64,000 bases of DNA from assembly GCA_013289875.1 (NCBI GenBank), contig JABCZC010000007.1:1-64000 (forward strand), given 5' to 3'. Each line of letters starts with the position of its first letter. The first letter of the stretch is position 1. Under the pieces are notes generated by a model, which was given only the letters and a program-made list of their open reading frames with translations, searched no databases and had not been told where the DNA came from. Both the position numbers and the translations under genes were made by a program. The stretch is from Acidobacteriota bacterium. GTDB taxonomy: Bacteria > Acidobacteriota > Terriglobia > Terriglobales > Acidobacteriaceae. Below, one piece after another: positions 1 to 64,000 of the stretch.

Positions 1-1452
1 CGGTCCGGTAATCGTTACATCTTCGGTCAGGGGGTCGGACTGATAGACGAGAACGTCGGGACGGGTCGAGGCGAAGCGCTGATCGTCAACCATGTAGCGT
101 TGTGGCACTGTGTCGGTTACATATCCGACGAAAGGCACGGGGTGCGCAGGGTCGCTCACATAAGAATCCGAGCCCTCGTTGGCAGCAGGAGGATCGAACG
201 AAAGCTTGCCGCCAGCGTGGAAGTACAGCTCGCGCGGTTTAGCGTGCGCCGGCGGCCAGGAATCATATTTGCGCCAGACATTTGTACCAGTCTCGAATAC
301 ATAGGCCTCCGGCATGGGCATGCCCTTGTCTTTCAGGTAGTACTCAAAGAAGGGAAACTGAATATTCTTGCGGAAGTATTCCGCCGTCTTTGCATTGAAC
401 GTCACATCGCCCAGGTGATCGCCGTCGCTGCGCGCCCAGCCGCCGTGCACCCAGGGGCCTTCGACGATCGTATTCACCGTCCCAGGATTGTTTTTCTCAA
501 TCGCATAGTAGGTCCGCATTGGTCCCGACAGGTCCTCGGCGTCAAACCATCCTCCAACGGTGAGAACCGCGCAGTGAATATTCTTCATGTGCTGTGAGAG
601 GTCACGGACTTTCCAATATTCGTCATAGGTCGTGTGATACATCTGATCGTTGAACAGCGGATTCGAGCCCTTGAGATAAATTTTGTCGAGATTCGAAGTC
701 GGCCCTGCCCTCAGATAGAACTCGTACGCGTTGGGAGTGCCGAAGTCAAATGGGATAGAGCGCTTCGGAGTTGTTGGATTATTCTGCGGCATAAAAAAGG
801 TGTAGAAGCCAAAGTTGGCATCCAGCATAAACGCGCCGCCGTGATAGCCATCGTCCCCCATAAAAAGATTGGTCATGGGAGCCTGCGGGGATGCGGCCTT
901 GAGCGCAGGGTGCGAATCGATGATGCTGGCCGAGGTGTAGAAGCCGGGATAAGAAATGCCCCAGATGCCCACACGTCCATTGCTGTTTGGCACATGCTTG
1001 AGCAGGAAATCGATGGTGTCATAAGTGTCCGAGCTGTCATCCACATCTTTCGGCGAAGTTTTCACGTCGATGTGCGGACGCATTTCGACGAACGTACCTT
1101 CCGACATATATCGCCCTCGCACGTCCTGGTAGACGAAGATGTATCCGGCCTTTTCGAACTCGTCCGACGGGCCGAGGTGCTTGGCATATTGGTCTTCGCC
1201 GTAGGGAGCAACGCTGTAAGGCGTGCGATCCATGATGAAGGGGTAGCTCTGCGACGCGTCCTTGGGCACATAAACGGCTGTGAAAAGGCGAACCCCGTCA
1301 CGCATCGGGATGCGGTACTCGTACTTGGTGTAATGCGCCTTGACGTAGTCCTCTTCGGGCGGGGCAGGCTTATCCTGCGCCTGAGAGACAAGTGAGAAGC
1401 CGGCGACGAACGCCAGAAGAGTGAGGCAGTAAAACGCGCGTAGCAATTTCAT
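1..1452 (-). CDS. Secreted CocE/NonD-type serine hydrolase (X-Pro dipeptidyl-peptidase / alpha-amino-acid ester hydrolase family), 3' end cut by window
   Basis: Reading leftward from the ATG at 1452, the frame stays open to the window edge (484 codons), so the C-terminus is missing. Residues 1-25 form a signal peptide ending near SLVSQAQ. The nucleophile motif GISYPG puts the catalytic serine at about residue 167, and the sequence PMRDGVRLFTAVYVP near residue 50 is typical of the CocE fold. Such enzymes hydrolyse esters or amides next to acyl or proline groups in the periplasm or outside the cell; the substrate cannot be told. It lies 82 bp downstream of the GH2 gene on the same strand. The missing part should hold the beta-sandwich domain. 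The family assignment is firm, the specificity is not. Confidence 0.88.
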   Translation of the reverse strand, partial: MKLLRAFYCLTLLAFVAGFSLVSQAQDKPAPPEEDYVKAHYTKYEYRIPMRDGVRLFTAVYVPKDASQSYPFIMDRTPYSVAPYGEDQYAKHLGPSDEFEKAGYIFVYQDVRGRYMSEGTFVEMRPHIDVKTSPKDVDDSSDTYDTIDFLLKHVPNSNGRVGIWGISYPGFYTSASIIDSHPALKAASPQAPMTNLFMGDDGYHGGAFMLDANFGFYTFFMPQNNPTTPKRSIPFDFGTPNAYEFYLRAGPTSNLDKIYLKGSNPLFNDQMYHTTYDEYWKVRDLSQHMKNIHCAVLTVGGWFDAEDLSGPMRTYYAIEKNNPGTVNTIVEGPWVHGGWARSDGDHLGDVTFNAKTAEYFRKNIQFPFFEYYLKDKGMPMPEAYVFETGTNVWRKYDSWPPAHAKPRELYFHAGGKLSFDPPAANEGSDSYVSDPAHPVPFVGYVTDTVPQRYMVDDQRFASTRPDVLVYQSDPLTEDVTITGP

Positions 1453-1533
1453 GCGGGCAGGGGTCCTCGTGAATTTTAGGGTCGGCAATTGCAGTCTACC
1501 GAATCCTTCGATCTGAAAGCGATTCAGGCGCAT

Positions 1534-3342
1534 TTAATGCTGCACCTTCGCGTAATAATCCTGCAGTACGAAGAAGGCTTTTTTCTTCTCGCCTTTATCG
1601 GAGAGAAGTCCCTTGCGGTTGTATCCATCCTGGATTCCGGGCAACAGGCGTGTCGGCGAACGGAAATCCATCAGCACCCACGGCGTAATCCCGCGCAGAA
1701 AAGGCATATCGCGGAACATGATGAACTGCTCCGTAAGGATCTCCGCTTCATACTCTTCGGTAAAGCGCTGATCGGCGGGGCCGTGCAGACCAGCCTTCGC
1801 GCCACCACCAAACTCGCTGAGTATCACCGGCTTGTGCATCGGGTCCTCCCACTTGAACAGGGGAGCCTCGTCGGGTTTGCCCATATACCACCCGATGTAC
1901 TCGTTGTATCCCAGCACGTCGAGATCGGCGCCAAGTGGATCGTCGAGGACCGCGGTCTTGCCGTGAAAAGGCGTGAGCATGGCCGATGTAATGAGCCGCG
2001 TCGGGTCTTCCTGGCGTGCCTGCGCCACCAATTTGCGAATGAAGGCGGTGCGTTCCTCACTGATTGGCGTCTCGTTCGACATGGACCAAAGAATGACCGA
2101 TGCCTTGTTGTGATCGCGCCGGATCATCTCGTGCAGTTGCTGCTTCGCGACTTCAAGCGTGCGCGGATTCGTCCAGGCGATCGACCAGTATACGGGAATC
2201 TCCGACCAGACCATGATGCCCAGCTTGTCGCCCGCGCGCGTCATTCGCTCGTCATGCGGATAGTGCGCGAGCCGGACGAAATTGCAATTCAGTTCCTTGG
2301 CCCAACCCATCAAAGTGTTGACGTCCCTATCGGACCAGGCTCGCCCGGAACGGTAAGGAGCTTCGCCCTGTATGTTGACGCCGCGCAGAAAGGTCGATTT
2401 GCCGTTAAGCAGAATCTGATCGCCCTTTACTTCGATAGTCCGGAAACCGATGTCGTCGGTGAGATGGTCGTCTCCCGCAACGAACTCGACCTTGTACAGT
2501 CGCGGATGCTCCGGCGACCAGCGTTCGAGATCGGCCGGGTGAAATGAGAAACTCGCGCGTCCATCCTCACCCACGGCCGCGCTCTGGTCGACATGCAGGT
2601 CTGATATCCGAAGCGCGACCTTGCTTCCGGATGCGGCTCCGGTCACGTGAACATAGCCTTGAAGGTCGCCCGCTCCGGCGAAGTGGAGCATCTCGTCATC
2701 GATGAAAGATTCGGGCACCTCGACCACGGAGACATCCCGTGTGAGGCCGCCATAATTCCACCAGTCGCTCTTGATTGTCGGAACATGGTCTAGGGTGCGC
2801 GTGTTATCGACGGCGATAACGACGAAATTGTTGCCGTCCTTGACGGCATTGGTCATCTCGCAATCGAAGGGTGTGAATCCGCCTTCGTGATCGCAAGTGT
2901 GCACATCGTTCACAAAGACGTGTGCGGCGTAGTTCGCCGCGCCAATATGCAGGAAGATGTGCGTGTGTGCTTTGGGGTGGTAGTCGAAGTCGCGCTGATA
3001 CCAGAGCAGCCCTTCGTAGTAGAAGAGTTTCTCATCCTGCGAGTTCCAGTCGCCGGGAACCTGAATCACCGGGGATTTGGCAAAGTCGTACTCCTGCAGA
3101 GGACCGCCGGGCACATAGTGCAGATCCCTCGCGTATCCGCGCGGGCTGGGAACATCGCTATTCGAGGTATTCGATCCCCAGCCGCCATGATACGGATCGA
3201 CAATATAGTGCCAGGGTCCGTTGAGGCTCATGGCGGGCCGATGGTCGATGTCGACGAGCAGAGTGGGTGGCTGTTGTGCGGCTGCAATCAATGAGGCGAA
3301 AAATAGAGCAGAGAAAAATGCTATGCGGCGCATGCAGAACAT
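1534..3342 (-). CDS. Secreted glycoside hydrolase family 2, beta-glucuronidase-like
   Basis: 602 aa with a signal peptide (about residues 1-22). Order: jelly-roll sugar-binding domain (about 30-200), immunoglobulin-like domain (about 205-305), TIM barrel from RGVNIQGEAPYRSGR onward. The acid/base glutamate is in SMSNE (Glu424) and the nucleophile is in LSEFGGG (Glu510). Near the end DGYNRKG gives the NxK pair (Asn575, Lys577) that in beta-glucuronidases contacts the sugar carboxylate, so a glucuronidase or related uronidase is more likely than a galactosidase. The export signal suggests it attacks plant or microbial glycans outside the cytoplasm. It starts 16 bp after tyrA on the same strand with a weak ribosome site, so it may be read through from the aromatic gene string or have its own promoter. 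Confidence 0.88.
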   Translation of the reverse strand: MFCMRRIAFFSALFFASLIAAAQQPPTLLVDIDHRPAMSLNGPWHYIVDPYHGGWGSNTSNSDVPSPRGYARDLHYVPGGPLQEYDFAKSPVIQVPGDWNSQDEKLFYYEGLLWYQRDFDYHPKAHTHIFLHIGAANYAAHVFVNDVHTCDHEGGFTPFDCEMTNAVKDGNNFVVIAVDNTRTLDHVPTIKSDWWNYGGLTRDVSVVEVPESFIDDEMLHFAGAGDLQGYVHVTGAASGSKVALRISDLHVDQSAAVGEDGRASFSFHPADLERWSPEHPRLYKVEFVAGDDHLTDDIGFRTIEVKGDQILLNGKSTFLRGVNIQGEAPYRSGRAWSDRDVNTLMGWAKELNCNFVRLAHYPHDERMTRAGDKLGIMVWSEIPVYWSIAWTNPRTLEVAKQQLHEMIRRDHNKASVILWSMSNETPISEERTAFIRKLVAQARQEDPTRLITSAMLTPFHGKTAVLDDPLGADLDVLGYNEYIGWYMGKPDEAPLFKWEDPMHKPVILSEFGGGAKAGLHGPADQRFTEEYEAEILTEQFIMFRDMPFLRGITPWVLMDFRSPTRLLPGIQDGYNRKGLLSDKGEKKKAFFVLQDYYAKVQH

Positions 3343-3358
3343 ACTAACGTCGTCGCTC

Positions 3359-4243
3359 TTACTTTTTGGGAGGCGTCATCATCGAGCGAAAACGATTCGC
3401 CCGTTCAAATTCATCTCGCAGCTCGGGCGTTTTCAAATTCTCACGCAGATGCGCCAGCCGCTGTTCAAGAGCCAGCAGTGACGCGGCAACCGCTTCCGTG
3501 TTGGTATGAGCCACGTCGCGCCACATGGAGAACGGACTGGCACCAAGCCGCGTCATCTCGCGCAGGGCGCGTCCGCCGATCGGAAGCACCTCATCTTTCG
3601 CGGGAAACTCATCCTCCAGCAGCGCGCTCAGCGCGGTCGAGAGGTATTGCGGCAAATGGCTGACCCAAGCACAGAGAACGTCGTGCCTCGCGGGATCGAG
3701 ATCGAGCACGCGGCAGCCGAATTTCTCCGCCCAAGTGCGCCACTCATCGGCGAGAGCCCGCGACGCGTGATGCATCGACCTCGATTCCTGCGTTTCCGTA
3801 AAGAGCCAAGTTGCACCATCGAAGAGATCGCCGTCGGCATTGGCCGCGCCGCTGACTTCCTTGCCCGCCATCGGATGCCCGGCAAGAAATCCGGCAGAAT
3901 GGACAAGACTGTAGCTCCCGCGCGCCTGTGCGCACACAGCGCCCTTGACGCTGCCCACATCGGTAACAAGCTGCCCGGACTGAAGAACGGGCGCAAGGCG
4001 ATCGAGCCATTCGAGAATTGTAAAAACAGGCCCACTGAGCAGGACGAGCTGGCTTTCACGGGCGGACCTGATCGGGTCCTGAGCGGCGAGGTGAATCGCG
4101 CCGCTCGCTTCGGCGGCAGCGAGTTCCGCAGGATCGGGGTCCCATCCGGTAATTTGTCCGGCGAACCCATGCGAGCGCAGCGCCAACCCCACGGAAGCTC
4201 CGATGAGCCCCGTCCCGAAAATCACGATGCGCTCGATCGCCAT
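3359..4243 (-). CDS. tyrA: Prephenate dehydrogenase
   Basis: 294 aa. Converts prephenate to 4-hydroxyphenylpyruvate with NAD(P), the tyrosine branch from chorismate. The N-terminus carries the dinucleotide-binding motif GTGLIG (residues 10-15), followed by WDPD, whose acidic residue suggests NAD preference. The conserved GHPMAGKE segment lies in the middle, and the all-helical C-terminal domain follows. There is no fused chorismate mutase or ACT domain; the mutase is a separate gene two positions upstream. It starts 5 bp after the DAHP synthase stop, with GAGG just before the ATG, so the two are probably translated from one mRNA. Confidence 0.93.
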   Translation of the reverse strand: MAIERIVIFGTGLIGASVGLALRSHGFAGQITGWDPDPAELAAAEASGAIHLAAQDPIRSARESQLVLLSGPVFTILEWLDRLAPVLQSGQLVTDVGSVKGAVCAQARGSYSLVHSAGFLAGHPMAGKEVSGAANADGDLFDGATWLFTETQESRSMHHASRALADEWRTWAEKFGCRVLDLDPARHDVLCAWVSHLPQYLSTALSALLEDEFPAKDEVLPIGGRALREMTRLGASPFSMWRDVAHTNTEAVAASLLALEQRLAHLRENLKTPELRDEFERANRFRSMMTPPKK

Positions 4244-4248
4244 GCGCC

Positions 4249-5289
4249 TCAGACAGCAGCGCCGACGGGCTGAGCGATGCTGCGTCCGACTGCCGGTGCG
4301 ATGATGCGTAATTCATCCATAAGCTTTGCGAACTGGTCTGGAAAGAGCGATTGTGCTCCGTCCGAGACAGCCTTGTCGGGGTTGGGATGCACTTCGATCA
4401 GCAGGCCATCGCCGCCGGCGGCTACGGCGGCACGCGCCATCTGCGGAACCATGTCGCGACGGCCGGTACCATGCGAGGGATCGCCAACCATGGGCAAATG
4501 CGACAGCTTCTTCACCACCGGTATTGCCGAGATGTCCATAGTGTTGCGGGTGTAGGTTTCGAAGGTGCGAATGCCCCGCTCGCAAAGGATCACGTCGTAA
4601 TTGCCGCCGGACAAAATGTACTCCGCAGATAGCAGCAGTTCTTCGATGGTGGCCGCGATGCCTCGCTTCAGCAGCACGGGTTTTCGCACCTGGCCGAGTT
4701 CGCGCAGCAGGTTGAAATTCTGCATATTGCGGGCTCCCACCTGGAAGCAATCGATGTAAGGAAGCATGATGTCGATCTGCGAAATTTCCATAACCTCGCT
4801 AATGATGAGCAAGCCAGTCGCATCACCTACCTCGCGCAGCAGCTTGAGTCCCGTGAGCCCCATGCCCTGGAAGGAATAGGGCGAGCTGCGCGGCTTGAAT
4901 GCCCCTCCGCGAAGAAACTTTGCGCCCGCGGCCTTCACCTGCGCGGCGCAAGTGAAGATTTGTTCACGGCTTTCGATCGAACACGGGCCGGCCATAACAA
5001 TGACTTCGTCTCCGCCGACGGCAACTCCATTGGGAAATGTGACGATCGTGCCTTCGGGCCGGAAGCCGCGTCCGGCGAGCTTGTAGGGCGAAGAGATGCG
5101 GACGACTTCCGCAACTCCCGCGAATAGCTCGAAGTCCTTGTGGTCGAATTGCCCCGGCGTGCCGACTCCGGCGAGAATGGTCTGGAGGGCCCCGGTGGTG
5201 CGGTGCACATTGAATCCAACTTCAACCATCCGCTCGACAACTGCTTGTATCTGCTCGTCGGTGGCTTTTTCCTGCATTGCAACAATCAT
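4249..5289 (-). CDS. aroF: 3-deoxy-7-phosphoheptulonate (DAHP) synthase, type I beta
   Basis: 346 aa. Condenses phosphoenolpyruvate and erythrose 4-phosphate, the first step to all aromatic amino acids. The N-terminal 75 residues (MIVAMQEKATDEQIQAVVER) form the small ferredoxin-like regulatory domain seen in Thermotoga-type enzymes; in relatives it binds tyrosine, so feedback inhibition is likely. The barrel starts near IVMAGPCSIESREQ, whose cysteine is a metal ligand, and includes the conserved FLRGGAFKPRSSPYSFQG region. AGGA lies upstream of the ATG. It sits between the chorismate mutase and tyrA, so one transcript could encode pathway entry and the tyrosine branch. Confidence 0.95.
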   Translation of the reverse strand: MIVAMQEKATDEQIQAVVERMVEVGFNVHRTTGALQTILAGVGTPGQFDHKDFELFAGVAEVVRISSPYKLAGRGFRPEGTIVTFPNGVAVGGDEVIVMAGPCSIESREQIFTCAAQVKAAGAKFLRGGAFKPRSSPYSFQGMGLTGLKLLREVGDATGLLIISEVMEISQIDIMLPYIDCFQVGARNMQNFNLLRELGQVRKPVLLKRGIAATIEELLLSAEYILSGGNYDVILCERGIRTFETYTRNTMDISAIPVVKKLSHLPMVGDPSHGTGRRDMVPQMARAAVAAGGDGLLIEVHPNPDKAVSDGAQSLFPDQFAKLMDELRIIAPAVGRSIAQPVGAAV

Positions 5290-5328
5290 GGTTACTTTTC
5301 CTGTCCTGCGCGGCTCATGCGCGCCCTG

Positions 5329-5631
5329 TTACTCTCCACTGCCAGATGCGGTCGATCTGGCTCTAGAGGCCAGCTCCTGACCCTGGAGCGCGCGCATCAC
5401 GTCGATGATGCGTTCGTAGATGTGGACCAGCTCAATGTCGGGGAGCGGTCCCCGGTTAGCCGCACGCACATTTTCAAAAATCACGCGCTCACGATTTGGC
5501 TCGTATATAGGCATGGAAGTAGTGCGCTTCAGCTTGCCGATTGCCTGCGCTGCTTCCGCGCGTTCGCTCAACAGCGAGACAATCTGCCGGTCAAGCTCGT
5601 CGATTTTTCTCCGCCAGTCTTCGATTTCCAT
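5329..5631 (-). CDS. Chorismate mutase, AroQ type
   Basis: 100 aa, all helical, the size of a free-standing AroQ-class mutase. Rearranges chorismate to prephenate. The sequence has the expected basic active-site pattern: an early Arg in LDRQIVSLLSER, a second Arg at the end of that helix, the GKLKR lysine region, and EPNRER as the start of helix 2. AGGGG stands 7 nt before the ATG. It lies between trpA and the DAHP synthase. In Bacillus a mutase domain is fused to DAHP synthase, so the adjacency here may reflect a functional or physical link, which is inference. The Ser/Gly-rich tail is not conserved in the family. Confidence 0.92.
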   Translation of the reverse strand: MEIEDWRRKIDELDRQIVSLLSERAEAAQAIGKLKRTTSMPIYEPNRERVIFENVRAANRGPLPDIELVHIYERIIDVMRALQGQELASRARSTASGSGE

Positions 5632-5697
5632 GCAATCCCCTTAGGCAGGCGCGTTCAGCCACGCCCGCTGTTTCAATGCCATGCACGAACGGTGAAA

Positions 5698-6513
5698 TTA
5701 TCGGACCTGCAGAACGGGCGCTCGCGGGCCCGTCCTCAGACCCTCGATAAATCGCCCGATGGAGCTGGGCGCCTCTTGTGGAGCGGCCCGCTCAATGTCC
5801 TGCTCGATGATGCGAACGAGGGCGCTCCCGATTACTGCCGCGTCCGCGAACTCGCCCACAGCGGCAAAATGCTCCGCGTTCGAAATGCCGAAGCCCACCG
5901 CAATCGGCAGATCTGTATATCGCCTCAGGCGCGATACGAGGGCTTCGGCCTCTGTGGCCAAAGACTGCTGGGTGCCCGTGATTCCGGTGCGTGAGATGGC
6001 ATAGACAAATCCCTGCGAAACTGCCGCGATGCGCTTGAGCCGCTCGTCGGGACTGGTCGGGGCAGCAAGAAAAATCGGCGCGAGATGGTGGCGCTCAAGA
6101 CTCGCAAGGTATTCGCCGGCTTCTTCGACAATCATGTCGGTGACCAGCACCCCGTCGACACCCGCCTGCTCTGCGGCAGAGCAGAAGCGCTCCAGCCCAA
6201 AGCGCAGTATGGGATTGAAGTAGGAAAAGATAACCAGGCCAGAGTCGGGCCGTTGCCTGCGCAGATCGGCTGCAATGGCGAGTACGTCGCCAAGCGTCGT
6301 GCCGTGCCGCAGGGCTCGCTCGCTGGCGCGCTGGATCACCGGCCCATCGGCCAGCGGATCGCTGAAAGGCACACCCAGCTCGATCACATCGGCACCGGCG
6401 TCGATGGCGGCGAGAGCAATGTCGCGTGTCGTTGTCAGGTCGGGGTCGCCGACGGTGAGGTAGGCCACAAGCCCGGGCCTCGATTGGGGTTTGGGGATAA
6501 AACGAATCGGCAT
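5698..6513 (-). CDS. trpA: Tryptophan synthase alpha subunit
   Basis: 271 aa TIM barrel. Cleaves indole-3-glycerol phosphate to indole and glyceraldehyde 3-phosphate, passing indole to TrpB through a tunnel. The catalytic acids are visible: Glu45 in ADVIELGVPFSDP and Asp56 in PLADGP. The YAISRTGITGTQ loop and the phosphate-binding VGFGIS segment are present. It begins 9 bp after the trpB stop. The C-terminus is a little longer than in E. coli (residues after FIEGLRTGPR). Confidence 0.97.
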   Translation of the reverse strand: MPIRFIPKPQSRPGLVAYLTVGDPDLTTTRDIALAAIDAGADVIELGVPFSDPLADGPVIQRASERALRHGTTLGDVLAIAADLRRQRPDSGLVIFSYFNPILRFGLERFCSAAEQAGVDGVLVTDMIVEEAGEYLASLERHHLAPIFLAAPTSPDERLKRIAAVSQGFVYAISRTGITGTQQSLATEAEALVSRLRRYTDLPIAVGFGISNAEHFAAVGEFADAAVIGSALVRIIEQDIERAAPQEAPSSIGRFIEGLRTGPRAPVLQVR

Positions 6514-6522
6514 CTAAGCTAC

Positions 6523-7737
6523 TTACGCTCCCTTGAGACTCATTTCGCGGGAAAGGATTCCTATATCCTTATCGCCGCGTCCTGAGAGGTTGACGATCAG
6601 TATGTCATGCCGCGCCATGGCGGGGGCAATCCGGATGCACTCCGCGACAGCATGCGCGCTTTCCAGCGCAGGCAGAATACCCTCCGTGCGGGCCAGGCGG
6701 ACCGTGGCGTCGAGCGCAGCCTGATCCGTGGCCGTCACGTACTCCGCACGCCCGGAATCGTGCAGAGCCGCATGCTCCGGGCCCACCGAAGCGTAGTCGA
6801 GGCCAGCCGAAACCGAATGCGTGAGAGAAACCTGGCCGTTGTCATTCTGCAACAGATACGAATACGTGCCCTGCAGAACTCCCGGCGATCCGCCATGAAA
6901 CCGGGCCGCATGCTCGCCGAGTTTTTCTCCGTGGCCACCGGCCTCCACGCCGATCAACCGGACCTGGGCATCGGGGATGAACTCGTAGAATGCCCCAATC
7001 GCATTCGAACCACCGCCAACACAGGCGATGATCGCGGTAGGCAGACGACCTTCTTTCTCCTGAATCTGTTCGCGAGCTTCCTTGCCGATGACGCGATGAA
7101 AGTCGCGCACCATCGTCGGATACGGATGCGCTCCCAGCACGCTGCCCAGCAGATAATGCGTGGTCCGCACGTTGGTCACCCAGTCGCGCATGGCCTCGTT
7201 GATTGCGTCCTTCAGCGTGCGTGATCCGGACCTGACACCGCGCACCTCCGCGCCCAGCAGGCGCATGCGGTAGACGTTGAGCTCCTGGCGGCGCATGTCT
7301 TCTTCGCCCATGTAGACGACGCACTCCATGCTCAGCAGCGCGCAGACCGTTGCCGTGGCCACGCCGTGCTGGCCGGCACCTGTCTCGGCGATGATGCGCC
7401 GCTTCCCCATGCGCTCGGCCAGCAGTCCCTGACCGATGCAGTTGTTGATCTTGTGGGCGCCGGTGTGCAGCAGATCCTCGCGCTTGAGGTAAATCTTCGC
7501 TCCGCCCAGCTCCTCGCTCAGGCGCGCGGCGAAATAGAGCGGCGTGGGCCTCCCGGCGTAATCGCGCAGCAGCGAGTCGAGGCGTGCCTGGAAGGCTGGA
7601 TCCACCTTCGCCTCGGCGTAGGCATGGTCAAGCTCGTCGAGAGCGGCCACAAGGGTTTCCGGTACATAACGGCCGCCGTAAACGCCAAACCTGCCGGCGA
7701 TCGTGCTTGTTTTAGGTGGATCGATGACGGTGCTCAC
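6523..7737 (-). CDS. trpB: Tryptophan synthase beta subunit
   Basis: 404 aa, GTG start (7737) preceded by GAGGA. Condenses indole and serine to tryptophan using PLP. The PLP lysine is Lys96 in HTGAHKINN, the phosphate-binding glycine stretch is [10 protein letters not shown], and AETGAGQHG is also present. This is the TrpB1 type that pairs with TrpA, not the TrpB2 type. It lies 12 bp after trpF. The alpha and beta genes run in the order B-A as in E. coli. Confidence 0.98.
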
Positions 7738-7749
7738 GATTTCTGTCCT

Positions 7750-8430
7750 CTAGACTTCGAATGTCTCTTCCAGCTTTGCCTTGTGTGCGGCGACGCGCGC
7801 GCGTTCTGCGAAAGCCTTCACCTTCGCTGGATCTTTTTTCCCCGTTGACGCTTCGACGCCTGTCGCCACATCCACTCCCCAGGGCCGTAGCGTCGCGATG
7901 GCTTCTCCGACATTCTCCGGGTTCAGTCCCCCGGCCACGATCAAGCGCGGATGTGACCCAGCTCCGGAAAAGCTGCTTCTCGCCGCATGCCAGTCGAAGG
8001 GAAGCCCGGTACCGCCGAGCAAGATCGCGGTCCGCGAGTCGACCAGCACCGCATCAACCGCATCGTCCTGCTGTGCCTCGCGCAGGCGCTCTTCGAGGTC
8101 TCCGCCAAAGTGGATCACCCGGAAGATGCCCAGGCTGTTCGAAAATCGTTCGCGCAGCCTCGACTGGAGCGCCACGTCGTTCGACGCGTGCAGTTGCACC
8201 CCGGTAAGTCCGCATTCTTCAATCGCCGCCACGATAACGTCGAAACCTGCGTCCACGAAAACGCCGTATTTCCCAACTCGGTCGGGCAGATGCGGAGTAA
8301 TGGCGCGCACCTGCGCCGGCGTAACCCGTCGCGAGCTCTCGGCAAAGACGAAGCCCACTGCATCCGCACCCGCTGCAGCCGCCAGCTGGGCATCTTCGAG
8401 ATTTGTGTTGGCGCAGATCTTTACCCACAT
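7750..8430 (-). CDS. trpF: Phosphoribosylanthranilate isomerase
   Basis: 226 aa barrel. Performs the Amadori rearrangement of phosphoribosylanthranilate. The N-terminal VKICANTNLEDAQLAAAAGADAVGFVF matches the family pattern KICG(L/I)T with Ala in place of the usual Gly; the catalytic Cys is kept. The catalytic Asp is in AVLVDSRT, and the phosphate loop is LIVAGGLNPENV. It starts 2 bp after the trpC stop, which implies translational coupling. The tail KKDPAKVKAFAERAR is typical. Confidence 0.95.
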   Translation of the reverse strand: MWVKICANTNLEDAQLAAAAGADAVGFVFAESSRRVTPAQVRAITPHLPDRVGKYGVFVDAGFDVIVAAIEECGLTGVQLHASNDVALQSRLRERFSNSLGIFRVIHFGGDLEERLREAQQDDAVDAVLVDSRTAILLGGTGLPFDWHAARSSFSGAGSHPRLIVAGGLNPENVGEAIATLRPWGVDVATGVEASTGKKDPAKVKAFAERARVAAHKAKLEETFEV

Positions 8431-8432
8431 CG

Positions 8433-9227
8433 CTATACCCGCTCCGCGACGGGCGACAGCAAAGCCCGCAGGGCCGCACCCGGATCGGCCTGCCTCATCA
8501 ACGATTCGCCGATGAGGAAGGCGTCGAAACCCGCAGCCCGCAGCCGCTCTATGTCATCGTTGGTATGAATGCCGCTCTCGGCGACCCGAAGCGCGCCGGC
8601 AGGTAAGCGATCGACTAGGTCGAACGATGTCTCGAGGCTCACCTCAAAGGTGCTGAGGTTCCGATTGTTCACACCATAGGCATCGCATCCCAGGCCCGCT
8701 ACCCGATCCAACTCTTCTGCAGTGTGCACTTCGCACAGCACATCTAGCCCGTAACCGTGAGCTGACTCCGTAAATCGCGCCAGATCCGCGTCAGACAACG
8801 CCGCCGCAATTAGCAGAATCGCGTCCGCGCGATGCGCTTGCGCCTCAACGATCTGATATTCATCCACGATGAAGTCCTTGCGCAGACAAGGCAGGCTGGT
8901 CACGGAAGACGCTACCTCAAGATTTTGGAGGCTTCCCTGGAAATACGGCTCGTCGGTCAGAACAGACAGCGCCGTCGCCCCGCCAACCTCAAAACTCCGC
9001 GCCAGGACCGCAGGGTCGAAGTCTTCCCGGATCAATCCCTTGGAAGGTGATGCTTTCTTAAGCTCCGCAATAATTGCTGGACCCTGCGCTGCCTGCAAAC
9101 GCAGCGCGCGGGCAAATCCGCGCGGGCTGTGCTCCGGAGCGCGGCGCTCCAGGTCGTGGAGAGGCGCGCGGCTCTTTCTGTCCGCTACGGTCGCCTGGGT
9201 CGTCCTGAGGATGCGTTCCAGGTGCAT
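8433..9227 (-). CDS. trpC: Indole-3-glycerol phosphate synthase
   Basis: 264 aa from the ATG at 9227, chosen because CAGGAG lies 6 nt upstream and the length fits the family; an ATG at 9356 in the same frame would add 43 residues unlike any TrpC and would overlap the preceding gene. The lysine-containing motif IIAELKKASPSKG and the LRKDFIVDEYQI, NNRNL and VAESGI segments are present. It closes the ring to indole-3-glycerol phosphate. It is the first trp gene of the string; trpE, trpG and trpD must be elsewhere. Confidence 0.96.
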   Translation of the reverse strand: MHLERILRTTQATVADRKSRAPLHDLERRAPEHSPRGFARALRLQAAQGPAIIAELKKASPSKGLIREDFDPAVLARSFEVGGATALSVLTDEPYFQGSLQNLEVASSVTSLPCLRKDFIVDEYQIVEAQAHRADAILLIAAALSDADLARFTESAHGYGLDVLCEVHTAEELDRVAGLGCDAYGVNNRNLSTFEVSLETSFDLVDRLPAGALRVAESGIHTNDDIERLRAAGFDAFLIGESLMRQADPGAALRALLSPVAERV

Positions 9228-9268
9228 GATCTGCTCCTGAAACCAGTATAGCGACAGAAGGTCGGCGA
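9228..9268 (-). promoter_or_regulatory. Possible promoter before trpC (TATACT)
   Basis: The 41-bp gap between the small Cys-rich gene and trpC contains TATACT about 15 nt before the trpC start region when read on the - strand. A -35 box is weak. It may be an internal promoter. No leader peptide with tandem Trp codons was seen. Confidence 0.25.
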
Positions 9269-9475
9269 CTAAGCTGCCATCGCCGGTGCGAATCCGTCGC
9301 AGCCGCTGATAGGAGTTACCTTCAGGTGCAGAGTCGCATGGCGCGGATGTCCGCAATCGTCGACGAAATCCTCAGGTGCGCTCTTGCTTGAGCGGATCTG
9401 AATAAGGTTCTGGTCTGGATGCGACTCGCCAAAGTGCGAGCACAGGCCACATTGTCCGTCGTGAAGAGAGATCAT
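9269..9475 (-). CDS. Small Cys/His-rich protein of unknown function at the head of the trp gene string
   Basis: 68 aa from the ATG at 9475, which has a near-perfect AAGGAGG 6 nt upstream; an ATG at 9514 has none. The sequence holds CGLC near the N-terminus, a CGHP in the middle and a further Cys in ISGCDGF near the end. These Cys and His residues could bind zinc or another metal. I recall similar short proteins in acidobacterial genomes but cannot name a family. It stops 41 bp before trpC on the same strand. A role in tryptophan metabolism is only suggested by position. Confidence 0.7.
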   Translation of the reverse strand: MISLHDGQCGLCSHFGESHPDQNLIQIRSSKSAPEDFVDDCGHPRHATLHLKVTPISGCDGFAPAMAA

Positions 9476-9584
9476 AGGGGTCCTCCTTACAGATGTGAAG
9501 ATAGCTCTACCCATTCAGGTTGTCATGAAAAAATTTACTGCAGGATACACGGCTAACTACGAATTTTCGATTCACGCACCGCCC

Positions 9585-10760
9585 TTAGCGGTTGTACTCC
9601 TTCAAAGCTTTCTGCAGCTGCTCGTGGGGTAATCCGATCGCCGTGTGGCCGTCGATGCCGGTCATCGTCTTTGCGCCTACCATGGCATTCACAATCGCTT
9701 CCTCGGTTGCTTCGGCCGTGGCGTTGAACAGCGGACTGATCCGCTCATTTGAAACGGCCAACACTGTATTCGGACCGGGTTCCGCGTCTGCGTGGGGATT
9801 CGCCGTCGAAAACGCGATGAAAATATCACCCGAGCCATTGCCGGAGGTCGATCCCGTCCGCGCCAACCCCATCGTGGCGCGGCGCGCAATGCGCTTCAAC
9901 TGATGCGGGAGGAGCGGGGCATCAGTTGCCACGACAATTATGATCGAGCCCACGTCGCCTTCCTTCTCCCCTACCGTCTCATCCTTGAACATCGAGTATG
10001 GAACGTCCTGCGGAATCAGCTTACCGACCGGAACGCCGGCAATTGTCAGCTGGGGACGGCGTCCGCAATTGCACTGTACAAGAACGCCAACGGTATATCC
10101 GCCCTGCTCTTTCGTCAGCACGCGGGATGCGCTGCCGATGCCTCCCTTGAATCCATAGCAGACCATGCCCGTTCCTCCGCCCACGGCGCCTTCATCCACT
10201 GCACCACTTTGGGCGCCATCGAGCGCCGAGAAAACATGCTCCGGCTTCACGTGAAAGCCGTTGATGTCGTTCAACCATCCATCCCATGTTTCAGCGACTA
10301 CGGGCAGCGACCACGGCTGGCTCAGCGTGTTGTGTTTTACGCCCCAGGCAATGATGGCGTCACGCACCACGCCCACGCTGTGCGTGTTGGTGATGGCGAC
10401 AGGGCTTTCCAGAAACCCGGACTCCTCAACCCATGTCGTCCCTGTCATCTCTCCATTGCCGTTTTGCGTGAACCACCCCGCATAAACAGGGTCGGAATTC
10501 GACTTTCCGCGCGGAAAGATCACGGTCACCCCAGTCCGGATGGGGCCTTCACCGACCTTCAACGCGCCGTTACCGGAAATTAGTGTTGTCTCGCCAACTT
10601 CGACACCGCGAACATCGGTAATGGCGTTAAGCGGTCCCGGGGTTCCGTCGAAGGGAACTCCAAGATCGCGGGCGCGTGGCGCCGATTGCGAGTACATTGT
10701 CGCTGTCATCGCGAAGAAGACACTGAACAAGAGTGGACGCTGTTTCCGGTGACGGTGCAT
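9585..10760 (-). CDS. Secreted S58-family N-terminal nucleophile aminopeptidase (DmpA/BapA-like)
   Basis: 391 aa from the ATG at 10760, which gives a clear signal peptide (basic RHRKQR, hydrophobic LLFSVFFAMTATMY); an upstream in-frame ATG at 10835 would spoil it. Family members are made as one chain that cuts itself before a serine, which becomes the nucleophile. The matching site here is Gly-Ser in GDVGSIIIVVATDAPL (about Ser272), leaving a beta chain of 120 residues, close to the DmpA value. VGGGTGMVCYGFKGGIG is also typical. Substrates in the family are N-terminal D- or beta-amino acids; which apply here is unknown. A D-amino-acid gene set lies 33 kb away in this window. Confidence 0.9.
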   Translation of the reverse strand: MHRHRKQRPLLFSVFFAMTATMYSQSAPRARDLGVPFDGTPGPLNAITDVRGVEVGETTLISGNGALKVGEGPIRTGVTVIFPRGKSNSDPVYAGWFTQNGNGEMTGTTWVEESGFLESPVAITNTHSVGVVRDAIIAWGVKHNTLSQPWSLPVVAETWDGWLNDINGFHVKPEHVFSALDGAQSGAVDEGAVGGGTGMVCYGFKGGIGSASRVLTKEQGGYTVGVLVQCNCGRRPQLTIAGVPVGKLIPQDVPYSMFKDETVGEKEGDVGSIIIVVATDAPLLPHQLKRIARRATMGLARTGSTSGNGSGDIFIAFSTANPHADAEPGPNTVLAVSNERISPLFNATAEATEEAIVNAMVGAKTMTGIDGHTAIGLPHEQLQKALKEYNR

Positions 10761-10969
10761 GCCTGGAACGCTACCGCACAAATTGGAACAAAGGTAGAAG
10801 AATCGTGAGCAGGACGATCTACGCCGAGAGCGCAAAATCCAATCCCAAATTGCCGCATTTCAACCGCAATCAGCCCGTTTCTGGAGCATACAAACCTCTT
10901 GCTCTTGATCAAGGATTCTGTTATCACGGAGTCATTTAAGAGGCCGCCCCCAAGAACTGGAGTTTCCGG

Positions 10970-12577
10970 TTGAAAATCTTACTGTGGTTCCTGGCTGTCT
11001 TGACAACCGCCTATGCCTTTGCGCAAGATGCTCAGATTTCGCCAGAAGAAATTCGCACCATTGAGCTCAGCCCCGCCGTAGTCTTTGTCAGCGTCGAATA
11101 TAAAGTTACGGGCATCATTCCCCAGCCCGGGCCTCAGAGGCTCAAACTCATCCAGGGCACTCTTGGCGCGACCGGCAGCGGCTTTCTGTACCGCCCCGAT
11201 GGCTATCTCATTACAAATGCGCATGTCGTCAGCGATGCAAATACGAAGGATCCGCAGGCGCAGCAGATGTTGAGATTAAGGACCTTGAAGACACTGGTCG
11301 ACGCTGCCGAGCAATTGAATCAGCGCCAGATGACTGATTTGGAGAAAGAATACATTTACAACAAAATGCGGGTGGGAACGCCGGTCATCAACGTCATTTT
11401 GAACAATAAAAGCCGCTACCGAGGCGAGATCAAGATATACAGCGATCCGACCGGGGTAAACGTCGGCAAAGACATCGCTATCGTAAAGATCGACGCGACC
11501 AATCTGCCGACGGTTACGCTCGGCAACTCCGATGACGTTCATGTTGAGCAGCCGGTGACGGTAATAGGCTATCCTGGCGCTGCTTCAGCAATGGGTAAAA
11601 CGCTCGGCGACGAGATCAGCGAAGAGTCCATGCTGGTGCCCACGGTGACGAACGGCCACATCTCGGCCGTAAAAATGGACTATAAGGGCTCGCCGGTTTT
11701 GCAATCCGATGCCGCGATTACCCACGGAAACAGCGGAGGGCCGGCATTCGACCCGGACGGGAAAGTCATTGGGATCGCCACATTTGGCGCACAAGAGGCT
11801 GCGGGATTCAACTTCTTTGTCCCCATCAACACGGCAATGGAGTTTGTCCGTCAGGCGGGTGCGCCCCCTGAGTCGGGATCGTTCGATTCCACCTGGCATG
11901 CAGCGCTCGATGCCATGGCCGCGCGCCAGTGGTCCAAGGCTCATGTGCTGATCGGCGATGTGCTCGAGATCATGCCCGGAGAGCCTGACGCGGCGCGCCT
12001 GCAGGTCATCGCCGCACGGGAAGAACAAAAGGAAGTTCCTCTATGGCCATGGATTGCCGGGGCCGCAGCTCTGCTCATCCTGCTGATTGTGTTGATCGTG
12101 TGGGCGGTGGTAGCGGCGCGCTCCAGAAAGGTTCCGGTTGCGATCCCGGACAAACCAATAATCACTCCGCAGCAGCAATCGCCGTCGCAAGTGGGACTTG
12201 CTCCAACGGTTCTGGCCTCTACCGGCTTGGCTGCCACCGCGCTGCAGGACAGCACCAGCACCAAAACGTACGGCACTCTGCATGTTACTTCGGGGTCCTT
12301 GAACGGCAACCGCTTCCCCATTCCCAAGACCGGTGTGATGATCGGGCGCGATTCGACAAAATGCGCGATCGTGACTTCCGACGAATCGGTTTCCAAGGAG
12401 CATGCATGGGTTGTACCGGTCGATAACGAGGTCGTGGTTATCGACCGCAACTCGACCAACGGAACGTACGTGAACTCTCCGGATTCGCCCAGAATCAACA
12501 AGACGGCTCTGCGCAGCGGAGACCGCGTGTACATCGGCCGCAAGGGAGCGATCACGCTGACCTACTTCAGTTCCTGA
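10970..12577 (+). CDS. Membrane-anchored trypsin-like (HtrA-type) serine protease with C-terminal FHA domain
   Basis: 535 aa, TTG start (10970) with CTGGAG 8 nt upstream; no nearby in-frame ATG. Layout: signal peptide (1-18); protease domain with His85 (TNAHVV), Asp168 (GKDIAIV) and Ser255 (HGNSGGP); a linker (about 300-350); one membrane helix (about 359-384); a Pro/Gln/Thr-rich linker; FHA domain (about 455-530) with GRD, SKEHAW and NSTNGTY. The topology implies a periplasmic protease joined to a cytoplasmic phosphothreonine reader. About 50 residues are inserted between His and Asp. It leads a set with an FHA protein, a PP2C phosphatase and a kinase, which would make or remove the ligand of its FHA domain. 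The domains are clear; the signalling role is inference. Confidence 0.92.
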   Translation: MKILLWFLAVLTTAYAFAQDAQISPEEIRTIELSPAVVFVSVEYKVTGIIPQPGPQRLKLIQGTLGATGSGFLYRPDGYLITNAHVVSDANTKDPQAQQMLRLRTLKTLVDAAEQLNQRQMTDLEKEYIYNKMRVGTPVINVILNNKSRYRGEIKIYSDPTGVNVGKDIAIVKIDATNLPTVTLGNSDDVHVEQPVTVIGYPGAASAMGKTLGDEISEESMLVPTVTNGHISAVKMDYKGSPVLQSDAAITHGNSGGPAFDPDGKVIGIATFGAQEAAGFNFFVPINTAMEFVRQAGAPPESGSFDSTWHAALDAMAARQWSKAHVLIGDVLEIMPGEPDAARLQVIAAREEQKEVPLWPWIAGAAALLILLIVLIVWAVVAARSRKVPVAIPDKPIITPQQQSPSQVGLAPTVLASTGLAATALQDSTSTKTYGTLHVTSGSLNGNRFPIPKTGVMIGRDSTKCAIVTSDESVSKEHAWVVPVDNEVVVIDRNSTNGTYVNSPDSPRINKTALRSGDRVYIGRKGAITLTYFSS

Positions 12578-12636
12578 AGCGGGTATTTCCTGAGATGTTT
12601 CCCGCGCGTACACTTCGGGAGAGACCAGAATCGCTC

Positions 12637-13140
12637 ATGCCAAAGTTCTGCAGCAATGGCCATCAAATCGAAGATGCGTGGGATATATGCCCCTACTGCC
12701 AGCGCACCGGTTTCCAGAGTGTCGGCGGCACGTCGCCGCTGACAAAGACGCGTCTGGATACAGCTGGAAATGTCTCCAATGAAACTTCCCCTAAACTACC
12801 CCCGTCGCGAACCGTGCTCATTTCCGAGCGCCGTCGCCCGCCAGTCGTGGGTTGGCTCGTAGCCCTCACTGGCGACCAGAAGGGAGAGGATTTCAGGTTG
12901 CACGAAGGGCCAAACGTGATTGGTACATCAGCCGATTGCCAGATCACGCTGAAGAACACTACCGTCACGGCAAGACATGCCAGCCTTCGCTACCAGGACG
13001 GACGGTTTTTCCTCACCGATCTTGACTCAACTAATGGGACCTGGCTCAACAACAGTCCGGACCGGATCGCGCGTGTAGAACTGAAAGACAACGACTTGAT
13101 TCGCATTGGCGATATCTCACTGAAGTTTAAGTGCTTGTAG
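12637..13140 (+). CDS. Zinc-ribbon/FHA domain protein
   Basis: 167 aa from the ATG at 12637; an in-frame ATG at 12595 would add 14 residues ahead of a natural start. The N-terminus is a short treble-clef or zinc ribbon: CSNGHQIEDAWDICPYC. A Ser/Thr/Pro-rich linker with several threonines (SPLTKTRLDT, TSPKLPPSRT) could be a phosphorylation target. The FHA domain covers about 75-160 with NVIGTSADCQI, TARHASL and LDSTNGTW; Thr replaces the usual Arg after Gly in the first motif, which could weaken phosphopeptide binding. It lies 59 bp after the protease gene and overlaps the start region of the phosphatase. It resembles FHA substrates of Ser/Thr kinases such as GarA, but that role is inference. 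Confidence 0.88.
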   Translation: MPKFCSNGHQIEDAWDICPYCQRTGFQSVGGTSPLTKTRLDTAGNVSNETSPKLPPSRTVLISERRRPPVVGWLVALTGDQKGEDFRLHEGPNVIGTSADCQITLKNTTVTARHASLRYQDGRFFLTDLDSTNGTWLNNSPDRIARVELKDNDLIRIGDISLKFKCL

Positions 13141-13154
13141 GAGAAAACTGCGTC

Positions 13155-13928
13155 ATGCGTATTCGCCCGGACATAGAACTGGCTAACCTCACCGACCTAG
13201 GCGTTCGGCGGCAACAAAATGAAGACTATTTCCTTTACATCGAGCCGGAAAGCGATGAGGAGTTTGCCGTGAAAGGGCGTTTATTGCTGGTTGCCGACGG
13301 CATGGGCGGTCACAACGGTGGAGAGGTTGCCAGCGGCATTGCAGCCGCAGCGCTCCGAGAAGCTTTTCTCAACGCCAACGGAGAAGAGCCGAGGAGCATC
13401 CTTCTTCGCGGCTTTTCCCAGGCCCAGCAGGAGATTGTCGCGCGTGGCAGCGAAACCGGCAACCTCAATGGCATGGGTACGACCTGCACAGCGGTGATTC
13501 TCCGCAACGGAGAACTGAGCTACGGTCACATCGGTGATAGTCGTCTTTACCTGCTTCGCGACGGCATTCTGACGCAGCTTACGGAAGATCACACCCTAGT
13601 CCATCAACTCGTCAAAGGTGGGGCGCTCAGCAAGGATGAAGCTGCGGCCTACCAACAGAAGAATGTACTCACGGCCGCGTTGGGAATGCGCTCCGATGCG
13701 GTGCCGGCGGATTTCTCCGAGAAGCCTTTCCCGTTGATGCCAGGCGATACGCTGATCGTCTCCAGCGATGGACTGCACGGTCTGATCGATGACCGCGAGA
13801 TCGCGGAGATAGCGGACAGCCAGAGCCCCAATGACGCTTGCCACGCGCTGCTGAACATTGCCATCGAACGCGGCGCCCCGGATAATATCACCGTCCAGAT
13901 TCTCCGCGTTGTCACGGTGGCGCAATGA
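13155..13928 (+). CDS. PP2C-family Ser/Thr protein phosphatase
   Basis: 257 aa from the ATG at 13155 (AGGAG 11 nt upstream). The metal-binding motifs of bacterial PP2C enzymes are all present: NED near residue 22, DGMGGH, GTTCTAV, GHIGDSR, SSDGL and the final APDNITV. No membrane segment or sensor domain. It would remove phosphate from Ser/Thr residues added by the kinase encoded just downstream; the two genes overlap by 4 bp (ATGA at 13925), a strong sign of coupled translation. Confidence 0.95.
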   Translation: MRIRPDIELANLTDLGVRRQQNEDYFLYIEPESDEEFAVKGRLLLVADGMGGHNGGEVASGIAAAALREAFLNANGEEPRSILLRGFSQAQQEIVARGSETGNLNGMGTTCTAVILRNGELSYGHIGDSRLYLLRDGILTQLTEDHTLVHQLVKGGALSKDEAAAYQQKNVLTAALGMRSDAVPADFSEKPFPLMPGDTLIVSSDGLHGLIDDREIAEIADSQSPNDACHALLNIAIERGAPDNITVQILRVVTVAQ

Positions 13929-15610
13929 TCGGCACAGAGATTTCCCAATACCGCCTGATTGAAAAGCTGGGTGAGGGCGGAATGGGCGTGGTCTATAAAG
14001 CTATTGATGTAATGCTGGACCGCGTGGTGGCTGTCAAGCTAGTGAGTGCCGAGCTTGCCGATAATCAGGAACTCCTCGAACGATTCAAATCAGAAGCGAA
14101 GGTACAGGCAACGCTGAGTCATCCGAATGTCGCGACCCTTTATTCCTATCTGGTATGGGAAGGGCGAGCGGTAATGGTGATGGAGTTCATCGAGGGCGAG
14201 ACGCTCCAGCAGATGATCGCCCGGCGCGGCCCAGTCCCGTCTGAGATAGCGGTCCCGCTGTTCAAGCAGGCATTGCTGGGAGTCGGCGCCGCGCATCGTC
14301 GCGGCATAGTCCATCGCGATATCAAACCCGCAAACATCATGGTGAACGGCGATTGCCAGATAAAAGTAATGGACTTTGGCATCGCGAAAGTCCTGGGTGT
14401 AGACGGAAGAACACGCACCAACCTCCGCATGGGCACGGCCTGGTACATGGCGCCGGAGCAGGTTCTGAACCGGAAGGTAGATGCGCGAACCGATATCTAT
14501 GCGCTGGGCGTGACCTTGTACGAGATCTTAAGTGGACAGGTGCCGTTCCGTGCGGACAGCGAATACGAGATCCTGAGCGCACACGTTCAGAGACAGCCGG
14601 AACTCCCAACCGAACATTATCCGCACATCCCGCAATCATGCGTTTCGGCCGTGATGCGGGCTCTGGAGAAGGAACCGGAAAACAGGTTTGCATCGACGGA
14701 CGAATTCATCGCTGCGCTCAATCAAAACGCATCGGGTTCAACCGCAACGATCACTCCGGCGGCGCAGCCTGTCGAGCCCATTCAGCCGAGCGCACTGGCA
14801 GTTTCTGGCGTGGTGGTCTCAACGCCAGAAAAAGTCAGCACGCCGCCGTCGGTTGTAAGCGTGGTAGCGCCGCCTCCCTCGGAAAAGAAGCGCTCTCCAT
14901 GGTTCGGGATCACAACTGCGGCGGTGCTCGTTGTGATCCTGGGCGCGGCCGCACTGATCATGTTTATGCGTGAACGCGAAAAACGCGCGGCACGTGGGGG
15001 GGGGCACCAGGCAACGATGGGCAGTCAGCAGCGCGCATCGGTCACGGGCGAACAGGAGAGGCGAATGCAGGCGGAACAGGATCAGGCCGCCGAGGAACTG
15101 AAGGAGCAGCTTGCCAAAGAACAAGCGCATCCTGCCCCAAACGCCGGAGGCCAGCAGCAGGTGGCCATGACTCATCCGGCGGCGACTCCCACTCCAAAGC
15201 CGCAAAATCAGCCGCCTCGCAACCCACCCAATTCGACGGTCGCTCAGGCCACTCAGAAAAACGAAGACGAGGCGACGCGTCTTCGCTTGCTTTCCGGAAC
15301 ATGGACCGGCACCTATACTTGTCAGCAGGGGGTGACCGGAGTAACGCTGCAAATTGTTGCCAGCTCCTCTCAGAATGTCGGAGCACTTCTGCAATTCGCT
15401 GTCCCTAACTCGCGCTCTGGCGCGTATTTCATGCGGGGGGTGTTCAATCCGGCCACCAACGGCCTCGCGATGAACTTTACGAGCTGGAAATACCAACCGG
15501 AGGGGTACGCCGCTGGCAACATCACGGGAACCGTCAATTTCGCGAGTAATGAACTTCGGGGAACAATTCTCCTCCCGGCCTGCGCTGCTCTCTCCATGCG
15601 CAAGCAATGA
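13925..15610 (+). CDS. Transmembrane Ser/Thr protein kinase (PknB-like) with unknown C-terminal domain
   Basis: 561 aa. Kinase domain about 9-265: glycine loop GEGGMG (16-21), Lys38 in VAVKLV, catalytic HRDIKPAN (His130-Asp132), DFG (150-152), MGTAWYMAPEQ in the activation segment. A Pro/Ser/Val-rich linker leads to one membrane helix (about 328-348), then a charged, Gln/Glu-rich stretch likely to form a coiled coil (about 370-402), a low-complexity Pro-rich linker, and a compact domain (about 453-556) starting LSGTWTGTYTC. PASTA repeats are absent, so the sensor domain differs from classical PknB. It ends a four-gene set with its likely phosphatase and FHA readers. Confidence 0.95.
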   Translation: MIGTEISQYRLIEKLGEGGMGVVYKAIDVMLDRVVAVKLVSAELADNQELLERFKSEAKVQATLSHPNVATLYSYLVWEGRAVMVMEFIEGETLQQMIARRGPVPSEIAVPLFKQALLGVGAAHRRGIVHRDIKPANIMVNGDCQIKVMDFGIAKVLGVDGRTRTNLRMGTAWYMAPEQVLNRKVDARTDIYALGVTLYEILSGQVPFRADSEYEILSAHVQRQPELPTEHYPHIPQSCVSAVMRALEKEPENRFASTDEFIAALNQNASGSTATITPAAQPVEPIQPSALAVSGVVVSTPEKVSTPPSVVSVVAPPPSEKKRSPWFGITTAAVLVVILGAAALIMFMREREKRAARGGGHQATMGSQQRASVTGEQERRMQAEQDQAAEELKEQLAKEQAHPAPNAGGQQQVAMTHPAATPTPKPQNQPPRNPPNSTVAQATQKNEDEATRLRLLSGTWTGTYTCQQGVTGVTLQIVASSSQNVGALLQFAVPNSRSGAYFMRGVFNPATNGLAMNFTSWKYQPEGYAAGNITGTVNFASNELRGTILLPACAALSMRKQ

Positions 15611-15786
15611 GCGACGCCGTCCAGCCAGCCCAACTACGCCGGCGCGGAAAAATCTGGCATGAATAAAATTTTCGAAAGACTAGTTGTTTTCCTAGGTGAC
15701 CCGCTCGAGGAAAAGGCTATAAGGTAAGGCTCACGACATTTTACGTCCCCAGCACATGTTCGCAGATCTGAAGCGGAGAAACACAC

Positions 15787-17517
15787 ATGTGGCGAAACAG
15801 ATTCACGACGGCGCACTGGATTGCAGCCTTTTTTCTTTTCGCAATCCCACTGACAGCGCAGGAAGCGTCTTTCCTCCCTTCGGCGCCTTCGGCCAACACA
15901 GTCGGCAGCACGATGAAGGAGTCCCCGGCAGAGTGGCGTAAAACGCTACCAGGCGAAGTCTCGTCCGACGAGGCAGCACGTTTCCAATTGCTCGGCCTCA
16001 ACGACATCCGTCCTGCAATCATCGATTCTGCTAACTACGACAACTTCGGGACCACGTCGTCTCAGGGCGTGAACAGTATCGACTCCGGCTCGGGCATCGT
16101 CACGAAATATTCCTTCGACGACCCGAACGTTGCGCCCGGTCACAGCTCACTGATCCTCCCATCCGCGAATGATGCGAGTGCGGCTTCCCACGGCGTCGTC
16201 CGGCAAGTCACGCCTCCACAGCCTGATACCAGGATTCGGTGGAGAGTCGCTAACCAGGAATCCCTGCTTTCCATAGGGATCATGCACACTTTTAACCTTT
16301 GGACAGAAGCGGGAACGCGGGATGCCCTGAACGGGCCGTGGCTGGACGATTACGTGCAGTCGGTTGCCGAGTTGCGTGGCTGGAGCGACAGTGACAGATT
16401 CATGGCTCCCTACGTCGGCCATCCCATTCAAGGTTCAGTTTTTGGTTTTATCCTGCGCCGGAACGATCCCAAATATCGGACTGTGCAATGGGGCGACGGC
16501 CGGGATTACTACATTAGCTTGCTGCGTTCCATGGCCTACTCGGCGGCATGGCATACGGAGTGGAAGATCGGTCCCGCCAGCGAGGCTTCCATAGGCAATG
16601 TGATGCTCCACGCTTCTCCGGGATTCATCACGCTGGTTGACACCCCGACACTGGGCGCGCTGACGATGATCGCTGAGGACGTGGCGGACCGATACGTGAT
16701 CATCGGACTAGAGAACAGGACCGCCAACCGTGCGCTGATCATGCTGGCGCGAAGCTTCCTGAACCCCGGGCGGTCGTTTGCGAACATGATGGCGTTTAAG
16801 GTGCCGTGGGAGCGAGATACTCGCATCGGAATCATGCGGGAAAACTACCTCCTGCGCAAGGAGCTGGTAGAGGATTACAAGCATGGGAGCGGAGAAAAAC
16901 CGTTTGAGTTCGTGCGCCGACCACCGGACGAACGCGACCCTGAAGATTATCCAAAGGAAGCGCCTATCGAATTGGCAGCTTATCCCTACTATGAAAAATT
17001 TTCGGATGGCCACAATTGCATTGGCGGCGGCGGCTCTGGCGCAATGCGAGTAAATCCAGGTCTGCAGATCGTGAGCGAAGTGAACGGGTGCCTGATCATG
17101 GGCATGCCGGCATATAATGACAGCGCAGATTCGTTGTTCTACGGTTCAGGTATTCGGTGGACTCCGCTGGCCGACCATCGTCTGTCGCCTTTTGTAGAAG
17201 TCTTATTCGGCGGAAGAAAAGTAACCTACGAAGTCGACAATGCCGCTCTACATGATCTGCTCAAGGAGGAATGGAACGACGGAAACGGCACGCTACCTCA
17301 TTATCCGAAACGTAGTGACTGGTCCACGGAAGTTTCGCAAAATGGTCCCAGCATTTCGACTGGCGGCGGGCTGGATGTGGTTGTAAAGCGACCGTTTACT
17401 TTTCGCCTCATCAACGTGCAATACACTCACAGCTGGATGCAGGACGTAGAAATGATCCATCCGCAGAGCGGAATTCGAATCACGACAGAAGCCGTGCTGC
17501 GCATCGGCACCTGGTAA
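15787..17517 (+). CDS. Secreted protein of unknown function, probably outer membrane
   Basis: 576 aa. A signal peptide (about 1-25, ending in IPLTAQ) is followed by a Ser/Ala-rich stretch, a conserved-looking middle with SIGIMHTFNLWTEAGTR and YVGHPIQGSVFGFILRRNDP, and a C-terminal half with alternating polar and hydrophobic strands. It ends in an aromatic residue (LRIGTW), as outer-membrane barrels often do. I do not recognise the family. It lies 176 bp after the kinase gene with its own upstream gap, so it need not belong to that operon. Confidence 0.75.
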   Translation: MWRNRFTTAHWIAAFFLFAIPLTAQEASFLPSAPSANTVGSTMKESPAEWRKTLPGEVSSDEAARFQLLGLNDIRPAIIDSANYDNFGTTSSQGVNSIDSGSGIVTKYSFDDPNVAPGHSSLILPSANDASAASHGVVRQVTPPQPDTRIRWRVANQESLLSIGIMHTFNLWTEAGTRDALNGPWLDDYVQSVAELRGWSDSDRFMAPYVGHPIQGSVFGFILRRNDPKYRTVQWGDGRDYYISLLRSMAYSAAWHTEWKIGPASEASIGNVMLHASPGFITLVDTPTLGALTMIAEDVADRYVIIGLENRTANRALIMLARSFLNPGRSFANMMAFKVPWERDTRIGIMRENYLLRKELVEDYKHGSGEKPFEFVRRPPDERDPEDYPKEAPIELAAYPYYEKFSDGHNCIGGGGSGAMRVNPGLQIVSEVNGCLIMGMPAYNDSADSLFYGSGIRWTPLADHRLSPFVEVLFGGRKVTYEVDNAALHDLLKEEWNDGNGTLPHYPKRSDWSTEVSQNGPSISTGGGLDVVVKRPFTFRLINVQYTHSWMQDVEMIHPQSGIRITTEAVLRIGTW

Positions 17518-17530
17518 CCCTGAAAACCGA

Positions 17531-17701
17531 CAAATCTCCTGGACAATCACAGAATTTTCGGTGAAAGCGAAGAGCGGTCGTGCGTGCTGCGGTGGGTGCC
17601 TCGCACCGCTTCTGCGGCTCTGAGCGCGAAGCGAGCCATGCCGGAGCGGTTCCAAAGGCCGCGCCTGTGACGAGCGACAAGACGAAGGCGACCCCGGCAC
17701 C
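17531..17701 (-). pseudogene. Relic of an ADOP-type ABC permease
   Basis: Read on the - strand from 17701, one frame gives VLSLVTGAAFGTAPAWLASR followed by SEP. After a 1-base shift it continues AEAVRGTHRSTHDRSSLSP and KIL, and after a second shift VIVQ. This is the family pattern at the end of an FtsX helix in duplicated orphan permeases (FG.APAWLASR..., AE.LRG.., RS.L....V..Q); the intact gene at 49752 has the corresponding stretch FFGTLPGLQLSRPGAGH. Two frameshifts and missing flanks mark it as decayed. The wider gap, 17518-17770, holds nothing else recognisable. Confidence 0.65.
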
Positions 17702-17770
17702 GCTAGAGATTGCGGGGCGCTGATGAGGACGCGGTCAATCGGAAGTTTCCTGGAGCAAGTTCTCAGGAGC

Positions 17771-20536
17771 TCAGATGGCCACTAGCTGTGAGAGGACTGG
17801 ACGGTCTTCCGCGCGGTCGTAGTTCAGGTTTTGGCCAAGCCATCGCTCGACTTCTGCGATGCTGATCCCCTTGCGTTCATGATAGTCGGCGACCTGATCG
17901 CGGCCGATCTTGCCGAGGCTGAAATAGCGGGATTCGGGATGGGCGAAGTAGAGGCCGCTCACGCTGGAGCCGGGCCACATCGCATACGACTCCGTGATCA
18001 GCATGCCGGTGTTTGCCTGCACGTCGAGCAGGCGCCAGAGGGTGCCCTTCTCCGTGTGATCGGGGCACGCCGGGTAACCGGCCGCCGGCCTGATCCCGCG
18101 ATACTTCTCATGGATAAGATCCTCGTTGCTCAGGCCTTCCTCGCAACCGTAACCCCACTCCTCGCGCACTCGCTTGTGCAGGCATTCCGCAAACGCTTCA
18201 GCCAAACGATCGGCGATGGCCTCGGCCATGATCGCGTTGTAATCGTCGTTCTCCGCCCTGAAGTGGTCGCATAGCGCCTTGAGGCCAATGCCGCTGGTTA
18301 CCGCGAAGCCGCCGATGTAGTCGGACAGCCCTGTTTCCTTCGGTGCGATAAAGTCGGCAAGCGACCGGCAAGGCTCGTTGCCTTCCCTGTTCGCCTGCTG
18401 GCGGAGGAAATGGAACCGCGAGAGCACCTCTGCGCGTGTGTCGTCCGTGTACAGGTCCACATCGTCGCCCACGGCGTTAGCGGGAAAGAAACCGTAGACG
18501 CCGCGCGCCGTGATCAGGTTCCCCTCGATGATGCGGTCAAGGAGGGCCCTGCCATCGTCGAAGATCTTACGTGCTTCTGCGCCCTGCCGCTCGTCGTCAA
18601 GAATGCGCGGATAAATCCCCTTCATTCCCCAGGTGTGAAAATACGGCGACCAGTCAATGAAGTCGCGCAGCGTTGCCAGGGGAAAGTTGTCGAGCACGCG
18701 AATTCCGGTAAAGGCGGGTACGGGCAGGTCTTCGGCACGCCACTCGATCGGCGTCCGCCTTGCGCGAGCGGTCGCGATGGGAACCAGCTTTAGTTTCGGC
18801 GCAGAGTGAGCCTTGCGGATTGACTCGTATTGGGCGCGATGCTCGGCCACGAACGCGGCCTTGTTGTCGTCACTCAGGAGGCTGGTGGTCACCGGCACGG
18901 CGCGGCTGGCATCCAGAATGTGCACCACCGGCTCGCTGTAGTGCGGCGCAATTTTGATGGCAGTATGCGCGCGGCTTGTTGTCGCCCCGCCGATAAGCAG
19001 CGGCAACTTGAAGCTCTGCCGCTCCATCTCGCGGGCCACATGGACCATCTCGTCGAGAGAGGGCGTGATGAGGCCGCTGAGGCCGATCATGTCCGCCTTC
19101 TCCGTCTTGGCGCGTTCGAGGATCTTTTCGCATGGGACCATCACGCCCATGTCGATGACCTCGTAGTTGTTGCAGGCGAGGACGACACCGACAATGTTCT
19201 TGCCGATGTCGTGAACGTCGCCCTTGACTGTTGCGAGCACGATCTTTCCCTGCGCTTTGACCTCATGGCCCGCTGCAGCCAGCGAGGCCTTCTCGGCCTC
19301 CATGAATGGCGTCAGGTGCGCGACTGCCTTCTTCATCACGCGGGCAGACTTGACCACTTGCGGCAGGAACATTTTGCCTGCTCCGAACAAATCGCCGACC
19401 ACGCTCATTCCATCCATCAACGGGCCTTCGATCACCAGCAGAGGGCGGCCCAGCTTGAGGCGGGCTTCCTCGGTGTCGATCTCGATGTATGTGTCGATGC
19501 CCTTGACGAGTGCGTGAGAGAGACGTTCCTCAACCGTACCGTTGCGCCATTCCTCAGTTTTCTTTTCACTCGCTACTGTGCCTGCGCCCTTGAGCGATTC
19601 GCCGAAGTCCACCAGGCGTTCGGTCGCGTCAGGGCGTCGATTGAGCAGCACGTCTTCGACCAGCACCTTCAGCTCGGGTTCGATCTCCTCGTAGACTTCG
19701 AGCATTCCCGCATTCACGATGCCCATATCCATGCCCGCCGCGATGGCGTGATAAAGGAACGCCGAGTGCATCGCCTCGCGAACCTTGTTATTGCCGCGAA
19801 AGCTAAAGGAGATGTTCGAAACTCCGCCACTGACCTTCGCATGGGGCAAGTTCGCCTTGATCCAGCGCGTGGCATTGATGAAATCAACCGCGTAGTTGTT
19901 GTGCTCCTCCATGCCGGTGGCGACGGTGAGAATATTCGGATCGAAGATGATGTCTTCGGGCGCGAAGCCGACCTCGTCGACCAAGATTCGATAGGCGCGC
20001 TCGCAGATGCGGATCTTGTCTTCGTAAGTTGCGGCCTGCCCCTGTTCGTCAAAGGCCATTACCACCACAGCCGCGCCATACTTGAGCACGGTGGCAGCAT
20101 TCTTACGGAATTTTTCTTCGCCTTCCTTAAGCGAGATCGAGTTGACGATGCCTTTACCTTGCAGGCACTTGAGACCTGCCTCGATGACCTCCCATTTCGA
20201 GGAGTCCACCATGAAAGGCACCTTGGCGACTTCGGGCTCGCTCGCCAGCAACTGCAGGAAGCGCGTCATGGCGACGACGCCGTCGATCATGCCTTCGTCC
20301 ATGCAGATGTCGATGACGTTGGCCCCGTTTTCCACTTGCTGCCGGGCCACGCTGACCGCTTCCTCGTACTTGCCTGCCTTAATCAGCGTGGCGAACCGTG
20401 GCGAACCGGCCACGTTGGTTCGCTCGCCAATCATGATGAAGACATTGGGCTGCTGAGTGAATGGCTGCGATCCGGAGAGACGGAGCGGTCTCGTCTCTAC
20501 TGCGTCGCCGATGCTCACGATTTCCGCAACACTCAC
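17771..20536 (-). CDS. metH: Methionine synthase, C-terminal part (folate, cobalamin and activation domains) encoded as a separate gene
   Basis: 921 aa, GTG start at 20536 overlapping the upstream stop by 4 bp (GTGA). Domains: pterin-binding barrel (about 30-290; [17 protein letters not shown]-type region [15 protein letters not shown]), helical cap (about 320-425), cobalamin-binding Rossmann domain with GDVHDIG (His442 is the expected lower cobalt ligand) and GLSGLITPS, then the SAM-binding activation domain (about 580-920). Only the homocysteine/zinc domain is missing, and that is encoded just upstream. The pair together equals a full E. coli-like MetH. It uses methyltetrahydrofolate to methylate homocysteine via B12. 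Confidence 0.95.
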
Positions 20537-21678
20537 GCGCTGACCTCGCTCGGGCGCAGGTCGGATTGCTCAGCTGGCGTTGTCTCCAACTTGCGCGGAG
20601 GCTGGCCTTCGAGCGCTTTGGCGATCGCCGCGATGTGCTCGGGTGTGTTACCGCAGCACCCGCCGGCGATGTTGATCAGCCCTCCCTGGGCAAAGTCACG
20701 CAGATAGCGGGCCATGTCCTCCGGCCCGAGATCGAACCCGGTTTCGGAGAGCGGATTTGGCAAACCTGCATTCGGGTAGCACGAGATCGCCACATTCGCC
20801 TTCTCAGAGAGCTCCTCCAGGAAGGGATACATGAGATCGGGGCCGAGAGAGCAGTTGAGTCCCACGGACATCGGCCTTACGTGCGCCACCGCGTTCCAGA
20901 ATGCCTCGGTGGTCTGCGCGGAGATCATCGTCTCACCGCCACGGCCTACCGCGGCCGAGATCATGACAGGCAGTTCCTTGCCCTCAGCGGTAAGGCCATC
21001 CTCATCGAAGACCTCACGGATCGCGACGAGCGCCGCCTTGGCATTCAGCGAGTCGAAGATTGTCTCGACGAGAAGGAGGTCAGCGCCGCCGGAGATGAGG
21101 GCACGCACCTGATGGGCGTAGGCTGCCTTCACCTGATCGAAGGTGACTACGCGAAAGCCTGCATCCTCGGGGTCGGGCGAGTTCGACAGCGAAACTGTCA
21201 GTGGACCGATGGCTCCGGCCACGAAGCGTTGACGTTCGGTTGCGCTCCCGATTCGATCTGCCCACTCGCGGCATTGCTGCGCGGACTTCTCATTGATCTC
21301 CCACGCCAGGTTGTTGAGGAAGGGATCTTCGATGATCTTCTGGTAAAACTTGGGATCCTTTCGCCCACCGTGCTCGCGGGGATCGTCCACAAAGAATTCG
21401 CTCTGGGTGATGCTGGTCGCGCCGAAGGTGTTCGTCTCGATTATGTCAGCGCCCGATTCCAGGAATCGGCGATGGATATCGCAGATCATCTCCGGTTGCG
21501 TCAGCGAAAAAAGATCACCGTTGTTCAGCAGGTCCTTGGTCGAATTTTTGAAGCGCTCCCCACGGATGTCGACCTCCTTCTTGCCATAGGTGCGGATGGT
21601 GGTGCCCATCGCTCCATCGATGATCGCGATGCGACTTTCGAGAATCTTCTGAAGAGGATGTTGGCCGGCTTTCGTCAT
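20533..21678 (-). CDS. metH: Methionine synthase, N-terminal homocysteine S-methyltransferase domain as a separate gene
   Basis: 381 aa from the ATG at 21678 (AGGA just upstream); an in-frame ATG at 21717 adds 13 unlikely residues. The barrel starts [17 protein letters not shown]. The zinc ligands are the Cys in GLNCSLGP and the Cys pair in [12 protein letters not shown]. It binds homocysteine and activates its thiol. It stops inside the start codon of the folate/cobalamin gene, so both halves are made together and probably form a complex. The cut falls exactly at the natural domain border and both parts look intact, so this is a stable gene split and not a recent frameshift. Confidence 0.94.
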
Positions 21679-21873
21679 TATTCCTGCCGATCTTGAGCGT
21701 AGTAACGATGCCGGCAATACCTGGCATCGCGCCTGGTTGTGGTTTCCGATCTCAACATAAGGGGCAAGGCATCGGAAGAAACATGCGAAAACGAGAGGAT
21801 CCAGCCTGGACTAATCGTCGGATCCTGCGACGCAGTCGCTTCGCCTCTGCCCTGCTGGGTAGCGCGTCTCTTT
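21679..21873 (-). promoter_or_regulatory. Structured leader of metH (candidate riboswitch or attenuator)
   Basis: Between a TATAAT-like box and the metH start there are about 195 nt with three clear stem-loops: 21827-21831 with 21835-21839, 21796-21802 with 21820-21826 (AGGATCC/GGATCCT), and 21706-21712 with 21723-21729 (CGATGCC/GGCATCG). A long structured leader before a B12- and methionine-related gene suggests ligand or feedback control. I do not recognise a known SAM, SAH or cobalamin riboswitch. Confidence 0.35.
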
Positions 21874-21879
21874 ATTATA
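21874..21879 (-). promoter_or_regulatory. Candidate -10 box for metH (TATAAT)
   Basis: A perfect TATAAT on the - strand, 195 nt before metH. The -35 region (about 17 nt further upstream) is a poor match. No other consensus box was seen in this gap. Confidence 0.35.
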
Positions 21880-22356
21880 GCGAGGCTGCGAAGCGCTCCA
21901 TAGCGCATGCAGGGTTTGACGCGCGGCACTACTGCGTAAAGTCGAGAAGCGATCGCCATCTATCCCCTCAAAAAAGCAGCCGAAAATCCTTTTGTTCCTG
22001 CCGGCGCGGTCATGGGTATCGGCAGCCTGCCGCTCACCTCTGGTGCATCGGCGATTCAGGCGGATGCCAAATTGTGGACGTCCCTTCTGCCCTCAATTGC
22101 CGCGGCAGTCAGAACGGGGAAAGCCATCGGTCAGAGTCTGGGTGTTGTGGCAGAACTGAACGAGGCTCGCAAGGAAGGCTACGGTTGTCAGGGTGAGAGA
22201 GAAGGGAGCCTTGATTCGCTGCTTAAATATATGGTCATGATAGGCGAGCCTGGCTGTGAAAACTGATCTGGACAACCAATCATAGAAAAATCTGACGGGT
22301 TCATGTCTCAATCACTCCCTTGTTCCGGTATGCTTGTCCGTGCAAAGGAGAACCCC
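21880..22356. other. Intergenic stretch without a supported gene
   Basis: About 480 bp between the metH promoter region and sodC. Open frames exist (for example 22012-22266 on the + strand) but show no motif, ribosome site or recognisable product. A polypurine ribosome site for sodC lies at its right end. Nothing else stands out. Confidence 0.4.
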
Positions 22357-22887
22357 GTGAAGACCTTCCCGAAGCTCTTTCTCGCCGTAGCTTTGTCAGC
22401 ATTGCCGCTGGCCGCGTTCGCCGCCAGTCCGAAGTCCGTGAAAGTTCCGATCAAGACCGCGGACGGCAAGGATGCTGGAGATGTCGTGCTCAAGCAGACG
22501 AAATCCGGAGTCGAAGTCAAGGTCGACTTGAAGAATCTGCCTCCCGGCGAGCACGCCATCCACATCCACCAGAACGCCAAGTGCGATCCGCCTGACTTCA
22601 AGTCCGCGGGCGGACACTTCAACCCAGCAGGCAAGAAGCACGGGTATGAGAGTCCAGACGGCCATCACAACGGCGACATGCCCCAGAACCTGACCGTGAA
22701 GCCCGACGGCAAGGTCTCAGTGACCCTGGTGAATAAGGACGTGACCCTCGACCCCGCCGCCCCCAATTCCGTCTTCATCAACGGTGGCACCGCCATCATC
22801 ATCCACGAGAAGGCCGATGATATGAAGACCGATCCCACCGGCAATGCCGGGGGGCGCATCGCCTGCGGAGTCATCGTCCAACCGTAA
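22357..22887 (+). CDS. sodC: Periplasmic Cu/Zn superoxide dismutase
   Basis: 176 aa from the GTG at 22357, chosen because AAGGAG lies 6 nt upstream and a signal peptide ([21 protein letters not shown]) begins at once; the ATG at 22303 would bury it. Metal ligands are in place: HAIHIHQ, GGHFNP, KKHG, DGHHNGD and the late His in IIIHEKADD. The disulfide cysteines are in AKCDPP and IACGVI. It dismutates superoxide in the periplasm. It is convergent with the aldo/keto reductase gene, with 28 bp between stops. Confidence 0.97.
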
Positions 22888-22915
22888 CTTTCAGCCGCTT
22901 CCGTACAAATTGCTG

Positions 22916-23794
22916 CTACTTGCTCTTTGTCGCTTCGATCTCGATGGCCTTCCACTCGTCCTCGCTCAGCTTCACCGCGCCGGCTCCGATGTTCTCCTGA
23001 AGGTGCTCGACGGAGGATGTTCCAGGGATCGGCAGCGTGACGGGCGAGTGATGGAGCAGCCACGCCAGCGATAGCTGAGCTACCGTAGCACTGTGTCGGT
23101 TCGCCGCTGCATCCAGTGGGCCGCCCGGCTTAGCGAGCGCACCCGCCGCCACCGGGAACCACGGGATGAACCCCAGCTTGTGCTTCGCGCAGTATTCGAG
23201 CGTCGTCTCGTAGTTGCGGTCGCCGATGTTGTACTTGTTCTGCACACTCACGATGGGCACAGTCTTTCTCGCCCGCTCGATGTCGTCCGGAACCACTTCG
23301 GACAGACCCACATGGCGAATCTTGCCTTGCTTCTGCAGTTCCTTGATTGCGCCAAGCGACTCCTCGACCGGAACCTTGGGATCGATACGATGGAATTGCC
23401 ACAGGTCGAGGCGCTCTACTTTGAGCCGTCGCAGGCTCATCTCAACGCATTGGCGCAGATATTCCGGCCGACCCACGGCCGCCCACCGATTTGGCCCCGA
23501 CCGCGTGAAGCCGCCCTTGGTGGCAATCACCAGGTCACCCGGGTACGGGTGCAGTGCCTCGGCGATCAGCCGCTCGCTCACCTCCGGGCCGTAGGAGTCC
23601 GCCGTGTCGATGAAGTTCACTCCCAGCTCGACCGCACGGCGTAAGACCTGTCTAGTCTTTTCCGGATCTTTGGGCTCTCCCCAGATTCCTTCGCCTGTAA
23701 TGCGCATGGCCCCATAGCCGAGGCGGTAGATATGCAGATCTCCGCCCAGAGCAAACGTCCCGCTAACCGATGCATTCAAATGAGTCGTCGTCAT
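22916..23794 (-). CDS. Aldo/keto reductase
   Basis: 292 aa, the usual AKR length. The catalytic tetrad can be traced: Asp and Tyr in FIDTADSYGPEVSE, Lys in VIATKGGF, His in LWQFHRID. The NADP-binding end has LPIPGTSSVEHLQENI. It reduces aldehydes or ketones with NADPH in the cytoplasm; the substrate is unknown. It lies 72 bp downstream of hemG on the same strand and could share its transcript, but a link to haem synthesis is not implied. Confidence 0.93.
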   Translation of the reverse strand: MTTTHLNASVSGTFALGGDLHIYRLGYGAMRITGEGIWGEPKDPEKTRQVLRRAVELGVNFIDTADSYGPEVSERLIAEALHPYPGDLVIATKGGFTRSGPNRWAAVGRPEYLRQCVEMSLRRLKVERLDLWQFHRIDPKVPVEESLGAIKELQKQGKIRHVGLSEVVPDDIERARKTVPIVSVQNKYNIGDRNYETTLEYCAKHKLGFIPWFPVAAGALAKPGGPLDAAANRHSATVAQLSLAWLLHHSPVTLPIPGTSSVEHLQENIGAGAVKLSEDEWKAIEIEATKSK

Positions 23795-23866
23795 ACGCTT
23801 TCAGATGCTACGGCTTGACGCTGAGGTCCAGCAAATCCTGACTGATCAATTGGTCGGTCCAACTTG

Positions 23867-25267
23867 TTACGCCCGCGCCGCTCGCCGCCCGGCCTCGCGC
23901 CCTTCGCGGATCAGATCCGGCAGCCCTACACCGTGGTATGCATTCCCAATCAGGTGTAGCCCGGGAAAGCTGTCAGACAATTCAGCCAGCTTCGTCATGC
24001 GATCCAAATGCCCAACTGCATATTGAGGCAGCGACAATGGCCACCGCCGGACTAGCGAAATATCCGGCTCCGGCAATTCGCCGAGCCCTCGCGAAAGCTG
24101 CCGGTTAGCCAGCGAAACGAGCGAGGCATCGTCCTGATTGAGCAGAGCAGGCGCAGTATCGCCGCCAAAGAATCCGCGCAGCAACACAGCGCCATTCGGC
24201 GCGCGATGCGAAAACTTCTGATCGACGAAGGTGCATGCTAGAAGCTGAGGATCATCTTCAGATTCCCGGTCACGGTTTAGCGCTTGCGGCACGAGATATC
24301 CGAAGCCACGCGGAATCCTCAGATGCTTTGCTCGTTCAGCCGAAAACGCCAGCGCGACGACGATGGCCGAGGTGGCATCGACGGTCAAGAGCGAATCGAA
24401 CTCAGCGTGAATGGGACGAAGTAGTTGCCGAGTGACGTGTGCTGGCGTGGCGACGATGACTTCGGGAAAGGGTTCAGTGGAACCAGAAAGCTTGACCTGC
24501 CATAGTCCACCCCGCCGCGTGAGAGAGCTGATTTCATGTCCGAGTCGAATCGCATTCGAGGGCAGCTCCTGTGCCATGCGCTCGACCAACGTCTCTAGTC
24601 CTGACTTGAGCGACGTAAAGACTGGTGCCGAATTGCCCCGTTGCTGTTGCAATGCTGAAATCAGGCTGCCGCCTTCGCGCTCCAACTTCACAAAGGCGGG
24701 CATGACGCTGCACACGCTCAGTGCCTCGATCTTGCCGCCAAAGACGCCAGCCAACAACGGAGCGGCAATAGTGTCGGTGACTTCATCGCCGAAATGCCTG
24801 CGGACAAAGCTCGCGACAGATTCGTCTTCGCCATCCCGGAGTGCTGACTGCTTCAACTCTTCCGCGCGTCGGGCCTCGCGCAAATAAGCTAATCGGGCCT
24901 GCCAGCTGAATAGCGGTGATTCCATGATCGGAGCCCAGCGCGTCGGAACCATCATGCGCATGCCATCCGGCATCGGTACAAGACGCCGGTTTTGTAGCAG
25001 GTAAGTCCGCCGCCGCTGATCGTTCGAGGCGATAATCTCGGCTTCGAGTCCTAGCTCAATGGCCAGTTCGCGCGCCCATGGTTTCTCTGTCACCCAGGAA
25101 TCGGGACCACATTCGATGACGAAGCCATCACGGCGAACCGTCTCAACCGTTCCTCCCAGCCGTCTCGAAGCTTCAAACAGCGTGAACTCAACATCAGGCT
25201 CGCGCGCAACCTGATAAGCCGCTGCAACACCGCTCAAACCTCCTCCGATGATCGCGACTCGTCTCAT
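23867..25267 (-). CDS. hemG: Protoporphyrinogen/coproporphyrinogen III oxidase, FAD-dependent (HemG/HemY type)
   Basis: 466 aa. FAD-binding motif GGGLSG (residues 8-13), then FEASRRLGGTVETVRRDGFVIECGPDSW typical of the family. The C-terminal FAD contact region is LHLIGNAYHGVGLPDLI. Enzymes of this type oxidise protoporphyrinogen IX or coproporphyrinogen III; the sequence alone does not decide which. It starts 2 bp after hemH, completing a hemE-hemH-hemG string. Confidence 0.92.
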   Translation of the reverse strand: MRRVAIIGGGLSGVAAAYQVAREPDVEFTLFEASRRLGGTVETVRRDGFVIECGPDSWVTEKPWARELAIELGLEAEIIASNDQRRRTYLLQNRRLVPMPDGMRMMVPTRWAPIMESPLFSWQARLAYLREARRAEELKQSALRDGEDESVASFVRRHFGDEVTDTIAAPLLAGVFGGKIEALSVCSVMPAFVKLEREGGSLISALQQQRGNSAPVFTSLKSGLETLVERMAQELPSNAIRLGHEISSLTRRGGLWQVKLSGSTEPFPEVIVATPAHVTRQLLRPIHAEFDSLLTVDATSAIVVALAFSAERAKHLRIPRGFGYLVPQALNRDRESEDDPQLLACTFVDQKFSHRAPNGAVLLRGFFGGDTAPALLNQDDASLVSLANRQLSRGLGELPEPDISLVRRWPLSLPQYAVGHLDRMTKLAELSDSFPGLHLIGNAYHGVGLPDLIREGREAGRRAARA

Positions 25268-25269
25268 CG

Positions 25270-26220
25270 TCAGCCAAGCCGGGCCAGGCCACTCCGAACA
25301 AGATCGGCGATCGCTGCCGTGAGCAGGGGCGAAGCGTTCAGCGATTCCGGGCGGCGCAGTTCCATATCGAGATTTGCAGCCAACTGGCGAAAGCCAATGT
25401 CAATGTCGTAAAGAATCTCGACGTGGTCGCACAGGAACCCAACCGGCTGCACGATGATCTTGCGCACGCCCTCATTGTGCAGTGCAGTCAGCGTGTCTTC
25501 GACTGTCGGGCCGATCCATGGGCCGCTGGACATGCCCTGGCTCTGAAAGGCAAAGAACCAGTTGTCATGTGTCAGACCATCGACGCGCTCGGCCACCAGC
25601 GCCGCCGTGTGCTTCGCTTCCACCGGATAAGGATCGCCCCCCGGAGCAGTATGTGTGGGTGCACCATCGCTGGCCGATGGAGTCTGGATCGTTCTACAGG
25701 GAACGCTGTGTGCCGTGAACAGCACAGGAACGGGGGTGCCAGATTCGATGCTGAACGGATTCCACACCGCACACAGCCGCTCGGCAAAGGCGTCGGCGAG
25801 GAGCGGATGATCTCCCCAGCCCTCCACGAAATCGACTTGCATTCCTTTGGCTGCGGCGAAGACGGCTCGGCGGTAAAGTCCCACGCTGGTGCGAGAGTTC
25901 TGCGGCGCGAGACAGATTGCGACAACCGTGTCGATGCCGTCGTCGCGCATCTTGCCGACAACATCCACGATGTATGGCTTCCAGTTGCGCATGCCTACAT
26001 AAACCGGGAGACCAAGCTCCTGCGAAAGCAGTCGTCCCTGTTCAAGTGTTAGGCGGGTCAAGGGGCTGGTGCCGATGAGCGAATAGCGGTGGCGAATCTC
26101 ATCGACTACGCTGTCAGGCAGTGGGCGACCGCCGGTGATGTTGCAGAGGTATTCGGGGATTTCGTCGAGCGCATCCGGCGTTCCGTGCGCGAGCAGCAGG
26201 ACAGCTGTGTGCTCACTCAT
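25270..26220 (-). CDS. hemH: Ferrochelatase
   Basis: 316 aa. Inserts iron into a porphyrin. The N-terminal LLLAHGTPDALDEIPEYL, the SLIGTSPL segment and the metal-site His in FTAHSVP are typical; the second site lies in QSQGMSSGPWIGP with the QPVGFLCDHVEILYD acid pair near the end. It overlaps hemE by 8 bp. Whether it acts on protoporphyrin or coproporphyrin depends on the partner oxidase. Confidence 0.94.
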   Translation of the reverse strand: MSEHTAVLLLAHGTPDALDEIPEYLCNITGGRPLPDSVVDEIRHRYSLIGTSPLTRLTLEQGRLLSQELGLPVYVGMRNWKPYIVDVVGKMRDDGIDTVVAICLAPQNSRTSVGLYRRAVFAAAKGMQVDFVEGWGDHPLLADAFAERLCAVWNPFSIESGTPVPVLFTAHSVPCRTIQTPSASDGAPTHTAPGGDPYPVEAKHTAALVAERVDGLTHDNWFFAFQSQGMSSGPWIGPTVEDTLTALHNEGVRKIIVQPVGFLCDHVEILYDIDIGFRQLAANLDMELRRPESLNASPLLTAAIADLVRSGLARLG

Positions 26221-27337
26221 GGCGGTTCACTGCCGCGTATTCACGGACGAATTTCACTGCCTGTTGAACATTTTCGACTGGAGTATTCGGGACGATGCCG
26301 TGGCCGAGGTTGAAGATGTGTCCGGGGCGCCCCCCGGCCTGATCGAGGATCTGGTGGACTCGCCGGCGGATCAGCTCCGGCGCAGCGAAGAGGGTGATAG
26401 GGTCCAGGTTACCCTGTACCGCGCAGGCGTGGTCGAGGCCTCGCCACGCCCGGTCAAGCGGGGTGCGCCAGTCGAGACCGAGCACGTCGGCTCCAGTGTC
26501 GTGCATCGAGGGGAGCAGGCTCGCGGTGTCGACGCCGAAGTAGATCACTGGGACGCCCATGGCCTGGACATCGCGGACCAGCGTCTTCGTCGTAGGAAGG
26601 ACATACTCGCGGTAGTCCTCAATGCTCAGTGCACCTGCCCAGCTGTCGAATATCTGGATAACGTCGGCTCCGGCCTCGACCTGCTGGCGCGCGAACTCGC
26701 GCAGCACCTTCACCAGCTTATCCAGCAACCTGCGCCACGCATCCGTCTCGCGATACATCAGTGTCTTGGTGTGGACATAGTTGCGCGATCCGCCACCCTC
26801 GATCATGTAGCTGGCCAGAGTGAAGGGCGCGCCGCAGAATCCGATGATCCCAAGGCGATCCTTGAAGTGGGCAACGACGCGGGCAATAGCTTCAGCAACG
26901 TAGCCCAACTCCGATGCGCGGTCGGTGCGGAGACGGGCGATGTCGTCGGCGGTGCGGACAGGCTTGTGGATCACCGGGCCTTCTCCTGCCTGGAACTCGA
27001 AGTCCAGTCCCATGCACTCGAAGGGAAGCAGCAGATCGGCGAAGATGATCGCGGCATCCACGTCCAGCTTTTCGGCGGCAGTAATCGTCACCTCAGCCGC
27101 TAGTTTCGGCTGCTTGCAGATTTCAAGCAGGGAGTGATGCCGCCGGACCACCTGGTACTCCGGCATGTAGCGGCCAGCCTGGCGCAGGAACCACACCGGC
27201 GTTCTATCCACAGGCCGGCGCAGGCAGGCACGAACGAAGCGGGTGCCACCGGTCATGGTAGGGATTTCAGAGCCGGTCTTAATTGGGGGGATTTGCAGTC
27301 GTTCAGACATCATGGAATCAACAGATGAGGTTAGCAT
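26213..27337 (-). CDS. hemE: Uroporphyrinogen decarboxylase
   Basis: 374 aa from the ATG at 27337 (GGAAG 6 nt upstream); starts at 27313 or 27310 (MMSERL) or at MTGGTRF are also possible because the first 27 residues are not conserved in the family. The signature PVWFLRQAGRYMPEY gives the substrate-binding Arg. GFCGAPFTLASYMIEG and FDSWAGALS are also typical. It decarboxylates uroporphyrinogen III to coproporphyrinogen III. First gene of the haem string. Its promoter must lie in the repeat-bearing region to the right. Confidence 0.95.
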   Translation of the reverse strand: MLTSSVDSMMSERLQIPPIKTGSEIPTMTGGTRFVRACLRRPVDRTPVWFLRQAGRYMPEYQVVRRHHSLLEICKQPKLAAEVTITAAEKLDVDAAIIFADLLLPFECMGLDFEFQAGEGPVIHKPVRTADDIARLRTDRASELGYVAEAIARVVAHFKDRLGIIGFCGAPFTLASYMIEGGGSRNYVHTKTLMYRETDAWRRLLDKLVKVLREFARQQVEAGADVIQIFDSWAGALSIEDYREYVLPTTKTLVRDVQAMGVPVIYFGVDTASLLPSMHDTGADVLGLDWRTPLDRAWRGLDHACAVQGNLDPITLFAAPELIRRRVHQILDQAGGRPGHIFNLGHGIVPNTPVENVQQAVKFVREYAAVNRHE

Positions 27338-27374
27338 CTGCGGCTTCCGGATGCGCGCGGTTCATCTACCGCTT

Positions 27375-27707
27375 CCCCCCACCCCCCTCCCCGTTTTTAT
27401 TCACTTTTGTAATCGTTTCATTCCATGTTACTTATTCCGGCAGGTTTGTAACCGTTTCATTCCGTTGAGGAAACTTGTAACCGTTTGTTACGGCTGGGTT
27501 ACAGGTGCGAAATGGGCTCAACTTTCGTAACCGTTTCATTTCATTGGAACAACTTGTAACCGATTCTGCTGCTGCGAGTTACCTGAGTGGATCGGGTGGG
27601 CGTGCTTGTGGGCATGATCGGCTCTTGATCAATGAAAAAGCCCGCCGGGTAGGCGGGCTTCCTTAGTCTCTATTTCTATTTTACCGGATTGGGGGAAATT
27701 GTCGGCC
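27375..27707. repeat. Composite intergenic element, copy 1 (C-tract, GTAAYCG repeats, hairpin, 42-nt box)
   Basis: Order on the + strand: C-rich tract 27375-27392; GTAATCGTTTCATT 27409-27422 and four further copies of the GTAACCGTTT motif at 27448, 27477, 27527 and 27556, pairs of them 29 bp apart; GTTACAGG at 27499; hairpin 27638-27660; box 27666-27707. The same parts occur in the same order and at nearly the same distances at 48267-48594 (from first GTAATCG to box end 298 versus 297 bp). Read on the - strand the box resembles a promoter (CCGACA, 16 nt, TAAAAT) placed just before the hairpin. No coding frame explains it. The neighbour hemE starts 38 bp to its left, so the element may affect haem gene expression. 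Confidence 0.75.
27635..27660 (-). terminator. Strong hairpin with T-run on the - strand
   Basis: AAGCCCGCC pairs with GGCGGGCTT across a 5-nt loop, followed on the - strand by TTTTT. It is the hairpin part of the composite element. No confident - strand gene lies directly upstream, so it may end a short RNA started in the adjacent box. Confidence 0.6.
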
Positions 27708-28162
27708 AGAAATCGTAGAGGCTGAGCGTTGTCTCGGGAGCAGTCGCCGCTCCCGAAGCGCGTGCAGGGATTCGTCAGGTCCGTTCAACATGAGGGACCT
27801 GTTGGCGCACGTTGAAGGCGAAGGGTCACTCCGACGATATGCCGGACTTTACGGACAATTAGAAGCTCAACACCCACCAGATCAGTCAACAGAAGCGCGT
27901 TTATCGGTAGTAATTCTTTCAAGGTTTGGTGATTGAGGTCGAACGAGCGCATCGTCAAGTAAGCAATCATCCATCCGGGATCCGTCAACCCGGTCAAGGA
28001 TGATTGGGGGAAATGCTTGCGATATACTTGCGTTGGCGTATCGGACGCCACCGTGTCCGCGGGCAGGGCTGAGCCCATCGACTAGTCTGGTCCCCAACAA
28101 TCGAAACGATCTTCTTTGAGCCCGTCACGCGGACATCGGGCAGTGATCCAAAGGAGATGGTC
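27708..28162. other. Gap left of the ankyrin gene, one weak reading frame
   Basis: 455 bp between the composite element and the ankyrin gene. A - strand frame at 27785-28078 (97 aa, ATG start) contains a hydrophobic run ELLPINALLLTDLVGVELL and basic residues at the end. I do not recognise it and see no good ribosome site. It could be a small gene or a remnant. The + strand has the ankyrin gene's AAGGAG at 28151-28156. Confidence 0.3.
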
Positions 28163-30067
28163 ATGTCCGATCAACACTCGACGCCTGTATCCGTCCGCAG
28201 CCTTCCGCAGCAGCCCAGTCTCGAACAACTCAAGAAACAAGCCAAAGAGCTGCTGGAGCAATTTCGTGCTGGCGAGCCCGTTGCTGTTGCTGAAATACGT
28301 CGATTCGAGCACAACCCCGATGCTTCCGACTTTGCCCTCAACGATGCACAGCGCGTGCTTGCCCGCGCTTATGGTTTCGCTAGCTGGCCGAAGCTCAAAG
28401 CCTTTGTAAATGGCGTTACGATCACGCGCTTTACAGATGCGGTGAAAGCCGGCGATATGGCGCAAGTGCGGAGCATGCTGGCGTCGCGTCCTGAATTGGT
28501 GGACATGGACCGGGCCGGCAATGACGAGCACAGGGGACTGCACTACGCGGTGCTGAGTCGCAATGCGCCGATGGTAAAGCTGTTGATGGAAGCGGGCGCG
28601 GATGCGCGCCAAGGCATCTATCCCAACCGCGATGCGACCTCAGCGCTGACTCTGGCTCGGGATCGCGAATACAGCAATATCGTCGCCATCATTGAGGAAG
28701 AGGAGCGGCAGCGGCGCGAAGAGATGAGCTGCCCGAATGCAACTGTCTCACCGGTGCAGGACCAGATCAGTGCGGCCATCTTGCAGGGCGATACGGCTAC
28801 GGCGATACGCCTGCTTGAAGCAGACCGCTCACTCATACAGGCTTGCGACCGCAATGGCGCGACGCCGCTGCATATCGCCGCGCAGGTAGCCAATCTTGAG
28901 TTGCTGACGTGGCTGCTGGAGCGGAGAGCCAACGCCCGCAAGGAGGATATGAGCGGCAGAACTGGGCTTGATCGAGCTGCACAGTCGGCGGGTCCAAGCA
29001 ACGGCTACGCTGGGCGCTTTCCCGCTGTGGCGCAGTTGCTGCTGGATCACGGAGCGGAGATTTCGGTCTCCGCGGCGGTTGCATTGGGCGATGTGGATCA
29101 GGTGCGTGCGATTCTTGCGCGGAATCCTGCCGCTTTGCGTGAGAATCTGCGCAATGGCGGTCTACTCTCGCTGGCGGTGAATCACAATCAGATCGAAATG
29201 GTGGAAGTGCTGCTGGACCTGGGCGCGGATGTGGATGAACGTGTGTTTCTCGAAGAGCTGGAGGAGCCAACGCTGAGCTGGGGTGGTCCACTGTGGTATG
29301 CGGCGATGGGCAATCAGTTGGAGATTGCGCGTGTGCTGCTCGATCGCGGCGCCGATCCGAACGCGAATGTCTATGCTTCGGGATGGCCGTTGAGCAACGC
29401 ATGGAATCACGAGGGTGGCGCGGTGAAGCGACTCCTGTTGGCGCGCGGCGCGCGTCCCCAACCTCACACCGTGGCAGCCAATCATGATGTCGCCGAGGCC
29501 GGGCGGATGTTCGAGAATGATCCCAGCGAGCATGTGGTGGAGGAGTTGCTTTGGTCGGCGGCGGATCATGGCTGCCCGGAGATCGTTGCGATGGCACTCG
29601 AGCATATTCATCTGCCACTCAGCGACCAAACCTCGCACTGGTTGTTGATGCAGCCGGTGCGTGGCGCGGGTGACGATCCCGCACAGAATGAGGGCTACTT
29701 CGCCTGTCTTGATCTGCTCCTTCAGGCGGGCGTGGATCCGAACGTGACGCGCATGGGCGCGACCACGCTGCACTTTACGGCGGCGCGCGGCGGGCTGGAT
29801 GGCGCCAGCCGAGCTCGCTTCGCTGCCATGCTCATCGAGCGTGGAGCTCGGCTCGATCTGCGGGACGATCTGCTGAAGTCAACGCCGCTGGGTTGGGCCT
29901 GCCGTTGGGGAAGGCTGGAGATGGCCGAGTTGCTGATCGCGCGCGGCGCTTCGGTGGAAGAGTCGGATGCCGAGCCTTGGGCCAGGCCAATCGCGTGGGC
30001 GAAGAAAATGAATCACAGCAAACTTCTTTCGCTACTGCACGATACGTCGGGTGCGGTGCCCGCGTAA
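28163..30067 (+). CDS. Large ankyrin-repeat protein
   Basis: 634 aa from the ATG at 28163 (AAGGAG with 6 nt spacing); the ATG at 28157 touches the ribosome site. The N-terminal 85 residues form a helical domain (LEQLKKQAKELLEQF, DAQRVLARAYGFASWPKLKAFV) common to bacterial ankyrin proteins of this type. Ankyrin repeats follow, with clear units such as GATPLHIAAQVANLELLTWLL, PLWYAAMGNQLEIARVLLDRG and TPLGWACRWGRLEMAELLIARG. No signal peptide or membrane segment, so it is cytoplasmic. Such proteins bind other proteins; the partner is unknown. It stands alone, with no co-directional neighbour. Confidence 0.9.
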   Translation: MSDQHSTPVSVRSLPQQPSLEQLKKQAKELLEQFRAGEPVAVAEIRRFEHNPDASDFALNDAQRVLARAYGFASWPKLKAFVNGVTITRFTDAVKAGDMAQVRSMLASRPELVDMDRAGNDEHRGLHYAVLSRNAPMVKLLMEAGADARQGIYPNRDATSALTLARDREYSNIVAIIEEEERQRREEMSCPNATVSPVQDQISAAILQGDTATAIRLLEADRSLIQACDRNGATPLHIAAQVANLELLTWLLERRANARKEDMSGRTGLDRAAQSAGPSNGYAGRFPAVAQLLLDHGAEISVSAAVALGDVDQVRAILARNPAALRENLRNGGLLSLAVNHNQIEMVEVLLDLGADVDERVFLEELEEPTLSWGGPLWYAAMGNQLEIARVLLDRGADPNANVYASGWPLSNAWNHEGGAVKRLLLARGARPQPHTVAANHDVAEAGRMFENDPSEHVVEELLWSAADHGCPEIVAMALEHIHLPLSDQTSHWLLMQPVRGAGDDPAQNEGYFACLDLLLQAGVDPNVTRMGATTLHFTAARGGLDGASRARFAAMLIERGARLDLRDDLLKSTPLGWACRWGRLEMAELLIARGASVEESDAEPWARPIAWAKKMNHSKLLSLLHDTSGAVPA

Positions 30068-30462
30068 GTTGGGCTCTTGCGGACGAGCTCCAGCGGTCTT
30101 GAGGCGGCATGAAGTTGCTAACGGACTGTTCGAGCTCGGATTAGTAACGAGAAGTCGGCTTCTCGGAAGCAATCGGTGGCGGGTTGTTCTCGAATGGTGC
30201 CAGCACTGGGCAGAACACTTATCGACACTCGAAATCGGTGCTCGATTCCTCGATCAAACCACCCTCTACCCGCGAGCCTTGAGTCATCAAACTTGAGGCG
30301 TGGCTTTCCTGCGCTTGCGCTCGGCGCCGAGGAAGATGGCGACGCCGATTCCGATCAGGACGGCGGTCGAGACATGCCACTAGTGATTGCTGGAATTCGC
30401 CAACGGAAAAGGAGTTAATTGGGGCCGGCGTCAGGCTCGAGCGCTTCTAGCCATTACAGCTC
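30068..30462. other. Gap with no intact gene
   Basis: 395 bp between the ankyrin gene and the membrane methyltransferase gene, which point towards each other. Frames present lack motifs and ribosome sites. The only coding-like trace is a short hydrophobic tail on the - strand, listed separately. Confidence 0.5.
30287..30379 (-). pseudogene. Possible remnant of a membrane-anchored protein C-terminus
   Basis: On the - strand a stop-to-stop stretch of 30 codons reads TAVLIGIGVAIFLGAERKRR and ends KATPQV before a stop. A hydrophobic helix followed by a basic cluster at the very end of a protein is typical of C-terminal membrane anchors. There is no upstream coding continuation, so if real it is a leftover fragment. 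Chance cannot be excluded. Confidence 0.25.
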
Positions 30463-31014
30463 CTATCTCAGGCTGTTGGCTTGTCCCAACCAACGGGGCA
30501 CCCGCTTCTTGTACATAAGATAGGCCTGACCGAATGCTGCTTCCAAAGTCCGTTCTTCCCGAGGCACAAGTACGAGATTCACAACTAGCAGCAGTGCGAT
30601 ACAGCCCAGAAAAACGGCCCGGCTTCCAAAGAACAGCGCCCACCCCAGCCATAATGCTAGTTCCGCGACATACATCGGATTCCGCGTAAATCGATAAGGT
30701 CCATCGGTGATCAAGAGCGAGGGCACCAGCCCGAGCCTTACGGCATTTGGTGCATGCGCAATTCCTATGATCAGTGTCCAAATAAGGAGAGCCGCGGCAA
30801 CGCCAACCGGGATCAGTCCGAGCAAATTCCAGAGCCCGGGCGACCCGTGTACCCAACCATAGCGATGTGTCAGCCTGGAGATCGCCCACGGAAGCGCTCC
30901 ATGCGCAAGCGGTATCACAATCAGACAGACAAATAGCGCCAGCAGGATAGCCATCCATCGGTGAATGACAATTCTGTTCGGCGGTCTGGATTTAGGAACT
31001 CCAGACGGACTCAT
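30463..31014 (-). CDS. Isoprenylcysteine carboxyl methyltransferase-like membrane methyltransferase
   Basis: 183 aa from the ATG at 31014 (MSPSGVPKSRPPN); a longer frame to 31161 has an unlikely N-terminus. Four to five membrane helices. The C-terminal signature LLITDGPYRFTRNPMYVAEL and VPREERTLEAAFGQAYLMYK is shared by isoprenylcysteine and phospholipid methyltransferases, where it binds SAM. The substrate in bacteria is mostly unknown. It lies 230 bp downstream of the FkbM-like gene on the same strand. Confidence 0.85.
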   Translation of the reverse strand: MSPSGVPKSRPPNRIVIHRWMAILLALFVCLIVIPLAHGALPWAISRLTHRYGWVHGSPGLWNLLGLIPVGVAAALLIWTLIIGIAHAPNAVRLGLVPSLLITDGPYRFTRNPMYVAELALWLGWALFFGSRAVFLGCIALLLVVNLVLVPREERTLEAAFGQAYLMYKKRVPRWLGQANSLR

Positions 31015-31094
31015 AATGGGCACCCAAAGGAAAGTGCTTACGGTGGCAGTATATGCGCGAACCCGAAACGGCTGAAATGAGTAACCGTTCGGTT

Positions 31095-31243
31095 TCGCTG
31101 ACAGTCCGGGCGGGTGGCTCACCCTTGTTTGATTTGGCGAATCCACCGCAAACGAGGGCACCCTCAGTTGGGGCGGGTCCTAGAGGGGGTTGAAGGAAAG
31201 GGCGGGCACCCGCCTGACCAACTGCTTAGAGGCCTTATTCAAA
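31095..31243. repeat. Repeat-rich spacer with GGGCACCC words and a short hairpin
   Basis: The gap contains GGCTCACCC, GAGGGCACCCTCA and the inverted repeat GGCGGGCACCCGCC near 31199-31213. The GGGCACCC word recurs after the palindromes at 32175 and 38076. These look like members of a dispersed intergenic repeat family. No coding content was recognised. Confidence 0.4.
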
Positions 31244-31909
31244 TCAGGTATACCAGCACTTCGGAAGCACCAGCGCTATTTTGGACGGGACATTATCGCG
31301 ATCAAGGGGATGGGGGAAATCTTTCCTCACTGACGGATTCGCGACACGCTTCTTGTTGTAGAAGGTTACCTCCATCACCCTCGGAATCTCGATTGGTCCC
31401 ATCGTCACGCTTCCACAGCAGTTATTTGGATGGATGTGGGCAACGACAAACTGACTCGTCAACTTGGCGAAACAATGCTTGTGGAGGTTGAACGCCGGCG
31501 GGTTGAAGAGCCGATCCAACGAATGAAACTCGATCACCATTATCCGGAACTGGGCAAGCAGATCATCAGGGGAGTTCATGATGACTTCAAACTCATGCCC
31601 TTCGATATCCATCTGCAGTAACAGATCGCCTTCATAATTCTTGAGATATTTGTTTTTCCATGACGCGAGTGTCATGAACCTGTCTGTATCGGTTGCGCCC
31701 AAGAATTTCTTATCGAACGTAAAGTGATCGTCATGGAACGGCGGACCCTCGACCGAGTAGTCGGCGAGAAAAGACCGTATGTTCAATCGCGATAGCTGCT
31801 TCTCAAAATCGGCCTTAGTGCCGACGCCCGGCGAAAAGCAGTACTCGATATTCCTGAGGTCATCGGGGATAAGGTACCCCCCATCTCCGTTGGCTCCGAT
31901 TCTGATCAA
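31244..31909 (-). CDS. FkbM-like SAM-dependent methyltransferase, N-terminus in doubt (possible frameshift)
   Basis: 221 aa if started at the TTG at 31909. The SAM-site core is LLLQMDIEGHEFEVI, and CFSPGVGTKADFE and FLADYSVEGPP are typical of one FkbM subgroup. However, the same frame stays open upstream through KEILALIASLKPRCCGKPLI, which matches the family's normal N-terminal region, until a TGA at about 31988. No start codon suits it. Just beyond, the neighbouring frame offers an ATG followed by LLGAKKRKVRE, a plausible true N-terminus. A 1-base frameshift near 31985-32005 would join them. So it is either a pseudogene, a sequencing error, or a gene with a rare start. It would O-methylate a sugar or polyketide-like substrate. 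Confidence 0.7.
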   Translation of the reverse strand: MIRIGANGDGGYLIPDDLRNIEYCFSPGVGTKADFEKQLSRLNIRSFLADYSVEGPPFHDDHFTFDKKFLGATDTDRFMTLASWKNKYLKNYEGDLLLQMDIEGHEFEVIMNSPDDLLAQFRIMVIEFHSLDRLFNPPAFNLHKHCFAKLTSQFVVAHIHPNNCCGSVTMGPIEIPRVMEVTFYNKKRVANPSVRKDFPHPLDRDNVPSKIALVLPKCWYT

Positions 31910-32214
31910 TGGCTTTCCACAACACCTGGGTTTCAGGCTCGCGATCAGTGCAAGGATTTCTTTTGGATCGGTCTGAGGAGTCTCGATGCTGCCTCACTTC
32001 ACGGACTTTCCGTTTCTTAGCTCCCAACAACGTCATACTATACGCCCCTGCGAAGGATTTCAGCGCTGTGTATTCCGCTTCACTTTTACATGGGCCATCA
32101 GGATTAACCTGCCCGTTGATCATCCCCTCCCGCTCCACCACATGGCGGCTTAGTCTGGCTATAGAGCTATCCCGCTCAAGCCAACGAGAGGCTTGAATGG
32201 GCCACCGTCCGAAA
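31910..32214. other. Gap upstream of the FkbM-like gene
   Basis: About 305 bp. The left part probably holds the displaced 5' end of the FkbM-like gene (frame from about 32040). The rest shows no gene. A palindromic repeat at 32175-32199 lies at the right end, near the S9 peptidase stop. Confidence 0.4.
32175..32206. repeat. Dispersed palindromic repeat (CTCAAGCC...GGCTTGAATGGGCCACC)
   Basis: CTCAAGCC, a short spacer, GAGGCTTGA, then TGGGCCACC. A close relative with TGGGGCACC lies at 38076-38107. Both are intergenic. The inverted repeat could fold in RNA. Confidence 0.55.
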
Positions 32215-34320
<2,106 letters not shown>

Positions 34321-34423
34321 GCAGACGAGTATAAGGCAGGGTACGATCTGCCTCGATGGGTTTAGATCGCACGTCAGCTGATCCCCGGCAGATTGGATCA
34401 TGATTTTTCGGAGTAGTTCTGCT

Positions 34424-34439
34424 AACTAATCGATTAGTT
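34424..34439. promoter_or_regulatory. Perfect 16-bp palindrome, likely BlaI operator
   Basis: AACTAATCGATTAGTT reads the same on both strands. It lies 29 bp before blaI and 103 bp before the divergent S9 peptidase gene. BlaI/MecI-type repressors bind such short AT-rich dyads next to their own genes. Auto-repression is likely; control of the S9 gene is possible. Confidence 0.7.
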
Positions 34440-34467
34440 GTTCGTCTAAATAGCCAGAAACGGGATT

Positions 34468-34869
34468 ATGCCTCCGAAGAAGTCCATCACGTTGACGGAA
34501 GCCGAGCTACGGCTGATGAAGATTCTGTGGCAGCGCGGTGAGTCGGCTGTGAACGACCTGGTTGCCGCGATTCCAGACCGGGAAGCACTGGCCTACAACT
34601 CCGTTTTGACCACAATCCGCATTCTTGAACAAAAGGGATACGTGGAGCACCGGCAGGAGGGGCGCGCGTTTATCTATAGCGCCTGCGTGGGTGAGAACGA
34701 GGCGAGCCGGACCGAGATTCGACATATTATGCAGCGGTTCTTCGGCGACTCACGGGAGCGGCTTCTGCTTTCGCTGCTGCGCGATGACGAGGTGAGTCCG
34801 GAGGAATTGCAGCGGCTCAAGGATGCGATCGCGACGGCAGAGCAGCAGGGAACGGAGAGCCTGCAGTGA
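34468..34869 (+). CDS. BlaI/MecI/CopY-family repressor
   Basis: 133 aa winged-helix protein: LTEAELRLMKILWQRGESAVNDLV, then the recognition helix region LAYNSVLTTIRILEQKGYVEHRQEGRAF, and a C-terminal helical dimer domain. Relatives are inactivated when a partner M56 membrane peptidase is triggered. That partner is encoded next, overlapping by 4 bp (GTGA). No beta-lactamase gene is nearby; the adjacent genes are peptidases, so the set may control envelope proteolysis. Confidence 0.93.
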   Translation: MPPKKSITLTEAELRLMKILWQRGESAVNDLVAAIPDREALAYNSVLTTIRILEQKGYVEHRQEGRAFIYSACVGENEASRTEIRHIMQRFFGDSRERLLLSLLRDDEVSPEELQRLKDAIATAEQQGTESLQ

Positions 34870-36233
34870 CGGCGCTGAACGCGGTGCACTGGATCGATGC
34901 ATGGGCGCAGTTTGCCGCTGCGGCGTTTGTGTCGAGCCTGTGGCAGGGTGCTCTGCTGGCGGTTGTCGTCGCGCTGGGTCTGCGCCTGATGCCAAAGATG
35001 TCGGCCGCGGTCCGCTTTGCGGTGTGGAGCGCAGTCTTTGTGGTCATCCTGCTGCTGCCCTTTGCGCAGATGGGAGGATCGCACTCCGCGCCGGTATCGT
35101 CCCGCGCAATCCTCAATGTGGATGTGCGCTGGAGCTACGTGATTGCGGTGGTTTGGGCTGCTCTCTCGCTGATGCGCGGAGCCAGCCTTGCGATCAGCGC
35201 GTTAAAACTGCGGAGTTTATGGCGGAGGTCGACTCCGGTTTCGGTGGTCCTGCCCGCCGTGTCACCGTCCGCCCTGTTCCGCTCGCGTCCCGTGCAGATT
35301 TGTACGTCGAAGGAGATCGACAGGCCGAGCGTCATCGGATTTTTTGCACCGCGGATTCTTATTCCCAAGTGGCTCTTTGAGAAGTTGACTCCGGCGGAAC
35401 TGAAGCAGATCGTGATGCACGAGTTCGGGCATATCAGCCGAGCCGATGACTGGATCAACCTGTTCCAGAAGATAGCTTTGGCGCTCTCTCCGCTGAATCC
35501 TGCGCTGATCTGGATCGACCGGCGGCTGTGCTTCGAGCGCGAAGTGGCCTGTGACGACAGCGTGCTGCAGAGCACGCTTGCTCCGAGCGCTTACGCGACG
35601 TGCCTGGTGAGCCTGGCGGAGCAAGCGAGGGATCGGCGAGCGGTGTCTCTTTCTCTGGGCGCATGGGAGCGGCAGTCGGAACTGTCCCGGCGCGTGCAGA
35701 GCATTTTGCGAGGCGGAGCGCGTATGAGTCCTCTGCAGGCGCGGCTGGCTATGGGTACGATCGGCGTTGCGCTGCTCGGCGGCGCTGCGGGACTGTCACG
35801 GTGCCCGCACCTTGTCTCGTTCCATGCGCCCGACTCGATCGCGGAGTTTCCGGTTCCATTGCGGGCACCCAGGATGGTGGGGCCGGAGTATCGGCCAGTG
35901 GTGTTTCATCCGGGGAACGCCGCGCACGAAACACTGCTGAAGGCGACGGTGCCGGTGCGCGAAGCGGTCACGCCGGTCCACGCGTCCAGCCGCAAGAAAT
36001 CGACTGCGGGGCGCGCGCCCACGGGTGGGGTGAAACATGCACCTGTAGTCCAGCGGGTGAAAGAAGCTTCCAATGGAATGCAACGCTGGGTCGTTCTGAC
36101 GTCGTTCTGTGTGACGTCAGGAATTGAGCCGGCGAATGCAGGTGTCCAACCCGGTGTAGTGCTCAGAGTGGACGCTGAGCATGCCATTGCTGCCATGCCA
36201 ACCGGCGACGGCTGGCTCGTCATTCAACTCTAA
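34866..36233 (+). CDS. BlaR1-like M56 family membrane metallopeptidase
   Basis: 455 aa, GTG start inside the blaI stop. Helices near 20-42, 50-68 and 88-110 come before the cytoplasmic peptidase region with HEFGH (185-189) and the third zinc ligand in CFEREVACDD. Another helix is near 292-308. The C-terminal region (about 310-455) is Pro/Val-rich and ends with a predicted small domain; it has no penicillin-binding SxxK-type sensor, so the trigger is not a beta-lactam in the classical way. It probably cleaves BlaI or a related protein on an envelope signal. Confidence 0.9.
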   Translation: MTALNAVHWIDAWAQFAAAAFVSSLWQGALLAVVVALGLRLMPKMSAAVRFAVWSAVFVVILLLPFAQMGGSHSAPVSSRAILNVDVRWSYVIAVVWAALSLMRGASLAISALKLRSLWRRSTPVSVVLPAVSPSALFRSRPVQICTSKEIDRPSVIGFFAPRILIPKWLFEKLTPAELKQIVMHEFGHISRADDWINLFQKIALALSPLNPALIWIDRRLCFEREVACDDSVLQSTLAPSAYATCLVSLAEQARDRRAVSLSLGAWERQSELSRRVQSILRGGARMSPLQARLAMGTIGVALLGGAAGLSRCPHLVSFHAPDSIAEFPVPLRAPRMVGPEYRPVVFHPGNAAHETLLKATVPVREAVTPVHASSRKKSTAGRAPTGGVKHAPVVQRVKEASNGMQRWVVLTSFCVTSGIEPANAGVQPGVVLRVDAEHAIAAMPTGDGWLVIQL

Positions 36234-36262
36234 CCATGAACAAGTACAAATGAGGACTTGCT

Positions 36263-37858
36263 ATGCCTGAAACAACTAATAAATTAATTGGCAAGACGGC
36301 GCGGGTCGCTGTTCCTGCCGGTACTGCGGCCGCCCTGGTTCTGGGAGCCGCGTTCTTTATCCATCACAACGGAGTGCATGCTGCCGACGGCTATGCGGCT
36401 CCGATCGATGACAGCAGTGTTTCGGCGCTGACTTCTCTGGATAGTGCCGTGGAGACGGTTGCGGCGCGCGTGACGCCGGCGGTGGTCAATGTAGCGGTGA
36501 CCTCGCGCGGGTCGGGCGAGCGGGATGCTTCCGCAGATCAGGATGGCGGACCGGATCAGGGGGAAGGTCAACAAGTGCCGCCGCAATTGCGGCGCTTCTT
36601 TGGGCAGGGCAGCCCGTTCGGCGGGTTGGGCGGCCAAATGACGCCGCAGCAGCCGCAGATTGAGCATGGGATCGGCAGCGGTGTGATTATCTCTCCCGAC
36701 GGATACATTGTGACGAACAATCACGTGGTCGATGGAGCGACGCAGATTCGGGTTACCATGAACGACCGCCGCACCTTCAATGCGAAGGTGATCGGCACTG
36801 ACAAGCTGACTGACCTGGCAGTCATCAAGATTGACGGCCACGGTCTGCCGAATATTCCCTGGGGCGATTCAGGCAAGCTGCGTCCAGGCCAGACGGTGCT
36901 CGCATTTGGAAGCCCATTTGGGTACTTCCAGTTCTCGGTTACGCGCGGCATCGTGAGCGCGGTTGACCGGCCGAATCCTTATTCCGACGATGCCCGCAAG
37001 CCAGGCGGGTTCATTCAGACTGACGCCGCGATCAATCCGGGCAACTCGGGCGGAGCGCTGGTCGATGCGCGCGGCGAACTGATCGGCATCAACACCTTCA
37101 TCATCTCGAACAGCGGCTCGTTTGCGGGCGCAGGGTTTGCGATCCCGTCGCAGATTGCACGCAACGTTTCTGAATCGTTGATCAAGACGGGCACGGTGCA
37201 TCACGGCTACCTGGGCATCAGCATGAACGATGTAACGCCAGATAACTACAGCTTCTTCAAGCTGCAGGATACGACGGGAGCGATCGTGTCCCAAGTGACT
37301 CCGGACTCGCCGGCCGGCCGCGCGGGGCTGAAGTCGGGCGACGTGATCGATTCCCTCAACGGAAAGAAGATTCCGAACGGCAGCGCACTGCAGGTGGCGG
37401 TGAGCGAAGTTGCTCCGGGCACGACGATCTCGCTGGGAATCATTCGCGATGGCAAGCCGGAGACGGTGGATGTCAAGGTGGGTGAGTTCCATGGCGGATC
37501 GCAGGTAGCGAGCGCAGGTGAGGGTAACGGGCAACCCGGAAAGACGGGGAAACTCGGTCTTGCGGTCGATGACCTGACGCAGGATGCCCGGCAGCAGCTG
37601 AATGTTCCGTCGCAGGTGAGCGGGGCGGTTGTTCAGAATGTGCGGCCCGGTAGCGCGGCGGAAGATGCGGGCCTTGCTCCCGGAGATGTAATCGTGGAGG
37701 TCGATCGCAAGCCGGTTTCGAACGCGGAGCAGTTCGTTAACGATGTGCATGCAAACTCGGGCAAAGATGTGCTGCTGCTGGTCTGGTCGCGCGGGAATGC
37801 AACCTATCGCGTGCTGCATACCGACAACAACAGCAGCGATAACCAGAATGGCGAGTAG
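36263..37858 (+). CDS. Do-like (DegP/HtrA) periplasmic serine endoprotease with two PDZ domains
   Basis: 531 aa. N-terminal anchor or signal (about 13-33), then the protease domain with His154 (TNNHVV), Asp184 (LTDLAVI) and Ser262 (NPGNSGGAL). PDZ1 spans about 310-405 (GYLGISM, AGLKSGDVI) and PDZ2 about 430-520 (GAVVQNVRPGSAAEDAGLAPGDVI). It acts in envelope protein quality control. A Gly/Gln-rich loop (about 85-130) matches the flexible LA-loop region of DegP. It lies 29 bp after the M56 peptidase and probably shares the BlaI-controlled transcript. Confidence 0.95.
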   Translation: MPETTNKLIGKTARVAVPAGTAAALVLGAAFFIHHNGVHAADGYAAPIDDSSVSALTSLDSAVETVAARVTPAVVNVAVTSRGSGERDASADQDGGPDQGEGQQVPPQLRRFFGQGSPFGGLGGQMTPQQPQIEHGIGSGVIISPDGYIVTNNHVVDGATQIRVTMNDRRTFNAKVIGTDKLTDLAVIKIDGHGLPNIPWGDSGKLRPGQTVLAFGSPFGYFQFSVTRGIVSAVDRPNPYSDDARKPGGFIQTDAAINPGNSGGALVDARGELIGINTFIISNSGSFAGAGFAIPSQIARNVSESLIKTGTVHHGYLGISMNDVTPDNYSFFKLQDTTGAIVSQVTPDSPAGRAGLKSGDVIDSLNGKKIPNGSALQVAVSEVAPGTTISLGIIRDGKPETVDVKVGEFHGGSQVASAGEGNGQPGKTGKLGLAVDDLTQDARQQLNVPSQVSGAVVQNVRPGSAAEDAGLAPGDVIVEVDRKPVSNAEQFVNDVHANSGKDVLLLVWSRGNATYRVLHTDNNSSDNQNGE

Positions 37859-37880
37859 CTGACATAGCTATCCACTTCGA

Positions 37881-37919
37881 GCGGCTTCGCCCCCAGCGGG
37901 TGAAGCCGCGTTTTTCTTT
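37881..37919 (+). terminator. Rho-independent terminator after the Do-like protease
   Basis: GCGGCTTC pairs with GAAGCCGC around a 13-nt loop and is followed by TTTTTCTTT. It ends the blaI/M56/protease transcript. Confidence 0.85.
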
Positions 37920-38075
37920 GGGGGATCGGATACGACCCTAGAGCTTGTTAGCGTGTGATCCTTACCACTTTGTTTCCGAGGATACCGTCAGGCAAGAATA
38001 AGCGATATTAACTCAGCCTACTGTCACATACAAGAGAGGGGTGGACACAGGAGTGGAACGAGTAGTGCGAGCCGA

Positions 38076-38107
38076 CTCAAGCCAAACCCAGGCTTGAGTG
38101 GGGCACC
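38076..38107. repeat. Dispersed palindromic repeat (CTCAAGCC...GGCTTGAGTGGGGCACC)
   Basis: CTCAAGCC, spacer AAACCCA, GGCTTGAG, then TGGGGCACCC. Related to the copy at 32175-32206. It lies just before the Rieske oxygenase promoter and so could influence its expression. Confidence 0.6.
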
Positions 38108-38120
38108 CTCATCGCTTGGA

Positions 38121-38126
38121 TATAAT
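38121..38126 (+). promoter_or_regulatory. -10 box (TATAAT) directly before the Rieske oxygenase start
   Basis: A perfect TATAAT ends 9 nt before the ATG at 38136. Transcription from it would begin at or within a few bases of the start codon, giving a leaderless mRNA. The -35 region is a poor match. Confidence 0.45.
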
Positions 38127-38135
38127 CCAGTCGAT

Positions 38136-39275
38136 ATGGCGGAGAGTCTTTACCCGATCTTGAATCCGGCGGTTGATCCGGCGATTGAGTGCGCGAGCAC
38201 ACTTCCGTCGAACTACTACGTCAAGCCGGAGCTTCTTACTGTGGAGAAGCACCAAGTTTTCTGGCGGACGTGGCAGATCGTGGGTCGCTCGGAGCAGGTT
38301 CGCAACAGCGGCGATTACATTACTGTCGATCTGCTGGGTGAGCCGCTGCTGGTGGTACGCGGGTCCGACGGAGTGCTGCGCGGTTTCTACAACGTGTGCC
38401 GCCATCGGGCCGGGCCGCCGGCGGAAGGCTGCGGGTCGCGCAAGGTTTTTCGCTGCGGGTACCACGGATGGACCTATTCGCTCGATGGACGGCTGGTGAA
38501 TGCTCCGGAAATGGAAGGCACGAAGAATTTCTGCGCCGACGACCTGCGCCTGCGGTCGATTCAGGTTGGTGAGTGGGAGAGGCAGGTATTCGTTAACCTT
38601 GATCCCGGCGCCGCGCCGCTGATCGAAGCGCTGCGTGAGCTGCCCAAGCAGGCGGGGAAGTATCGCTTCGGGGAAATGAAGCTTCGTGGACGCCGTGAGT
38701 ATCACATGCAGTGCAATTGGAAGGTTTACATCGATAACTATCTCGAGGGTTACCACCTGCCGAGCGTACATCCGTCGCTGAACCGTGAGCTGGATTACAG
38801 CAGCTACGTAACAACACTGTTCGAGAATCATTCGCTACAGTTCAGTCCGATTCGCGGCGCAGAGAATGAATCGACTGTCGATCGCCGTTACAAGCAGGCG
38901 GACGGCGATCTGAGCGCCGAGTATTTCTGGATTTTTCCAAACTGGATGCTCAACTGCTATCCGGATAATGTTTCGCTCAACATTGTTCTTCCCACGGGAC
39001 CGGAAACATGCGTGGCGATCTTCGAATGGTATTTCCCACCCGATCGGGAGACGGCAATTGAAGATACGATGCGCTTCAGCGATGAGATTCAGTTGGAAGA
39101 CGGGCATATTTGCGAAGTGGTGCATCGCAACCTGAAATCACAGTCGTACGACACGGGACGTTACAGCGTGAAGCAGGAGAAAGGCGTACACCATTTTCAT
39201 CTGCTGTACTCTGATGCCATTCACTCAGGCGAGTCGGTCCCGAGACAGCATCAATTAGATAAAACGTTTGACTAG
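38136..39275 (+). CDS. Rieske non-haem iron oxygenase, large (alpha) subunit
   Basis: 379 aa from the ATG at 38136; the frame's GTG at 38094 lies within the repeat. Rieske [2Fe-2S] ligands: Cys88/His90 (CRH) and Cys107/His110 (CGYH). The catalytic domain has NWKVYIDNYLEGYHLPSVH, with the two histidines of the iron site, and the bridging Asp. The N-terminal TLPSNYYVKPELLTVEK is typical of quaternary-amine or aromatic oxygenases such as the GbcA/CntA group. No reductase gene is adjacent. It precedes a TonB-dependent receptor by only 8 bp, which suggests that the receptor imports the substrate. Confidence 0.92.
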   Translation: MAESLYPILNPAVDPAIECASTLPSNYYVKPELLTVEKHQVFWRTWQIVGRSEQVRNSGDYITVDLLGEPLLVVRGSDGVLRGFYNVCRHRAGPPAEGCGSRKVFRCGYHGWTYSLDGRLVNAPEMEGTKNFCADDLRLRSIQVGEWERQVFVNLDPGAAPLIEALRELPKQAGKYRFGEMKLRGRREYHMQCNWKVYIDNYLEGYHLPSVHPSLNRELDYSSYVTTLFENHSLQFSPIRGAENESTVDRRYKQADGDLSAEYFWIFPNWMLNCYPDNVSLNIVLPTGPETCVAIFEWYFPPDRETAIEDTMRFSDEIQLEDGHICEVVHRNLKSQSYDTGRYSVKQEKGVHHFHLLYSDAIHSGESVPRQHQLDKTFD

Positions 39276-39283
39276 CATGTTTC

Positions 39284-42200
39284 TTGAGTGATACCTTCGC
39301 GGATTGTACGACGAGATCGAAAGCTGATCCTAATCTTCTACCCCGCGAAGAGGTCTATATTCCGCCAAGGATCACATCTGGCCCCTTGCCGTTCAGCTGG
39401 ATCTTCCGCGCGCTCGGGCTGCTCCTGCTTTGGGCGTCGCTTCTGATTCCGACAACGGTTCCAGCGCAGGAAAACTCCGCACTGCTGCAGGGCACACTCG
39501 AGAACGCGGCCGGAGCGCCAGTTACCGATGCTGTGGTTCATCTGAGCGGCACGAGCGGTGAAGCCAGGGCGAGAACGGATAGTGAAGGCAACTTCCAGAT
39601 CAGCGGACTGGCGGCGGGGCAGTATCAGCTGACCGTCGAGGCGAGCGGACGTTCGATGAAGTTTTCGCAGCCAATTCAGGTGAGCGCGGGAACTCAATCC
39701 ATTGCCATCACGGTGACGGGTGAGGGGCTGACGGTAAGCGCGGGGCCGCAGGAGGGTAGCGAAAAGCTGACCAGCCAGAAGGTGAACGAGCTTCCGCTGA
39801 ACAAGCGGGACTTCAGCGCATTGCTACTGATGGCGGCGGGCACGATGACCGACGCGAACGGCGCGACGAACTTCACAGCGCAGTTTGCGATCAATGGACA
39901 GCGCGGCGTGGAGGCGGTGTTTGCGATGGACGGGGCGGACATCAGCGATCCGGAGATGGGCGGCTCTACATTCTCGAACTTCAATGTGGATGCGGTGCAG
40001 GAGATTCAGTCGACCTCGGGCTGGATGCCGGCGACGATCGGGCAAGGCGCGTCGGGATTCACGAATATCGTCACGCGATCGGGGAGCAGCGGCTTCCACG
40101 GGTCGTTTTTCGAATTTCTACGCAACTCAGCACTGGATGCGCGTAACTACTTCGATCACGCGACGCCGGAGACTCCGGGACGCATTCCGCCGTTTCGGCG
40201 GAACGAATTCGGATTTACGAACGGCGGACCGGTTGTACTTCCGCATCTTTATGACGGGCACGACAGAACGTTTTATTTCGGGGAGTACCAGGGCTTTCGA
40301 CAGGTATTGGGGACGACACAAGTATTGCCGGTGCCGACGGAACTGGAGCGCAAGGGTTATGACGCGACGGCGTATCCGGGCGATGTGCTGCTCGTGCCGG
40401 TTGATCCGAGCATTGCATCGATACTGGCGCGGTATCCGCTGCCGAATTTGCCGACCGGCTCGTATGGACTGAACACCTACGCGACATATTCGAAGGTGGA
40501 CACAGATGCGGACCAGTTTTCGATTCGACTCGATCACAAGCTGTCGGACAAGAACCAGTTCTTCGGACGGTTCACTTTCAATAATCTGACCGGGCCGACG
40601 ACCAATCCCGATCAGACGACGATCGATCCTTTGTTCGGCGTTCAGTACATCGACCGGCAGCGAAATGTGGTGTTCACTTTCACGCGCACCCAATCGCCGA
40701 ATTTTTCATGGCAGACCTCGTTCAGTATCACGCGGAGCACGCCGTCATTTCCGACGGAGGACTACACGGATCCTGCGGTGAAGTTCAACGATGCGCTATT
40801 TGAGGGCTTCAACACTGCGGGCGGATCGGTGATGAGCGCCTTCGGGAATCTTTTCCAGCTGCAACAGGGCTTCGCCATCAATAAGGGAAGCCATACGATT
40901 GCGGCGGGCGGCGAGGTGCGGCTGAATCGCGATACAACGTATTTTGGCATCAGTCCGAACGGAGAATATGACTTCGGCGGCGGCACGGCCTATGCGCTGA
41001 CGGATATTCCATCGCAGAGCGGGATGCACGATATTCAGGCGGGGGATCCACTTCCGGATACGCTATCGAGTTTCCTTTCGGGGAGTCCTTTCGTTTACAC
41101 ACGCGCGATAGCTCCGCCGTACTTTTCGAACGGGCCGCACATCGGGCCGGCGGCGATCAATCGCAACATGGGCGCGGTGTATGCGGAGGATACCTGGAAA
41201 ATTTCGGACCGGTGGGTACTGGATTACGGGCTGCGGTGGGAGATCTATACGCCGATTTCGGAGCGGGCCAAGCGAACTTCGAGCTTCCTGAACTACGGTT
41301 CGGACCAGGAGTTTGCGATCAATCCCCAGCCGGGGTACAAGACGAATCTCGATGGGTTCATGCCGCGCGTGCAGTTGATGTGGAAGGCAACGGACAAGCT
41401 GCGCGTGCATGCGGGCGGCGGCCTGACGGTGATTCCTCCGAATATCTGGCAGGACAATTTTCTAACGGGGTCGACGCCGTTCGTCGTGTATCCGCGGTTG
41501 GCCGCGGCAAAGGGCGCGCCGATTCAGTATGGGTTCCAGATTACGCCATCGCAGTTGCCGAATGTTTACACGCCTGCGGGAGTGGAAATTTTCCCGGCCC
41601 ACGATACCAAGGACGTTCCAGCGAACACGGTGATGGATGTAGACCGCTACCAGAAGGATGTGGCGGCCCTGACGCCGAGCGGAGTGATCAGCCCGCTGAA
41701 CCTGAGCGCGATCGATCCCAATTTCGGCAACGCGTGGATGTATTGGTGGACGACCGGCGTGGAGCGGGAGATCGGCAAGCTGACGGCCGATGTGAACTAC
41801 GTAGGCACGGCGGCTGCTTATCTACCACGGACGAGTTTTCCGAATGCGTATCCGGGGGCAACTGCAGAGTTCGCGCCGCACACGGAGTTCGACAGCTCGG
41901 GCAATGTGATCGGCGGATTCGGCGTGGAAAATGTGATTACGGGCACGGCCCATTCAACGTATAACGCGCTGCAAACTTCGCTGAGCGGAACCGTGCCACA
42001 CGGAGGTCCGGGTGTTCAAGCCAGCTATACGTGGGGCAAATCAATCGACGACACGAGCCAGGTGTCCGGCGGCACTGGAGCAACGGGCGCGGTTGTGGTG
42101 CCATATCCGCAGGATCCATTTAATACGCACGCGGAGAAGGGACCGTCGAACTTTGACGTGACGAATGCGTTCACGCTAAGCGCGGCGCAGGACCTGCATG

Positions 42201-42751
42201 TTGATAACGTCAACTTTCTCGAGGGCGTCAGCCGGAAGATTACCTCAGGCTGGGAGATGCTGGTGATCTCAACGATCACCAGCGGCTCGCCTTTTACCGT
42301 CTATTCGGGAATCCAACAGACAGGCGCGGGGTCGAATGGAGTGGACAGGCCAGACCAGATTGCCGTGCCGGATTTGTCAACCGCGCGAAAGAAACGCGAG
42401 GATTACTTCGGCCGCGGCGCGGACAACGCGTCGTTCTTTTCGATCCCCATCAATCAACCTGGAGGCACGGGACCCAACAGCGGCTACTTCGGCACGCTGG
42501 GACGGAACACGTTTCGCGGTCCGGCGTTTTATGACTATGACTTTGCCTTCATCAAGGATACGAAACTGGGCCGGCGCAACAGCGGGATTGAGCTGTTCGA
42601 TCTGCAATTTCGCGCTGAGTTCTTCAATCTGTTCAATATCGTGGACATGGGGCTGCCGGCGAATACCATCGAAGGCACCGGATTTGGACAGATCAGCAAG
42701 ACCGCCGGGACCTCGCGGCAGATTCAATTTTCTTTGAAGCTGATCTACTAA
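39284..42751 (+). CDS. Oar-like TonB-dependent receptor with carboxypeptidase-regulatory-like domain
   Basis: Up to 1155 aa. A hydrophobic export signal (about 38-62, FRALGLLLLWASLLIPTTVPAQ) is preceded by 35 polar residues if translation starts at the TTG at 39284; a TTG at 39386 would give a normal signal peptide at once and may be the true start. Next comes a CarboxypepD_reg beta-sandwich (about 67-150), the plug domain (about 160-290, with AINGQRGVEAVFAMDGADISDPEMGG) and a large beta-barrel. It ends in a beta-signal with a terminal aromatic (FSLKLIY). Typical of acidobacteria. It would import a bulky nutrient across the outer membrane, powered by TonB. Confidence 0.92.
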   Translation: MSDTFADCTTRSKADPNLLPREEVYIPPRITSGPLPFSWIFRALGLLLLWASLLIPTTVPAQENSALLQGTLENAAGAPVTDAVVHLSGTSGEARARTDSEGNFQISGLAAGQYQLTVEASGRSMKFSQPIQVSAGTQSIAITVTGEGLTVSAGPQEGSEKLTSQKVNELPLNKRDFSALLLMAAGTMTDANGATNFTAQFAINGQRGVEAVFAMDGADISDPEMGGSTFSNFNVDAVQEIQSTSGWMPATIGQGASGFTNIVTRSGSSGFHGSFFEFLRNSALDARNYFDHATPETPGRIPPFRRNEFGFTNGGPVVLPHLYDGHDRTFYFGEYQGFRQVLGTTQVLPVPTELERKGYDATAYPGDVLLVPVDPSIASILARYPLPNLPTGSYGLNTYATYSKVDTDADQFSIRLDHKLSDKNQFFGRFTFNNLTGPTTNPDQTTIDPLFGVQYIDRQRNVVFTFTRTQSPNFSWQTSFSITRSTPSFPTEDYTDPAVKFNDALFEGFNTAGGSVMSAFGNLFQLQQGFAINKGSHTIAAGGEVRLNRDTTYFGISPNGEYDFGGGTAYALTDIPSQSGMHDIQAGDPLPDTLSSFLSGSPFVYTRAIAPPYFSNGPHIGPAAINRNMGAVYAEDTWKISDRWVLDYGLRWEIYTPISERAKRTSSFLNYGSDQEFAINPQPGYKTNLDGFMPRVQLMWKATDKLRVHAGGGLTVIPPNIWQDNFLTGSTPFVVYPRLAAAKGAPIQYGFQITPSQLPNVYTPAGVEIFPAHDTKDVPANTVMDVDRYQKDVAALTPSGVISPLNLSAIDPNFGNAWMYWWTTGVEREIGKLTADVNYVGTAAAYLPRTSFPNAYPGATAEFAPHTEFDSSGNVIGGFGVENVITGTAHSTYNALQTSLSGTVPHGGPGVQASYTWGKSIDDTSQVSGGTGATGAVVVPYPQDPFNTHAEKGPSNFDVTNAFTLSAAQDLHVDNVNFLEGVSRKITSGWEMLVISTITSGSPFTVYSGIQQTGAGSNGVDRPDQIAVPDLSTARKKREDYFGRGADNASFFSIPINQPGGTGPNSGYFGTLGRNTFRGPAFYDYDFAFIKDTKLGRRNSGIELFDLQFRAEFFNLFNIVDMGLPANTIEGTGFGQISKTAGTSRQIQFSLKLIY

Positions 42752-42754
42752 CGA

Positions 42755-43699
42755 GTGAAGGTCTTCATTGTGTGCAAGGTTCTGTTTCTCTTCGTGGCTA
42801 TCGCCTGCATCTCTACTAGTCTTTTCGCTCAGAAGCCCGCATGGCAGGTCCCGCTTGGTCACCTCACAATACCTCTGTGGCCACAGGGAGCGCCCGGTGC
42901 TCAGGTGAATCCAGCGCCGGAGATCGATGCTACAACGGCGAAGGATCGTCTGGTCGCCGGTAAGCCGGTCATTCGACTGGGCAATGTCTCGGCGCCGACT
43001 CTCACCTTGTACGCACCCAAGAGTGAGAACACTGGCGTTGGCATCGTCGTCTTTCCCGGAGGTTCCTATAAGATTCTCGCTATCGATCTTGAGGGCACGG
43101 AGGTGTGCGACTGGCTGACCTCCGCGGGCGTCAACTGCATCCTGATCAAATATCGCGTACCGGATACCGGCCCGTATCCCAAATCCTCAGCCGCGCTGCA
43201 GGATGCCCAGCGCGCGATCGGCATTGTCCGCTCTCACGCAGCCGAGTGGCACATCGATCCCAACCGAGTCGGCGTTCTTGGCTTCTCGGCCGGAGCGCAC
43301 CTTGCTGCCGCTCTCAGCACCCACTTCGATCAGCGCCTCTATGAGCCGATAGACGCCGCTGACCAGCTTAGCTGCCGTCCTGATTTCGCAGTGATTGTCT
43401 ATCCCGGCTATCTTGCTCTCGCCGAACAGAACTTCGCGCCCAATCCAGATATCCGTGTCACCGCCAAGACGCCGCCGTCTTTCATCGTTCAGGCCGAGGA
43501 TGATCCAGTGCATGTTCAGAATGCCACTGTCTACTTTCTGGCGCTGAAGAACGCCAAGGTCCCGGCCGAGTTGCACATCTACGCCGAAGGTGGACACGGT
43601 TACGGCCTCCGCCGCACCGCACTGCCCGTTACGACATGGCCGGATAGCGTCATCACCTGGCTGCATACGATCCAGATGCTGCCGAACGCTGCGCATTGA
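42755..43699 (+). CDS. Secreted alpha/beta hydrolase, acetyl-xylan-esterase-like
   Basis: 314 aa, GTG start 3 bp after the receptor stop. Signal peptide (about 1-25, ending SLFAQ). The fold motifs are VVFPGGSYKILA (oxyanion region), GFSAGAH with the nucleophile serine, the acid in QAEDDPVHV and the His in GGHGYGLR. Similar proteins deacetylate or de-esterify plant polysaccharides. It is translationally close to the receptor, consistent with a shared uptake-and-degradation role. It converges with the next gene with one base between stops. Confidence 0.9.
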   Translation: MKVFIVCKVLFLFVAIACISTSLFAQKPAWQVPLGHLTIPLWPQGAPGAQVNPAPEIDATTAKDRLVAGKPVIRLGNVSAPTLTLYAPKSENTGVGIVVFPGGSYKILAIDLEGTEVCDWLTSAGVNCILIKYRVPDTGPYPKSSAALQDAQRAIGIVRSHAAEWHIDPNRVGVLGFSAGAHLAAALSTHFDQRLYEPIDAADQLSCRPDFAVIVYPGYLALAEQNFAPNPDIRVTAKTPPSFIVQAEDDPVHVQNATVYFLALKNAKVPAELHIYAEGGHGYGLRRTALPVTTWPDSVITWLHTIQMLPNAAH

Positions 43700-43700
43700 G

Positions 43701-44969
43701 TTAGAAGAACGTCTGCACGACATCGACGGCTGTGTAATCTGTGTCCACTACAGGCAAGCATCGCCACTTGTCGAAGGTCAGGCAGGGATGCGAAATATCG
43801 AAGGCGATCATGTCGCCCACGCGGATATTGTCTCCTTCAGCAATGAGCAAATAGGCGTGCTGGTCCATCATTTTGGTGAGGGCCCATGCTGACGGGGCGG
43901 GGATCGGAGCAGAGTTCCCCGGTCGAAAGTGCAGCGCGGGCATAGGCAGGCCGGAGTCAAAGGCGGCATCGCGCTCACCTAGCGCGACGATGGCCTTTTC
44001 TTTTTCGGGGATGGACTGAACGTAAGCCCAGACCTGGAGTGCGGGTATGAGTCCGGAGCGCATACGCTGTGCGATGGGATTGTGGGCGAGAATCCTTTCC
44101 TGCGCGCGGCGATAGGAGCCGACATCGTGGGTGAGATAGCAGCCGGGGCGAAGAACGACTTCTACTTTGTCTCCGAATGCGGCAGCCGAGAATGCTTCGG
44201 CGACGACGTCGTACCAGGCTGAGCCTGCTCCGGTGAGGATAGCGGGATTGCGGTCGAAGCGCCCGCAATCGAGCAGGGTGCGTGTGACGGAGACGGCGCG
44301 ACCGAGAAGGCTGCGAATCTGTATCTCATCGTCGAGAACGCCTTCGAAAACCTCGACCCCGGCGAGCGACAGGGTGCCGCGAGATTGGTCAAGCGCGGTC
44401 AGAACGGAATGAAGCTGGCCGGCCTTGCGCACACCGGTGCGGCCCCCGTCGGGGCCAAGTTCAACCAGTACCTGCACGCGCTTGCCTGCCGAGCGGAAGT
44501 AGTTCCCCAGTTGCTCGATCTGTTCCGCGGAATCTACCAGGCAGTAATAGTCGAAGGCGGGATCGTCGAGCAATTTTGCGACGATCGCCATGTTCTGCTT
44601 GCCGACCAGCTGGTTCGCCATCAGGACACGGCGTACGCCGTGGAGGTATGCGATGCGCGTCTGGTGCGCGGTGGCTAGGGTGATGCCCCAGGCTCCGGCT
44701 TCGAGTTGCATCTCGAAGAGGCGTGGAGCCATGGTTGTTTTGCCATGTGGCGCGAGCTTGACTCGATACTCCTCGACGAATTGCTGCATCCAGCGCAGGT
44801 TGTGCTCGAGCTTGCCGCGATAGAGCACAGCCAGAGGCAGGCTGAAATCCTCGCGCAGGAGATTCCATCCGAGCTCGGCGATTTGTTCGGGTGTGGCGGG
44901 GTTGTCGAGGAAGCCGAGCCCTTTGTGAAATGGAGAGATTTTATCGTCGGGCGTGCAGGGGTTGGGCAA
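43701..44969 (-). CDS. PLP-dependent D-amino-acid deaminase/aldolase (DSD1-like D-serine dehydratase family)
   Basis: 422 aa, alanine-racemase-type N-terminal barrel. PLP lysine Lys77 in LAPHGKTTMAP; PLP phosphate contact in VELGPDGGRTGVR. The C-terminal domain ends with SHPCLTFDKW, where His394 and Cys396 match the zinc-binding HxC pair of D-serine dehydratases and D-threonine aldolases. It would convert a D-amino acid such as D-serine to a keto acid and ammonia through an enamine. It is divergent from the N-acyl-D-amino-acid deacylase/RidA/permease genes, forming a coherent D-amino-acid locus. Confidence 0.9.
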   Translation of the reverse strand: MPNPCTPDDKISPFHKGLGFLDNPATPEQIAELGWNLLREDFSLPLAVLYRGKLEHNLRWMQQFVEEYRVKLAPHGKTTMAPRLFEMQLEAGAWGITLATAHQTRIAYLHGVRRVLMANQLVGKQNMAIVAKLLDDPAFDYYCLVDSAEQIEQLGNYFRSAGKRVQVLVELGPDGGRTGVRKAGQLHSVLTALDQSRGTLSLAGVEVFEGVLDDEIQIRSLLGRAVSVTRTLLDCGRFDRNPAILTGAGSAWYDVVAEAFSAAAFGDKVEVVLRPGCYLTHDVGSYRRAQERILAHNPIAQRMRSGLIPALQVWAYVQSIPEKEKAIVALGERDAAFDSGLPMPALHFRPGNSAPIPAPSAWALTKMMDQHAYLLIAEGDNIRVGDMIAFDISHPCLTFDKWRCLPVVDTDYTAVDVVQTFF

Positions 44970-45048
44970 GGTGCGGTCTCCGTGGCAAAGGTAAGGATAT
45001 CGCCTGCCGTGGATGCGCGGCCTGAGCTGCTATATCTTTGAGAAGTCT
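44970..45048. promoter_or_regulatory. Divergent promoter region of the D-amino-acid locus
   Basis: 79 bp separate the deaminase and deacylase starts. It must hold both promoters. No clear operator dyad or regulator gene is adjacent. Confidence 0.45.
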
Positions 45049-46515
45049 ATGCCGGTTTGTGACACACTCATCCGCGGAGCGCGGGTTATCGATGGCAGCG
45101 GCGGCGAGCCCCGAGTTGCCGATGTTGCTGTCGCTGGCGATCAGATTATTGCAATTGGGGCTGATTTGGATTGTGTTGCAGGCGAAGTTGTCGATGGATC
45201 AGGCATGGTTCTTGCGCCGGGGTTCATTGATGTTCACACTCATGACGACACGAATGTGATCCGCACTCCCGAGATGCTTCCGAAGTTGTCGCAGGGCGTG
45301 ACGACGGTGATCGTGGGCAACTGCGGTATCAGCGCAGCGCCGGTCAAGCTGAAGGGCGCGCCACCTGATCCGATGAACCTGCTCGGAGATGCGAGCGTGT
45401 TTCGGTATCCAACCTTCGCGAAGTATGTTGCAGCGATAGAGGCGGCGCGGCCCGCGGTAAATGTGGCTGCCCTGGTAGGGCATACGGCGCTGCGCAATAA
45501 CCATATGGACTGGCTCGATCGAGCGGCGACAGCAAGTGAAATCGAGGCGATGCGCGGCCAACTGGTTGAGGCGCTCGACCGTGGTGCGCTCGGGTTGAGC
45601 ACAGGGCTGGCTTATCTGTCAGCAAGCTCGGCGACGACGGATGAGGTGATAGCGCTGGCTGAGCCTCTCGCACGGGCGGCCGGACTGTATACGACGCACC
45701 TGCGTAGCGAGACAGCAACGATTCTCGAGGCGATGAGCGAGGCCTTTCGGATCGGCCGGGAGTGCGCGGTGCCTGTCGTGATCTCGCACCTGAAATGCGC
45801 GGGGCTGGACAACTGGGGCCGGAGCGGCGAAGTGCTGGAGGCGCTGGATGCGGCGCGCGGTTCGCAGCCGGTGAGTTGCGATTGCTATCCGTATGCGGCG
45901 GGGTCGAGCACGCTCGATCTGCGCCAGGTGGACGAGCGGGTTGAGATCAGGATTACGTGGTCTGAATCGCATCCTGAGATGGCGGGACGCACGCTTGCGG
46001 AGATTGCGCGCGACTTGCAGATCGGGCAGATTGAGGCGGCGAAACGGCTGCGACCGGCGGGGGCGATCTATCACAGCATTTCGGAAGAGGACATGCGGCG
46101 AATTCTGCGGCATCCGGCGACGATGATCGGATCTGATGGATTGCCAAATGATCCGCGACCGCACCCCCGGCTGTGGGGCACGTTTCCGCGCGTGCTGGGG
46201 CGGTATTGCCGCGAGGAGGGGCTGCTTCCGCTTAGGGAAGCAATCCATAAGATGACCGGCATGCCGGCGGCGCGGTTCGCCCTCTCCGGGCGCGGGCTGA
46301 TTCGAGATGGCTACCATGCTGATCTGGTGCTCTTCGACGAGGAGACAATACGGGATACGGCTACGTATGCCGATCCGGTCAGTGCCGCGGAGGGTATCGC
46401 GGCCGTGTGGGTCAATGGGGTGTTGTCCTACCGTGATCGCGCTCCCACGGGAGAACGAGGGGGGCGATTTCTACCACGGTCGAGCGGTCGACAAGGAATT
46501 GAGGAGCGCACATGA
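45049..46515 (+). CDS. N-acyl-D-amino-acid deacylase (D-aminoacylase)
   Basis: 488 aa from the ATG at 45049 (AGAAG 3-4 nt upstream). Amidohydrolase fold: beta-sandwich start TLIRGARVIDGSGGEP, metal motif FIDVHTHDD, the family's cysteine ligand in VGNCGISAAPV, later histidines in YTTHLRSE and VISHLKCAG, and the catalytic acid in GSDGLPNDPRPHPR. It removes the acyl group from N-acyl-D-amino acids, releasing D-amino acids for the divergent deaminase. No signal peptide, so it works on imported substrate. RidA follows with a 4-bp overlap. Confidence 0.94.
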   Translation: MPVCDTLIRGARVIDGSGGEPRVADVAVAGDQIIAIGADLDCVAGEVVDGSGMVLAPGFIDVHTHDDTNVIRTPEMLPKLSQGVTTVIVGNCGISAAPVKLKGAPPDPMNLLGDASVFRYPTFAKYVAAIEAARPAVNVAALVGHTALRNNHMDWLDRAATASEIEAMRGQLVEALDRGALGLSTGLAYLSASSATTDEVIALAEPLARAAGLYTTHLRSETATILEAMSEAFRIGRECAVPVVISHLKCAGLDNWGRSGEVLEALDAARGSQPVSCDCYPYAAGSSTLDLRQVDERVEIRITWSESHPEMAGRTLAEIARDLQIGQIEAAKRLRPAGAIYHSISEEDMRRILRHPATMIGSDGLPNDPRPHPRLWGTFPRVLGRYCREEGLLPLREAIHKMTGMPAARFALSGRGLIRDGYHADLVLFDEETIRDTATYADPVSAAEGIAAVWVNGVLSYRDRAPTGERGGRFLPRSSGRQGIEERT

Positions 46516-46913
46516 ACATCAAGCGGTATGGCGTGGAAGGTGGCAAGGGCACGGGCGGTCAGCATCTGCCGTTTGCCCGGGCCGTCGAGGCCGATGGCTG
46601 GCTGTATGTGTCGGGCCAGGTGCCGATGGTCAAAGGGGAAGTGGTTGAGGGGAACATTGTCGTCCAATCGCACCAGGCCATTCGCAATCTGCTGGCGATT
46701 CTGGAGGAGGCGGGCTACGGGCCAGAGCACGTGGTGCGTTGCGGCGTGTGGCTCGACGATCCCCGCGATTTCCAGTCGTTCAACGGGGTCTTCCGGCACT
46801 ACTTTGGCGACCATCCGCCGGCGCGCGCGTGCGTGGTCTCCAGCATGGTGGTTGACTGCAAAGTCGAGATCGATTGCATCGCCTACAAACCGCCGGTGGC
46901 GAAGCCCGAATGA
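46512..46913 (+). CDS. RidA-family enamine/imine deaminase
   Basis: 133 aa. The start codon overlaps the deacylase stop (ATGA), and its own stop overlaps the permease start (ATGA). Family features: LPFARAVEADGWLYVSGQVP, NLLAILEEAGYGPEHVV, and the active Arg in PPARACVV followed by VKVEIDCIA-like sequence (KVEIDCIAY). RidA proteins hydrolyse reactive enamines such as 2-aminoacrylate released by PLP dehydratases, so it suits a locus with a D-serine-dehydratase-like enzyme. Confidence 0.94.
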   Translation: MNIKRYGVEGGKGTGGQHLPFARAVEADGWLYVSGQVPMVKGEVVEGNIVVQSHQAIRNLLAILEEAGYGPEHVVRCGVWLDDPRDFQSFNGVFRHYFGDHPPARACVVSSMVVDCKVEIDCIAYKPPVAKPE

Positions 46914-48259
46914 TCGACCACCACGGCGTCTTCCTGCTGGTAGCGGCACTCAGCGCTGTGATTGCGCTCATTCTGCTCATTGCTGTCTTCAAGCTGAATC
47001 CCTTCATCGTCCTGTTTTTGACGTCGCTGGCGCTGGCGGTGGTGACCGGTATGCCGGTGCAGGCGATCGTCCACTCATTCGAGGTGGGTCTGGGCAATAC
47101 GCTGGGGCACATCGCGATCGTAGTGGGGCTGGGCACCATGCTCGGCAAGATGATGGCCGAGTCGGGGGGCGCAGACCGCATCGCGTTCACGCTGATTCGG
47201 CTGTTTGGGCCTAAGAACATCCACTGGGCGATGGTGGTGATCGGGTTTGTCGTTGGCCTGCCGGTTTTCTTTGAAGTGGGCTTCGTGCTGCTGATACCGA
47301 TTGCCTTCACGGTGGCCCGGCGTACCGGGTCGTCGCTGGTGCTGGTCGGGTTGCCGATGGTGGCCGGGCTATCGGTGGTGCACGGGTTGATGCCGCCGCA
47401 TCCGGCGGCGATGCTGGCGGTGACCATCTTCAACGCCGATGTGGGCCGCACGATCTTCTATGCGCTCCTGATCGGCATTCCTACGGCGGCGCTTGCCGGT
47501 CCGCTGTATGCGAAGTTCATCGCGCCACGGATTCAGCTGGATCCGGACAATCCGATGGCGGCGCAGTTTGTCGATCACGGTGAGGAGAGCAGCCTGCCGG
47601 GATTCGGCATTACGCTGGCGACCATTCTGCTGCCGGTTGCGCTGATGCTGATCGGGAGCTGGGCCGATTTCGTGTCTGCGCCGAAGAGCGGGCTGAACGA
47701 TGGTTTGCGGCTTCTTGGCAATCCGGACATCGCGCTGCTGATCGGGGTGATCGTAAGCTTCGTGACGCTGGGTAGGATGCGCGGCGTTACGCGCGAGACG
47801 ATTCTGAAATTTACCAACGAATGCCTGGCCCCCACCGCCACCATTACCCTGCTGGTCGGCGCGGGGGGAGGGTTTGGGCGCATCCTCCAGGACAGCGGCG
47901 TCTCGCAGGCGATCGTGACACTTGCTCTCCACACGCATGTATCGCTGCTCGTGATGGCGTGGATGGTAGCCGCCCTCATCCGGCTGGCGACCGGGTCGTC
48001 GACGGTGGCGATGTCGACGGCGGCGGGTATTGTCGCGCCCATTGCCCTGCACGCGACCGGGGTTCGGCCAGAGCTACTAGCGATTGCCACGGGTGGAGGG
48101 TCGCTGATCTTCTCGCACGTCAACGATGGAGGCTTCTGGCTGGTGAAGGAGTACTTTCATATGAGCGTCGCGGAGACGATGAAGACCTGGTCAATCTGCG
48201 AGACGATCATCTCGGTTTCGGTGCTGGTTCTGACGCTGGCGCTGTCTCTGGTCGTTTGA
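46910..48259 (+). CDS. GntP-family proton symporter
   Basis: 449 aa with about 12 membrane helices. GntP/DsdX family features: LGTMLGKMMAESGGADRIA, HWAMVVIGFVVGLPVFFEVGFVLLIP, HGLMPPHPAAML and the late FSHVNDGGFWLVKEYF. The family moves gluconate-like acids, but DsdX of E. coli carries D-serine. In this context, import of D-amino acids or their N-acyl derivatives is more likely. Starts at 46910 inside the RidA stop. Confidence 0.93.
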   Translation: MIDHHGVFLLVAALSAVIALILLIAVFKLNPFIVLFLTSLALAVVTGMPVQAIVHSFEVGLGNTLGHIAIVVGLGTMLGKMMAESGGADRIAFTLIRLFGPKNIHWAMVVIGFVVGLPVFFEVGFVLLIPIAFTVARRTGSSLVLVGLPMVAGLSVVHGLMPPHPAAMLAVTIFNADVGRTIFYALLIGIPTAALAGPLYAKFIAPRIQLDPDNPMAAQFVDHGEESSLPGFGITLATILLPVALMLIGSWADFVSAPKSGLNDGLRLLGNPDIALLIGVIVSFVTLGRMRGVTRETILKFTNECLAPTATITLLVGAGGGFGRILQDSGVSQAIVTLALHTHVSLLVMAWMVAALIRLATGSSTVAMSTAAGIVAPIALHATGVRPELLAIATGGGSLIFSHVNDGGFWLVKEYFHMSVAETMKTWSICETIISVSVLVLTLALSLVV

Positions 48260-48266
48260 GGGAGTA

Positions 48267-48594
48267 CCCCCTCCCCCCTGTTTTGGCTATGATTCCGTAA
48301 TCGATTGATATTAAATTGTTTAACGGGTACGTCGACGCTACATAATAGTCAGTAAAAGACTTATCGCCACTTTCATGATTCTAAGCGAGTTACAGGCAGC
48401 TTTTGCACTGATTTCAGAGCTGTCGCTAAGGCAGCCCTGTAATCGATTGATATTATTATGGATGGCTGAAGCTATTTGATTCTAAAGCCGTTGCGGCAAT
48501 CCGTTGTCGCTGAAGACAAAAGACCCGGCGATGATGGCGACGGGTCTTTTCTGTCTCTATTTCTATTGTAGCGATTTGAGAGAAATAGTCCGCC
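48267..48594. repeat. Composite intergenic element, copy 2 (C-tract, GTAATCG repeats, hairpin, 42-nt box)
   Basis: Order on the + strand: C-rich tract 48267-48278; GTAATCGATTGATATTA at 48297-48313 and an exact second copy at 48439-48455; GTTACAGG at 48389; hairpin 48518-48550; box 48553-48594. The box matches the one at 27666-27707 in 34 of 42 positions, including an identical run of 12 (AGAAATAGAGAC on the - strand). Distances from the first GTAATCG to GTTACAGG (92 versus 90), to the last repeat (142 versus 147), to the hairpin (221 versus 229) and to the box end (297 versus 298) agree with copy 1. It sits between the 3' ends of the permease and EamA genes. Confidence 0.75.
48518..48550. terminator. 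Bidirectional hairpin terminator
   Basis: AAAAGACCCG pairs perfectly with CGGGTCTTTT around a 13-nt loop, giving a T-run on either strand. It could end both the permease transcript (+) and the EamA transcript (-). It is part of the composite element. Confidence 0.8.
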
Positions 48595-48613
48595 AACTAT
48601 TTCGGGTTGATCG

Positions 48614-48988
48614 TTACCTGTTTCCCAGGAAGACGAGAGTGACGCCGATGGCGACGAGCAGGACTCCGAGCCAGCGCTGGCGGCTGACCCGCTCGTTTAG
48701 AAAGGCGAGTCCGCCGAAGGCTCCGGCGACGTAGCTCAGGGCGGTAACCGGGACAACAAAGCTGACGTTGTACATGGACAGCGCACCCAGCAGGGCGAAG
48801 AAGGCGGTCGCCATCATGCCTACGCCGACCCACATCCAGGGCAGGCGCAAGGCTCTCAGGATGACTTTCGCGATCTGGACGGGGTGGAAGCTGGTGGCTT
48901 CACCGACCTGCTTCATGGCGCGCGAGACGCAGAGCTCGCCGCCGGTTCCGGCGACGACGATCAGGGTAAAGAGGATGAGCTGGCGCAC
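48614..48988 (-). CDS. Half-size EamA/SMR-type membrane transporter, subunit 2
   Basis: 124 aa, GTG start sharing one base with the upstream stop (TAGTG). Four membrane helices, as in small multidrug resistance proteins: IAGTG-type start LIVVAGTGGELCVSRAMKQVG, and the last two helices SFVVPVTALSYVAGAFGGLAFLNERVSRQRWLGVLLVAIGV. The ALSYV...LNERV pattern is the EamA motif. It is likely to pair with the upstream protein as an antiparallel heterodimer, as ArnE/ArnF do. Substrate unknown. Confidence 0.85.
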   Translation of the reverse strand: MRQLILFTLIVVAGTGGELCVSRAMKQVGEATSFHPVQIAKVILRALRLPWMWVGVGMMATAFFALLGALSMYNVSFVVPVTALSYVAGAFGGLAFLNERVSRQRWLGVLLVAIGVTLVFLGNR

Positions 48989-49404
48989 TACGCAGGCTCC
49001 GTAGTTCTGGGGTTGGTCCGGCCTACGACAAAGACTCCGAGGCAGATGACGGCGATTCCGGCCCAGCGCAGGGGAGAGACGCGTTCTCCGAGCATGAGGT
49101 AACTGAGAAGGGCGACGACTCCGTAGGCCAGCGAGGAGGCGGGCTGCACGAAACTATAGTCGGCCCAGGACAGCACCAGCATGTAGGCCACGAAGAAAGT
49201 GATGAGAGAGGCGATTCCCAGCCAGATGGAGGGGGAGGCGAAGATTTTCAGAGCTGTGTGGAGCAGCTCGGCGGGCGGCCACAGGGTCAGGTCGCCGATG
49301 TGCTTCATTCCTTTTCCGAGCAGGACGTTGCCGAGCGGGCCGGCGATGATCATGACGGCGATCATCAAGAAAGTCTTCAGATGCAGGGGTTTGTCCGGCG
49401 TCAT
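48988..49404 (-). CDS. Half-size EamA/SMR-type membrane transporter, subunit 1
   Basis: 138 aa with four helices. FLMIAVMIIAGPLGNVLLGKGMKHIGD corresponds to the first helix, and SFVQPASSLAYGVVALLSYLMLGERVSPLRWAGIAVICLGV to the last two with the EamA motif. It overlaps the next gene by one base. Two adjacent, similar 4-helix genes indicate a two-gene transporter. ArnE/F-like lipid-carrier flippases, drug exporters and metabolite exporters all fit. Confidence 0.85.
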   Translation of the reverse strand: MTPDKPLHLKTFLMIAVMIIAGPLGNVLLGKGMKHIGDLTLWPPAELLHTALKIFASPSIWLGIASLITFFVAYMLVLSWADYSFVQPASSLAYGVVALLSYLMLGERVSPLRWAGIAVICLGVFVVGRTNPRTTEPA

Positions 49405-49751
49405 CGGGTTTGCGGAACGCCTGTCGAGACAGAAATCATTCTTCCATTGTAAAGGTTCGTCTTTTGGGGGAAGCGCTTAGTGAGCGCGTCGGCGATTTTT
49501 CGTCAACCAACAAAGTCGTTTCCTGCCACCGAGCCCGTTTGATGATTCCCGTTCCGAATGCCAGTTTACGGGCAATTGAAATTGGCTCTGAATCAAAAGC
49601 TAGGAGGCTGTCCAAAATCGCACAGGTTTTTTGATTCCCGGACATGGTGGTGATCGAGCTCAGACCCGAACGTCTGTGATTCCACCACTTAGCCCGGCGG
49701 ACGCTGGCGACAAACGTGCAACCTATCCCCCCGGATTTCCAGAGGGATGCG
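49405..49751. other. Gap between EamA genes and ADOP permease
   Basis: About 350 bp between divergent genes. Frames here (for example 49436-49759 on the - strand) show no motif. It must hold the promoters of both neighbours. No repeat or operator was recognised. Confidence 0.45.
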
Positions 49752-52184
49752 ATGCTCACTCTGCTGCAGGATGGGATCTTCGCGATACGCCAGCTTCGCC
49801 GCCACCGCGCCTACGCCCTGGTCACGATCGTCTCGATGGCGCTCGGAGTCGGCGCCGCGGCAGCGGTCTACAGCGTCCTCTACGGCGTGTTGATCGATCC
49901 TTATCCTTATCGCGACGCCGCCCACATCGCCTTCATTACGGTACGATCCGCCAAAGGCGATGACGCGGGCGACCGCAGGCTTACGGTGCGGCAGGTGGAG
50001 CAGCTCAAGCAGCTACCCGCGATCGAGGATGCGTTTGCTCAGGGTGATGTCAGCATGATCGCCACCGATGGTGAGCTTCCCGTCTCGGTGTTCGTGCTTC
50101 AGGTGACCGGCAACGGCCTCGATTTCCTCGGCGCGCCGATGCTGCTCGGCCGCGCCTTCACCGCGGCGGAGGCCCCTGTGGGCAAAGAACCGCCTCCTGT
50201 CGCGGTCATCAGCTACCCGTTCTGGAAGACCCATTTCAACGGGCGCGCGGATGCCCTCGGCAAGAACCTGGAGCTCAACCATCGCAAATACACCGTGATC
50301 GGCGTGGCTCCGCCGCGCTTCACCTGGCACGACGCTCAGGTATATCTGCCGATGCCGGCCAGCATCGACCCCGAAACCCGCTTCCAGACGCTCATCCGCG
50401 TAAGAAAAGGCGTCTCCATGGAGGCGGCATCGAGCCAGATGCAAGGCTTCATCGAGCAAGACATCCGGGAACATCCCAAAATGTTTCGCCCGGATCAAAT
50501 CCGCGTCAAAGTCGAGTCGCTGAACGATTGGCTGCTGGGCCGCTTCAAAGGCACCTTGATGGTGCTCTTTTGTGCCTCCGGGGTGCTGCTGTTGATCGGC
50601 TGCGGCAATGTCTCCATTCTCATGCTGGCCCGGGGACGCGCGCGGGCGCAGGAGCTGGCGATGCGCACCGCCCTCGGCGCGACGCGATTGCGTATCCTGC
50701 GGCAGCTGCTCACGGAGGCTGTGGTGCTCTCCTTCGTCGGGGGCGCACTGGGAGTTGCACTGGCTTACCTCGGCATCCAGCTGATTACCGCACTCATGCC
50801 GGAGTATGCCATTCCTCATGAGGTAGTCATCGCGATCAACCTGCCGGTGCTGGCCTTTAGCGTGGCCGTCTCCATCGCCTGCGGCCTGTTCTTTGGGACG
50901 CTGCCCGGCCTTCAGCTTTCGCGGCCGGGAGCCGGGCATCTGGTTCCGTCAGCGGGAACGCGCACCGCCACTGTCCGGCGTTCGCCCCTGCAGGCGATCA
51001 TGCTGGGCGGGCAGGTGGCGCTTTCCGTGGTGCTGCTCGCTGCGGGAGCGGCGGCCATGCGCCACTATATGGAGGCTTACACGGCGAAGCTGGGCTTCAA
51101 CCCACATCCCGTGCTCACCCTCAGCGCACAATTGCCCGAGGGTTCGTACCCCACCTGGCAGGCAAGGGTGAACTATTACGATCAGATGCTGGAGAAGGTC
51201 GGCACAATCCCCGGCGTTGCCTCCGCCACCTTCAGCAGCAGCTATCCAGGGAATGCCGAATGGACCACCGATGTGACGGTTCAAGGGCGGATGGCCAACT
51301 CCGGGCGAGAATCGGAACTGCAACTGATCAGCGCCGGATACTTCGACACGCTCGGCATACCGCAAGTGAGTGGACGCATCTTCACCCGTGCCGAGACGCT
51401 TCGCGGCGCTCCGGTGGCGGTCGTCAACCGGGCATTCGTCCGGAAATACTTCGATGGTGGAGACCCGATCGGGCGCAATCTCATCATCCCGGACCTCGAT
51501 TCGAGCTGGCCAAACATCGTCAAGCCCACAAGCGCCAGTCAGCCGCTCGAGATCGTGGGTGTCGTGGAAGACTCGAAGAACTACGGGCTGCATCGCCCGG
51601 TCAGGCCGCAGGTATACGCGCCCTACACCCTTTTCCTGCCCTGGGGAGAGTTGGTATTCGCGCGCGCGGCGTCTGGACATCCGGCAGCGCTCGAACGCCC
51701 GGTTGCTGCCGCCCTGATGTCGCTCAACCAGGACCAGGCAATCCAGCGCCCCATGCCGATGGATGAGTTCATGTCGATGTTTTCCTGGTCACATGAACGC
51801 TTCACTTCGGTCATTTTCGTGCTCTTCGCCGTCGTCGCGCTAGCGCTTGCCATGATCGGCTTGTTCAGCGTCGTCGCTTATGGAGTGGAGCAGCGCACCC
51901 GAGAGATCGGCATCCGCGTGGCGCTCGGTGCGCACCGATGGAATGTCCTGATGCTGGCTCTCTCGGCATCTCTGCAAGCAACCGCAGCCGGATTGGCGGC
52001 GGGAATCGTGGCCACCCTGCTGTTGAGCAACACGATCTACCAATGGACAGACAGCACCACCAGGGATGCCGCTGTCCTCATGATCGTCTCTGCCGTCTTT
52101 CTGCTGACAACGCTGGTGGCGTGCCTGTGGCCGGCAAATCGCGCCCTTCACATCGACCCGCTGGAAGCGCTGCGGGCTGAATAG
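49752..52184 (+). CDS. ADOP-family duplicated orphan ABC permease (MacB/FtsX type)
   Basis: 810 aa from the ATG at 49752 (GAGGGA upstream). Two copies of the same unit: helix plus MacB-type periplasmic domain (about 10-260; VSMALGVGAAAAVYSV, GVAPPRF) with FtsX helices (about 270-400), then a second periplasmic domain (about 450-640) and FtsX helices (about 685-800; RTREIGIRVALGAHRWNV). No ATPase gene is adjacent, which defines the orphan type so frequent in acidobacteria. There is no N-terminal PadR domain. Probably a mechanotransmission or export component; cargo unknown. Confidence 0.92.
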   Translation: MLTLLQDGIFAIRQLRRHRAYALVTIVSMALGVGAAAAVYSVLYGVLIDPYPYRDAAHIAFITVRSAKGDDAGDRRLTVRQVEQLKQLPAIEDAFAQGDVSMIATDGELPVSVFVLQVTGNGLDFLGAPMLLGRAFTAAEAPVGKEPPPVAVISYPFWKTHFNGRADALGKNLELNHRKYTVIGVAPPRFTWHDAQVYLPMPASIDPETRFQTLIRVRKGVSMEAASSQMQGFIEQDIREHPKMFRPDQIRVKVESLNDWLLGRFKGTLMVLFCASGVLLLIGCGNVSILMLARGRARAQELAMRTALGATRLRILRQLLTEAVVLSFVGGALGVALAYLGIQLITALMPEYAIPHEVVIAINLPVLAFSVAVSIACGLFFGTLPGLQLSRPGAGHLVPSAGTRTATVRRSPLQAIMLGGQVALSVVLLAAGAAAMRHYMEAYTAKLGFNPHPVLTLSAQLPEGSYPTWQARVNYYDQMLEKVGTIPGVASATFSSSYPGNAEWTTDVTVQGRMANSGRESELQLISAGYFDTLGIPQVSGRIFTRAETLRGAPVAVVNRAFVRKYFDGGDPIGRNLIIPDLDSSWPNIVKPTSASQPLEIVGVVEDSKNYGLHRPVRPQVYAPYTLFLPWGELVFARAASGHPAALERPVAAALMSLNQDQAIQRPMPMDEFMSMFSWSHERFTSVIFVLFAVVALALAMIGLFSVVAYGVEQRTREIGIRVALGAHRWNVLMLALSASLQATAAGLAAGIVATLLLSNTIYQWTDSTTRDAAVLMIVSAVFLLTTLVACLWPANRALHIDPLEALRAE

Positions 52185-52304
52185 AGCTCACGCCGCCTTT
52201 TTCAAGATGACGCGCTGGAAGCAGGCGCTGCTCCCCTTCTCGTCTTACCTCATGACCCACTTGAGCCATTGAGGGTCGCGCCATGCTGGTGGAATGATCC
52301 CTGC

Positions 52305-52586
52305 ATGCGAGTCAACCTCATCACCCATTCATCCGGTCAGATTAAGTTAGGCACAGGGGCTATCCCGCTCTCACTGAAAATCCGCCCTGCATGTGGGCTT
52401 CCCGGCGAATACGAGTACGCCACTGACAGCGCGGCAGTCGTGTGGATGCTCCGCAAGCAGACAGATTTGCCCGCTGCTGTCATCGAACGCTTTGAGGAGA
52501 GAATGTACACCGCATTCAACGCTCACCTCCTGGGCGTGGAACTGAGCGAGAGGACCCTGACAGAGATTGGGTATTTCGTCGAGTAG
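52305..52586 (+). CDS. Small conserved-looking protein of unknown function
   Basis: 93 aa from the ATG at 52305; an upstream ATG at 52269 is less likely. The sequence is compact with no signal peptide or membrane helix: IPLSLKIRPACGLPGEYEYATDSAAVVWMLRKQ followed by two helices and LGVELSERTLTEIGYFVE. It does not match a family I can name. The amino-acid composition is that of a folded protein, so I consider it real. Confidence 0.6.
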   Translation: MRVNLITHSSGQIKLGTGAIPLSLKIRPACGLPGEYEYATDSAAVVWMLRKQTDLPAAVIERFEERMYTAFNAHLLGVELSERTLTEIGYFVE

Positions 52587-52608
52587 GTCCCGCCTGGGCG
52601 GAATCCGG

Positions 52609-53250
52609 TCATTTGAGATACTTCTCCGGCAGCGTCAGTCCTGAGCGCTCATCGTCCCACAGAATGCTGGCAATCCAGAAGCGGCCTTGCGCGTGCACGA
52701 TCTGGATGGAGTTAATGCCACGCGTGAAGGGTGTGGCATCTTCGGCTGTATGCCGGCTCTCGTAGGTGCTCCAGACGTGAACGAGGTTGCCGAATTCTTC
52801 GACGCGATTGGCGATGCTCCGCTCGAAGAAACCGTGGGTCTTGAAGTAGGGATCGTCACGCTGCACATACATGTCAGGGGTGAGGAACACCGCGTCGCTT
52901 GTGCGCGCGGGGTGGTCAGCGCTGGCCGGAGCATCGGGGCGGATGACTCCAAGGCGGCCATCGGGCAGGAAGAGCGAACGAAAGCGGTCCCAATCACGGG
53001 GTTTGCCTGCAGGTCCGGAGATTACATCGTAGAGCGAAGCGAGGAGATGCTCGACGGTGTCTACGTCGCTTGAGTTTTTCGCGGCCGGCCAACCGGGGTG
53101 TCCCGCGAGTGAACCTACCAGAGGTGGCGGAGCAGGCTGGGAGGGTGGCGATGACTGCTGAGATAGCGCCGGCAGGGTCAGGCTCGCAAGCAGAATCCCC
53201 GATGCAACGAGGCAGATGGTTTTCGATGTCGCTTTTCGTTTCGCCTTCAT
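52609..53250 (-). CDS. Exported SnoaL/NTF2-like protein
   Basis: 213 aa from the ATG at 53250, which has GGAGG 8 nt upstream and opens a signal peptide (KRKATSKTICLVASGILLASLTLPALSQ). After a Pro/Ser-rich spacer the domain DTVEHLLASLYDVISGPAGKPRDWDRFRSLFLPDGRL is the typical start of an NTF2-like cone fold, and LVHVWSTYESRHT and GINSIQIVHAQGRFWIASILW are its later strands. Such proteins may be enzymes or binders. It stands alone. Confidence 0.8.
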   Translation of the reverse strand: MKAKRKATSKTICLVASGILLASLTLPALSQQSSPPSQPAPPPLVGSLAGHPGWPAAKNSSDVDTVEHLLASLYDVISGPAGKPRDWDRFRSLFLPDGRLGVIRPDAPASADHPARTSDAVFLTPDMYVQRDDPYFKTHGFFERSIANRVEEFGNLVHVWSTYESRHTAEDATPFTRGINSIQIVHAQGRFWIASILWDDERSGLTLPEKYLK

Positions 53251-53614
53251 AAGGCTTTCCTCCGAGTTTGTTTTACGCGGGCAGGCTCCGCGACTGCGAT
53301 GCATCGGCATTGCCGGTCTGCCCTCAAATGAATCTTGAGTCCTCAACGAATCTATGAATGCCCAGAGTATTTGGGGTATTTGCTCTCGTCTATAGCGAAT
53401 CGGATTTTGTTGTGCGGGGGACAAGGGGTTCGGCTCGTCGCTGGCATCATGCCCTTTCGAGTGCCTGGGAATCGGCATTTCCGCGGCAAAATTCTGGAAT
53501 TGCTAACCTAACACCCACGCCCTTCGGTTCTCTCCCATCGCTGATGGGTTCTACGCGGCCACGACCTGCTCAGTAGGTTTCGGCAACTTCGTACGCCGTG
53601 GACTGACGACGCAA
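53251..53614. other. Gap with no recognised gene
   Basis: 364 bp between two - strand genes. A + strand frame at 53358-53576 lacks a ribosome site and any motif. Nothing else recognised beyond the ribosome site of the left-hand gene. Confidence 0.5.
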
Positions 53615-54313
53615 TCAGGCGGCGTTCGCGACATTTACGACGTGTCCCGGTCGATTGTGCCTTGTCAACTTCACTGCCGCCCACATCAGCCAGATGAATC
53701 CGAGATATCGGGTGATCGGAAGCAGGAAGTTGGCCGGATAGGCGATCAGGCTCAGCGTCGAGAACTCTCCGGCAACGGCGACCACCATTCCCAGAACAAC
53801 CAGCCAGCGCGGGAGGAGACGGGAAAAGTAGCTTGTGATGGAAACCCCCGCAGCCAGCAAACCGAATCCGGCCGCGTAGGCGGGTCCGCCGAACAAGAAG
53901 CTGAGCAAGGCGAGGGCTCGAACTAGCGGTACTGAAGCGGGGATGTCAGGTGCGGACAACACCCAGCCGAACAGGCCTGAAAAGATGAGCGCGTTGGCGG
54001 CCGTCAATCCGCCAAACAACGCGATGTTGGTGCCGGCGGCGCGAACTCCCATAAACCGCAACCGGCTGACCATGGTGACGGCGAAGATGCCAAGAGGCAC
54101 GGCGGAGGCGAATAAGAAGAAGCTGCTCACGCGTACGGCCGTCGGGTTCTGCTGGAAAAAGGCTCTGACGGTCTCAGCATCCGCAAAGGGGTTGACGTAA
54201 GGCGCGCCATGACGGAGCACCGCGGCTGCTACGAGGCCCGCTGCGAAGAGCAGGATGTGGACGATTCCGAGCAGAATCAAAGAAGGACCACGGAAATGCG
54301 GCGACGGTTTCAT
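53615..54313 (-). CDS. Integral membrane protein of unknown function, divergent from a MarR regulator
   Basis: 232 aa with about six membrane helices (for example LILLGIVHILLFAAGLVAAAVL, ALALLSFLFGGPAYAAGFGLLAAG). It resembles the DUF4386-type membrane proteins, but this is only a likeness. Its start is 55 bp from the divergent marR-like gene across an AT-rich region with inverted repeats, so it is the probable target of that regulator. Confidence 0.75.
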   Translation of the reverse strand: MKPSPHFRGPSLILLGIVHILLFAAGLVAAAVLRHGAPYVNPFADAETVRAFFQQNPTAVRVSSFFLFASAVPLGIFAVTMVSRLRFMGVRAAGTNIALFGGLTAANALIFSGLFGWVLSAPDIPASVPLVRALALLSFLFGGPAYAAGFGLLAAGVSITSYFSRLLPRWLVVLGMVVAVAGEFSTLSLIAYPANFLLPITRYLGFIWLMWAAVKLTRHNRPGHVVNVANAA

Positions 54314-54322
54314 AGTGAAATC

Positions 54323-54349
54323 ATTTATAACATAAATTATTTAATAAAT
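54323..54349. promoter_or_regulatory. AT-rich operator between MarR gene and its divergent neighbour
   Basis: Two adjacent inverted repeats: ATTTAT-AAC-ATAAAT (54323-54337) and ATTTA-A-TAAAT (54339-54349). MarR proteins bind dyads of this kind in divergent promoters. This stretch is far AT-richer than the rest of the window. Confidence 0.6.
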
Positions 54350-54368
54350 GCAATAATATTTTTTCAAT

Positions 54369-54842
54369 ATGGACAATCGGGAAATGGAAAGAGGACAACC
54401 GGGATTTCTGCTGTCGCAGCTGGGTGCCCATGCGGCGGGGCGATTCGCAGAGCGGCTAAAGGATCTGGAACTCTCACCGGCCGATGCGGGTATCCTGCGC
54501 CTGCTGCGGACGGCGGCGGGGATCAGCCAACAGGAACTTTCTTCGCGGCTGCAGATTCATCCCAGCCGGCTGGTGGCAATTCTCGACAATCTGGAAAGGC
54601 GTCAACTTGTGGAGCGGAAGCCGAACCCCGACGACCGGCGCCTGTATTCGCTTCATTTGACAAAGGATGGCGGTGAGATCCTGCAACAGATCGGCAGGGT
54701 GGCGCGGGAGCATCAGGATGCGCTTCTCTCAGCGCTCACCGGCGAGGAGCGCGCGAAGCTGACGGAGATGCTGCAGAGAGTCGCCGACGCAGAGGGGCTC
54801 ACGCGCGGTGTTCACCCTGGGTATCAGCGGATGGGGAAGTGA
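54369..54842 (+). CDS. MarR-family transcriptional regulator
   Basis: 157 aa. Winged helix-turn-helix: LSPADAGILRLLRTAAGISQQELSSRLQIHPSRLVAILDNLERRQLVERKPNPDDRRLYSLHLT, which has the wing motif DDRR, flanked by dimerisation helices. It should repress or modulate its own gene and the divergent membrane protein, and respond to a small phenolic-type ligand as many MarR proteins do. Confidence 0.94.
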   Translation: MDNREMERGQPGFLLSQLGAHAAGRFAERLKDLELSPADAGILRLLRTAAGISQQELSSRLQIHPSRLVAILDNLERRQLVERKPNPDDRRLYSLHLTKDGGEILQQIGRVAREHQDALLSALTGEERAKLTEMLQRVADAEGLTRGVHPGYQRMGK

Positions 54843-54942
54843 GGAGCGCCGAACTTGAGCATCGGATTATGAGCACTCTTTGACTCACGGCATCACGACC
54901 GGCAACAATGAAGACAGTACTACAGGAGTTTGTTTGCATTCC

Positions 54943-55530
54943 ATGATCGATATCAGCACGTTTGCCACCGGGCTCAGCAAAATACCGGAAGAGCAGTTTA
55001 CCGACAGCGCTGTGCTCGAATACATGCGCGAGAATCCGGTATCGGTCGCGAGCCTGCAACCGTACCTTTACTTCAGCTCAGAGCATTACACGCGGAATCT
55101 GATCCATCACACGCCGCTCTTCGATCTGATTGCCATCTGTTGGGAAAGCGGACAGATGAGCAGGATCCATAACCACACCAACCAGCGCTGTTGGATGGGG
55201 ATCGCCCACGGCAAGGTGCAGGTGCAGAACTACCGGCTCGTCTGCCAGGACCCCACGACGCAGTTCTGCGAACTGGCCCCCACGGATCGCTACATGATCG
55301 ACGCGGATAATCCGGCCGAGGTCGACTCCGAGGAGCCGATCCATCTTGTGGTGAATCCGCCGGGCTTCGGCTCGCGCGCGGTTACGCTGCACATTTATTC
55401 CCGGCCTTTTGATGAGTGCGACGTGTACGACCTGAAATCGAAACGCTACGAAACGGTGAGCCTGTCAAATACCAGCGAAGGCGGCCTGCTTACCTGCAGC
55501 CTGGCCGTCGAGAAGGTGGCGCTTGCGTAG
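54943..55530 (+). CDS. Cysteine dioxygenase-like cupin protein
   Basis: 195 aa from the ATG at 54943; a TTG at 54934 sits closer to the AGGAG at 54924 and may be the true start. The iron-binding cupin motif SRIHNHTNQRCWMGIAHG (HxH) and the later His in VTLHIYSRPFDECDVYD are those of bacterial cysteine or thiol dioxygenases, which oxidise cysteine to its sulfinic acid. The Cys in NQRCW sits where mammalian enzymes have their Cys-Tyr cofactor cysteine or a bacterial Gly. Substrate (cysteine or 3-mercaptopropionate) not decided. Cytoplasmic. Confidence 0.85.
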   Translation: MIDISTFATGLSKIPEEQFTDSAVLEYMRENPVSVASLQPYLYFSSEHYTRNLIHHTPLFDLIAICWESGQMSRIHNHTNQRCWMGIAHGKVQVQNYRLVCQDPTTQFCELAPTDRYMIDADNPAEVDSEEPIHLVVNPPGFGSRAVTLHIYSRPFDECDVYDLKSKRYETVSLSNTSEGGLLTCSLAVEKVALA

Positions 55531-55673
55531 CGGGGCTGTGAGGCGGCTAGGTCATACGTTGTGATATCTTACGCAAAATAATGGTGTCATAAGGATTCCT
55601 CTTCTTTCGAGCCAGGGTAGTACACTGCAAGCTTGAGGCTGTTTGGAACGACGAGTAAGAGGCATACACAGAA

Positions 55674-57599
55674 TTGTGCGGAATTGTTGGGTTTACAACG
55701 AGGAACTGGCGGCCTGAAGAAGAGCGGATCCTGAATGCGACGGAAACCCTTTTCCATCGCGGGCCGGACCAGCAGGGAGTGTTTCGGTCGAGGCTGTGCT
55801 CGCTGGGCGCAACCCGCTTAAAGATCGTTGACCTGGCGTCGGGCAATCAGCCCATCTATTCGGAAGATCGCGATTCCGTGATCGTTTTCAACGGGGAAAT
55901 CTATAACCATCTGGAAATTCGCAGCGAGCTGGAATCGCGGGGCCGCCGCTTTCAGAGCCATTGCGATACGGAAACCGTTCTGCAGGCCTTTCTTGAGTGG
56001 GATACGGACTGCTTCGCGCGCCTGCGAGGCATGTTTGCCGTGGCGATCTGGACCAACAGCGAGCAGCGGCTGGTGCTGGCTCGTGACCGGGTCGGTATCA
56101 AGCCGCTCTACATCGCTGAGCGCGGCGAGGATCTGTTCTTTGCGTCGGAGTTGAAGGGCATTCTGATCCATCCGGAGATTGACCGGCAGCTGAGTCTCGA
56201 TGGGCTGGACTGCTATCTCTCGATGAACTACGTGCCGTGTCCGTGGACGCTGGTTGAAGGCGTGGAGAAGCTGCCGCCGGGCCGGTGGCTGGAATGGCGG
56301 GACGGGCGCAGAACCGAGGAGACATACTGGCGGATTCCACCGATCCAGCCGCGAACTGTGTCGCTTGAAGACGCCAAGGCGGAGCTGGATGTGCTGCTTG
56401 ACCAGTCGGTTCGTGAGCACCTGATGTCGGATGTGCCGCTGGGGGTGTGGCTGAGCGGAGGCGTGGATTCGTCGACGATTCTGCATTATGCGGCGCAAGC
56501 GTCGCGCTCGCGGCTGAAGACATTTTCGATTTCGTTCCATGGACGGAGCTTCGACGAGACGCAGTATATCCGGCAGGTGGTGGACCACTACGGGACCGAG
56601 CACGAACAGCTGGATCTGAATCCGGAGAGCGACCTGGAGGGCGCGATTGAGAACTTCGCGTACTACTCCGATGAGCCGAGCGCGGATTCAGGGGCGTTGC
56701 CGGTCTGGTTTCTTTCGAAGCTGTGCAAGACGCAAACCACGGTTGCATTCAGCGGAGAGGGAGCCGATGAGATCTTCGGCGGCTACCTGACGTATCGCGC
56801 GAACCGCATCGCCGGGAAGGTCAGGCAGCTTCCTGCCGGGGTGATCGGTGGGGCGCTGCGCGGCGTAGGCCTGTTGCCGGTCTCGAATGAAAAGATCAGC
56901 CTCGAGTACAAACTGAAACGGCTGCTCGAAGGCAGCCGGATGTCTCCGGAACGAGCGCATGTGTATTGGAACGGGACCTTCTCCGAGGCGGAAAAGGCAA
57001 TGATCCTGAATCTTCCGCTGCCGGGAGCGCTGGGTGACGTTCTCGCCGGGCTTCGAGCTAAGCAACCGGGAGATGGAGTGGCGCCTTTCCTCGAGTTCGA
57101 CCAGGAATACTATTTGCCGGATGACATCCTGGTGAAGTCGGACCGGATGAGCATGGCGCATGCGGTCGAGGTGCGGCCTCCTTTTCTGGACCATCGCATA
57201 GTAGAATTTAGTTCAACCCTTCCGACCGACCTCAAGATTCGCGGGGCGCGCCAGAAGTACCTTCTCAAGGAATTGGTGAAGTCCAAGTTGCCCGCCGCCA
57301 TTGTGCAGCGGAAGAAGATCGGCTTCGACATTCCGGCACACGAATGGTTGCGGGGAACGCTTCGCTCGCTGCTGGTGGAAACATTGACTTCGGCGGAAGA
57401 AGAACACTCTGAATTGTTTCGCTTTGACGCGATCCGAACGTACATGCAGCAGCACCTGAACAGGCGGATAAACATCGGCTATCATCTGTGGGGCCTTGTC
57501 ATTCTGTTTCTGTGGATGAAACGATGGAATATTCAGTCAGCACCGTCGCTGAGGTCGGGAAGACAGACGCAGAGACAGGCGCTCGCAGTCGAACTCTAA
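55674..57599 (+). CDS. asnB: Glutamine-hydrolysing asparagine synthetase
   Basis: 641 aa, TTG start at 55674, fixed by the catalytic Cys at position 2 (MCGIVGFTT), which must become the N-terminal nucleophile of the glutaminase domain (about 2-190; FHRGPD, NGEIYN). The synthetase domain has the ATP-pyrophosphatase loop LSGGVDSS. The length and the C-terminal extension resemble AsnB proteins found in surface polysaccharide clusters, where they may amidate sugars. The next gene starts inside its 3' end and a UDP-sulfoquinovose synthase follows, so a role in glycan building is as likely as asparagine supply. Confidence 0.92.
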   Translation: MCGIVGFTTRNWRPEEERILNATETLFHRGPDQQGVFRSRLCSLGATRLKIVDLASGNQPIYSEDRDSVIVFNGEIYNHLEIRSELESRGRRFQSHCDTETVLQAFLEWDTDCFARLRGMFAVAIWTNSEQRLVLARDRVGIKPLYIAERGEDLFFASELKGILIHPEIDRQLSLDGLDCYLSMNYVPCPWTLVEGVEKLPPGRWLEWRDGRRTEETYWRIPPIQPRTVSLEDAKAELDVLLDQSVREHLMSDVPLGVWLSGGVDSSTILHYAAQASRSRLKTFSISFHGRSFDETQYIRQVVDHYGTEHEQLDLNPESDLEGAIENFAYYSDEPSADSGALPVWFLSKLCKTQTTVAFSGEGADEIFGGYLTYRANRIAGKVRQLPAGVIGGALRGVGLLPVSNEKISLEYKLKRLLEGSRMSPERAHVYWNGTFSEAEKAMILNLPLPGALGDVLAGLRAKQPGDGVAPFLEFDQEYYLPDDILVKSDRMSMAHAVEVRPPFLDHRIVEFSSTLPTDLKIRGARQKYLLKELVKSKLPAAIVQRKKIGFDIPAHEWLRGTLRSLLVETLTSAEEEHSELFRFDAIRTYMQQHLNRRINIGYHLWGLVILFLWMKRWNIQSAPSLRSGRQTQRQALAVEL

Positions 57600-59383
57600 G
57601 CAGCCGCCAGCTTTTTCTGGTTGTCATCCTCTTCGCCGCAGCCGTCTATCTGGGCTGCATTATCTCTCCGCCATCGCTGATGGATGATGTGGATGCGGTG
57701 CAGGCGCAGATTGCCCGCAACATGCTTAGCTCGGGCGACTGGGTTACGGCGCGCCTGGATGGGGTGGCATATCTCGAAAAGCCTCCGCTTATCTACTGGA
57801 TGGTTGCCGTCTGCTTTAAGGTTTTCGGCGCGCATGACTGGGTTTCGCGGATTCCGGTTGCGCTGTCGGCGGTTGGGCTTTGCTGGCTGACGGCGGCGTT
57901 TGGCGCATGGGCATTCGGAAGACGAGCCGGTTTCTATGCCGGCTTGTGCATGTCGACGTGCATCGGTTTGTGGCTGTTTACGCGCATCCTGCTGCCGGAC
58001 GTGATGCTGACGCTCACGATCGCGCTGGTGATGTGGGCGTTTCTGCGAGTGCTCGATTCCGAGGAACGGCATCCGCGAGCATGGGCAGCGACGCTGGCGG
58101 CGAGCCTCGGCATCGGGTTGCTGCTGAAGAGCCTGATCGGGATTGTGTTTCCGATTGCGGCCATCGTGGTTTATCTCGTGTGTACGCGGCAGCTCTTCTC
58201 TGCTTATGTGTGGAAGCGGCTTCGACCACTGAGCGGCCTGGCGATCATGCTGCTCATTGCAGCGCCCTGGCACATACTTGCGACGCTGCGCAATCCGCCA
58301 TACTTCTCCTTCACGATGAAGAGCATTCCCGGGGAGTACCACGGCTTTCTGTGGTTTTTCTTTATCAATGAGCAGCTGCTCCGGTTTCTTAATTTGCGCT
58401 ATCCGCGCGACTACAACACGGTGCCGCGCCTCTATTTCTGGCTGCTCAACCTGGTGTGGATTTTTCCCTGGAGCGTATACCTGCCAGCGGCGGTGAAGCT
58501 GTCGTACAGGCCCGTGGATCGCGCCGGGCAGGCGAGGCTGCTGGCACTGTGTTGGATTGGTTTCGTGCTGGTCTTCTTCACATTTTCGACGACGCAGGAG
58601 TACTACTCCATGCCGTGCTATCCGGCATTCGCGCTGCTGGTTGGCTCGGCGATCGCGATGAACGGCCGACTAGTGCGGGGCGGGACGCGTGCGCTGACGG
58701 TTATCTGCACGCTGGCGGCGCTGGCGGCGATTGCGGTCCTGGTGGCGGACCGGCATCTTCCAACACCGGGCGATATTTCGCAGGCGCTCAGCTTCCATCC
58801 CAAGGCGTACACGCTTTCGCTTGGGCACATGGAAGATCTGACGCTCGAGTCCTTTGCCTACCTCCGGTTACCGCTGGTTCTGGCGGCGATCGCGTTTCTG
58901 ATCGGCGCGGCCGGCACCTTGCGCGCAAGCAGCAAGAGCGCATTCATTGCGGTGGCGCTGATGATGGTCGTCTTTTTTCAGGCGGCGCGGCTGGCGATGG
59001 TGAGGTTTGATCCGTATCTGTCGTCGCGGCCGCTGGTGAATGCGCTGGAGAAATCTCCGCAGGGCGGCCTGATTGTGGACCACCACTATTACTGGTTTTC
59101 TTCGGTGTTTTTCTACACGGATCGAAGTGCGTGGCTGCTGAATGGCAGGTTCAACAACCTGGTCTATGGGTCGTATGCGCCGGGCGCGCCCAATGTCTTC
59201 CTTGATGACAGCGAGTTCAAGGATCTCTGGCTTAAGCCGGAGAGGTATTATATCGTCGCAAAAACATCTGCCGTTGCTCGCCTGGAATCATTGGTAGGCA
59301 GCGGTCAATTGACCACGGTCGAGGTAAGCGGCGGCAAGGTTTTGCTCACGAACCATCCTCTTGCGGGCGCTGGAAGCCTATAG
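57524..59383 (+). CDS. ArnT/PMT-like glycosyltransferase (GT39/GT83), integral membrane
   Basis: 619 aa from the ATG at 57524, which overlaps asnB by 76 nt; a later start is possible. About 12 membrane helices. The first periplasmic loop has the catalytic acidic pair (SLMDDVDAVQAQIARNML) and SGDWVTARLDGVAYLEKPPLIYW, the signature of ArnT-type enzymes that move a sugar from a polyprenyl phosphate carrier to an acceptor outside the membrane. It ends with a soluble domain. It may decorate lipid A or a surface glycan with the sugar made by neighbouring genes. Confidence 0.92.
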   Translation: MEYSVSTVAEVGKTDAETGARSRTLSSRQLFLVVILFAAAVYLGCIISPPSLMDDVDAVQAQIARNMLSSGDWVTARLDGVAYLEKPPLIYWMVAVCFKVFGAHDWVSRIPVALSAVGLCWLTAAFGAWAFGRRAGFYAGLCMSTCIGLWLFTRILLPDVMLTLTIALVMWAFLRVLDSEERHPRAWAATLAASLGIGLLLKSLIGIVFPIAAIVVYLVCTRQLFSAYVWKRLRPLSGLAIMLLIAAPWHILATLRNPPYFSFTMKSIPGEYHGFLWFFFINEQLLRFLNLRYPRDYNTVPRLYFWLLNLVWIFPWSVYLPAAVKLSYRPVDRAGQARLLALCWIGFVLVFFTFSTTQEYYSMPCYPAFALLVGSAIAMNGRLVRGGTRALTVICTLAALAAIAVLVADRHLPTPGDISQALSFHPKAYTLSLGHMEDLTLESFAYLRLPLVLAAIAFLIGAAGTLRASSKSAFIAVALMMVVFFQAARLAMVRFDPYLSSRPLVNALEKSPQGGLIVDHHYYWFSSVFFYTDRSAWLLNGRFNNLVYGSYAPGAPNVFLDDSEFKDLWLKPERYYIVAKTSAVARLESLVGSGQLTTVEVSGGKVLLTNHPLAGAGSL

Positions 59384-59456
59384 AATCTTAAGAGGATAAA
59401 AAAGCAACCTGATGTTGCGTCTTCTGCTGTACCGTACGACGTCGAATACACGTTAA

Positions 59457-60686
<1,230 letters not shown>

Positions 60687-60716
60687 AGGCAGTTGGGGCT
60701 TACGAAAAGTCCCTGA

Positions 60717-60832
60717 GCGGCTAAAGCCGCGAAAATCTTCCATGACTTATGGACGGGCTGAAGCCCGTCCCCTTCAAGGCCTTGCGTTCAGGCTGAGCCC
60801 CATCCCTTCAAGGCCGGAGGTTTAGGCTGAGC
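60717..60832. repeat. Cluster of short palindromes and a tandem repeat between convergent genes
   Basis: Hairpin GCGGCT-AA-AGCCGC (60717-60730), hairpin GGACGGGC-TGAA-GCCCGTCC (60751-60770), then two near-copies of a 29-bp unit (60770-60798 and 60804-60832) with CCTTCAAGGCC and AGGCTGAGC. This resembles the REP-like intergenic repeats of acidobacteria. No coding content. Confidence 0.65.
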
Positions 60833-60837
60833 TTCCC

Positions 60838-60864
60838 TAGAAAACTACGGAGTGCGGTTTTCTA
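60838..60864 (-). terminator. Hairpin at the stop of the HpnI-like gene
   Basis: TAGAAAAC pairs with GTTTTCTA across 11 nt; the - strand stop codon lies in the first arm. The T-rich far arm fits a terminator for the - strand gene. Confidence 0.5.
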
Positions 60865-62070
60865 CCGTAACCCTGAAACTGCTGTGGCTTTCGGGGCCGA
60901 TTCAGCCGGAGCGATCGGCACCAGTTCGCCATCCTTGATCAGATAGTCCTGGCCTCGCCACCGAATTGTCCTACGGGTAAAGCTTGCCAGCCAAACCATC
61001 GTGGCGAAGGCGTCCCACGCCGGCACCAGCAGCAGGTTCGCCCAGACTCCGCGCTGCTTGAGTCCCCAGGCACCGATCAAAGCGGTCAGCACAGCGCGAA
61101 AAACCATGTATCCGCCGAGATAAGCTGCGGCGACTTCGCGCGTGGGGTGCACCGCGATTGCCAGCAATGCCCAAGGCAGGCCCAAAGTGAAGATCATGCC
61201 GATGTGTCCCCAGGGGCGCATATGGCGCATCACCGTCAACCAGCGCAGACGCTTATAGACCAGCTCCTTGAGGGACTGATAGTCAGGAACGGTTGAAATC
61301 GGATAATGGAGCAGTTCGACTTCGTAGCCCTGTTCGGCGATCAGCCGGCCCACGAGGAGATCATCCGCGGGCCGGTTCTCAATGGAGGCGTAGCCTCCGA
61401 AGGCCTGCAGCCGGGTGCGGGTGGTGGCGATGGTCGGGCCCAAAGCAAACTTGATTCCTTCCAACTGCTTTGCGACCAGGATTCCCGGATAGAAATCGGA
61501 AAGCATCCCTACATCCTGCAATCGCTGCACCCAGGAATTTTCTTCGGTCGGGACATAGAGGCAGGTAGTTGCTCCGACCCTGGGATTCGCCAAGGGCGCG
61601 ATGACCTTGCGCAGATAGTCCGGCTCGACGCGCACGTCGCTGTCGCTGATGACGAGATGTTCGTATGAGGCTTCCTCGGTGAGGCGTGCCAGCTTTGCCA
61701 CCTTGTCGTTGGCGGCCTGGCGGCCGGAGCCGATCAGAATGCGGATCTGGGTATTCGGGAAGTCGCGGACAATCCGTTGCAATACCGGTAATGCAGGATC
61801 GCTGGTGTCACCCACGCAAAAAAGGATTTCGTAGTTTGGATAATCCTGACGGCAGAAGCTTGCAAAGTTTTCGTATGCGTCGGGGTCAAGGCCGCGAACC
61901 GGCTTTAGATTGCTGATGGGCGGCAGAAATGCGCTCTCCTCATTGGCTTCGGTTGCTTCGGCCGGCGCTTGCAAGAAGAAAAGCAGGGAGCTGACGAGGG
62001 CAAGGAAGAAATAGATGAAGGGAATCGCGGCAATGCCGAGAAACAGGGTCTGTGTCAGGGTCGTGGTCAT
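60862..62070 (-). CDS. hpnI: Hopanoid-associated glycosyltransferase HpnI-like (GT21, ceramide glucosyltransferase type)
   Basis: 402 aa. N-terminal membrane helix (about 10-33), GT2-fold catalytic domain with ISNLKPVRGLD, the DxD-type ISDSDVRVEPDYL, the GPTIATTR region and the processive-like motif KRLRW (RxxRW), then three C-terminal helices. This set is characteristic of the GT21 family. HpnI adds N-acetylglucosamine to bacteriohopanetetrol in hopanoid producers. No other hopanoid gene is in the window, so a glycolipid acceptor other than hopanoid is possible. Confidence 0.85.
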   Translation of the reverse strand: MTTTLTQTLFLGIAAIPFIYFFLALVSSLLFFLQAPAEATEANEESAFLPPISNLKPVRGLDPDAYENFASFCRQDYPNYEILFCVGDTSDPALPVLQRIVRDFPNTQIRILIGSGRQAANDKVAKLARLTEEASYEHLVISDSDVRVEPDYLRKVIAPLANPRVGATTCLYVPTEENSWVQRLQDVGMLSDFYPGILVAKQLEGIKFALGPTIATTRTRLQAFGGYASIENRPADDLLVGRLIAEQGYEVELLHYPISTVPDYQSLKELVYKRLRWLTVMRHMRPWGHIGMIFTLGLPWALLAIAVHPTREVAAAYLGGYMVFRAVLTALIGAWGLKQRGVWANLLLVPAWDAFATMVWLASFTRRTIRWRGQDYLIKDGELVPIAPAESAPKATAVSGLR

Positions 62071-62170
62071 CGTGCCTCAAACGAGCGCGTCTATTTATTC
62101 TCTAGTAGATGAGATTTGGAAGCAAGGAGGAGAGACCACCAAGGTACCTCGCGAAGACACGGCAAGCCCT

Positions 62171-62971
62171 TCAGTAGAGCACCACGGCCACGCGGTATGA
62201 GGTGTAGACGTCCTGGGATTTACAGGCGCCGACGGCGGCCCTGGTGAAGTGGCCGGTGCGCAATTGGTCCGCCACAGCGCTGGGCAGCTTGCTCAGGTCG
62301 GGTGTTTGGAAGCGCACGACGGCCTTCACTGTGCCCGTCTCCGGCGTGGAGGCCGGTGTCCCGTTCTGCGTGGTGCAGGCTTCTTCGGCGACGCTGCGCG
62401 AACCTGAAGGATTGATGTTCTGATCGCGGAGCAGATCTTCTACCTTTTGCTCCACCTGCTCCCGCGTGAGAGCCTCCGGAGAGTGGGCGAAATCAACGAC
62501 GGCGTAAAGGTATCCGCTCCTTTCCCATACCGCCAGCCCGATAGCGTTCATCTGCGGATCGAGAATGTTGGTGCGGTGCGGGACTGAATTCATCCACTGC
62601 TTTTCGAGGGCCTCCGCACTCGGACCCATGGCGATATTCTCAGCCAGGGCTTGAAAGCGTGCGCCGGCCTGCGAGGCGCGGGCGGTCAGATCGGGCTCCC
62701 CGGGATATTCGTGCGCGAGAGATTTCTCCTCCTTCATGCGGTCCGCATGCGTGGCTGCGGCAACGGCCAGCGCGGGGTCCCAGTGAAGCGGCGGGAGGCC
62801 GTGTGCGGCTCGGTCCTGGTTGGTCAGGTCGAAAATCTTCTGGGTCGCCTCGTCGGTCGGCTGTGGAGTTGCAGCGGGGAAGGCGGCTGGGAGAGAAATT
62901 CCCATGAGCAAAGTCCAGAGAACCGCGCCAGTTCGCAAAGTGCCTATGCTTGCTGCGGAAACTTTATACAT
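62171..62971 (-). CDS. Secreted CAP-domain (SCP/PR1-like) protein
   Basis: 266 aa. Signal peptide about 1-33 (TGAVLWTLLMGISLPAAFPAA). CAP domain about 45-170: DLTNQDRAAHGLPPLHWDPALAVAAATHADRM, LAHEYPGEP, ALAENIAMG, WMNSVPHRTNILDPQMNAIGLAVW; the two His and acidic residues of the CAP cavity are present. The C-terminal 95 residues are a separate region with two Cys. Function of bacterial CAP proteins is mostly unknown. It lies 41 bp after the FUSC gene on the same strand. Confidence 0.9.
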   Translation of the reverse strand: MYKVSAASIGTLRTGAVLWTLLMGISLPAAFPAATPQPTDEATQKIFDLTNQDRAAHGLPPLHWDPALAVAAATHADRMKEEKSLAHEYPGEPDLTARASQAGARFQALAENIAMGPSAEALEKQWMNSVPHRTNILDPQMNAIGLAVWERSGYLYAVVDFAHSPEALTREQVEQKVEDLLRDQNINPSGSRSVAEEACTTQNGTPASTPETGTVKAVVRFQTPDLSKLPSAVADQLRTGHFTRAAVGACKSQDVYTSYRVAVVLY

Positions 62972-63012
62972 CCTTAAGTTAGATGCGGCTGAAAGCCGGA
63001 CGAGATGTCACT

Positions 63013-64000
63013 TCAAGCTTCTCCGTGGCGGTACTGGGGGAGGGCGGTGATGGTGTCACGGGGAGTCGCGAAGGAGCTGTGAACGTCCTTATAAAGAGGG
63101 GCAAGGATGGACGCCATATTTCCGGTGAGAGTGATGATATCGGAGGACTGAGGGGAAACTGGCAGACCACGCTCTTCGAAAGATCTTCGGATTTCCTGGT
63201 GCAGATTCGCGGCAGAAGCCTGAATGTCCGGTGCTTCTTCCGATGTCTTCCCGCGGACCTCGTCCGCCATTGCACGCATGACGCGGGCGGTGTCGTTTTC
63301 GAATGCAACATGAGCTTTGGCGATGCGCTCGGGCAGTTCGCTGAGCGGCGTTTGCAGGCGGTATTGCGCGGTGGTGAGTTGCATAAGAAACAACGCACGC
63401 ACGGAAGGCTGCCATCGCCTGAAATAATCGCGTATCTGCATCTTTCTTTGGCGTGATGGGCCAAACTCGAAAAGGACGGCGTCGGCCTGCGCAGTCACCG
63501 CCTGGAAGCCCGCGTTGATTTGATCGCGCAAGCGGCGAACCTGCCTGGCTGACTCATTGCGGTCTTCCTTCAGCATTTGTACGGCGAGCTCAGCAAACAT
63601 ATCCAGATTGCGGGCGAAGACTGTCTGCATCTCCTCGAGGGCGTTCTTCACCCACAGGCGGTCGAAGATGAGCCACATGCAGAGGAGGCCGAGGAAGACG
63701 CCGAAAATGCGGTCGCGCGCGATGGCCAGCGAAGTCTGGATCGTGAACTCCTGCAAGTTGATGAGGTAAAAGGCAAGCGCAAGCTGCACGCCAAGATAGG
63801 ATAGTCTCGGGCTGGCAGTGGCGATCCAGGCTGAAAGGGCCGTAACCGCAGCAAATAGAAGCGTGAACCCTGCGATGGAATCCAGGTGGGGAAGCACGAA
63901 TATCTGCGCTCCCATTCCGACGATAATACCGCCGATGATCGCTCCCCCAAGACGGAGAAACTGCTTCTGCCGCGATGAGCCGATCGTTGAGAGGGCGGTG
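63013..64000 (-). CDS. FUSC-family membrane protein (aromatic acid exporter type), 5' end outside window
   Basis: The frame is open from the right edge to the stop at 63013 (329 residues visible), so an ATG at 63915 is internal. The visible part starts in a helical membrane block (RLGGAIIGGIIVGMGAQIF, LLFAAVTALSAWIAT, LGVQLALAFYLINL, FGVFLGLLCMWLIF) and continues into a cytoplasmic helical region rich in charged residues. This fits the second half of a FUSC/AaeB-like transporter, which exports aromatic or fatty acids. The usual first membrane block must lie beyond 64000. Confidence 0.85.
   Translation of the reverse strand, partial: TALSTIGSSRQKQFLRLGGAIIGGIIVGMGAQIFVLPHLDSIAGFTLLFAAVTALSAWIATASPRLSYLGVQLALAFYLINLQEFTIQTSLAIARDRIFGVFLGLLCMWLIFDRLWVKNALEEMQTVFARNLDMFAELAVQMLKEDRNESARQVRRLRDQINAGFQAVTAQADAVLFEFGPSRQRKMQIRDYFRRWQPSVRALFLMQLTTAQYRLQTPLSELPERIAKAHVAFENDTARVMRAMADEVRGKTSEEAPDIQASAANLHQEIRRSFEERGLPVSPQSSDIITLTGNMASILAPLYKDVHSSFATPRDTITALPQYRHGEA

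Follow-up and report, generated by a model that had tools for sequence, protein, structure and literature searches.

Copy 1, the composite non-coding element beside hemE, shares its parts with a second stretch of the window (the whole 64,000 nucleotides of DNA that were analysed), and the question is what kind of element it is and whether it concerns hemE. The initial annotation had listed a C-rich tract, repeat words, GTTACAGG, a hairpin and a box in both stretches, and these were all found in copy 1 and in the second stretch, copy 2 (Table 1). The claimed constancy of spacing was also recovered, the distance from the first repeat to the end of the box being about 298 bp in copy 1 and about 297 bp in copy 2, and Pfam assignments bore out that the flanking genes are unrelated: hemE (URO-D) and an ankyrin-repeat protein gene at copy 1, GntP permease and EamA-type genes at copy 2. 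Five exact words of the GTAAYCGWTT type were present in copy 1 as described, at the repeat starts and in steps of 39, 29, 50 and 29, but copy 2 has two exact words and not five. The window (64 kb) has 7 exact words, every one of them inside the two copies. With one mismatch allowed, 15 words were found against 7.2 expected, a count reached by 1 of 100 shuffles, and the word count alone is therefore modest evidence.

Table 1. Features of copy 1, copy 2 and the hemE gene, in window positions.
Feature	Position	Strand	Basis or remark
Copy 1 C-rich tract (G-tract on minus strand)	27375-27392	+	Left end of element; ~40 nt from hemE
Copy 1 repeat array, five 28-bp direct repeats	27409..27583	+	Starts 27409, 27448, 27477, 27527, 27556
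Copy 1 GTTACAGG	27498		Sequence
Copy 1 ORF 3'-end remnant, overlapping last repeat units	27536..27606	-	Alignment with C111
Copy 1 deletion junction	27606..27608	-	299 nt of C111 missing; same junction in C44 (BLASTN, minus strands)
Copy 1 ORF-start remnant, ATCAAGAGCCGATC ATG	27613..27629; ATG 27615-27613	-	Resembles C111 ORF start
Copy 1 terminator-like hairpin	27638..27660; stem 27640-27646 / 27652-27658, loop 5	-	Sequence; followed by TTTTTCATT on minus strand
Copy 1 conserved box, promoter-like	27667..~27709	-	Alignment and counts of 30 boxes
hemE, uroporphyrinogen decarboxylase	26213..27337	-	Pfam URO-D E=4.3e-128; first gene downstream on copy 1's presumed sense strand
Copy 2 C-rich tract	48267-48278	+	Few nt past stop codon of GntP permease gene
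Copy 2 repeats, GTAATCGATTGATATT subtype	48297..48466; at 48297 and 48439	+	Word search
Copy 2 GTTACAGG	48389		Sequence
Copy 2 terminator-like hairpin, AAAAGACCCG ... CGGGTCTTTT	48518..48550	-	Sequence
Copy 2 box, promoter-like	48554..~48600	-	Box pattern and model match

The two copies belong to a large family. Genome searches with GTAACCGTTTCATTNC at up to one mismatch and with the box pattern at up to three mismatches returned 20 and 33 matches respectively, and none with either reversed pattern. A covariance-model search in relatives, a check named beforehand, was performed with a model of hairpin and box built from 27 copies. This matched 63 places in the own genome at E<=1e-3 and recovered copies in congeners, eight of which gave 27 matches (G003), 31 rows (G006) and 11, 9, 2, 1, 0 and 0 matches; a single weak match was obtained in 32 other genomes. 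In a family-wide draw at least 16 of 150 genomes, the own genome included, had matches at E<=1e-4. Other Acidobacteriaceae genera had at least 27 (G149), at least 21 (G126) and at least 20 (G063) model matches, and BLAST with one G126 copy gave at least 38 rows in G063 and at least 41 in G126, the latter corresponding to at least 40 copies that are 75–91% identical to the query copy. A set of 120 copies was assembled from 64 of the own genome (the 63 matches and the weaker C10:90071, E 0.0485), 27 of G003 and 29 of the 31 G006 rows, one opposite-strand echo and C370 being omitted. Motif and unit counts excluded thirteen copies that contain or adjoin an ORF; of the 107 remaining, 105 were used for the motif, and 119 of the 120 copies were folded.

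Read in box orientation, the C-rich tract (often GGGGGTACCCCCTCCCCC) comes first and is followed by repeats, hairpin and box, and where the left gene points towards the element the tract usually lies some tens of bases from its stop codon. In copy 1 this tract is also the left limit of homology with other copies. The sense strand of the element is probably the minus strand, on which a typical copy consists of a promoter-like box, a terminator-like hairpin, 28-bp direct repeats and a G-rich tract. ATTnTA (TAnAAT on the minus strand) was present in all of 30 boxes, which had been selected by a pattern containing it, and on the other strand the box reads TTGGC...ATTTCC...TAnAATAGAAATAGAGA and is promoter-like. 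Because the classical -35 is unconserved across genera, the promoter call rests on TAnAAT together with the position of the ORF in full-length copies, in which an ORF and its Shine-Dalgarno-like site come after the box. On the minus strand of copy 1 the -10-like TAAAAT occupies 27683-27678, a conserved upstream block, ATTTCC / TGGCC, extends to ~27709, and a sigma-70-like match, CCGACA-16-TAAAAT, has 0.3 expected in shuffles; transcription would start at ~27671. Stems of at least 7 net pairs formed in 96 of 119 copies, compared to 39 upon one shuffle of each, with a mean folding z of -3.4. As the 119 copies contain 92 distinct 8-nt hairpin arms, pairing has largely been kept while the sequence has changed. 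A terminator scan called none at the copy 1 hairpin. In nine aligned G126 copies (L356-L364) conservation continues for ~50 bp past the box and in most of them ends near CTTGACA, which may mark the real right end or a further promoter element.

The origin of copy 1 was traced by comparison with longer copies. In C111, C63, C39, C30, C48, G003 C49 and others an ORF of 122–153 aa, mostly with a Shine-Dalgarno-like site, directly follows box and hairpin and is in turn followed by the repeats. BLASTN of the minus strands aligned positions 5-109 and 111-335 of the copy 1 query with 5-108 and 408-634 of the full-length C111, at 88.6% identity over 105 nt and 86.8% over 228 nt, leaving a 299-nt gap inside the ORF. 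Accordingly, the minus strand of copy 1 runs from AAGAGCCGATC-ATG into the ORF tail, which ends ...NGLQVVPMK in C111, after a few bases. Copy C44 has an identical junction (86.1% and 84.3%) at another site, its flanks giving no match to those of copy 1 at E<=1e-8, while C23 has a different junction of its own with 292 nt missing. Loss of the ORF has thus occurred at least twice, and two sites carry one and the same ORF-less form. A multiple alignment set the C111 gap elsewhere, across the hairpin, in disagreement with the local BLASTN alignments, which were preferred; C10:90071 aligns with C111 only in the repeat part. Internal deletion is how MITEs arise, and derivatives of this kind from a longer coding parent occur here at several sites (copy 1, C44 and C23 relative to C111). 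By these alignments, copy 1 belongs to a dispersed family of small genetic units as a non-coding member that has suffered an internal deletion.

The proposal of a non-autonomous element, one of three readings in the initial annotation, is thereby supported, by the deletion derivative, by one junction at two sites and by the 0–31 matches in congeners against 63 in the own genome. Support for the set of three is partial overall: a regulator-binding array is supported indirectly, by a spacing period of ~10.9 bp, and a small RNA family is not supported for the repeats, which lack clear covariation, the window having no Rfam match at gathering score, although the hairpin is terminator-like and a short minus-strand RNA conceivable.

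The ORF itself encodes a candidate zinc-finger-like protein, as judged from an N-terminal motif of the type C-x(n)-G-xx-C-x(n)-[RK]G-x(n)-C-xx-H, of which one cysteine is replaced in C48, and from weak profile matches (best Pfam 0.012, NCBIfam 0.016, PHROG 0.0031). Six of the seven matches to the ORF family in the own genome lie inside elements, directly downstream of the box. An adjoining model match accompanied 2 of 2 ORF matches in G003, 4 of 5 in G006, 1 of 2 in G007, 1 of 3 in G008 and 1 of 6 in G005; it was absent from 1 of 7 in the own genome, 1 of 5 in G006, 1 of 2 in G007, 2 of 3 in G008, 5 of 6 in G005, both in G004 and the only one in G002, some of these having a similar leader by eye. 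Relatives of the ORF were found in 22 of 61 genomes searched. Those in G101 (L343) and G149 (L350, L353, L355) start after a G-tract or G-run and the one in G126 (L361) starts some 70 nt past it, and therefore the element is the leader of these genes there. An upstream terminator-like hairpin was present in 5 and absent in 10 of 15 relatives within 260 nt before the matched stretch, the 15 comprising 14 of other genera and one of G002; two more lie at contig edges. A phage or plasmid origin of the ORF was considered and rejected, as the C111 protein had no tblastn match in phage or plasmid collections, and a search with alignment A2 gave no confirmed relative in viral contigs. The ORF slot of C22 (L033, G000, about 27003-27800) is taken by an unrelated 114-aa ORF (MSNIFQKLG...). 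At L210 (G000 C104), unlisted by the model, a longer zinc-finger gene is preceded by a similar promoter-hairpin leader, but with GTAACCCATTGATTC-type words in opposite orientation before a C/G tract and ATG. Degenerate GGGATTAGCCATTAGC / TAATGGCTAATGGC tracts were seen near several elements or zinc-finger genes (L015, L017, L019, L234, L254).

The repeats have a 28-bp consensus of about GTAAnYSATTSATTCYAWTGGAGTTAC. A motif trained on the same copies that it scored gave 220 sites of at least 10 bits in the 105 ORF-less copies, compared to 24 on the other strand, 2 for the reversed and 2.6 for the shuffled motif. Between 0 and 6 units were detected per ORF-less copy (107 copies), and 1–4 are usual in the family; the same 107 copies combine conserved ends with a variable number of inner units, as BOX elements do. 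Spacings between units, of which 83 of 158 were non-redundant with related copies partly included, cluster mostly at 28–31, 39–44 and 48–54 bp. The best period was 10.9 bp (R 0.60), and none of 2000 random sets was as periodic, the null being uniform spacing and related copies being not fully independent. An RNA hairpin inside each repeat (GTAA...TTAC) was considered and rejected, as pairing of the GTAA/TTAC ends was no higher than column composition predicts and showed no clear covariation. Phasing at ~10.9 bp together with the lack of clear base-pair covariation argues for an array of DNA-bound protein over a structured RNA, and a natural reading is that a protein occupies the repeats from one side of the helix. 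The zinc-finger protein is our guess for this protein, on grounds of co-occurrence.

Taken together, copy 1 is probably an ORF-less orphan of the promoter-leader-operator module of a zinc-finger gene family, dispersed in a MITE-like or BOX-like manner; we prefer this explanation with some reserve. The full unit would comprise, on the minus strand, the box, the hairpin no more than ~60 nt into the presumed transcript, the ORF, the repeats phased at ~11 bp and the G-rich tract. Copy 1 would have kept promoter, hairpin, start codon, ORF tail, repeats and G-tract upon loss of the 299 nt of ORF. Transcription would start in the box and be largely stopped at the hairpin, while a protein supplied in trans, most probably the zinc-finger product encoded by intact copies, would bind the repeats on one DNA face and control read-through or the behaviour of the copy. 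ORF-less copies would then be orphan modules copied into spacers, often beside stop codons. As hemE is the next gene downstream, ~40 nt past the G-tract of copy 1, an effect of copy 1 on hemE is possible. A bolder extension, that this is a transposase-free self-amplifying unit, seems to us rather improbable. Here the promoter-attenuator-operator module of a zinc-finger protein would multiply as orphan phased arrays by gene ends and so provide tens of binding sites, a dispersed regulon or a chromosome-organising network, possibly with a short hairpin RNA from each.

The sites occupied by the copies bear on a rival that we consider unlikely, although it deserves serious weight: a purely selfish MITE-like element, spread by trans-acting machinery, in which promoter, hairpin and repeats serve only as ends or recognition sites and do nothing for the host. 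It would account for the uneven copy numbers, 63 in the own genome against 0–31 matches in eight congeners, for the at least 40 G126 copies of 75–91% identity to the query and for one deletion junction at two sites. It would also fit the gene context. Among 81 copies with both neighbours called by a custom codon-score caller, 34 were convergent, 35 co-directional (24 and 11) and 12 divergent. Convergent spacers were enriched (34 of 81 copies against 7 of 41 pairs, p 0.008, with the 64-kb window alone as baseline and orthologous sites counted once per species), and such enrichment is read in part of PMC3049150 as a sign of mobile, parasitic entities. The co-directional spacers had a mild bias (24 against 11, p 0.04). 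A 3'-UTR element of the left gene was rejected as a general rule, since 32 of 105 called left genes point away. An orientation of sites with the replichores was likewise rejected: the first 21 G126 matches looked strongly biased, and with at least 40 copies the counts were 14+/5- against 10+/11- (p 0.12, the origin being assumed at the contig start).

The usual marks of such an element were not seen in the copies examined. No transposase was found in the unit, the ORF of 122–153 aa having weak profile matches only. The ends, GGGGGTACCCCCTCCCCC and ...GTCGGCCAAG, had no matching termini by eye, and the ends of copy 1 have only a 12-nt, 83% match of C-tract to G-rich sequence. One pair of filled and empty sites, in which 357 bp lie between matched flanks in C8 of the own genome and 106 bp with a plain terminator in G006:C137, showed no target duplication, nor did nine aligned G126 copies, although such a duplication may be gone from old insertions. 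In G006 there is also another related right-hand gene, which adjoins a different element. For copy 2 no clean empty site was found, as its neighbours differ in the relatives examined. Hairpin pairing that is kept with 92 distinct arms in 119 copies, as if selected, also speaks against a purely selfish element, as do sites common to species. A number of these were found on comparing the flanks of the 120 copies, including the hemE site in the own genome and G003, and the site of C67, which corresponds to G006 C39 on both sides. In orthologous-site pairs of the own genome, G003 and G006 the partner was the best match among the relative's copies in 6 of 18 and not in 12 of 18. Box identity in 11 pairs was 0.73, equal to that of random pairs, and interior identity 0.60 against 0.59 upon shuffling, the 7 omitted pairs including best-match pairs C26/G006 C2 and G003 C231/G006 C9, both with ORFs. 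The shared sites are thus either old with fast interior turnover or have been hit repeatedly. G063 and G126 have an element after the same gene, with 78% identity in the element, 84% in the left flank and differing right flanks, as in vertical descent. Elements L026 and L035 have nearly identical ends, differing middles and a common right flank of 198 bp (93%), a mosaic such as recombination or gene conversion among copies would leave.

A further rival is a trans-acting small RNA family, in which the minus-strand promoter of each copy yields a ~55-nt hairpin RNA or a ~300-nt RNA. Most copies do have a promoter-like box followed by a terminator-like hairpin, and T was in excess after the stem in 64 copies on the minus strand compared to 33 on the plus strand. 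Stem sequences differ among copies, however, and hence there is no shared seed in the stems; the repeats have no clear RNA covariation. The suggested comparison with Rfam was negative, in that no family reached gathering score in the window, which also contained no tRNAs, and 10 further loci had no match above cut-off other than that of a neighbouring tRNA. Acido-Lenti-1 (RF01687), a short hairpin RNA family named after acidobacteria, matched L010 weakly, at 25.2 bits against a gathering score of 37, and was rejected, as many terminator-type matches scored similarly on the L010 hairpin. We regard the small RNA family as doubtful indeed. Least credible is that these are only bidirectional terminators of convergent genes with a common local consensus, for although the hairpins resemble native terminators found in this genus, and one such terminator is present at the empty site, the repeats, C-tract, box and ORF as well as the co-directional and divergent contexts (24 + 11 + 12 of 81) would be left unexplained.

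The family resembles both MITEs and BOX elements in being dispersed, modular and, where tested, internally deleted. BOX elements of Streptococcus pneumoniae are described in part of PMC3049150 as small, dispersed, intergenic and modular, with end modules, variable internal modules and enrichment between convergent genes. Compared by architecture, the present family is likewise dispersed and modular, with variable inner units and convergent enrichment, but its inner repeats are asymmetric, helix-phased and without clear structure, one end is a promoter-like box with hairpin, and the family has a visible parent that encodes a protein. Correia elements and other MITEs, according to sections of PMC10969869, are short and dispersed with sigma-70-like promoter sequences, MITEs being further marked by terminal inverted repeats and, in young copies, by direct repeats at their flanks. 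The present copies are similarly short and dispersed and have a promoter-like box, but inverted termini or flanking direct repeats were not seen and the parent ORF is no recognisable transposase. In the same phylum, dispersed repeats of the REP/TIRYT families are palindromes tied to tyrosine transposase genes, as stated in part of PMC3733652, whereas no tyrosine transposase gene was seen in the units here. No acidobacterial family of this kind was found described in the open-access papers searched, which is weak evidence of absence. The family would add, in a phylum abundant in soil, dispersed repeats with a visible non-transposase parent gene and a DNA-phased array. Two questions become accessible to direct experiment: could the trans factor of such dispersed repeats be a DNA-binding protein other than a transposase, and do orphan copies beside genes such as hemE influence their neighbours?

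To the right of copy 1, the stretch at 27829-27901 recurs beside the C111 copy (84%) and that at 28034-28075 recurs in C59 and G007:C9; these may be another short dispersed repeat.
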